A stretch of DNA of 35,988 bases from Vibrio tasmaniensis 1F-187. GTDB taxonomy: Bacteria > Pseudomonadota > Gammaproteobacteria > Enterobacterales > Vibrionaceae. The stretch spans positions 200 through 36,187 of the forward strand of contig NZ_AJZM02000263.1 of NCBI RefSeq assembly GCF_000272405.2, in the 5' to 3' direction. Both the position numbers and the translations under genes were made by a program. This document shows, one piece after another, positions 1-35,988 of the stretch (its first letter is position 1; every line of letters starts with the position of its first letter). The notes under the pieces were generated by a model. It searched no databases. It worked only from the letters and a program-made list of their open reading frames with translations, and had not been told where the DNA came from.

Positions 1-117
1 AACAAGGCTACAGTATCGAAAATCGGAAAACTAGTAATTGACTATGTGGCGGGCAGTTCTTCATTTGATAAACCAAATGATTGTGGCTCTATATCATCAA
101 TAGCTAAAAGTAGTTAA
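1..117 (+). CDS. Possible 3' end of an unidentified gene (partial)
   Basis: One frame is open from the window edge for 38 codons and closes with TAA at 115-117. The other two plus-strand frames hit stops within about 40 bases. The encoded tail is hydrophilic and serine-rich at its end (IDYVAGSSSFDKPND and so on). I recognise no family, and an open run of this length can occur by chance. If real, it is the C-terminus of a gene lying to the left, pointing towards the end of the large STAND gene, so the two would be convergent. Confidence 0.25.
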   Translation, partial: NKATVSKIGKLVIDYVAGSSSFDKPNDCGSISSIAKSS

Positions 118-401
118 TCGATTGGGGGATTAAACCACTAATGGATAGGCTGAGTTTAATTTTCGACTGGGCTCAGCTTATCTGAATTTAACGAGTTAGT
201 GCATTAGCAGAGAATCATTTCTGCCCCTTCTTGTGCCAGATAATTAATCTTTCACGACAAGGAGCTTCAGTTTTGTGCCAGTTTATCTAACACCTTATCA
301 GCCCATACTGATTCAGTGTCCAAAGAGGTTGGAACAGTACTTTTTCTGGGTGTTACCAAATTCGTGTAGTGCAAAAATATCCTATATATCGAATGGTATT
401 T
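118..401. other. Non-coding stretch with an imperfect hairpin
   Basis: No convincing gene is seen here. A 9-base inverted repeat (146-154 with 172-180, one G-T pair, 17-base loop) could terminate transcription from the left, but no T-run follows it. The word TTGTGCCAG occurs twice (about 231-240 and 273-282). The stretch lies immediately downstream of the stop of the large STAND gene, which has no obvious strong intrinsic terminator of its own. Confidence 0.4.
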
Positions 402-3400
402 TCATATTCGTCCGATTTGACTTGTGAGCTCAAGGCCAAGTTTATGTTGATTATCTGCCAGCCACCGAAGTAAAAACTCAAAGTTTTTGCGCTTCTCTTC
501 TGAGCGGCGCAAAGTTTTTGCCTCATGTTCCCATATTGACAGCAGTAACTTTGCAATTGCATTTTCTGTGTTTTCTCGCTCGCATTTTGACCAGTTGTTG
601 CTATGTAAGGTTACTGCTTTTCGCAAAGAACTAAGGCTATCTAGACGGATTTGAATAGCTGCGTCAGTAGTCAGCCATCGGGCTGTAGAAGAAAGGTGCT
701 TTGATTCAATCTGTTCTCGTGATAGCCATTTTTCTATCCATGGCCAAAGTGAGGTCGCGAAGTCAGCATGGTGTGACTGCCATAATTTTAAGGTACTATG
801 GTGAACACCATACAAAGCTGACCAAACATCTTCTCTGTAATTCCACGCATGATCTTTGGAAAGCTCAGACGCTTCCTTTATGAAATGGTTAGCCAGTTTG
901 ACAAAGTGCTGAGATATGTTATCTGAACAAAGGTTTGTCATATAGAAAAACTCGAGGAAAGTTTCTGCCCAATGATGATATTCGGGAGAGATACTCAATA
1001 ACTGATTCCATATATACTCTGGGCGCTCTTCTGGTTTCATAGCAGATACCGCCGAAGCGAGTTTTTCAAGCAACCAACACTCATCTTCTCCTGGGTGCCG
1101 TTCAGAGTACTCAGTGCTACGATGATTTATCTCCGCGATGCAATAGACTAAAGCGCTCTTCAGAAACCCAAGTCGATATTCTCTCTCTTCGGGTGAGATA
1201 GTTCCATTTAGATCAGATGCAGAGGAGTGAGCAGCTATCAGCAACTTAAAATCCATATAGCTGCTAAAATGCATTGAACGCATCTCATCGTAGTTAGAGA
1301 AAAGTTCTTTATTACCCATTTGGGTCCAATCTAGATCTGGTGCTTCTAATTTCCCGTCGACAAAATTTTCAATAAGTTTTAAACACCAAAGATTCAGCGT
1401 ATTCCTGAGTTGTTCGGTATCATCTTCCTCGGAAAAATTATGATAACGAGACCTCTGATTTATGAACTCGGTTTGCCTTCTGACATGAGCATGCTCAAAT
1501 ATAAGTCTACGCAATTTTAACAGGTCGTCATGTCGGCTTGGGGTCATTGCTTCAACACCACGCACAAGAAGTGCAACCGCTTCGTTGTGGAAAGAAAAAG
1601 CCAATCTGGCAACTAATTCCCTTAACTCTGGATCTTGTGGTTCTTGCTGCCAAAGAGCAACAATTGCTTCAGCCGCAAAACAGTCCCATTCCCAGGTGGA
1701 AACATTTTCATGAGTGTCAATATCACTATGTGGAGGAGGATTTAAAATGAGTTGAGTTAAGATCTCTTGGCACCACTTAAACAAGTCAGGTTGTTTGTTG
1801 ACCCATTCAATGTGCAGACATAGCAGCACAGCAATTCCACTGCAAAGGGCATTTGTTGATAAGTTTGGAAGCTCAAATTGACCAAATGTATCAATATCGC
1901 TCTCCGTTTGAGGTGAATGACTGTCATTTTGGTCATTTTGCCAAATTTCTTTTATGCTCTTTAGGTCTTGTACGAATGCTTCCAACTCATTCTCAGGCAT
2001 AGGCGTCCCTTCTTCTATAAAGTGCCTGCAGTTTACTTGATATAGAATTAAATCCCGGGATCTGAAAAGACTGTCAAATTGGTCGCTTTGCTCTTTTTCT
2101 GCTTGGGGAGGAGTATAAGTATACGATCTTACTACGCCCTCTTCTGACATGACTGGTGTGTAATTGTCCTTAGTAAAAGAATGGACTAACCGACGAAGCC
2201 TTTCATTATTTTCACAGAGTTGACTCTCAACAATTACTTTTTCCCACTCAATAACTCTGTCCTGTAAGAAATTGGAAATTTTCTCATTGGTTAAAAAAAG
2301 ACGGCTAGAAATATCCCAAAGCTTTAATCTTCGATGAGGGTAGGCATTAAATACCCTTTGAATTTTAGTTAGAGATGAAGGTTGTTGTGGTGATGCTATG
2401 TCCAAGTGGCGACGCCCATTAGCTTGAACTTCACTCTCCCAAAAGTAAAGTTCTGCAATTCCAAGTAAAGGCATAAGAGATTCTGTGAATAGATTTGGTT
2501 CTTTACGTCCGACATCCAATAACAAGTGAAGCATTGCAACTGATTGTGCTCGTTCTAGGACGGTGTGAAGCATAGAATTAATATCAGCAGACTTTAATTC
2601 AGTGTATAGATACTGCTCGAGAGCCATAAGTGCTGATGTCATGATGTTGTTTGGTAGAGGACTTCCTAATCCTGCGGACCAACCAAGAGTTCGACAGTCT
2701 CCGTAGAATGTTTTTGTTGTATCGCCAATCTTTACTTCGAGAACACCTAATGAGACTGAACCGAAGATGTCAGTATGCGTTTTTCTGTCTTCATATATTC
2801 GTCGCTCGAGCCATTGCTCTGAGGCGTGATCAATAAGCCTGCATATTGTTTCTACACCCTCCTCAAAGTTTGCCCTTAGCAAGTCGAGAAAAGGACCTCG
2901 AAAATGTGCGGGAGTGGACCATGAGTGAATGGATTGAAAATCTGCATTCCATTCTCGATAACTTGAAGCATCTGGAATAATGCATGACTTAGGCGTAAAA
3001 AGGCATGACAATATAACTTCACGTGCCACTTCAGGTCGGTACCGAATTATATGCTCAAGCCCCCCTTTTTCTAACACTGCGGAGCGAAAAAACTTGTTGA
3101 CGTCGTTATTTGGTGCATCTTCAGAATGTTTATATTCTATGTCGTAATATGGGTTGCTCCAGTCATAGTAGTAGCTATGGCGTTCATTTTTTATTTTTGT
3201 TGTACGTTCGGATGCCTTAAGTGCAAATTCTACAACTTCTTTTTCACATTCAGGCATTCCTGACAAGGCAAGGATAAATAAATCTGTTATTGAGAATTCT
3301 TGGCTTTGTCTATGTGCAGATGTAGAGAGTGCATATTCTCCGAGTAGAATGCCTATTTCACCAGTTTCTCGTCTGTACCTGGTTTGTGGCTTGGAGTGAT

Positions 3401-5876
3401 CCAACCATAGCTGAGCCACTTTACAAATTTCATTAGGTGCAATTTTGGAAATTTGTTCTCGATAAGCATAAAGGAACTCAAGTACAGCAGGCCAATAGGG
3501 CCAGTTGGGGTATCTGAATGAACAAGCAATATCTGTATCTTTCAGGCCTAACAACTTACCAACTTTCTTCATCCTAGGGTCTGGTAACGTTGCAAAAGCC
3601 AAGAAACGCTTTAGTAGGCGGCGAAGGAGATCGCTATTATCTGATAAAAGTTCATCTTTAAGTAATTCTAAGTGTGTCTTGGAGTCCACGGCAAAGACGA
3701 TAGAATCAAGAAGCAAATCAGCTGTAGAGCCCCCTCCAATTTCTTGGAGACTGCGTAATAGAGTTTTCCAATCTTGCACATCTCTCTTAGTATCAAGCAG
3801 TTCAATACCTAGGAGTCGAATAGCTCGGAGCCATAAAGGGGAATCGATACGAGATTGCAAGAATTCTAGAAGGTAATCCTCCTTAGAATGCAGTAGGCGT
3901 AGACGAGCCCAGTCGGCGAATAAGTCGTGGGCAAAAAGAACATTACTGTATTCATCGATGATCAAAATCCCATTTGATTCGAATTCTTCAACAATCGCTA
4001 TTTCAGAAGAAGGGAGATCTGTCATCGGGATTGAAAGTCGAAGTTTGTCAGCTTGCATTTCTGCTATACGCATCAAGATTAGATTTCGACGGTGACGATG
4101 TTTTCCGCTCAATACTTGGCTTTGCCAAAACCAAGATGCAACACTATTTTCACCAACTAAGGGGTCTTCATAGCCAGATCGATTAATCTGAGATGCTATT
4201 AAATCGAGAACTTTTAGGTTCTGAAGTAGCAGAGCTAAGTGTGGTTCTTGTGCTATTCGACGAATTTTTGGTATAGAGTCCCAAATAGGTGATAGCTCAT
4301 TATGACTCGGGGGTTCACATTCGTATAATGCCCAACCGGAGGTATCAATACCTACGTCATGTAGACGTTCTTCTAAATGTGGCCAATCCTGAGTTTGGCA
4401 AGTAACTATGAGTTCACATAAAGCATCTTCTTTATTTACCCTAAGAATATTCAGTAGGTCAGATACGATTGACAGAGATGAAACTTCAAATACACGGTCT
4501 AATCCGTCAAGCACCAGCAATCTAGCGTTAGAGTAAGATTCGAATACTTGATTAAAGGGCATGCCGAGGTTCAAATCTGCATTGAGTGCAGGTAAGTCTG
4601 GGCGCTCGAGAGAGCTGCCTCCTAGCCAAAGAGTAAGCCCATTCTGCGAGTCCAAGCTTTCTGTGTAGGCTCGAACGAGTGCGGACTTTCCTGCTCCTGA
4701 GGCCCCAAGGACCACTACGGTTTTACTCGCAATTAGATTTTCTTCAAGGGCATTCAATTGCTCGGTGCGTTCAAGACGAATGTCGCCAATAGTGTTTCGG
4801 ATACGTTTACGCGTTAGATCCGTAAATTTCCTAATTGTTGTCCAAGCCTTTTCATGTGACGGCAATACTGTTGCAACTGTGCATTCAAGGTGTTCTAGTC
4901 GTTCACCTTGCTTTGATAGAGCTTTTTCAACATGTTGCTGCCAGGTTTCAAGATGTATGAGTCCATTACGAGTGGCCCAATCACGTAATTCGTCAACACT
5001 CCGAGAGGTAATCTCTTGAAGACAAGCACGAGTAAGAATTCGCTCAGATATTTCTGATTTTGAGGATGCTAATAGAACCTGATAAATAAGAATCTGAGCG
5101 AACTCGCTTGCTGGAAGTTTGGACATTGAGGGTTCAGCTTCGATAGTTGTCTTGAGCTGCTCTTCTATACCTGAAGCAGAGCGTAGGTCTGTTATCCAAC
5201 TTACTGAAGTGAAAAAGTCGGTCCAACTTTTATTGTCCTCTTGAAAGCCAATCGCGACCTGTACGTCTTTAGCATACTGCTTTTCGGCACTTGATGCCTC
5301 GCGATCATCATCTGATATTTTAGGCTTTAGATACTTATCAAATAGGGCATTAATTGCTGCCGTTAGTTTTTTAACCTCAGGTTTTAGTTTTTCATTCTTC
5401 TGTTCAAGTAGTGAAGACCAAGTAGATATGACGTCTATCTCCAGATCTAGCCGTTCTTGCTTTTTTACCTTCTTAATACCTGTAGATGAAGAGATCTTCT
5501 GAGTTTTTAAACTTGCTGTAGTTGCGAATACCATGCGAACATTTCGACCATGTTCTTTATGATATTTGTATGACAACAAAAAATTAAAGATAGATTCCCA
5601 AACTGCATCTGACCTTACGTTGACCGCATCCGTGATATCTTTGAGTTGTGTTTCACTCACATCGACAATTGTTCCATTAGGACTAAGAATAAATCGATCT
5701 AAATCTTCGCGACCTTCTACAACGAGTACTTCATTTTCGGAAAGGTTAACCCATTGCAGCGCAGTGTACGCGACCTGGGTTAAATAGCCTCTAATACTTG
5801 CATTAGCGGCTCGGCTGAGGTCTCCCAAGGTGCTTTCTATATTGGCTATGTCAAGTGAAGTGGCGGTTTGGGTCAT
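402..5876 (-). CDS. Large nuclease-STAND NTPase, candidate Avs-type antiphage protein
   Basis: This 1824-residue, uninterrupted protein has three parts. Residues about 25-330 resemble the Cap4/DUF4297 endonuclease fold: RGYLTQVAY (29-37), an acidic VEGREDLD (53-60), then QLK (77-79), which fits the E...D...QxK catalytic pattern of PD-(D/E)XK nucleases. The NTPase follows, with Walker A GASGAGKS (391-398), Walker B LLVLDGLD (453-460) and a sensor-like VTCQ (491-494), as in STAND ATPases. The remaining roughly 1200 residues look mostly helical, with no repeat I can name. Known Avs proteins share this effector-STAND-sensor layout and, on sensing a phage protein, oligomerise and cut DNA. The antiphage role here is inferred from architecture and from the island context beside a disrupted dinB. 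The gene stands alone on its strand, starts at ATG 5876 with a weak ribosome site, and diverges from dinB. It could instead be a related uncharacterised STAND family. Confidence 0.75.
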   Translation of the reverse strand: MTQTATSLDIANIESTLGDLSRAANASIRGYLTQVAYTALQWVNLSENEVLVVEGREDLDRFILSPNGTIVDVSETQLKDITDAVNVRSDAVWESIFNFLLSYKYHKEHGRNVRMVFATTASLKTQKISSSTGIKKVKKQERLDLEIDVISTWSSLLEQKNEKLKPEVKKLTAAINALFDKYLKPKISDDDREASSAEKQYAKDVQVAIGFQEDNKSWTDFFTSVSWITDLRSASGIEEQLKTTIEAEPSMSKLPASEFAQILIYQVLLASSKSEISERILTRACLQEITSRSVDELRDWATRNGLIHLETWQQHVEKALSKQGERLEHLECTVATVLPSHEKAWTTIRKFTDLTRKRIRNTIGDIRLERTEQLNALEENLIASKTVVVLGASGAGKSALVRAYTESLDSQNGLTLWLGGSSLERPDLPALNADLNLGMPFNQVFESYSNARLLVLDGLDRVFEVSSLSIVSDLLNILRVNKEDALCELIVTCQTQDWPHLEERLHDVGIDTSGWALYECEPPSHNELSPIWDSIPKIRRIAQEPHLALLLQNLKVLDLIASQINRSGYEDPLVGENSVASWFWQSQVLSGKHRHRRNLILMRIAEMQADKLRLSIPMTDLPSSEIAIVEEFESNGILIIDEYSNVLFAHDLFADWARLRLLHSKEDYLLEFLQSRIDSPLWLRAIRLLGIELLDTKRDVQDWKTLLRSLQEIGGGSTADLLLDSIVFAVDSKTHLELLKDELLSDNSDLLRRLLKRFLAFATLPDPRMKKVGKLLGLKDTDIACSFRYPNWPYWPAVLEFLYAYREQISKIAPNEICKVAQLWLDHSKPQTRYRRETGEIGILLGEYALSTSAHRQSQEFSITDLFILALSGMPECEKEVVEFALKASERTTKIKNERHSYYYDWSNPYYDIEYKHSEDAPNNDVNKFFRSAVLEKGGLEHIIRYRPEVAREVILSCLFTPKSCIIPDASSYREWNADFQSIHSWSTPAHFRGPFLDLLRANFEEGVETICRLIDHASEQWLERRIYEDRKTHTDIFGSVSLGVLEVKIGDTTKTFYGDCRTLGWSAGLGSPLPNNIMTSALMALEQYLYTELKSADINSMLHTVLERAQSVAMLHLLLDVGRKEPNLFTESLMPLLGIAELYFWESEVQANGRRHLDIASPQQPSSLTKIQRVFNAYPHRRLKLWDISSRLFLTNEKISNFLQDRVIEWEKVIVESQLCENNERLRRLVHSFTKDNYTPVMSEEGVVRSYTYTPPQAEKEQSDQFDSLFRSRDLILYQVNCRHFIEEGTPMPENELEAFVQDLKSIKEIWQNDQNDSHSPQTESDIDTFGQFELPNLSTNALCSGIAVLLCLHIEWVNKQPDLFKWCQEILTQLILNPPPHSDIDTHENVSTWEWDCFAAEAIVALWQQEPQDPELRELVARLAFSFHNEAVALLVRGVEAMTPSRHDDLLKLRRLIFEHAHVRRQTEFINQRSRYHNFSEEDDTEQLRNTLNLWCLKLIENFVDGKLEAPDLDWTQMGNKELFSNYDEMRSMHFSSYMDFKLLIAAHSSASDLNGTISPEEREYRLGFLKSALVYCIAEINHRSTEYSERHPGEDECWLLEKLASAVSAMKPEERPEYIWNQLLSISPEYHHWAETFLEFFYMTNLCSDNISQHFVKLANHFIKEASELSKDHAWNYREDVWSALYGVHHSTLKLWQSHHADFATSLWPWIEKWLSREQIESKHLSSTARWLTTDAAIQIRLDSLSSLRKAVTLHSNNWSKCERENTENAIAKLLLSIWEHEAKTLRRSEEKRKNFEFLLRWLADNQHKLGLELTSQIGRI

Positions 5877-6248
5877 GGTAATGCTCTGTCTACGATACGG
5901 TTGGTGCGAAAAATGAAGTTTGATTTACCACTCATGATGTATTGCCCTCTGCGTCTGTGATACTCAACACCAAGAGATTAAGAATAATAACTAATTGTTA
6001 TGCAATTGTCTTCATTGTGTTTTTCTTTTCCATCAACCTCTTGGGTATATGTTTAGTAGCGTAATAGTTTCTCATCTTGAAGGTATCTCTTTGGGAAGCT
6101 GACAAGAATCTATTTTCTTTATGGCTGGCTGTATATACAGTATCATTGAGGGGAATTTTCAAAAATTGTTTTGTGTAACGAGTTTTGGGGCGATGAAGAA
6201 GTTAATGTGCGGCAACTCTAGCTTGTTGTGTTCAGTAGGTTTAAGTAA
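5877..6248. other. Divergent intergenic region between STAND gene and dinB
   Basis: This 372-base AT-rich spacer separates two divergent genes and must hold both promoters. I see no gene in it; the longest plus-strand reading frames are under 20 codons. Its clearest element is a LexA-type box at 6125-6140. A short 5-base inverted repeat (5987-6001) is unremarkable. Confidence 0.6.
6125..6140. promoter_or_regulatory. Putative LexA (SOS) box
   Basis: The site reads CTG, ten bases, CAG (CTGGCTGTATATACAG) and is followed by TA. With flanks it matches about 15 of 20 positions of the E. coli-type LexA consensus, the right half being perfect. It lies 108 bases before the dinB start. dinB is a classical SOS gene in many gammaproteobacteria, which makes this assignment likely. 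Whether it also affects the divergent STAND gene, whose start is 248 bases away, cannot be told from sequence. Confidence 0.65.
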
Positions 6249-7301
6249 ATGCAAAGAAAAATCATACATATAGACCTCGATTGTTACTACGCAGCTATTG
6301 AAGCAAGAGATAATCCAGAGTTACGTAATATTCCAATGGCCATCGGGGGGACAAATGGACGAGGGGTGATTTCTACATGTAATTACGAAGCTAGAGCATT
6401 TGGTGTTCGCTCCGCTATGCCAACAGCAAAGGCACTACAACTTTGTCCAAATCTAACTGTCGTTGCAGGTAACATGAAAAAATACCGTCAGGTTTCTAAA
6501 CAAATTCATGAAATATTTGGCCGTTATACATCTGTTATAGAGCCTCTTTCCCTTGATGAAGCTTATTTAGATGTTTCTGATACAAAGTTATTTATGGGGT
6601 CCGCTACATTAATAGCAGAAGATATTCGTCAAACGATTGTGCGTGAGCTAAAAATTACCGCATCAGCAGGAGTCTCGCCTCTAAAGTTTGTATCAAAGGT
6701 TGCCTCTGATGTTAACAAACCCAACGGTATATGCGTTGTTACTCCTAAAGAAATTCAGACTTTCATTGATGATTTAGATCTTGGAAAAATCAATGGGGTC
6801 GGTAAGGTGACGTTAGAGAAACTGAACAATTTGGGGCTGTTCAAAGGTAAGGATGTCAAAGATCTTGATAAGAGCACCTTGATTAGTCACTTTGGGAAAT
6901 TTGGTATTACTCTCTGGGAACGCTGTAATGGTATTGATGATAGACCAGTGGTTGTTGAGAGAGTACGTAAGTCTGTTGGTGTTGAAAGAACTTTTCTGAC
7001 CGATATTTATACAATGGATGAGTGTTTAGAGGCAATTTGTAACCTGTATTCGGAGTTAGAAGGCAGATTGCAGAAGGTACTTGTAGATAAAATGATTTCT
7101 CGTTTAGGCATTAAGTTAAAATTTAGTGATTTTCAGCAAACGACTGTTGAACATAAACATAATAAACTAGAGAGGGATTTTTTTATTAGTCTATGCGAAG
7201 AGGCTTTATCTAGATCTAATGGTCGAGGGATTAGACTGGTCGGTCTTAGTGTTGGTGTTGAACCTATCGAGCATGTTCGACAGATGAGCTTACCGTTGTA
7301 A
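6249..7301 (+). CDS. dinB: DNA polymerase IV (intact copy)
   Basis: This is a 350-residue Y-family translesion polymerase, close to the usual family length. The catalytic metal ligands are present: D9 in HIDLD, and D103/E104 in SLDEAYLD. The palm and fingers signature TCNYEARAFGVRSAMP, the helix-hairpin-helix region (INGVGKVTLEKL) and the little-finger motif KSVGVERTF are all present. The C-terminus QMSLPL fits a beta-clamp binding motif. It probably copies past damaged bases under SOS control, given the LexA-type box upstream. The start ATG has only a weak Shine-Dalgarno (AGTAGG). It is roughly 60% identical by eye to the truncated copy that follows, too different for a recent tandem duplication, and appears more AT-rich, so it probably arrived with the STAND gene. 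Confidence 0.93.
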   Translation: MQRKIIHIDLDCYYAAIEARDNPELRNIPMAIGGTNGRGVISTCNYEARAFGVRSAMPTAKALQLCPNLTVVAGNMKKYRQVSKQIHEIFGRYTSVIEPLSLDEAYLDVSDTKLFMGSATLIAEDIRQTIVRELKITASAGVSPLKFVSKVASDVNKPNGICVVTPKEIQTFIDDLDLGKINGVGKVTLEKLNNLGLFKGKDVKDLDKSTLISHFGKFGITLWERCNGIDDRPVVVERVRKSVGVERTFLTDIYTMDECLEAICNLYSELEGRLQKVLVDKMISRLGIKLKFSDFQQTTVEHKHNKLERDFFISLCEEALSRSNGRGIRLVGLSVGVEPIEHVRQMSLPL

Positions 7302-7319
7302 TTTTGTAAGTGAGGAGTC

Positions 7320-7361
7320 AGCAAAACAGCAGTAAATTTGGACCGTTTTGCTAGATTTTTT
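7320..7361 (+). terminator. dinB: Rho-independent terminator after intact dinB
   Basis: AGCAAAAC (7320-7327) pairs with GTTTTGCT (7345-7352) across a 17-base loop. A run of six T lies at 7356-7361. It starts 18 bases past the dinB stop. Confidence 0.6.
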
Positions 7362-7464
7362 CGTAAGGCGTTATTGTAAGTGATTTTTCTTAATAGAACT
7401 TTAATATTTTCAATATGATTTTCTATCTAATATAGTCATAACTACGTTTTTTACCCGTTAGTTT

Positions 7465-8484
7465 TGCGACGCAGCTGTTGAAATGAGAGATAATCCTGCT
7501 TACCGAAATCGGCCACTTGCAGTAGGGGGGCATGAAAAGCAGCGTGGCGTTTTGAGTACCTGCAATTACGAAGCTCGCAAGTTTGGTATTCGTTCTGCAA
7601 TGCCGACGGGAAAGGCGCTGCAGCTTTGTCCCAATCTGTTGGTTGTTCCTGGGAGGATGTCGGTCTACGTCGAGATATCGAAAAAGATTCGCGAGGTTTT
7701 TTCTCGATATACATCCATCATTGAACCTCTGTCTTTAGATGAAGCTTTTCTTGATGTCACGGATTCGACGCTGTGTCGTGGCTCGGCAACACTGATTGCT
7801 GAATCAATTCGTCGCGATATCTGGAATGAACTTAACCTGACCGCTTCTGCTGGTATTGCGCCGATTAAATTTTTGGCGAAGGTGGCCTCGGATCTGAATA
7901 AGCCCAATGGTCAGTTTGTAATACCTCCACAAGACGTACAATCAGTGATAGATGAATTGCCACTCGAAAAAATCCCAGGCGTTGGCAAGGTCAGTATTGA
8001 AAAGCTCCATCAAGCTGGCTTCTTTACTTGTAAGGACATTAAGGAATCTGACTATCGAGATCTATTGCTCAGGTTTGGCCGTCAAGGCGCATCACTCTGG
8101 AAGCGCAGCCATGGTATTGATGACAGAGAAGTTATTATTGAGCGTGAACGAAAATCAGTAGGCGTAGAGCGAACTTTTACTCAGAATATTTCTACTTACG
8201 CAGAATGTTGGCAAGTAATAGAAGACAAGCTTTTTCCTGAGCTTGAAGCACGTCTAGAGAAAGCTAGCCCAAGTAAAGCTATCATCAAGCAGGGCATTAA
8301 GCTCAAGTTTGCCGACTTCCAGCAAACCACTATCGAGCACATACACGCCTCTCTCGATCGAGAGCACTTTAAAGAACTGTTGAGTGAGATACTCAAAAGG
8401 CAGCAAGGGCGAGAAATTCGCTTGCTTGGTTTAAGCGTAATGCTACAACCCAAAGACCAGATGCGTCAGTTGAGTTTCTTTTAG
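7465..8484 (+). pseudogene. dinB: 5'-truncated second dinB (resident copy, probably inactive)
   Basis: The frame reads CDAAVEMRDNPAYRNRPLAVGG onwards and matches DinB to its end, including SLDEAFLDV, KSVGVERTF and a clamp-binding QLSFF tail. Homology begins abruptly near base 7466-7469. The usual first ten or so residues, with the first catalytic aspartate (HVDMD), are missing, and an in-frame TAG sits at 7459-7461. The first ATG (7483) has no ribosome site. Without that metal ligand polymerase activity is not expected, although a 333-residue protein could in principle be made. The remaining codons show no stop or frameshift, so the truncation looks recent or the remnant is still under some constraint. 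Its composition resembles that of the neighbouring core genes, suggesting this is the original chromosomal dinB. Confidence 0.85.
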
Positions 8485-8546
8485 GGCTGTCTAGTTTAGA
8501 GGGGAATCAGAATAGAGGGGCGTCAAAATAGATGGTATTGAGAAGC

Positions 8547-8574
8547 ACTGACTAGACTTGGTAGTCTAGTCAGT
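8547..8574. terminator. Perfect 12-bp hairpin between convergent genes
   Basis: ACTGACTAGACT (8547-8558) pairs perfectly with 8563-8574 around a TGGT loop. It sits between the end of the dinB remnant and the stop of the convergent RecQ-like gene. T-runs on either side are weak (TTCTAT on plus), so a bidirectional terminator is likely but not certain. Confidence 0.55.
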
Positions 8575-8598
8575 TTCTATATCAATACGTAAGATGCC

Positions 8599-10533
8599 TT
8601 ATCTAGGAAGTTGTTTAACTCGCGCTAAGGTATCACTGAATGGTTGTTGCTCTAGCTTTCCGTATCCAACCATTTTACTGGCTTTAAGCTTGGTTGAAAG
8701 TGGAGTTGCGATTCCGCATAGAAAACGAGTAATGGCTTCGTCGGTGATCAATTGTTGACTCTTAGATACAAATTCATGAATCCATGTCATTACCGTTTCA
8801 TCATCAATAGGCTCAACATCAATGGTTGGTAATATTGCTACTTGACCGCGACATACTGAGCAGTGACCACACTTGGCTGGCGCTTTATCATCGGCGAAGT
8901 AACTCGCAAGGCGAGAGCTTAGGCAGGTATCAGCCTCAAAGAAGCTCAGCATTTGGTTAAGGCGGTTGATCTCACTGTTCTCTTTTGCCTTAAACAACTC
9001 AGTTAAACGTTCTGATAATTGCATCATATCTTCAGACGTATTGTGGATCGCGTAAACATCCGTGATCTGTTTACTTTCCAATTCAATCCAGCCTTGTTCA
9101 TTGAAGTAATCGATAGCCGCAATCACACGCTGACGATCTGCTTGAAAGTGAGTCCAAAGGGCATCGAAATCGACTTGGCACCAAACTCTGGCTTGAGGAG
9201 AGCATTGGAAGATCGCTTCTACAAAATGACGACGTTCGCCTTGGAATTGTTCGGTGATCTGCTGCTTAGTACGTATGAATTTAAATTTGTAGTCAGCAAA
9301 GTAGCTGTATTTAGGCTCAATCACGCCTTCAATTTCAAGATACACCAATAGCGTTTTTAGTGGTAACTGACGAATGTTGGACTCACGCGATAGTTGGTTG
9401 AGCATGATTTCCCATTGGTTTGTGCCAGAAGCCGCAATGTTTTGGTTTTCGTATATTTCTTTTAAGACCGTTTGAATTGATATGTTGTCTGGCGTGTCGC
9501 CAAAGACGAAGTTCTCTAGTGTACTTAGACCATATTTGTTGGCGAGAAGAATACATTCTGAAGGCTGACCATCTCTGCCGGCTCTGCCTATCTCTTGCGA
9601 GTAGTTTTCGATCGATTTCGGTAAGTCAAAGTGAATCACTCGGCGAATGTTGGACTTATCGACACCCATACCAAAAGCAATGGTTGCCACGATGCAGTTC
9701 ACGTCATCGTTCATGAATTGATGCTGAATGGCATCTCTGTTTTCAGGCTTAAGACCGGCATGGTAAGCCACGGCATTAACGCCAGCATTACGGAGTTGCT
9801 GAGCCACCATCTCTGCTGTCTGTTGAAGGGTGACATAAACAATAGTCGGAGCGAGAGAAGCTTGGTTAACGACATTGCACAAGGTTTCTAGTTTGCTGGT
9901 TTGTTCGCAAGGTTGAATCGACAGGTCGAGGTTTTGACGATAGAAACCCGTAACCACAACGCGTTCCTCATCAATTTCAAACTTCGACTTCATATCTTGG
10001 ATAACCGATGTCGTCGCAGTAGCTGTCAGTAGCAGTACTTGTGGAATATTGAGCTGCTTTTGGTATTGGGGAAGCTTCAGGTAGTCTGGTCTGAAGTTGT
10101 GTCCCCATTCTGATATACAGTGTGCTTCATCAACTACGAGCATAGAGATGGGAACTTGGGAGATAAACTGACGAAAGCGTTCGTTCTTCAAGCGCTCAAC
10201 AGAGATCATTAGGATTTTAGTATCGCCGTTACGCACGGATTGCATCACCTGTTGTGTGGTTTGTCTGTCTTGGCTTGATTCGATTGCAGCCGCGCTTATT
10301 CCCTTACTGTGTAAGAAGCTGAGCTGGTCTTTCATTAAGGCTAACAATGGTGATATCACTAAGGTTAAGTGCGGCAACTCTAGTGCTGGCAATTGGTAGC
10401 AAAGCGACTTGCCTGAGCCTGTTGGGAATATAGCGGCAGTCGAGTGACCAGATAGAACATTATCAATGACTTGCTTTTGCCCATTACGCAGTGAGTCGAA
10501 TCCGAATACTTGTTTTAGCTTCTGCTCAATCAT
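8599..10533 (-). CDS. RecQ-family ATP-dependent DNA helicase (paralog with C-terminal zinc cluster)
   Basis: This 644-residue superfamily 2 helicase has Walker A PTGSGKS (37-43), DEAH (135-138), the RecQ aromatic loop SEWGHNFRPDY and motif VI QEIGRAGRDG. It should unwind DNA 3' to 5' in repair or recombination. Unlike E. coli RecQ, the four-cysteine zinc cluster (C537, C555, C558, C561; spacing much like that of E. coli RecQ) comes late, after a winged-helix-like stretch. The last 83 residues do not resemble an HRDC domain. It is therefore probably a second RecQ-like helicase rather than the housekeeping RecQ, so I give no symbol. It starts with ATG and is divergent from the Gre-like gene across 145 bases. 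Confidence 0.88.
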   Translation of the reverse strand: MIEQKLKQVFGFDSLRNGQKQVIDNVLSGHSTAAIFPTGSGKSLCYQLPALELPHLTLVISPLLALMKDQLSFLHSKGISAAAIESSQDRQTTQQVMQSVRNGDTKILMISVERLKNERFRQFISQVPISMLVVDEAHCISEWGHNFRPDYLKLPQYQKQLNIPQVLLLTATATTSVIQDMKSKFEIDEERVVVTGFYRQNLDLSIQPCEQTSKLETLCNVVNQASLAPTIVYVTLQQTAEMVAQQLRNAGVNAVAYHAGLKPENRDAIQHQFMNDDVNCIVATIAFGMGVDKSNIRRVIHFDLPKSIENYSQEIGRAGRDGQPSECILLANKYGLSTLENFVFGDTPDNISIQTVLKEIYENQNIAASGTNQWEIMLNQLSRESNIRQLPLKTLLVYLEIEGVIEPKYSYFADYKFKFIRTKQQITEQFQGERRHFVEAIFQCSPQARVWCQVDFDALWTHFQADRQRVIAAIDYFNEQGWIELESKQITDVYAIHNTSEDMMQLSERLTELFKAKENSEINRLNQMLSFFEADTCLSSRLASYFADDKAPAKCGHCSVCRGQVAILPTIDVEPIDDETVMTWIHEFVSKSQQLITDEAITRFLCGIATPLSTKLKASKMVGYGKLEQQPFSDTLARVKQLPR

Positions 10534-10619
10534 TTATGTTCTACCTGAGTTATTAAGTGTCGTATTGATGTTAAAGCGGGCGCCTATTGATGATTGCGTC
10601 GCTTGATGAATCAAATGTC

Positions 10620-10648
10620 TTGCACCTGATTGTACCTAATTCTATTCT
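10620..10648 (+). promoter_or_regulatory. Candidate sigma-70 promoter for the Gre-like gene
   Basis: TTGCAC (10620-10625), a 17-base spacer and TATTCT (10643-10648) lie about 30 bases before the ATG at 10679. This would give a short leader, and no clear Shine-Dalgarno precedes the start. Confidence 0.4.
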
Positions 10649-10678
10649 GTAGCTCCTATAGAAAAGCACCCCAATAGT

Positions 10679-11152
10679 ATGAATAAGTCTGAGCTTCGCC
10701 AAATAATCATAGAGCAACTCGAATCCCGATTACGTATCGCACAATCTGCTACTCAACGCGCTATTGATGCTGCGACCGATGAAGAGACTGTGCCTGAGCA
10801 TAAGTACGACACTCTGGCTCTAGAAGCTTCGTATCTTGCTCACGGTCAAGCTGTAAGAGTGCAAGAGTGTGAAGATGACATTCAGTGTTATCGTAACTTA
10901 GTGCTGCGTGATAGTGAGAGGATTACAGTGAGCAGCTATGTTGTGGTCATTGACGAGCATGATCAATATAAACATTTTTTTATGGGGCCGAGAGTCGGTG
11001 GGCTTTCTGTTACGTGGAATAACAATGAAGTTGCTATCGTGACGGAAAATGCACCTTTTGGTCAGGCTCTAATGGGGAAAGAAGTCGGTGATGAGATTGA
11101 GTTTAAGGTCGCAGATAAACAGTTTTGCTATGAAGTAATATCTATCGACTAA
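10679..11152 (+). CDS. GreA/GreB-family transcription factor
   Basis: The 157-residue protein has a helical N-terminal part (about 1-75) containing PEHKYDTLALEASYLAHGQ, similar to the Gre coiled-coil region. A C-terminal FKBP-like Gre domain (about 80-157) follows, with the family signature APFGQALMGKEVGDEIEF. Gre factors insert the coiled coil into the RNA polymerase secondary channel and stimulate cleavage of backtracked transcripts. The N-terminal arm is acidic near residues 32-37 (DEETVPE), but I cannot confirm that it matches the GreA/GreB catalytic tip. It is probably a third Gre-like protein besides GreA and GreB, so its cleavage activity is unproven. It is followed after 88 bases by the DUF2884 gene on the same strand. 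Confidence 0.8.
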   Translation: MNKSELRQIIIEQLESRLRIAQSATQRAIDAATDEETVPEHKYDTLALEASYLAHGQAVRVQECEDDIQCYRNLVLRDSERITVSSYVVVIDEHDQYKHFFMGPRVGGLSVTWNNNEVAIVTENAPFGQALMGKEVGDEIEFKVADKQFCYEVISID

Positions 11153-11240
11153 CTGAGTAACGGATATATATAAAACGTTTCTCTGACAAAGAAGCATATA
11201 CCAAGGGTATAGTAATCTGTCAGATTGATGAGAGGATGTT

Positions 11241-11294
11241 ATGAAAAACAATGTATTTATGAAAAACAAAATGTTTATGAAGAACAGTGTATTA
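11241..11294 (+). repeat. Three tandem 18-bp units at the start of the DUF2884 gene
   Basis: Three consecutive 18-base units begin ATGAAAAACAAT, ATGAAAAACAAA and ATGAAGAACAGT, each encoding MKN plus three residues. The units are in frame, so copy number changes would lengthen or shorten the signal-peptide n-region without breaking the gene. Confidence 0.8.
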
Positions 11295-12035
11295 ATCGCA
11301 TCGTTAACAGCGGTAATCTCTGTTGTGAGCCTGCCAACTTTTGCTGCTCAGTGTCGAGTTGATTTGAAAAATGAATTGCGAATCGATGACCAGAAAGTCG
11401 AAATCCACCAAGTGAATGGTGATACTGCCGTTTTTGATGGTAACAACGACTTATATATCCATGGTGAGAAGGTTGAGCTTGATGCCGACCAACAAGCGGC
11501 GATTGAGAAATACCGCGAAAAAGTGAGTGAGTACTTGCCACGAGCGAAACAAATGGCTAACGATGGCTTAGCGTTAGCGAATGACGTTATTGATGACATT
11601 GCTGCTAGCCTAGATTCACCGGAATCATTTGATAATGTAAAAGAGTCAATGAAAACCTACTTTGATGAACTGGAAGCTCGTTACTACAAAGATGGCGAGT
11701 TAGTGTTACCAGCAGACAGTTTTGATTCGATGGCCAATGGTTGGTCTGAAGATTTCGAGAAGGCTAAGGAGATCTTTAACCAAGAATTTATCTCTAGCGC
11801 TTTTAATGCGATGTCAGAAAAAATGAAACAAGATGGTGGCTTAAATCTTACTGAATTGGCTGACAGCATGGCTGCATTAAAGCTTAAAGTTGAAGAGCGC
11901 ATGAAAGAACACTCTCAACAAGTGCAAGAGGAAGCGAATGAGTTCTGTGATTCTCTTGATGAGATGGCAGAACAAGAGCAACAGCTGCATGAAATCATTC
12001 CGAACCTAAAAGACTATCAAGTCTTCACGATCTAA
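11241..12035 (+). CDS. DUF2884 (YggN-like) secreted protein
   Basis: The 264-residue protein begins with a signal peptide ending near VSLPTFAAQC, so it is exported to the periplasm. The mature part starts CRVDLKNELRIDD and continues through helical, acidic, glutamine-rich segments, as in the YggN/DUF2884 family, whose function is not established. The start is set by AGAGG at 11231-11235, five bases before ATG 11241. Two further in-frame ATG-AAR-AAC units follow, so the N-terminus carries three imperfect copies of MKNxxF. Any of the three ATGs would leave a working signal peptide. Confidence 0.85.
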   Translation: MKNNVFMKNKMFMKNSVLIASLTAVISVVSLPTFAAQCRVDLKNELRIDDQKVEIHQVNGDTAVFDGNNDLYIHGEKVELDADQQAAIEKYREKVSEYLPRAKQMANDGLALANDVIDDIAASLDSPESFDNVKESMKTYFDELEARYYKDGELVLPADSFDSMANGWSEDFEKAKEIFNQEFISSAFNAMSEKMKQDGGLNLTELADSMAALKLKVEERMKEHSQQVQEEANEFCDSLDEMAEQEQQLHEIIPNLKDYQVFTI

Positions 12036-12059
12036 TCTGAATCTAACTATAAGTCACAA

Positions 12060-12082
12060 GAGCACCATTTGGTGCTCTTTTT
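12060..12082 (+). terminator. Rho-independent terminator after the DUF2884 gene
   Basis: GAGCACCA (12060-12067) pairs with TGGTGCTC (12070-12077) across a two-base loop, followed by five T. Confidence 0.85.
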
Positions 12083-12323
12083 GTTCGTATAAATTGAACA
12101 AAAAGACGAATATTCATCTCAATTCAATCAATTGTCTCTCTAGTCCTGAACCTTGCTTTACTGCTTATAAGTAAACGATAAGACCGGTCATTTGTTAATT
12201 TAATGGTTCTAAATAGCGCATTTGTTGTAAAAACTAGAAGATTGCTCATTTATTAGTTGTACCTATCATTGCTTTTGATTACTGTACTTCCCAACTAGTT
12301 CACTGATTTTTGATGCGGGCAAT

Positions 12324-13685
12324 ATGGACCAACAATCTTCCTCTTCAAGAGAGCACTTTAGCTCTCGTTTGGGTTTTATTTTAGCAGCGGCGGGTGCAGC
12401 TGTTGGCTTAGGTAATATTTGGGGTTTCCCAACCCAAGTCGCCAGTAACGGCGGTGGTGCTTTTCTGCTTGTTTACCTAATTATGATTTTCGTGGTTGCT
12501 TTCCCTATGCTAGTGGTTGAGATGGCTATTGGTCGACATGGCCAAGCAAACCCTGTCGATAGCATGCGTTCTTTGACTACAAACCCGTTAGGCAAGAAAG
12601 TCGGTGAATTTGTCGGTTGGATTGGGTTGAGTGTTCCAAGTGCCGTGCTAGCGTTTTATAGCATTGTCGGTGGTTGGTTGATCTGCTTCCTAATTGGTGC
12701 TGTCGCTGACCTGATTGGTCTAGAGGCTGCTGCTGATTGGTTTAAAGGCTTCAGTGTTGAGCGCAATGTTTTTGGTACCGTCGCATTCTATGTACTGACT
12801 ATCTTGATTGTTCAGGGCGGTGTTAAGCAGGGGATCGAGAAATGGTCGACCCGTTTGATGCCTGCGCTATTTGTGTTATTTGGCTTATTGTTTGTTTACA
12901 TCATGACGCAATCTGGCGCGATGGAAGGCCTAAAACATTACCTTGTTCCAGACTTTGAGAAAGTGTGGGATAGAAAACTGATTCTGGCGGCAATGGGACA
13001 GGGCTTCTTCTCGCTCACTATTGGCGGTTGCTCGATGTTGGTTTATGGCTCTTACTTAAGTAAGAAAGAGAACCTGCCAAAAATGGCAATGAACGTTACC
13101 TTAGTTGATACCGCGGTTGCTTTTATTGCGGGTTTAGTCGTGATGCCTGCGATGTTTGTTGCGATGCAAAAAGGTGTTCAAATCTATGCTGAAGATGGCT
13201 CATTACTGAGCTCTGATACCCTAGTATTTACGGTTCTGCCTTTGATGTTTGATAGCTTAGGTATGCTGGGTCAGGTCTTCGCAATTGTATTCTTCTTATT
13301 ACTAACGATTGCTGCACTTACTTCATCGATTTCAATGTTGGAAGCCCCTGTCGCTCTTGTTAGTGAGCGTTTCAAGACTAGACGAACGCCAACAAGTTGG
13401 GTAATTGGTGGTGCTATCGCATTGTTCAGTGTGGTGATTGTTTACAACTTTGCTGCGATGTTTGGCATGGTAGCGATGATTGCGACTCAGTACCTTCAAC
13501 CAGTCGCTGCACTGATGTTCTGTGTGTTTGGTGGTTGGGTATGGAGCCGAGCGTCAAAAGTGAAAGAGCTTGAGCAAGGTTGTCCTGACTTTCAACTTGG
13601 TTGGTTTGGTAAGGTTTGGCCAATATATGTGAAGTTCGTGTGCCCAATTTTAGTCGCAACGGTTATCTGGGCATCTTTTGGCTAG
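12324..13685 (+). CDS. Sodium-dependent transporter, NSS/SNF family
   Basis: This 453-residue inner-membrane protein has about 11-12 hydrophobic segments. The first is preceded by the neurotransmitter:sodium symporter signature SRLGFILAAAGAAVGLGNIW and then GFPTQVASNGGGAFLLVY, in which the unwound part of TM1 binds sodium and substrate. Bacterial members such as LeuT and Tyt1 import amino acids or related amines with sodium. The substrate here cannot be read from sequence. It starts with ATG (MDQQSSSS) with little Shine-Dalgarno, preceded by a 240-base AT-rich region after the DUF2884 terminator, so it is probably its own transcription unit. It is convergent with lipA. Confidence 0.92.
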   Translation: MDQQSSSSREHFSSRLGFILAAAGAAVGLGNIWGFPTQVASNGGGAFLLVYLIMIFVVAFPMLVVEMAIGRHGQANPVDSMRSLTTNPLGKKVGEFVGWIGLSVPSAVLAFYSIVGGWLICFLIGAVADLIGLEAAADWFKGFSVERNVFGTVAFYVLTILIVQGGVKQGIEKWSTRLMPALFVLFGLLFVYIMTQSGAMEGLKHYLVPDFEKVWDRKLILAAMGQGFFSLTIGGCSMLVYGSYLSKKENLPKMAMNVTLVDTAVAFIAGLVVMPAMFVAMQKGVQIYAEDGSLLSSDTLVFTVLPLMFDSLGMLGQVFAIVFFLLLTIAALTSSISMLEAPVALVSERFKTRRTPTSWVIGGAIALFSVVIVYNFAAMFGMVAMIATQYLQPVAALMFCVFGGWVWSRASKVKELEQGCPDFQLGWFGKVWPIYVKFVCPILVATVIWASFG

Positions 13686-13723
13686 TAGACCATTTAACAT
13701 CTAGATGATTAGACTTGCAGTTC

Positions 13724-13757
13724 AAGGCCACTCTTAATGAGTGGCTTTGTTGTTTTT
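13724..13757 (+). terminator. Terminator after the NSS transporter
   Basis: AAGGCCACTC (13724-13733) pairs with GAGTGGCTTT (13739-13748; G-T at one position), followed by a T-rich tract to 13757. Confidence 0.75.
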
Positions 13758-13758
13758 G

Positions 13759-13780
13759 TATCGAACAAGCTTGTTCGATA
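13759..13780. repeat. Perfect 22-bp palindrome
   Basis: The eleven bases TATCGAACAAG at 13759-13769 are mirrored exactly by 13770-13780 with no spacer. It is sandwiched between the two convergent terminators of the transporter and lipA. It could be an additional terminator stem or a protein-binding site. Confidence 0.7.
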
Positions 13781-13781
13781 G

Positions 13782-13815
13782 AAAAAAGGCGCTGAACATA
13801 AAATTCAGCGCCTTT
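13782..13815 (-). terminator. lipA: Terminator of the lip genes
   Basis: On the minus strand GGCGCTGAA pairs with TTCAGCGCC (13788-13796 with 13804-13812, seven-base loop) and is followed by six T (13782-13787). AAA/TTT extend the stem. It lies just past the lipA stop. Confidence 0.85.
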
Positions 13816-13839
13816 GTATTGTTCGTTAAGCAATCGTGA

Positions 13840-14805
13840 TTACTTAATTTCCATACCTTGTGCTTGCAAGTCTGCATGGTAAGAAGAACGTACAAACGGA
13901 CCACATGCTGCGTGAGTGAAGCCTAGCTCTAGAGCAATCTCTTTCAACTCATCAAACTCAGAAGGCGGCACGTAGCGTTCAACTGGCAAGTGGTGACGGC
14001 TTGGTGCTAGGTATTGGCCTAGAGTCAGCATCGTTACACCATGTTCACGAAGATCTTTCAATACTTGAACGATCTCTTCTTTCGTCTCACCAAGGCCCAT
14101 CATCACACCTGATTTGGTTGGGATGCTTGGATGCTGCTCTTTGAATTTTCTTAACAGATCAAGAGACCACTTGTAGTTCGCACCTGGACGCGCTTTACGG
14201 TATAGACGCGGCGCTGTCTCTAGGTTGTGGTTGAAAACATCTGGTGGGTTGTCTTTCATTAGTTCAAGCGCAACGTCCATACGACCACGGAAGTCCGGAA
14301 CCAGTGTTTCGATACGAATGTTTGGGTTTTGCTCGCGAATTTCACGGTTACAATCAGCAAAGTGTTGAGCACCGCCATCACGTAAGTCATCACGGTCTAC
14401 TGAAGTGATTACAACGTACTTCAGTTTCATGTCTTTAATCGTCTTAGCCAGTTTCTTCGGCTCTTCGGCTTCTGGAGCATTCGGTCGACCATGGGCAACA
14501 TCACAGAACGGGCAGCGACGAGTACAGATAGCGCCAAGAATCATAAACGTTGCCGTGCCGTGGTTAAAACACTCAGCTAGGTTAGGGCAAGACGCTTCTT
14601 CACAAACTGAGTGCAGGTTGTTTTTGCGCATTGCAGATTTGATTTCTTGAATACGATGGCTGTCTGAAGGAAGTTTAATCTTCATCCATGCAGGCTTACG
14701 TAAAACTTCTTTCTGTTCAGCAGGCATATTCTTTACGGGAATTAATGCCATTTTGTCAGCGTCACGATATTTAACGCCTTTTTCCATTTGGATTGGTTTG
14801 CTCAT
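13840..14805 (-). CDS. lipA: Lipoyl synthase
   Basis: This 321-residue radical SAM enzyme inserts two sulfurs into protein-bound octanoyl groups to make the lipoyl cofactor of PDH, OGDH and the glycine cleavage system. The radical SAM cluster cysteines are C94, C98 and C101 (CTRRCPFC). The auxiliary cluster that donates sulfur uses C68, C73 and C79, and the RSSYHA motif near the C-terminus supplies its serine ligand. Length equals that of E. coli LipA. It starts at ATG four bases after the lipB stop, so the two are co-transcribed and act in sequence. The E. coli intervening regulator ybeF is absent. Confidence 0.97.
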
Positions 14806-14809
14806 GATT

Positions 14810-15469
14810 TTATGCTTCTGCTGTAATGTTACTGGTGGCTTGAATGTCTACTTGGTCATAGCCGAGTAGTTCTACGAGCTCTTGTATTAACTGTTGCTCA
14901 ACGTTTTCTAGTTCACTTGGACCGCCGAGTTGGCTTACTTGCGCCATTTCCATCCCTTGGTAACCACATGGGTTAATACGTTGGAATGGAGACAAGTCCA
15001 TATCGACGTTGAGTGCTAGCCCGTGGAACGAGCAGCCGCGTCGAATCCGTAATCCGAGTGAACAGATTTTCTTGCCATCGACATAAACACCAGGAGCGTC
15101 AGGTCGGGCAGTTGAATCTATATTGTAAGCTTTCAGAGTATTGATTACGAGGTTCTCAATATGAGTAACCAAATCACGCACTCCGAATTTCTTGCGGCGG
15201 ATGTTTATCAGGAAGTAAGCGACTAACTGACCGGGCCCGTGGTACGTCACTTGGCCACCGCGATCGCTTTGTATCACAGGGATATCACCAGCATTTAATA
15301 CATGCTCAGCTTTACCTGCTTGTCCTTGAGTGAAAACTGGGTTGTGTTCAACCAACCAAATTTGGTCTACGTCTTCATCCGTGCGTTCGTCTGTGAACTT
15401 ATGCATGGCTTTCCATACAGGTTCGTAATCCTGACGACCTAATTTTTTTACGATTAGCTTATTTTGCAA
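14810..15469 (-). CDS. lipB: Octanoyl-ACP:protein octanoyltransferase
   Basis: The 219-residue enzyme moves octanoate from acyl carrier protein to lipoyl domains, the step before LipA. The catalytic pair is visible as K134 ([14 protein letters not shown]) and C168 (RINPCGY), and the signature [14 protein letters not shown] is intact. The start codon is TTG (15467-15469): upstream the frame is closed by TGA within five codons, GAGGA lies at suitable spacing, and homology starts here. Cytoplasmic; first gene of the lipB-lipA unit. Confidence 0.96.
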
Positions 15470-15619
15470 AGCGGCACTTCCTCAAGGATTAATAAAGTGA
15501 GCGCATTATAAACGCGAAACAGGTTTCTAACTACAGACGGACAGCAAGGTTTTTCAACTTTCTTTGTATTTATTGAAAATTAAGTTGAGTGCTTTGGAAG
15601 GGAAGCGAGGGTTTTAAAC

Positions 15620-15648
15620 AAAAACAGCGGCAATAAGCCGCTGTTTTT
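15620..15648 (-). terminator. ybeD: Terminator after ybeD
   Basis: AAAAACAGCGGC (15620-15631) pairs perfectly with GCCGCTGTTTTT (15637-15648). On the minus strand the stem ends in a five-T run, 17 bases beyond the ybeD stop. It separates ybeD from lipB. Confidence 0.85.
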
Positions 15649-15664
15649 CATGCGTAATCGAAAG

Positions 15665-15940
15665 TTACAGAACCATACGAACGATTTCGATTTCGCCCAG
15701 TTCTTTATATAGCGTTTCTACTTGCTCAATTGAAGTCGCAGTAATATTGATAGAAACAGAGTGGTAGTTACCTTTCGCACTCGGTTTTAGAGTTGGGCTG
15801 TAGTCACCAGGAGCATGACGCTGGATCACTTCTAGTACTAGTTCTGTAAGTTCTGGCTTAGCGTAGCCCATAACTTTGTAAGTGAATGAACAAGGGAACT
15901 CTAAGAGGTCTTTTAGTTTTGCATCAGAATTGATGTTCAT
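15665..15940 (-). CDS. ybeD: YbeD-family regulatory-fold protein (DUF493)
   Basis: The 91-residue protein matches E. coli YbeD nearly end to end ([60 protein letters not shown]). The family has an ACT-like fold and a poorly defined role; its position between dacA and lipB is conserved in enterics. I place the start at ATG 15940 (MNINSDAK), preceded by GGAG at about 15947-15950. An upstream reading frame extends to 16075 but is not conserved and lacks a ribosome site. Confidence 0.92.
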
Positions 15941-16061
15941 GATTAGCTCCAAAAGGCTAGACTCTCGCAAATTGGCGAAATGTCGATAAAAAGCGTGTTC
16001 GGTCAACAGACACGAGTAATAAGGCGGAATATTACGTGTAAATATCACCGAACTCAAGATC

Positions 16062-16090
16062 AACAAAAGCCGCACATGGCGGCTTTTGTT
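16062..16090 (-). terminator. dacA: Terminator after dacA
   Basis: AACAAAAGCCGC (16062-16073) pairs with GCGGCTTTTGTT (16079-16090) around a five-base loop. On the minus strand it provides GC stem then TTTTGTT. It lies about 85 bases past the dacA stop and upstream of ybeD. Confidence 0.75.
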
Positions 16091-16175
16091 TAGCTAATGA
16101 GCAAATCATGAACTTACTCATTAGGTTAGCTATACAGCAAGCTTAGATTTTACGTAGAACAAACTGTTGACTGGT

Positions 16176-17357
16176 TTAGAACAAACCTTTAAACAGCAGT
16201 ACTAGGTAATCCCACAGGCGGCTAAATAGGCTGCCTTGGTCTACATCTTCAAGTGCAAGTAGTGGGTATTCAGCAACGTCTTCACCGTCGACTTGGTAGA
16301 ATAGTTTACCCACAACGTCGCCTTTGCTGATTGGTGCTTCTAGCTCTTTCTCAAGAACGAAGCTTGCCTTCAGGTTCTTAGCTTGGCCACGAGGCAGAGT
16401 CACGAACGTATCTTCGTCGACACCGAGTGCAACCGTGTCCTTGCTACCCATCCAGATCTTCTCTTCAACGAAGGTTTCACCAGCGGTGTGTGGTGCTACT
16501 GTTTCGAAGAAGCGGAAACCGTAGCTAAGCAGTTTTTTGCTTTCTGTTTTACGAGCGTTAGCATTCTTGGTGCCCATAACAACAGCAACTAGGCGCATTT
16601 TACCTTCGGTTGCTGAGCTTACTAGGCTGTAACCTGCATTGCTTGTGTGGCCCGTTTTAATGCCATCAACGTTCATGCTCTTATCCCATAACAGGCCGTT
16701 GCGGTTGTACTGGGTGATGCCGTTGTAAGTGAATTTCTTTTGTGAGTAGATACGGTACTCATCAGGAACGTCGCGAATCAGCGCCTGACCTAGTAGCGCC
16801 ATATCGTAAGGCGTTGAGTAAAGGTTAGGGTTGTCTAGACCGTGCACGTTAGCAAAGTGCGTGTCTTTCATGCCGATAGAGCTCGCCCATGCGTTCATTA
16901 AGTCAACAAATGCATCTTCAGAGCCGGCAATATGTTCAGCCATCGCAACACAAGCATCGTTACCTGATTGAATAATGATACCGCGGTTCAGCTCTTCAAC
17001 TTTAACGGTTGTACCCACTTCAATGAACATCTTAGATGAATCAGGGAAGTTTTTAGCCCAAGCATTTTCACTGATAACAACATCGTCGTTTAGGTTGATG
17101 TTGCCACGCTCTAGCTCTTGGCCGACTACGTAGCTCGTCATCATCTTGGTTAAACTTGCTGGAGAAAGTTGAGTGTTCATCTCTTTCTCTGCGAGTACTT
17201 TGCCTGAATGGTAATCCATCAGAACAAATCCCTTAGCAGCGATTTGAGGAGCGTCAGGAACAATAATAGGAGCGGCGAATGACGATGTTGCTATCGTTGC
17301 AGAAAGTGCAACTGAAGTAGCAAAAATCGATTTAACAAGTTTATTAGATTTAATCAT
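16176..17357 (-). CDS. dacA: D-alanyl-D-alanine carboxypeptidase (PBP5)
   Basis: The 393-residue periplasmic enzyme trims the terminal D-Ala from peptidoglycan pentapeptides. It has a signal peptide ending SSFAAP (about 1-29), the nucleophile motif SLTK (S68-K71), the SGN motif in QSGNDACVAMAEH, and KTG in DGIKTGHTSNAGYSL. The C-terminus SRLWDYLVLLFKGLF is the amphipathic helix that anchors PBP5 to the outer face of the inner membrane. It is about ten residues shorter than E. coli DacA. A 93-base gap follows rlpA, enough for its own promoter, although co-transcription is likely. Confidence 0.96.
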   Translation of the reverse strand: MIKSNKLVKSIFATSVALSATIATSSFAAPIIVPDAPQIAAKGFVLMDYHSGKVLAEKEMNTQLSPASLTKMMTSYVVGQELERGNINLNDDVVISENAWAKNFPDSSKMFIEVGTTVKVEELNRGIIIQSGNDACVAMAEHIAGSEDAFVDLMNAWASSIGMKDTHFANVHGLDNPNLYSTPYDMALLGQALIRDVPDEYRIYSQKKFTYNGITQYNRNGLLWDKSMNVDGIKTGHTSNAGYSLVSSATEGKMRLVAVVMGTKNANARKTESKKLLSYGFRFFETVAPHTAGETFVEEKIWMGSKDTVALGVDEDTFVTLPRGQAKNLKASFVLEKELEAPISKGDVVGKLFYQVDGEDVAEYPLLALEDVDQGSLFSRLWDYLVLLFKGLF

Positions 17358-17450
17358 TTTGAATGCAATTATTAGGTGAACTATTCATATATTAACAGAA
17401 TCACTCTGTCACACCAGAGCGCTGATTACCAGAAGTAACTGTTAGATAAA

Positions 17451-18290
17451 TTAGCGAGTTAGCGTGTGTTTTTTTATATAAGCTGACGGGTAACCCATTA
17501 GCTTAACTTGTTCTAATTTTTCTTGAGTCAGAGCATAGTCATGAAATGGGCCGAGCATCAGGCGGTAGTTATCATCATTTGGCTGCAAGAACGTTGCTAC
17601 AGCTAACTTTTCGCCTAGATCTTTGGCTAACTTCTCGGTTCTATCTTCATGTGGAGAAGTGACTACTTGAATAATAAATTGAGGTAAAGCCGCCTTTTTA
17701 TTTGCGTCAGTTGGCATAGCCACAGTGATGACTTCTATCTCAACATTTGCCGTGCCTGTTCTCAATACATCGAGTTTGTATGCCGCGGCATAACTAAGGT
17801 CAATGATTCGCCCTTCATGAAATGGACCTCGGTCATTGATGCGCACAATCGTCGTTTTGTCATTGTCGGTATTCGTCACTTTTACATAGCTCGGAATCGG
17901 CAATGTTTTGTGTGCCGCAGACATCGAATACATGTCGTAGATCTCGCCATTCGACGTTAAATGACCATGAAATTTCTTACCGTACCAAGAGGCTTTGCCT
18001 TTCTCAGTAAACCCTTCTGTCTTCTTTACGATCTTGTAGTCTTCGCCACGCAAAGTGTAATCCGTGTTACCACCTAAACTATAAGGTTCATACTGAGGGT
18101 GAGCATCCTCGAGATGCTCTACTGAGATTGGTGCGTCTGGTGCAATATCTGAATCTATATCGTAGCGGCCTGTTGGTTCTGTCGAAGAACAACCGTTTAT
18201 AACAACGGCTAGGCTCAATATAGACACTAGTTTTTTTATTGGCAGCTCATTAACCAAAGATGTTTTTATAGGAGTTACTTTAACAGACAT
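17451..18290 (-). CDS. rlpA: Septal-ring lytic transglycosylase lipoprotein RlpA
   Basis: The roughly 279-residue outer-membrane lipoprotein has a signal ending in a lipobox with C34 (VVINGCSS). A double-psi beta-barrel domain follows (about 75-170), with KASWYGKKFHGHLTSNGE and the catalytic-type NDRGP, and then a C-terminal SPOR domain (about 205-279) that binds denuded glycan strands at division sites. In Pseudomonas, RlpA cleaves naked glycans. The ATG at 18290 is preferred; TTG at 18293 directly abuts the rodA stop and is also in frame. It is shorter than E. coli RlpA (362 residues) because of a short linker. It is translationally linked to rodA. Confidence 0.93.
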   Translation of the reverse strand: MSVKVTPIKTSLVNELPIKKLVSILSLAVVINGCSSTEPTGRYDIDSDIAPDAPISVEHLEDAHPQYEPYSLGGNTDYTLRGEDYKIVKKTEGFTEKGKASWYGKKFHGHLTSNGEIYDMYSMSAAHKTLPIPSYVKVTNTDNDKTTIVRINDRGPFHEGRIIDLSYAAAYKLDVLRTGTANVEIEVITVAMPTDANKKAALPQFIIQVVTSPHEDRTEKLAKDLGEKLAVATFLQPNDDNYRLMLGPFHDYALTQEKLEQVKLMGYPSAYIKKHTLTR

Positions 18291-18293
18291 CAA

Positions 18294-19415
18294 TTAGGTC
18301 GCCTTTGAGAATGCTTTTCTGTGTGTATGGATTGACATTAAAATACCGAAACCGGCCATAAGGGTAACCATAGAGGTACCGCCATAGCTGACCAGAGGTA
18401 GAGGGACACCCACCACAGGTAGAATGCCGCTTACCATACCAATGTTTACGAAAATATAGACGAAGAAACTCAGTACGATACTGCCGCCCATCATTCGACC
18501 AAATGCTGTTTGAGCTTGGCTAGCAAGCACTAGGCCACGGCCAATAATGAACAGGTAGATAGCGAGCAAAAACAAAATACCAATCATGCCCCACTCTTCG
18601 GCGATGACCGCAAAAATAAAGTCGGTATGGCGCTCTGGAATGAACTCTAGTTGAGATTGGGTACCTTGCAGCCAACCTTTTCCTGATATACCACCAGAGC
18701 CAATTGCAATCTTACTTTGGATGATGTGATAGCCTGCACCTAATGGATCTGATTCAGGGTCAAAAAGGGTTCTTACACGAACTTTTTGATATTCACGCAT
18801 CAAGAAGAACCATAAGATTGGAATAAACCCACCCAGTGCAATCGCGGCACTAGCAATGATCTTCCAACTAATACCTGCCAGGAATATCACGAAGATACCG
18901 GATGCTGCGATGAGTATCGATGTGCCTAGATCTGGCTGTTTAGCGATAAGGATTGTAGGTACAAACACCATCACTAATGAGATAGCTAAGGTTTGGAAAG
19001 TGGGTGGCAGTGAGCGCTTACCAATAAATCGAGCCAGCATCAAAGGTACTGCAAGCTTCAATAGTTCAGAGGGTTGGAATCGAATAAAGCCGAAGTTTAA
19101 CCAGCGCTGTGCACCTTTAGAGGCCTCGCCAAAGAACAACACTCCGAGTAGTAGAATAACGCCGCCCGCAAACAGTAGTGGAGCCAAGGTCTCATAAGTA
19201 CGAGGCGAGATTTGCGCTAAAAAGATCATCACACCTAAAGACAGCACCATACGCATCGCTTGGCGATCCATCATCGCAAGGCTTTGTCCGCTTGCGCTGT
19301 ACATGATCAATAGGGCAAAGCCCATTAAAACCAGAATGCCAAGTAATAGCGGCAGGTCGATATGCAGCCGTTCAAATAGGGCTCTATTTCGTCCAGTTGA
19401 AGGATCAAGTTTCAT
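18294..19415 (-). CDS. rodA: Peptidoglycan glycosyltransferase RodA (SEDS)
   Basis: The 373-residue, roughly ten-segment membrane protein polymerises lipid II for side-wall growth in the elongasome. SEDS signatures are present: [28 protein letters not shown] with the family aspartate, and the C-terminal [11 protein letters not shown]. Its start overlaps the mrdA stop by one base (TAATG), a sign of translational coupling with its transpeptidase partner PBP2. Also known as mrdB. Confidence 0.97.
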
Positions 19416-21307
19416 TATTTTATGGGCTCACTTTCATAATCTTCTGCAAGAATAATATGGTCTAAAATTCTTCTTACAACTGGGCCACCATTTGATGACC
19501 CACCACCGGCATTCTCCAAAACGATAGTTACGACCGCTTCAGGATCTTCAAAAGGCGCATAACCGGTGAAGAGGGCATGATCGCGTAAATGTTCTGCGAT
19601 TTCATCTGCGTTGTATTCTTCATCTTCTTTTAGACCGAAGACTTGTGCAGTACCTGATTTACCAGCAGTTTGATAAGACATTTTTTGGAATGAGCGTCTT
19701 GCTGTGCCTTTCTTTCCGTGGTTTACCAATCTCATGCCTTCTTGCGCGATATCCCAGTATCTCTGCTTAACACCAGTTACCGGAGGGTACGTTTCGATTT
19801 CAGATATCGTTTGTTCATCGAACGGTTGACCGTTCTCAATTGTCGCGCGTAGTAAATGGGGAGCGGTTACCTCTCCTTCATTGACCAATACTGAAGTCGC
19901 TTTTGCAATCTGCATTGGTGTTGCTGTCCAGTAGCCCTGGCCAATACCGACAGGGATGGTGTCACCTTGATACCAAGGTACACGGTGTCTGGCCATTTTC
20001 CATTCGCGAGTGGGCATATTCGCTTTGCTTTCTTCGTAAATGTCGATGCCAGTGTAATCACCAAAACCGAATAACATCATCCATTTAGATAAGCGATCGA
20101 TGCCTAAATCAAATGAGATTTGGTAGAAGAAGGTATCAACCGATTCTTCAATGGCTTTCTCTATGTCAACGACACCGTGTCCCCAACGTAACCAGTCGCG
20201 GAACGGCTTCGTTTTCGAGTTTGGAATCTTCCAATAGCCCGGGTCATTACGCGTTGTGTTGGGTGTAATCACACCTTCTTGCAGAGCTGCGACGGCAATG
20301 AAGGGTTTGATCGTCGATGCCGGCGGATAAATTCCTAGCGTTGCGCGGTTAACTAAAGGTCGGTCTTTGTCTTGAAGCAGAGCATTATAACCTTTCGAAG
20401 AAATACCATGCACAAAGGCATTTGGGTCGTAGCTTGGGCTGGAAACCATGGCTAATACGCCATTGTCTTTCGGGTCGAGAACCACTGCTGAACCACGACG
20501 TCCATCAAGCAGTTTATGCACGTATAGCTGAAGTTTGATATCTAAGTTGAGCACGATATCTTTGCCCGGAGCCGAAGGCACAAATTTAAGAGTGCGGATC
20601 ACTCGTCCACGGCTGTTTACTTCGACTTCTTGATAGCCAGCGGTGCCGTGTAGCATGTCTTCGTAATAGCGCTCAATGCCGAGTTTACCGATATCGCGGG
20701 TGGCTTGGTAATTGGCGTCTTTCTCTTCACGAACCAAGCGCTGCATGTCGCGATCGTTGATTCGCGAGACATAGCCAATTACGTGGGTGAGAACATCACC
20801 ATAAGGGTAGAAACGTTTTAGCGTACCTGTCACTTCAACGCCTGGGAACTTATGTTGATTTACAGAAAAGACCGCCACTTGTTCTTCGGTGAGCTGATTT
20901 AGAATCGGTACTGATTTGAAGCGACGTGAATTACGACGATCACGATTAAAACGTTCGATACGCTCCGGTGGTATGTCAATTAACGCTTGTAAACGAACAA
21001 GCGTATCTTCCATGTTTTTGACTTTTTCTGGGGTGATCTCCAGATTAAAAACGGGCCGGTTTTCTGCAAGAAGTACACCGTTGCGGTCGTAAATTAAACC
21101 ACGGTTGGGTGCGATTGGAACAACTTTGATGCGGTTGTCGTTGGAGCGGGTTTTATAGTCCTGATATTGATTAACTTGGATATTGTAAAGGTTCACAACC
21201 AGTAAGCTCATCATCACTATAATCCCTGCAAACGCAACAAAAGCACGACTAGTAAATAGTCGTGCTTCTGCTTTGTAATCACGAATTTGGCTACGTTTAC
21301 GTAACAT
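19415..21307 (-). CDS. mrdA: Penicillin-binding protein 2, elongation transpeptidase
   Basis: The 630-residue class B PBP cross-links peptidoglycan with RodA in rod-shape elongation. It has one N-terminal membrane helix (about 20-42), a dimerisation/pedestal region ([17 protein letters not shown]), and a transpeptidase domain. The catalytic S331-T-I-K334, SVD (389-391) and KSGTAQ (about 545) motifs are intact. Length matches E. coli PBP2. It starts at ATG seven bases after the rlmH stop. Confidence 0.97.
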
Positions 21308-21313
21308 TAACGC

Positions 21314-21784
21314 TTATTCTCGATGATAAGGGTGGTTAGCAGTGACGCTCCAAGCTCGATACAAGCTTTCAGCCATGATAACGCGTACTAATGGGTGAGG
21401 GAGAGTAAGTGCTGACAGAGACCAGCTTTGGTCTGCTGCCGCTTTACATGCTGGTGCTAATCCTTCAGGCCCGCCAATAAGGATAGAAACGTCACGGCCA
21501 TCCAGCTTCCAACTTTCCAATTGCTCTGCGAGTTGAGGCGTATCCCACTTTCTTCCTGGGATATCAAGTGTGACAATGCGGTTGCCTTTTGGAACTGCAG
21601 CTAACATTGCTTCGCCTTCTTTTTGAAGAATACGTGCAATATCGGCATTTTTACCGCGTTTTCCCGCAGTGATTTCAATGAGTTCTAATGGCATATCATG
21701 AGGGAAGCGGCGTTTATATTCTTTAAAGCCTTCTTCAACCCACTTTGGCATTTTTGTACCAACTGCGATTAACTGGATCTTCAA
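21314..21784 (-). CDS. rlmH: 23S rRNA pseudouridine-1915 N3-methyltransferase
   Basis: The 156-residue SPOUT-class enzyme methylates pseudouridine 1915 in helix 69 of assembled 70S ribosomes using SAM. The knotted SAM site is seen in LIGGPEGL and the tail [19 protein letters not shown]...NHPYHRE, which matches E. coli RlmH almost exactly. Start is TTG at 21784, three bases after the rsfS stop, with GGGG in the rsfS tail as ribosome site. The alternative internal ATG would delete the conserved [10 protein letters not shown] strand. Confidence 0.96.
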
Positions 21785-21787
21785 AGC

Positions 21788-22105
21788 TTAGCCCCAAAGT
21801 TTTTCTAGTTGGTACAGTTCACGATGCTCTTCTTGCATAACGTGAAGCATGCTTGTGCCCATATCTAGAACAACCCATTCACCTTCTTTTTGGCCGTCCA
21901 TGCCAAGGGGATTCATGCCAGCCTTGCGCACTTCATCAGCAACATGCTGTGCAATAGAGGCAACATGGCGCTTAGATGTACCAGTACAAACAATCATGTA
22001 GTCAGTAACACTTGATTTGCCTTCTACATCGATAGTCACAATCGATTCTGCTTTCATGTCGTCGGCTTTGTCTGCAAGAAAATCTTTTAGTTCTTCACGT
22101 AACAC
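21788..22105 (-). CDS. rsfS: Ribosomal silencing factor RsfS
   Basis: The 105-residue protein binds L14 on the 50S subunit and blocks 30S joining when nutrients are scarce. Family motifs present are KSSVTDYMIVCTGTSKRHV and the C-terminal MQEEHRELYQLEKLW. The start is GTG at 22105, served by AAAGGA upstream. In E. coli nadD (and cobC) precede this gene; here the next gene upstream is holA. Confidence 0.96.
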   Translation of the reverse strand: MLREELKDFLADKADDMKAESIVTIDVEGKSSVTDYMIVCTGTSKRHVASIAQHVADEVRKAGMNPLGMDGQKEGEWVVLDMGTSMLHVMQEEHRELYQLEKLWG

Positions 22106-22136
22106 GGGGTGTTCCTTTAATCTGAGTTTAGCTTTT

Positions 22137-22154
22137 TAGGGTCTGTTGACCCTA
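22137..22154. other. Hairpin in the holA-rsfS gap
   Basis: TAGGGTC (22137-22143) pairs with GACCCTA (22148-22154) around a TGTT loop. On the transcribed minus strand it is followed by A rather than T, so it is not a standard terminator. It occupies the place where nadD lies in E. coli. Confidence 0.45.
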
Positions 22155-22169
22155 GAATATACCACGCTT

Positions 22170-23195
22170 TTATGCGTGAAATGGGATTGAAGCTGAAGGG
22201 GTACAAAACTCTACGCTTAACTGATGAATTAGTGGCCAAGGCGACTGTTCATATTGCGTTTTTGTCATTAATTCTACTTGAGTGAGTAGCGCAAACAGGG
22301 AGTGTAATTGAGATATCGAAACTCTTGTTAGCGCAGCGTTATAAATAGTTTTTTTGGATTGCCAGACACGGTGCTTTTCAAATACCTGCGCGATTGGCAT
22401 CTGCTTCATTTGTTGCTGCATTTGTAATAGCAGAGCAAGCTCACGTTGTATGCTGCGCAATAAGATAACGGGTTCGACACCTTCGGCTTCTAACTGACGC
22501 AGGATTCGCTGTGCACGATTGCCTTTGCCTGCTAATAACGCATCACTCCAATGGAATGGCGTAAAGTGGTTGTGTCGACTCAGCGATTCTTCTAAACGTA
22601 CTAATGTGAGCTTTCCATCTGGGTATTGGAGAGCCAGTTTTTCTAGGCTTTGGGTGAGCGCAAATAGATTACCCTCATGCCATTGCGCCAACATTTGTAT
22701 CGCTTCAGGATCCGGTGATAAGCCGAACTGACGACAGCGTGTTTGAACAAACTGAGGTAATCGGCTAACGTCTGGGGTTAGGCAGCTGATCCAGTGGCCT
22801 TGATTCGAGAGTGCTTTAAACCACTTAGCGCTTTCTTGAGCTTTAGTGAGCTTGGTACCCACCAAGATCAACAAGATGTCGCTATGAATATGCTCTGAAA
22901 TTGCGAGCAGCTCTTTTGCTATTGCGGCATTGACCCCGGACTCTGGCAATTCAAGTTCGATGAGCTGACGACTAGAGAATAGGCTCAATGCTTGAGTGCA
23001 GTCGTAAACTTGATTCCAGTCGAGACTGCTATCAATAGCAAAGCGGTGGCGTTCTTCGAAACCTTGCTCTTTGGCTGTCTTTTGAATCGCTTCTCGGCTT
23101 TCCTGCAGTAGTAAAGGTTCGTTACCAAAAATTAGGTAAACGTTGCTTAACTGCTTAGCAAGTTGCTCAGATAAACGATCAGCAAAAATACGCAT
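22170..23195 (-). CDS. holA: DNA polymerase III subunit delta
   Basis: The 341-residue delta subunit of the clamp loader wrenches open the beta clamp. The N-terminus RIFADRLSEQLAKQLSNVYLIFGNEPLLLQESRE, with its P-loop-like but degenerate ATPase fold, matches E. coli HolA. The SLFSSRQLIELELPE segment fits the clamp-interacting helix. Length is near the E. coli value of 343. It lies nine bases after lptE and 64 bases before rsfS. Confidence 0.94.
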   Translation of the reverse strand: MRIFADRLSEQLAKQLSNVYLIFGNEPLLLQESREAIQKTAKEQGFEERHRFAIDSSLDWNQVYDCTQALSLFSSRQLIELELPESGVNAAIAKELLAISEHIHSDILLILVGTKLTKAQESAKWFKALSNQGHWISCLTPDVSRLPQFVQTRCRQFGLSPDPEAIQMLAQWHEGNLFALTQSLEKLALQYPDGKLTLVRLEESLSRHNHFTPFHWSDALLAGKGNRAQRILRQLEAEGVEPVILLRSIQRELALLLQMQQQMKQMPIAQVFEKHRVWQSKKTIYNAALTRVSISQLHSLFALLTQVELMTKTQYEQSPWPLIHQLSVEFCTPSASIPFHA

Positions 23196-23204
23196 TAAAT
23201 AAAC

Positions 23205-23876
23205 CTATTGCTCTGCTGATTCACTTAACGTTGACTCTTCTTCTGAAGTCGGAGTGATCTCTACGTCTTCAATTTCAATGTTTTTGATGTTGTATTGTTT
23301 CTCAAGCTCTTTTACTTGAACCTGTTCAAGCTTTTCTAGGTTCATACTATCAGCTGCAATGTTAGCTTTTAATCGAGCCATTTGACGAAGGATTTGGCTC
23401 GTAGCAAGTTTGCGCATTTCGTCTTCTATCATGTCACGCTCAACCGATTTCGCAAGTGCAGTTAACGGGTTATCTAGATAACTGCGGGTTACGCTGGTTG
23501 AGAATGTCTTTGAGCCTAAATCCGGGATAGTTACGCGGTATCTTGCTTTGAACGTTAGCTCTTTTTCAGCTGCTCGAGGACCTGTTTTTTGAGAACCTTG
23601 ATAAAGAGACAGCGTTCGCTCACCGACGCCTTCGCTAATGATGTGCAGGTTAGGTGTGTTCTCAGCAGGTGGCACGATTTCTACATCATTCATACGCAGC
23701 TGGCTTTTCATCATACGTGTAAACGTACTGTATTGGTCGTAACTGGTCACAGAGATTTTGTTGAGTTCTTCTGGCACAGAGTAATCACCGCGCAGGTGAA
23801 AACCACAGGCGCTCAGTAGGCTAACGGTTAGAACAACAATAGTAACTTTCAATGAAGATAGTGAATTCAGGCGCAT
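23205..23876 (-). CDS. lptE: LPS-assembly lipoprotein LptE
   Basis: The 223-residue outer-membrane lipoprotein plugs the LptD barrel and helps deliver LPS to the cell surface. The signal peptide ends in the lipobox LLSACGFHLRG, typical of LptE. The core (RMMKSQLRMNDVEIVPP, LTFKARYRVTIPD) fits the family. It is about 30 residues longer than E. coli LptE because of an acidic tail (EDVEITPTSEEESTLSESAEQ). It is followed closely by holA. Confidence 0.93.
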   Translation of the reverse strand: MRLNSLSSLKVTIVVLTVSLLSACGFHLRGDYSVPEELNKISVTSYDQYSTFTRMMKSQLRMNDVEIVPPAENTPNLHIISEGVGERTLSLYQGSQKTGPRAAEKELTFKARYRVTIPDLGSKTFSTSVTRSYLDNPLTALAKSVERDMIEDEMRKLATSQILRQMARLKANIAADSMNLEKLEQVQVKELEKQYNIKNIEIEDVEITPTSEEESTLSESAEQ

Positions 23877-23965
23877 TATTTGATGGCTCTCATGAAGGTA
23901 GAATACTTATTAAAAAGCTTTAGTTAGTTAGAGTTGTTAGGCTCAAGTCTAAAGCGCTTAAATAA

Positions 23966-23995
23966 GTAGACAGGGTTATTAGCTACCCTGTCTAC
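23966..23995. terminator. Perfect 11-bp hairpin between leuS and lptE
   Basis: GTAGACAGGGT (23966-23976) pairs with ACCCTGTCTAC (23985-23995) around an eight-base loop. On the minus strand the following bases are TTATTT, a weak U-tract. It may terminate or attenuate leuS transcription before lptE, unlike the continuous E. coli operon. Confidence 0.5.
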
Positions 23996-24055
23996 AGACT
24001 GCTTTTGATGAATTAAGTTCTTTAATTCTTTAGCAATTGCACAATGTTAGCGAAA

Positions 24056-26632
24056 TTAGTTCGCAACGATGTTTAGAAGCTTACCAGGTACGAAGATAAC
24101 TTTACGGATAGTTAACCCATCTAGGAACTTCTTAGCGTTCTCATCATTTAGACCAAGCTCACGAACTTGCTCTTCTGTCGCGTCAGCAGCAACCGTTAGT
24201 TTTGCTCGTAGCTTACCGTTGATCATTACAACGATAGTCTTCTCGTCTTCAACTAGCGCTTTCTCATCGAAAGTTGGCCATGTTGCTGAGTCTACGTTTG
24301 ATTCACCCAATGCAATCCACATTTCGTAAGAGATGTGTGGCGTCATAGGGTAAAGCATACGTACAACTGCTTTTAGTGCTTCATCAAGAATTGCACGATC
24401 TTGTACAGACTCTTGAGGCGCTTTCGCTAGCTTGTTCATCAATTCCATGATCGCAGCGATTGCTGTGTTGAACGTTTGGCGGCGGCCGATATCGTCCGTT
24501 ACTTTCGCGATAGTCTTGTGGATATCACGACGAAGTGCTTTTTGGTCACCAGACAAAGCAGAAGCATCAACAGATTCAGCTGCACCTTTAGAAGAGTGAG
24601 CGTGAACCAGTTTCCAAACACGCTTAAGGAAGCGGTTTGCGCCTTCAACGCCAGATTCTTGCCATTCAAGTGTCATGTCTGCAGGAGAAGCAAACATCAT
24701 GAATAGACGTACAGTGTCAGCACCGTACTTGTCTACCATCTCTTGTGGGTCGATACCGTTGTTTTTCGACTTAGACATTTTGATCATGCCTGAGTGTTCA
24801 ACGTCGCGGCCTTGGTTGTCGACTGCTTTTTCAATACGACCTTTCGCGTCACGGTCGATAGTCACGTCAGTTGGAGCAATCCATTCCTTCGTGCCTTTCT
24901 CGTTCGTGTGGTAGAACGCGTCAGCTAGAACCATGCCTTGACATAGAAGTTGCTTGAACGGTTCATCAGATGTCACGTAACCCGCATCACGAAGAAGCTT
25001 GTGGAAGAAGCGAGAGTAAAGCAGGTGCATACATGCGTGCTCGATACCACCAACGTATTGGTCAACTGGCAACCAGTAGTTTGCTTTCTCTGGATCTAGA
25101 ATATCGTCAGCTTGTGGTGAACAGTAACGTGCGTAGTACCATGAAGACTCCATGAACGTATCGAACGTATCAGTCTCACGAAGAGCAGGTTCGCCATTGA
25201 ATGTTGTTTCAGCCCAAGATTTGTCAGCTTTGATTGGGCTAGTAACGCCATCCATTACCACGTCTTCTGGAAGAATGACTGGCAGCTGGTCCGCTGGTAC
25301 TGGGTGAACTTCACCGTCTTCAGTGGTTACCATTGGGATTGGAGCACCCCAGTAACGCTGACGAGATACACCCCAGTCACGCAGACGGAAGTTTACAGTC
25401 TTCTTACCTTTGCCTTCAGTTTCCAGTTTCGCAGCGATTGCATCGAATGCTTCTTGGAACGCAAGACCATCGAATTCACCAGAATCGAACAGTACGCCTT
25501 TCTCAGTGTAAGCCGCTTCAGACACATCTAGCTCAGAACCGTCTTCAGGTTTGATTACTGGGATGATATCGATGCCGTACTTAGTTGCGAATTCGTAGTC
25601 ACGTTGATCGTGAGCAGGAACCGCCATTACAGCACCTGTGCCGTAATCCATAAGAACGAAGTTAGCTACGTAAACAGGAACAACACGACCGTTAAGAGGG
25701 TGGATAGCTGTTAGGCCAGTATCCATGCCTTTCTTTTCCATCGTTGCGAGTTCAGCTTCAGCCACTTTGGTGTTACGACATTCTTCAACGAATGCTGCAA
25801 GCTCAGGGTTGTTCTGTGATGCTTTCTCTGCAAGAGGGTGACCTGCGGCGATACCAACGTAAGAAACACCCATTAGTGTATCAGGACGTGTTGTGTACAC
25901 TTCTAATGGCGCTTCTTCACCGTTAACAGCGAAAGATAGTTCAACACCTTCAGAGCGGCCGATCCAGTTGCGCTGCATGGTCTTAACCATTTCAGGCCAA
26001 CCTTCAAGGTTGTCTAGATCGTCTAGTAGCTCTTGAGCGTACTCAGTGATTTTAATGAACCACTGTGGGATTTTCTTTTGTTCTACCGGAGTATCACAAC
26101 GCCAGCAGCAACCGTCTTCTACTTGCTCGTTTGCAAGAACCGTTTGGTCGTTTGGACACCAGTTAACAGAAGATGTCTTCTTGTAAACTAGGCCTTGTTC
26201 GTAAAGCTTCGTGAAGAACTCTTGTTCCCAACGGTAGTACTCAGGAGTACACGTTGCGAATTCACGTTTCCAGTCGTAACCAAAGCCTAAAAGCTTAAGC
26301 TGGTTTTTCATGTATTCGATGTTTTCGTAAGTCCACGGAGCAGGCGCTGTGTTGTTTTTTACAGCTGCGTTTTCTGCTGGTAGGCCGAATGCATCCCAAC
26401 CGATTGGCTGCATTACGTTTTTGCCTTGTAGACGTTGGAAACGAGATACCACATCACCGATGGTGTAGTTACGCACGTGACCCATGTGCAGTCGGCCACT
26501 TGGGTAAGGGAACATAGAAAGACAGTAGAATTTTTCTTTGTTTGGGTCTTCACTTACAACGAAAGTCTCGCTGTTATCCCAGTGTTGTTGAACCTTTTGT
26601 TCAATCTCTTGCGGGTTATATTGTTCTTGCAT
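24056..26632 (-). CDS. leuS: Leucyl-tRNA synthetase
   Basis: The 858-residue class I synthetase charges tRNA-Leu. The HIGH motif reads HMGH (49-52) and the KMSKS loop is present as [11 protein letters not shown] (about residue 620). The CP1 editing domain lies between them, with [16 protein letters not shown] and the conserved [14 protein letters not shown] segment that hydrolyses mischarged tRNA. Length matches E. coli (860). It heads the minus-strand block, and lptE follows after 179 bases containing a strong hairpin. Confidence 0.98.
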
Positions 26633-26737
26633 CGATGGTATCCGGTTATCTTGGAATTTGTGAGTTCGGTTAGAACAGAATCTTACAGATCGTCATAGAA
26701 TACCTAAAGGAGCCTAGTACAACAATAGTTATACCCT

Positions 26738-26815
26738 TCATACTTGCAGTTGCTGCCTAGTAGATGGCGTAATTTTCACTGAATTTCGCAGGGCAACTAT
26801 ACTTAAGAGTATGAA
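26738..26815. repeat. Possible dispersed inverted-repeat element
   Basis: TTCATACT (26738-26745) and AGTATGAA (26808-26815) form the ends of an imperfect inverted repeat about 80 bases long, with further weaker pairing inwards (GCAGTTGC with GGCAACT). It sits between the divergent leuS and ybeL. It resembles the short palindromic intergenic elements common in vibrios, but I cannot confirm other copies. Confidence 0.4.
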
Positions 26816-26895
26816 TTGCATTTGTTTGTGAGCGGGAGTGCATTGTGACGCACCCGTTTGCCCGCGTAAAAGTTGGTTATCTTAAGGAGGTTGTT

Positions 26896-27366
26896 ATGCC
26901 GAAGAAAAAAGCACTCTATGAAGAAGTGGTTGAAGAGGTCATCGAAACGCTGAAGCATAGTCCTGAAGAGCTCAACAACAAAATCGAAACGTCAGGTAAG
27001 TTTGCGAAAGCAGCCAATGACATGACCAAAGACGAGCTGTCGTTGATTTCCGCTTACGTAAAATCGGATTTAAAAGAGTTTTCCGAAAGCTATGAAGAGA
27101 GCAAAAGTGGTCCGTTTTATTTGATGATTGCAGACTCTATTTGGCAAGGGCTGTTGGACATCACTGATCGAACTAAGGTGGAATGGGTTGAACTGTTCCA
27201 AGATTTAGAGCATCAGGGCCTATATCAAGCGGGTGAAGTCATTGGGTTAGGTACTTTGGTATGTGACGAGTGTGGTCATCAAACCGAATATAACCACCCA
27301 ACCAATATCATTCCATGCATTAAATGTGGTTCTAAAGGGTTTAGTCGTAAAGCCCTTAAACCGTAA
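26896..27366 (+). CDS. ybeL: Zinc-ribbon protein YbeL (DUF1451)
   Basis: The 156-residue protein has a long helical part (about 1-110) and a C-terminal zinc ribbon with two CxxC pairs (CDECGHQTEYNHP, CIKCGSKGF). It matches the YbeL family, whose function is unknown. The start is ATG 26896, preceded by a perfect AAGGAGG at 26884-26890. A longer frame from GTG 26845 has no such site. It is the only plus-strand gene in the block, divergent from leuS and convergent with lnt. Confidence 0.9.
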   Translation: MPKKKALYEEVVEEVIETLKHSPEELNNKIETSGKFAKAANDMTKDELSLISAYVKSDLKEFSESYEESKSGPFYLMIADSIWQGLLDITDRTKVEWVELFQDLEHQGLYQAGEVIGLGTLVCDECGHQTEYNHPTNIIPCIKCGSKGFSRKALKP

Positions 27367-27395
27367 ACATGTAATTAACTTCAAACTGCGGCAAT

Positions 27396-27424
27396 AAAAA
27401 AGGGTTGACTCAATCAGTCAACCC
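27396..27424 (-). terminator. Terminator of the ybeZ-ybeY-corC-lnt unit
   Basis: GGGTTGACT (27402-27410) pairs with AGTCAACCC (27416-27424). On the minus strand the stem is followed by six T (27396-27401). On the plus strand it lies after ybeL and may terminate it too. Confidence 0.85.
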
Positions 27425-27445
27425 TCTAATCATTTTTCTTCGAAT

Positions 27446-28963
27446 CTAGCTCTTTGGCTTTCTAATTACCCAACCCATCACCAAACTGAGCAACGCCCAG
27501 ATGTACAGTGGCCAAGTACCAACTGTGTGATAAGGCGTTTGACCATCCGTTGAAATGAGTTCAGCTTTTAATACGGCCGTTTCAAACTGAGGCACTTGTT
27601 TGATGATGTTGCCTTTATAATCGGTAACAGCCGTCACACCATTGTTGGTAGAGCGAATAAGCGGCTTACCAAGCTCTAGAGCACGCATCTGTGCAATTTC
27701 CATATGTTGCAATGGCCCAATCGAACGACCAAACCACGCATCGTTAGAGAGCGTTAGAATAAAGTCAGTTTCATCTGTTACGTTTTGTCTAACTTGATCA
27801 TTAAATATGATCTCATAACACAACGCAGGCGCTAGATGACGACCATTTGCTACGATGTTTGGTTGAACAAAGTCGCCACGGCTAAATGATGACATTGGCA
27901 AGTTAAAGAACGGTGCTAATGGGCGCAAGATATCTTCAAACGGAACAAACTCACCAAACGGTAACAAATGGTGTTTATGATAGCGCTCGTCTGGATCGTA
28001 GCTGTACTCACCATATGGATTCACACCAAGTGAAAGAACACTGTTGTAGTACTTCTTATCTTCAGATTGATTCAGCACGCCAGTGATGATCGAGCTGTTG
28101 TTCATCTTGGCTGCACTGTCTATGTTGCGTAGGAAAGATGGAATCTCAACTTCGAATGCTGGAATAGCCGCTTCAGGCCAGATGATGATATCGGCATCCC
28201 AGTTTTCTCTGCTTAGGTCGGTGTACTTCATCATGGTTGGCCAGCGATGACTCGGCAGCCATTTGCTGTCTTGATCGACGTTGCCTTGTATTAAGACGAC
28301 TGACGTAGTTTTTTCCGGGTTCGGCGTGACCCAATCGATGTTGCGAATACCAAAACCGGTGCTAAATACGACGGCAGGAATGATAGCGATACTCCAGGCC
28401 CTGTTAACAATCGCATAAGCGAATGCAGAGGCTGAAACAATGATCGCTAGAGTTACTAACTCGACGCCGCCAATCGGTGCAAATGAACCTAGTGGCGAAT
28501 CGATTTGGCTGTAGCCTAACCAAAGCCAAGGGAAGCCCGTCATTACCCAGCCACGTAGCCAATCACTGATTAACCACAATGCAGGAGCTGCAAGGAAAAA
28601 GCGGCTTAGGTTATTAGCAGGGAAGAACTTGTTCAAGCTCCAGGTAAATAGACCCGAATAAACGGCTAGGTAGCCAACAAGCAATGCCATCAAAAATAGG
28701 TTGGCAGCCAGTGGCATGCCGCCAAAACCATCAATGCTGACGTATACCCAGCTGATACCTGTCGTGAATTGACCTAAACCCCATGCGTAGCCAATCCAAA
28801 GCGCACTCTTAGGAGAGCGGTTGTGGATCAGTAACAGCAACAAAGCTGGGCTGAGAATAGCAAGAGGCCATATAGAGTATGGAGCGAATGAAAGGGTGGT
28901 TATAGCGCCAACAAAAACGGCCGCAAGCGGCCGTAATAGGCGATGAATAAATGTCTTAGTCAT
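27446..28963 (-). CDS. lnt: Apolipoprotein N-acyltransferase
   Basis: The 505-residue inner-membrane enzyme adds the third acyl chain to lipoproteins. About six to eight membrane segments (1-205) precede a nitrilase-like periplasmic domain carrying the triad E264 (WPEAAIP), K330 ([12 protein letters not shown]) and C382 (ALCYEIIF). A last membrane segment is near the C-terminus ([14 protein letters not shown]). It follows corC by 32 bases, the conserved enteric arrangement. Its products include the lipoproteins RlpA and LptE encoded nearby. Confidence 0.97.
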
Positions 28964-28995
28964 CTAATTTCTGTCATCTCTTTAGAGAGAAGTTG

Positions 28996-29886
28996 TTATT
29001 CTTCGATAGTCGGAAGAGGCTGTTCGTCAGGAATGGTTACCTGTAGCTGAATCACACGACGGTTATCTGCTGATGTTATTTTGAAATGGTAGTTTTCGAT
29101 TTCTACAATTTCGCCACGAACCGGCAGGTGACCGAGTGCTGTCATAACCATGCCGCCTACCGTATCCACTTCATCGTCACTAAAGGCAGTGTTAAACGTA
29201 TCGTTGAACTCTTCAATAGTGGTTAAAGCTTTTACAGAGAAGGTATGCTTACTCAGCTTACGAATATCTAGCTCTTCTTCATCGTCGAACTCGTCTTCAA
29301 TTTCACCAACGATTTCTTCGAGGATATCTTCAATGGTTACCAGGCCAGAAACTCCGCCAAACTCATCGACAACGATAGACATGTGGTAACGCTCTTCTTG
29401 GAACTCCTTAAGCAGGCGATCAACTCGCTTACTTTCAGGAACAACCACGACAGGGCGAATCACTTGTTCGATATCAAATGGGGCACTTTCTGAACCCAAA
29501 TACTTAAGTAGGTCCTTCGCTAATAGAATGCCTTCAACATGGTCTTTATCTTCACTGATCACTGGGTAGCGAGAGTGTTGAGCATCAGTAATGAGCGCAA
29601 TCAATGTATCTAGATCATCGGTGCGTTCAACTGTAACCATTTGAGAGCGAGGCAGCATGATATCGCGTACTCGCATCTCTGAAATTTCCATAACACCCTC
29701 GAGCATGTCGCGTGTGTCGTGGTCAATTAGGTCATTAATTTCTGAGTCGCGGATTACATCTACGAGCTCTTGGCGATCTTTTACTTCACCTTGAAATAGT
29801 TGGCCTAGGCGTTCAAAGAAGGACTTTCTACTCGGACCTTCAGATTTTTTACTTCCCTCAGAAGTGGGGGGGTTACCTTCGTTCAT
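28996..29886 (-). CDS. corC: CorC/HlyC-family CBS-domain protein
   Basis: The 296-residue cytoplasmic protein has paired CBS domains (about 70-190; [35 protein letters not shown]) and a C-terminal CorC_HlyC transporter-associated domain (about 205-285). It was linked to magnesium/cobalt efflux together with CorA in Salmonella. It has no membrane segment. It lies 120 bases after ybeY and 32 before lnt. Confidence 0.94.
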
Positions 29887-30006
29887 GATTTCTCAAAAAA
29901 TAACGCTATCAGAAGTGTGATAGCACACGTTACAACTCAGATTTCTGCGAAAATCACAGGTTCGATGAGTTATTGTTTCTCTGCAATCTACTTTACTAGA
30001 ATCAAT

Positions 30007-30468
30007 TTACTTTTCTAGAATGTAAGGGTCTTCAAACCCCATAGATTGCATGATTTCTGTCTCGAGTGACTCCATCTCTTCAGCTTCATCATCTTCGATA
30101 TGATCATAACCTAGCAGATGCAGACTGCCATGTACAACCATATGAGCCCAGTGTGCTAGCAGAGGCTTACTTTGTTCTTCTGCTTCTTTTTCGACAACTT
30201 GGCGGCAGATAATGAGGTCGCCCAGTAGATCTAACTCGATCCCTGGAGGAGCCTCGAATGGAAAAGACAACACGTTAGTTGGCTTGTCTTTGCCACGATA
30301 TTCATGATTGAGCTGGTGGCTTTCTTGCGTATCAACGATACGAACCGTCAACTCAGCATTCTCTTGAAACTGAGGAATGGTCTTGTCCAACCAAAGCTGA
30401 ATATCTAGCTCAGTTGGAAGACCTTGCTCATTTTCGACCGCTAATTGTAGGTCTAGTTCAATAGACAT
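30007..30468 (-). CDS. ybeY: Endoribonuclease YbeY, rRNA maturation factor
   Basis: The 153-residue metalloprotein carries the zinc motif [11 protein letters not shown] with H113, H117 and H123, plus the conserved R58 ([18 protein letters not shown]). It is needed for 16S rRNA 3'-end processing and 70S quality control. Its ATG follows the ybeZ stop codon with no gap, suggesting coupled translation with its partner ATPase. Confidence 0.97.
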
Positions 30469-31590
30469 CTATTTATCACCTTGTTCTGCAATTACAGAAC
30501 TATTTTGTGTTGCTAATTGTGTCGTAACTGCCTGCTGAGCCTCAAGAAGTTTGGCTTCGCGCTCTTCACGTTTACGCTTTTCAAACTCTTTGCGCTCTTT
30601 CTGGTCTTTTGCTTCCCACTTCTCGTACGCGTTGACGATACGGGCTACCACAGGGTGACGAACGACGTCTTCAGACATAAAGAAGTTGAAGCTAATGTCG
30701 TCGACTTCATTGAGCACTTCAGTCGCATGGCGTAAGCCTGATTTTGCACCACGAGGTAAATCGATTTGCGTAATATCACCAGTGATCACAGCGCGTGAGT
30801 TAAAACCGATACGGGTTAAGAACATCTTCATCTGTTCTACCGTGGTGTTTTGGCTCTCATCAAGAATGATAAACGCATCATTCAATGTACGACCACGCAT
30901 GTAAGCCAGTGGCGCAACTTCAATTACGTTACGTTCAATCAGCTTCTCAACTCGCTCAAAGCCAAGCATCTCAAACAGCGCATCGTAAAGTGGACGCAAA
31001 TATGGGTCTACTTTCTGGCTTAAATCACCCGGTAGGAAACCAAGCTTCTCACCGGCTTCAACAGCAGGACGAGTCAGTAGGATTCGGCGAACCTCTTGGC
31101 GTTCAAGAGCATCTACCGCTGCTGCGACTGCCAAGTAGGTTTTACCTGTACCTGCTGGCCCAATACCAAAGGTGATGTCATGAGTCACCATGTTCATCAA
31201 GTATTGAGCTTGGTTTGGCGTTCGAGGTTTGATAACGCCTTTTTTAGTTTTAATGGTCACTTCTTTGCCGTAGTCAATTTCAGACTCGACGTGTTGATCC
31301 AAAATGCCAGATTCGGTGATCGCCAGATGTATTTGCTCTGGTTCGATATCGATTATGTTGCCTTTAACTGGAGCCGTTTCAACATAGAGGTGTTTGATGA
31401 TGTCTAAAGCTGCGGCTGTAGTGTGAGGCTTACCGACAATGGTGAAAAAGTTGCTACGGTAATTAATCTCAACGCCCAGACGACGCTCAAGATGCTTGAT
31501 GTTGTCGTCAAATGGTCCGCATAAACTTGCCAAGCGCTTGTTGTCTGCTGGCTCTAGATTTATCTCTAAGGTAACGATTTTATTGCTCAA
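30469..31590 (-). CDS. ybeZ: PhoH-family ATPase YbeZ
   Basis: The 373-residue protein has an N-terminal KH-like part (about 1-110; CGPFDDNIKHLERRLG) and a PhoH ATPase domain with Walker A GPAGTGKT (144-151) and Walker B AFIILDESQN. It works with YbeY in ribosome maturation. The start is TTG at 31590, supported by AGAGG five bases upstream (31596-31600) and by homology from the first residues (ITLEPADN in E. coli). The tail (340-373) is a charged coiled coil followed by a glutamine/threonine-rich end, making it somewhat longer than the E. coli protein. Confidence 0.96.
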   Translation of the reverse strand: MSNKIVTLEINLEPADNKRLASLCGPFDDNIKHLERRLGVEINYRSNFFTIVGKPHTTAAALDIIKHLYVETAPVKGNIIDIEPEQIHLAITESGILDQHVESEIDYGKEVTIKTKKGVIKPRTPNQAQYLMNMVTHDITFGIGPAGTGKTYLAVAAAVDALERQEVRRILLTRPAVEAGEKLGFLPGDLSQKVDPYLRPLYDALFEMLGFERVEKLIERNVIEVAPLAYMRGRTLNDAFIILDESQNTTVEQMKMFLTRIGFNSRAVITGDITQIDLPRGAKSGLRHATEVLNEVDDISFNFFMSEDVVRHPVVARIVNAYEKWEAKDQKERKEFEKRKREEREAKLLEAQQAVTTQLATQNSSVIAEQGDK

Positions 31591-31637
31591 ATTAGCCTCT
31601 CATTTTGTGCCACTCACTCTTAAATAAAACAAAGAGC

Positions 31638-31662
31638 AAAAAGCCCGATTTAGACCGGGCTT
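31638..31662 (-). terminator. miaB: Terminator after miaB
   Basis: AAGCCCG (31641-31647) pairs with CGGGCTT (31656-31662). On the minus strand the stem runs into a T tract (31638-31642). It separates miaB from the ybeZ unit, which therefore needs its own promoter in 31591-31640. Confidence 0.75.
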
Positions 31663-31753
31663 CTGATGGTGATATCCCTATTTCTAAGATGGTCACTTAG
31701 TTAGGTAATTTCAAGCTTTGTGTTTGCGCTTTGTGCTCAAACAGTTGTATTGC

Positions 31754-33178
31754 CTATGGCGTAAATGTTGCTACACCTAGCTCGTCTTCACGTTTAGTTT
31801 TTTCCATCATTTCTGCTGGAGTCATAACAACGCGTAGACCCATGTCTTTTTCTGTGCGAACTAGCTCACCACGTAGTGAGTTGGTGTAAACCTCAGTGAT
31901 CTTCACATCTACGAACTGGCCGATTAGGTCTGCAGAACCTTCGAAGTTCACAACACGGCTGTTTTCTGTACGGCCGCGAAGTTCCATTAGGTTCTTTCTT
32001 GATGGACCTTCAACAAGGATACGTTGCTCTGTGCCTAACATTAGACGAGAGAAACGCATAGCTTGTGTGTTTACCGTTTGCTGCAGTTCGTACAGACGAT
32101 CTTTCTTCTCTTGTGCTGGTACATCACATGGGTAATCTGCCGCTGGCGTACCTGGACGTGGAGAGAAAACAAAGCTGAAGCTCATATCGAAATCAACTTC
32201 TTTAATTAGCTTCATTGTATCTTGGAAGTCTTGCTTAGACTCACCAGGGAAACCAACAATAAAGTCAGAGCTGATTTGAATGTCAGGACGAGCTTTACGC
32301 AGTTTACGGATAATAGATTTGTACTCGATAGCCGTATGCGGACGCTTCATCATCGTAAGAATACGGTCACTACCACTTTGTACTGGTAGGTGAAGGAAGC
32401 TCACTAGTTCTGGTGTATCTTTGTAAACTTCAATGATGTCGTCACCAAACTCAAGCGGGTGGCTTGTTGTGAAACGAATACGGTCGATACCGTCGATAGA
32501 AGCAACAAGACGAAGCAGTTCTGCGAATGAACAGATATCACCTTCGTGAGTTGGACCGCGGTATGCGTTTACGTTTTGACCTAGCAGGTTAACTTCACGT
32601 ACGCCTTGCTCTGCAAGTTGAGCAACTTCGAAAAGTACATCATCCATTGGACGGCTAACTTCTTCACCACGTGTGTATGGTACAACGCAGTAAGTACAGT
32701 ATTTAGAACAACCTTCCATGATAGAAACGAACGCCGTCGCGCCTTCAGCTTTTGGCTCGGGCAGGTTATCGAACTTTTCGATCTCTGGGAAAGAGATGTC
32801 CATTACTGGCTTTTCGTTAGACAGTGATGACTTAATCATCTCTGGCAAACGGTGCAATGTTTGTGGGCCAAAGATAACGTCTACGTATGGTGCACGTTGA
32901 CGAATGTGATCACCTTCTTGAGTCGCTACGCAGCCACCCACACCGATCACCACACCTTCTTTTTTATCTTTAAGCGTTTTCCAACGACCAAGCTGGTGGA
33001 ATACTTTTTCTTGCGCTTTTTCGCGGATAGAACAAGTATTCAATAGTAGTACGTCTGCTTCCTCAGGTACTTCAGTTAGCTCATAGCCATTTGCAGCGTT
33101 AAGCAGGTCGGCCATTTTTGATGAATCATATTCATTCATCTGACAGCCCCAAGTTTTAATTAGCAGTTTCTTACTCAT
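31754..33178 (-). CDS. miaB: tRNA-2-methylthio-N6-dimethylallyladenosine synthase
   Basis: The 474-residue radical SAM methylthiotransferase modifies i6A37 of tRNAs reading UNN codons. The N-terminal cluster uses C12, C49 and C83; the radical SAM cluster uses C157, C161 and C164 (CSKYCTYC). A TRAM domain forms the C-terminus. Length equals that of E. coli MiaB. Monocistronic by its terminator. Confidence 0.98.
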
Positions 33179-33486
33179 TATATGTTCGCTCGATCGTTAG
33201 TTTAATTTAAGGGAGCAAATCGCCCATTATTCATCCGCTAGCTCCGTTCGTCATAATTCGGTATTCAATTTTATGACAGGCTCTAGCGGCAAGCGGCGTA
33301 TTGTACTGGTTTCAAAACCGACTGACTAGTAGTCTGAACAAATCTCTTATGTAGTGGTTTTTATTATCGTTAACGCCATATGCCATAAGGGATAACCCTT
33401 TTTTCGAATAAGGTTTTTGGTTACAAGTTAGTTATGAAAAAGTACAATCAAAAACAGTCAAAGAATCAAACTGATAAGTACAAAAT
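33179..33486. other. Divergent promoter region between miaB and ubiF
   Basis: No gene is seen in this 308-base region. It must contain both promoters. It has a small hairpin with a T-run on the plus strand (AAGGG 33387-33391 with CCCTT 33396-33400, then TTTT), an odd place for a terminator ahead of ubiF. CCGCTA near 33235 and TAGCGG near 33284 form a distant inverted pair. Confidence 0.5.
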
Positions 33487-34662
33487 ATGAACAGTTACGA
33501 TATTGTAGTAGTCGGTGGTGGCATGGTTGGTGCAGCAACAGCAATCGGTTTTGCAAAGCAAGGTCTGAGTGTTGCGGTGATCGAAGGTTTTGCCCCACAA
33601 GCTTTTGATGAGTCGCAAGCGATGGACATTCGTGTGTCAGCGATTTCTCAAGCATCGGTCGATTTGCTTGAAGATCTTGGTGCATGGCAAAGTATTGCAG
33701 CGATGCGCGTCTGTTCTTACAAGCGATTGGAAACTTGGGAACACCCAGAGTGTCGTACTCGGTTTGATGCTGCATCTCTTGATTTACCTCGTTTAGGTTA
33801 CATCGTTGAGAATCGATTAATCCAATTGGGTTTATGGGCTCAGTTTGATGCCTACAACAATCTCGAACTGTTATGTCCAGAAAAGCTCGATGAGATTGAG
33901 TTTGGTGAAACCAATATAGTCAAGCTTCAGTCGGGTACTCAGTTGTCAGCGAAGTGGGTGGTTGGCGCTGATGGCGCAAATTCAGCCGTCCGTCAGCAAG
34001 CAGGGATTGGTATTACGGCTTGGGATTACCGACAGCACTGCATGCTTATCAACGTAGAAACAGAACAGCCTCAGCAAGATATTACTTGGCAGCAATTTTT
34101 ACCAAGTGGTCCTCGTTCATTTTTGCCTTTGTGTTCTCTAATCTCTGACGATCAAGAAGTCGGGCAGGGCTCGTTAGTTTGGTATGATTCTCCACTGCGT
34201 ATTAAGCAACTGTCAGCAATGCCCCCTGAAAAACTACGTAATGAAGTACTTACTCACTTTCCTAAAGAGTTAGGTGATATCAAAGTTTTGAACTCGGGTT
34301 CTTTTCCTCTGACACGACGTCATGCTCAATCATACTCAAAGAATAACTGTATTTTAGTCGGGGACTCTGCACATACGATTAACCCTCTAGCAGGGCAGGG
34401 TGTTAACTTGGGTTTTAAAGATGTGGCAGCACTATTGGATATCACCCAAGGGAAAGGTGAATTGAATCAATCTGTGGCGAGACGCTATGAAGTGATCAGA
34501 AGAGGTGACAATCTAATGATGCAAAGTGGCATGGACTTTTTCTACAAAACGTTTAGCAATGACATTGGCCCACTTAAGTTTGTGCGTAATGCTGCACTAA
34601 AGCTAGCAGAAAACTCAGGGCCGATTAAATCACAGGTACTTAAATACGCTTTAGGGTTGTGA
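33487..34662 (+). CDS. ubiF: Ubiquinone C6-hydroxylase (FAD monooxygenase)
   Basis: The 391-residue flavoprotein hydroxylates the demethoxy-ubiquinone ring late in ubiquinone synthesis. It has the N-terminal FAD site VVVGGGMVGAATAIGFA (8-24), the GADGANSAVRQ motif and the second FAD motif LVGDSAHTINPLAGQGVNLG. Size and position next to miaB match E. coli UbiF; related UbiH/UbiI paralogs share the fold, so the specific name rests on synteny and similarity. It is divergent from miaB, with a weak ribosome site. Confidence 0.9.
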   Translation: MNSYDIVVVGGGMVGAATAIGFAKQGLSVAVIEGFAPQAFDESQAMDIRVSAISQASVDLLEDLGAWQSIAAMRVCSYKRLETWEHPECRTRFDAASLDLPRLGYIVENRLIQLGLWAQFDAYNNLELLCPEKLDEIEFGETNIVKLQSGTQLSAKWVVGADGANSAVRQQAGIGITAWDYRQHCMLINVETEQPQQDITWQQFLPSGPRSFLPLCSLISDDQEVGQGSLVWYDSPLRIKQLSAMPPEKLRNEVLTHFPKELGDIKVLNSGSFPLTRRHAQSYSKNNCILVGDSAHTINPLAGQGVNLGFKDVAALLDITQGKGELNQSVARRYEVIRRGDNLMMQSGMDFFYKTFSNDIGPLKFVRNAALKLAENSGPIKSQVLKYALGL

Positions 34663-34694
34663 TTGGTTAGTCCAAATTATTGAGTTATAAAAAG

Positions 34695-34720
34695 AAGGAG
34701 AGCTGAGGCTCTCCTTTTTT
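34695..34720 (+). terminator. ubiF: Terminator after ubiF
   Basis: AAGGAGAGC (34695-34703) pairs with GCTCTCCTT (34708-34716) around TGAG, ending in six T. Confidence 0.9.
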
Positions 34721-34731
34721 GATTTCGTGAT

Positions 34732-34766
34732 AGTGCTTAGTGCTTAGTGCTTAGTACTTAGTATCT
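34732..34766. repeat. Heptanucleotide tandem repeat
   Basis: AGTGCTT occurs three times exactly (34732-34752), a fourth time with one change (AGTACTT) and then decays (AGTATCT). It lies between the ubiF terminator and the stop codon of the convergent lactonase gene, outside both coding regions. Confidence 0.85.
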
Positions 34767-34771
34767 TAATA

Positions 34772-35812
34772 CTATTGCGTTACACACACAGGTGCATCGA
34801 TGGCTAAAGAGCATCCAGTATAGGTGAGGGAGCCATCTTCAATATCTCGTTTGAATGATGTGAGGTTGTTGGAGTGCTGGTTTGCGGCGATAAGCCATTG
34901 CCCGTCATTAGTGATATGAAAGTCGCGAGGGAACTTACCTTCAACATCGTAACTATCCATAAAAATGAGCTTTTGAGTGACGGAGTCTATTCTAAAACAA
35001 CTGATTCTGGATTGATGTCGGCAAGACACATAAAGGAATTGCTCATCTGGCGATAGCTTAATTGCAGCCGCCGCTTCTCCTTTTTCCATATTAGGAAGTA
35101 CATCAACTTCTTCCACAATATTCCACACTCCTAAAGACTTTTCCAAAATCAATATCGTTTCAGAGAGCTCACATACCACATAAGCTCTATCTTCAGCTTG
35201 GTTAAAGGTTAGATGACGAGGTCCATTCCCTGCACGCACTTTGATAGATTGCATTGGTTCATCAAGGAACTCTTCTTGCTCTTCGTCAAAGCAATAGAAG
35301 TTGATTCGATCGGTTCCGAGATCGACGGTCACAAACTGCGGAGAGTTCTTTAGGAAAAGGCTTTGATGTGCATGTGGGCCCGTTTGTCTTTCTGCATTAG
35401 GTCCAGAACCAACCATTTTGAGTATTTTGAGCCGTTTATCGATATTGCCATTGATACTTAAACTAAAGATATCGAATGTCCCTGATGAATATTGCGATGT
35501 AATAGCAAACTTATTGTGGGGATCTATCGTGATATGACAAGGGTGATCTCCTGAGATTGGCCCTGTATTTGACGCTATTGTTGAATCAGAATTCGGTATA
35601 TGAATCAGTTGTGGTTGCATCTTTTGGTCAACTTCAGAAGCTGTGTAGACCCCCAACTTTGTCGTGGTAATAAACGAGGGGTTAGTGCAGGCCGCTATAA
35701 GCTCTAAAGGCAACAGCGTTCCCGTTTCTAGATCTAACAGAGTTTGATATACACCTTGGCTATTACTTGGAGAATCTGTGTAGCAACCGATCGTTAAAGG
35801 GAGGGTTTTCAT
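34772..35812 (-). CDS. Lactonase-family beta-propeller protein
   Basis: The 346-residue protein resembles the seven-bladed propeller family (PF10282) that includes E. coli 6-phosphogluconolactonase Pgl (YbhE). Repeating blade strands are visible (HITIDPHNKFAITSQYSSG, RHLTFNQAEDRAYVVCELS, IKLSPDEQFLYVSCRHQ, FHITNDGQWLIAANQHSN). Family motifs GPHAHQ and GPRHLTF are intact. No signal peptide is seen. It may hydrolyse 6-phosphogluconolactone or another sugar lactone; vibrios usually have a different Pgl beside zwf, so I give no symbol. It is convergent with ubiF. Confidence 0.82.
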   Translation of the reverse strand: MKTLPLTIGCYTDSPSNSQGVYQTLLDLETGTLLPLELIAACTNPSFITTTKLGVYTASEVDQKMQPQLIHIPNSDSTIASNTGPISGDHPCHITIDPHNKFAITSQYSSGTFDIFSLSINGNIDKRLKILKMVGSGPNAERQTGPHAHQSLFLKNSPQFVTVDLGTDRINFYCFDEEQEEFLDEPMQSIKVRAGNGPRHLTFNQAEDRAYVVCELSETILILEKSLGVWNIVEEVDVLPNMEKGEAAAAIKLSPDEQFLYVSCRHQSRISCFRIDSVTQKLIFMDSYDVEGKFPRDFHITNDGQWLIAANQHSNNLTSFKRDIEDGSLTYTGCSLAIDAPVCVTQ

Positions 35813-35929
35813 AGGCAGTCATACTCAGTTAGAAAATGGAGCAGACATTGTCTAATAAAATTGTAGTAAAAGTGAGGTTATAGGAGAGAATACTTGGTGA
35901 CTTGGCTTGCAGATTTACATATTCCAGAT

Positions 35930-35958
35930 AAAACAAAACCCAGCTAAAAAGCTGGGTT
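35930..35958 (-). terminator. Terminator of the tRNA unit
   Basis: AACCCAGC (35937-35944) pairs with GCTGGGTT (35951-35958) across TAAAAA. On the minus strand the stem is followed by TTTTGTTTTAT. It lies 11 bases past the tRNA 3' end. Confidence 0.85.
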
Positions 35959-35969
35959 CTATTCAATAA

Positions 35970-35988
35970 TGGTGCGGTCGGAGAGACT
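35970..35988 (-). tRNA. 3' end of a tRNA, possibly tRNA-Leu (partial)
   Basis: Read on the minus strand, the last bases are AGTCTCTCCGACCGCACCA. This fits T-loop end (A58, G59, T60), T-stem 3' strand C61-C65, acceptor 3' strand CGACCGC, discriminator A73 and an encoded CCA. A strong terminator follows. The anticodon is outside the window. A73 and the usual presence of a Leu/Met/Gln tRNA cluster near ubiF-miaB in enterics make tRNA-Leu plausible. Confidence 0.75.

Follow-up and report, generated by a model that had tools for sequence, protein, structure and literature searches.

An Avs4-like STAND protein with a DUF4297-like N-terminal domain, probably carried by a dinB-inserted element of Vibrio tasmaniensis 1F-187

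A gene found in the window (i.e., the whole stretch of 35,988 nucleotides analysed here) probably encodes a single-gene phage sensor: a STAND protein divergent from Avs4, armed with a nuclease of the DUF4297/Cap4 type and lying in an SE-like element inserted in dinB. The following are observed: (i) the gene is intact; (ii) its NTPase and switch motifs are invariant; (iii) it is homologous to Avs4; (iv) the E...D...QxK residues are conserved; (v) the insertion context is visible on the sequence. The types of component are known. The pairing of an Avs4-like sensor with a DUF4297-like end looks new; it was not found in the literature, among the matches listed, which does not prove its absence.

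An earlier note, made from the letters alone, had read here an Avs-like protein of 1824 residues with a Cap4/DUF4297-type nuclease end, a reading that is supported overall. The open reading frame, of 1,824 codons, runs uninterrupted from ATG to stop; it lies on the minus strand, a detail that the note had not given. The parts of the protein are as follows.

402..5876, minus strand: Avs4-like STAND protein, 1,824 aa, apparently single-gene (complete ORF; matches to NCBIfam Avs4 and to the PDB 8dgf Avs4 profile)
4857..5876, minus strand: residues 1-340, putative DUF4297/Cap4-like nuclease domain (NCBIfam DUF4297_antiphage; homologous P0036 N-terminus; modelled strand/helix order)
5697..5717, minus strand: EGREDLD, residues 54-60, acidic half of the putative nuclease active site (E54, E57, D58 and D60 invariant, 23/23)
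5640..5648, minus strand: QLK, residues 77-79, QxK half (Q77 and K79 invariant, 23/23)
3717..4856, minus strand: residues 341-720, STAND NTPase and winged-helix part
4683..4706, minus strand: Walker A, residues 391-398 (G391, S393, G394, G396 and K397 in 26/26)
4494..4520, minus strand: Walker B, residues 453-461 (D457 and D460 in 26/26)
3921..3929, minus strand: H650-D651-L652 of the winged helix (26/26), presumably MHD-like
405..3716, minus strand: residues 721-1824, predicted Avs4-fold sensor

The NTPase switch and the C-terminal sensor

The clear Walker A and B motifs of the first reading are present as GASGAGKS (391-398) and LLVLDGLDR (453-461). G458, L459 and R461 are invariant along with the residues listed above in all 26 aligned sequences (query counted). 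The matches found point to a STAND NTPase homologous to that of Avs4: NCBIfam Avs4 is matched over residues 357-894 (E 5.4e-22, 76.9 bits) and the PDB 8dgf Avs4 profile at E 4.3e-20. The homology to Avs4 stands, but curated membership does not, the 76.9 bits being far below the curated cut-off of 1,500 bits (NF041815). In the fold search the NTPase part also matches SeAvs3 (8dgc, E about 1e-6) and animal NLRs. With the whole protein, Pfam gives sub-threshold matches only, chiefly to P-loop families, and PADLOC gives weak matches to mad8, DUF4297 and LeoBC; a single-sequence PDB search at E up to 1 matched nothing, and neither did a tRNA scan or Rfam at gathering scores.

The very long helical C-terminus is confirmed in the model of residues 640-1824 (pLDDT 84.3, pTM 0.72). 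Its fold and length match 8dgf (Avs4) along the whole C-terminus, while the other chains listed are not close; an Avs4 sensor fold is thus predicted over this entire half. Sequence identity to Avs4 in the structural alignments is 14-15% for the sensor (the structure alignments used 20 and 38 sequences). Avs3 (8dgc) is not among the 50 matches listed for the sensor model, which excludes nothing.

The query and Avs4 (AVAST type 4) thus have in common a homologous NTPase, a sensor predicted to be of the same fold throughout and the plan of a single large protein with an N-terminal effector; they differ by an identity of 14-18% (structural alignments), by the profile score and by the DUF4297-like N-terminus of the query. 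SeAvs3 is also a STAND protein with an N-terminal nuclease of Cap4/DUF4297 fold (PMC11291478), whereas the sensor of the query has its best match in Avs4, by the structure matches listed.

By analogy, the C-terminal half would sense a phage protein, whereupon the NTPase would switch from ADP to ATP. The activated protein would then assemble, as is likely, into an ATP-dependent oligomer, which would turn on the N-terminal nuclease with formation of nuclease dimers; the nuclease would cut DNA and infection would be stopped, the cell ceasing to grow or dying. The likeliest trigger would be a conserved phage protein of the packaging machinery or capsid, for example the portal, since the nearest solved relative binds portal. 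The chances are about even, however, that the receptor plan is the same and that the trigger is a phage protein other than the portal (a terminase, a capsid or an early protein). The sensor is far from Avs4 (14% identity in the structural alignment) and is the most variable part of the protein, so the trigger may differ; other Avs types have different triggers (PMC12931631). Against this, it is a portal-bound Avs4 structure that is matched in fold and length over the whole sensor.

The variation of close relatives is concentrated in the sensor. Among the query and six homologues at 74-89% identity (21 pairs for each part), mean pairwise identity is 89.9% for the nuclease part, 86.5% for the NTPase part, 79.9% for residues 721-1280 and 71.4% for residues 1281-1824. 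The blocks of low identity vary with the homologue: P0003 falls to 61-75% to the query over residues 976-1350 and then returns above 85%, and P0006-P0008 are at 47-67% over residues 1501-1800. Eight members at a greater distance show a drop in the last block alone (57.6% versus 64.8-65.8%). These block-wise differences fit a diversification of the part that would contact the phage, with recombination probable; relaxed constraint could be the cause instead. Since the close relatives (74-89% overall) share the effector but differ in the sensor, the basis of phage specificity in Avs proteins can be tested on natural variants. Identity within the sensor (405-3716, residues 721-1824) changes block by block between close homologues, as though segments had been swapped.

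The N-terminal domain and its exchange among relatives

The E...D...QxK motif previously described is present, and its six residues are invariant in the 23 N-termini of DUF4297 type that are carried by an Avs4-like core (query counted). NCBIfam DUF4297_antiphage (NF042945) matches residues 22-61 at E 0.0034, at 16.4 bits versus a curated cut-off of 300, and a second library gives E 0.0047, i.e., weak direct matches over 40 residues; at E up to 1, P0001 has no match to PF14130 (Pfam Cap4_nuclease). Curated cut-offs admit the protein neither to Avs4 nor to DUF4297 proper, so it is filed as a STAND protein that is Avs4-like and has an effector of DUF4297-like type. Among 26 family members, 15 bear the DUF4297-type N-terminus and 11 match DUF4297 at E <=0.01 in each of the two libraries.

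In profile-profile comparison with 14 DUF4297 loci, the N-domain of the query scores 23.6 (probability 2.4%) versus 16.2 and 18.5 for two control pairs; the set comprises 14 of the 15 PF14130 loci, with L084 among them read in a wrong frame. The other nuclease-like N-terminal type scores 28.7 on the same loci, so this score does not single out the query. The domain is named «DUF4297-like» for these two reasons, the weak direct profile-profile support and the higher score of the other type.

The link to DUF4297/Cap4 holds through intermediates. A search with residues 1-345 alone reveals the domain on three TPR proteins of 1,008-1,449 residues (P0036-P0038), which have a different sensor and do not match the NTPase profile of the query relatives, with a sub-threshold nSTAND match in two of them. 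The query domain and the N-terminus of P0036 match each other at E 1.4e-19, and over residues 21-253 P0036 matches DUF4297_antiphage at E 1.3e-8. DUF4297_antiphage is matched by 6/6 scanned proteins, each at 0.009 or better. At the position of K79, two of the three TPR proteins have Lys and P0037 has Arg.

According to PMC11291478, DUF4297 is a PD-(D/E)xK nuclease whose nearest counterparts are the SeAvs3 and EcCap4 nuclease domains. In the model, residues 25-200 are arranged as helix-strand-strand-strand-helix-strand, an order that fits PD-(D/E)XK; pLDDT is low at the motif and the fold search hardly covered the region. The front end is likely to be a DUF4297-like domain that would cut DNA. 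It is improbable that this domain is no longer a nuclease and acts by binding, by another catalysis or by some other effector action: such a view draws on the weak direct matches and the poor model confidence at the motif, but the motif is invariant even in proteins whose overall identity to the query is just 32-33%, and a homologous domain, that of P0036, does match DUF4297. DUF4297-HerA and Cap4 of CBASS have the same acidic...D...QxK motif, with a weak and transitive profile match; the nuclease there belongs to a DUF4297-HerA complex or to CBASS (PMC11291478), whereas that of the query is fused to a STAND receptor.

Two minor observations concern other N-termini. Many of P0048-P0074 (one named Nocardia, one Embleya) show by eye a variant FQQAP...VDDL...VRRSP, with Arg seemingly in place of the expected Lys. 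At L083 and L085, in two other genomes of the family, open frames of ~1,910 and ~1,950 residues match Cap4_nuclease at the N-terminus and may be of Avs3 type.

Full-length homologues at 74-89% identity come from records named Vibrio cholerae, V. parahaemolyticus, Pseudoalteromonas and Aeromonas and from metagenomes; further ones, mostly metagenomic, are at 41-48%, and other relatives share only the part from about residue 305 to the end. The gene is matched in 2 of 196 genomes of the source genus, the second match being just 21% identical over part of the protein. Plasmid records give 12 matches, all below 60% identity, of which one covers at least 80% of the query. Phage records and near-DNA searches of E. 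coli genomes give no match, and 18 candidate stretches on viral contigs yield 0 confirmed.

Relatives with the same NTPase and sensor bear different N-terminal domains. At 30 loci, inspected by eye, the N-termini are (i) for 20, of the form «FED...DD(I/L)L...S(V/I)KS», hereafter the SVKS nuclease type, a by-eye label; (ii) for 2, DUF4297; (iii) for 1, a phosphorylase (L008; PF01048, E 3e-13); (iv) for 4, cyanobacterial, ~55-65 residues long (L009, L011, L014, L018); (v) for 3, cut off or unclear (L025, L030, L031). Pfam and NCBIfam give no N-terminal family for L005, P0048 and P0029, of SVKS or similar type. P0023 begins with trypsin (E 3.6e-20), a type of fusion for which published Avs examples exist (PMC12799240).

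The effector-switch-sensor plan of antiviral STAND proteins, as previously suggested, fits this exchange of N-terminal types on one core, and the tree agrees. In the core tree (55 sequences, N-termini removed) the DUF4297 type is a single clade of 22 rows (SH-aLRT 100) nested within the other type. The five N-terminal labels require 4 changes, the minimum possible; with two unclassified rows taken as a sixth group there are 6 changes versus 23.8 in shuffles. The simplest reading of these sequences is that the DUF4297 end was acquired once. It must be noticed that this tree comes from a quick search, with long-branch joins (L023+L028, P0028+P0044) in four rows outside the DUF4297 clade. It omits homologues with a core score <=300, except for the outgroup P0028, P0029, P0044, P0046 and P0048, as well as 12 of the 30 loci (L003, L006, L011, L012, L015, L021, L024-L027, L030 and L031), which are broken, truncated or near-copies or, for L031, too distant; alignment A1 is without P0002 (the query's own record) and P0028-P0032. 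Among 369 gammaproteobacterial genomes searched for Avs4, 0 exceed the cut-off and 32 have some match, mostly a short stretch around the P-loop; the tree is thus without true Avs4, and the family may lie either inside or beside Avs4.

The protein also stands alone, as had been proposed: its neighbours in the window are a dinB gene on the right and, on the left, the end of an ORF entering at 1-117. The survey of 168 ORFs (>=80 residues, within 4 kb) around 24 of 31 loci, the window included, reveals nothing recurrent at a fixed place across independent loci, the exceptions being the near-copies L002/L003, two genes common to L004 and L017 at differing places and three single pairs. A second gene component is therefore unlikely.

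The dinB site

The disrupted core gene reported beside the candidate is dinB, split directly past its DCF(Y) codons, with the 5' piece on another contig. To the right of the gene lie the following features.

6249..7301, plus strand: complete dinB, the element's own copy (Pfam IMS, IMS_C and IMS_HHH; 59% identity with the native dinB across residues 15-347)
7302..7470, plus strand: right end of the element, stopping where the native dinB frame resumes (boundary similar in G005, G011, G018 and G066)
7471..8484, plus strand: native dinB interrupted by the element, 3' part without the first codons, which are on contig C32 (L122) beside recombinase-like genes

On contig C32, the missing 5' codons (...KIIHVDMDCFY) run into a four-gene operon (L122:6577-13536) of 406, 758 and 927 residues plus a fourth gene cut at the contig end; ahead of it stand nqr-like genes and one for a response regulator, named by eye. 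The whole arrangement is contiguous in three related genomes (G005, G011, G018). These copies, together with the two dinB halves, suggest that contigs C32 and C262 are linked. Ten N stand directly before position 1 of the window (G000:C262), i.e., an assembly gap between nearly identical flanks. Tandem dinB is found in 5/99 genomes of the source genus (E 1e-80), and in 5/5 the second copy starts at query residue 12-15.

SE elements have the gene order intA-tfp-intB-srap, with the catalytic RHRY motif confined to intA and intB; their terminal repeats are inverted and imperfect, and they leave a 6-bp footprint (PMC10214605). The element resembles SE and GInts (PMC5385486) by a recombinase-like operon of four genes at its left end and by a target split at both ends. 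One part of the motif, HxxRH, was searched by regular expression: gene 1 has HHLRH and gene 3 HAFRH, gene 2 having only HEFKK. SE is therefore favoured over GInt, HxxRH being in genes 1 and 3, not 1 and 2. The target here is dinB and a replacement dinB is supplied; the word «dinB» is absent from the main texts of both papers. Moreover, Pfam at E 0.001 names no family for the three large operon genes, and plasmid records hold no close match to gene 3 (3 records, best 29.5%). Most likely, an SE-like integrative element has inserted into dinB and brought a dinB of its own, and the gene sits close to the right end of this element.

The location of the gene in a likely integrative element, beside the element's own dinB, could also mean a defence against plasmids or competing mobile elements rather than phages, or an addiction-like function of the element itself. 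This is improbable: the relatives are spread over many phyla (the 30 loci include cyanobacterial, myxobacterial and other contigs) and share no neighbour gene at a fixed place. Less probable still is a STAND ATPase of general stress or regulation that plays no antiviral part, compatible with an NTPase fold also like that of animal NLRs in a protein not known to have a phage phenotype, but opposed by Avs4 as best relative both in sequence and in sensor structure, by swapped effectors, sporadic distribution and a likely mobile element, and by defence-like genes at the same insertion site of relatives.

If the reading as an Avs4-divergent phage sensor is right, one conserved detector frame is joined to at least 4 different N-terminal modules, and an Avs4-type sensor is paired with the nuclease type of Avs3, CBASS and HerA systems. 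A further proposal is more speculative, and somewhat doubtful: the protein may represent a separate Avs type, i.e., a lineage of Avs4 fold far outside curated Avs4 in which a DUF4297 nuclease replaced the commoner one once, which spread on dinB-targeting SE elements in marine gammaproteobacteria and whose recognition was retuned by block-wise exchange in the sensor.

The dinB insertion site is likely a defence hotspot. Ten defence-looking island proteins were picked by hand from three genomes; 8 have PADLOC matches at E <=0.001 and two have none. The island of G005 contains LmuA (E 4e-87), LmuB (E 6e-134) and a PDC-S73 protein (E 5e-186), that of G011 one protein that matches PDC-S73 in part (E 1.5e-32) and another that is a PDC-S06-like ATPase, and that of G018 AbiTii (E 6e-22). 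The picked proteins include two UvrD-like helicases, whose GajB matches are at family level only. If the reading is right, a dinB site with an element-borne dinB would be a ready place for finding defence genes in related genomes. The islands observed at this site (L068:13627-19362, L065:12800-15064, L063:16370-17308) carry Lamassu LmuA/LmuB, PDC-S73 (Mrr-nSTAND3) or AbiTii.
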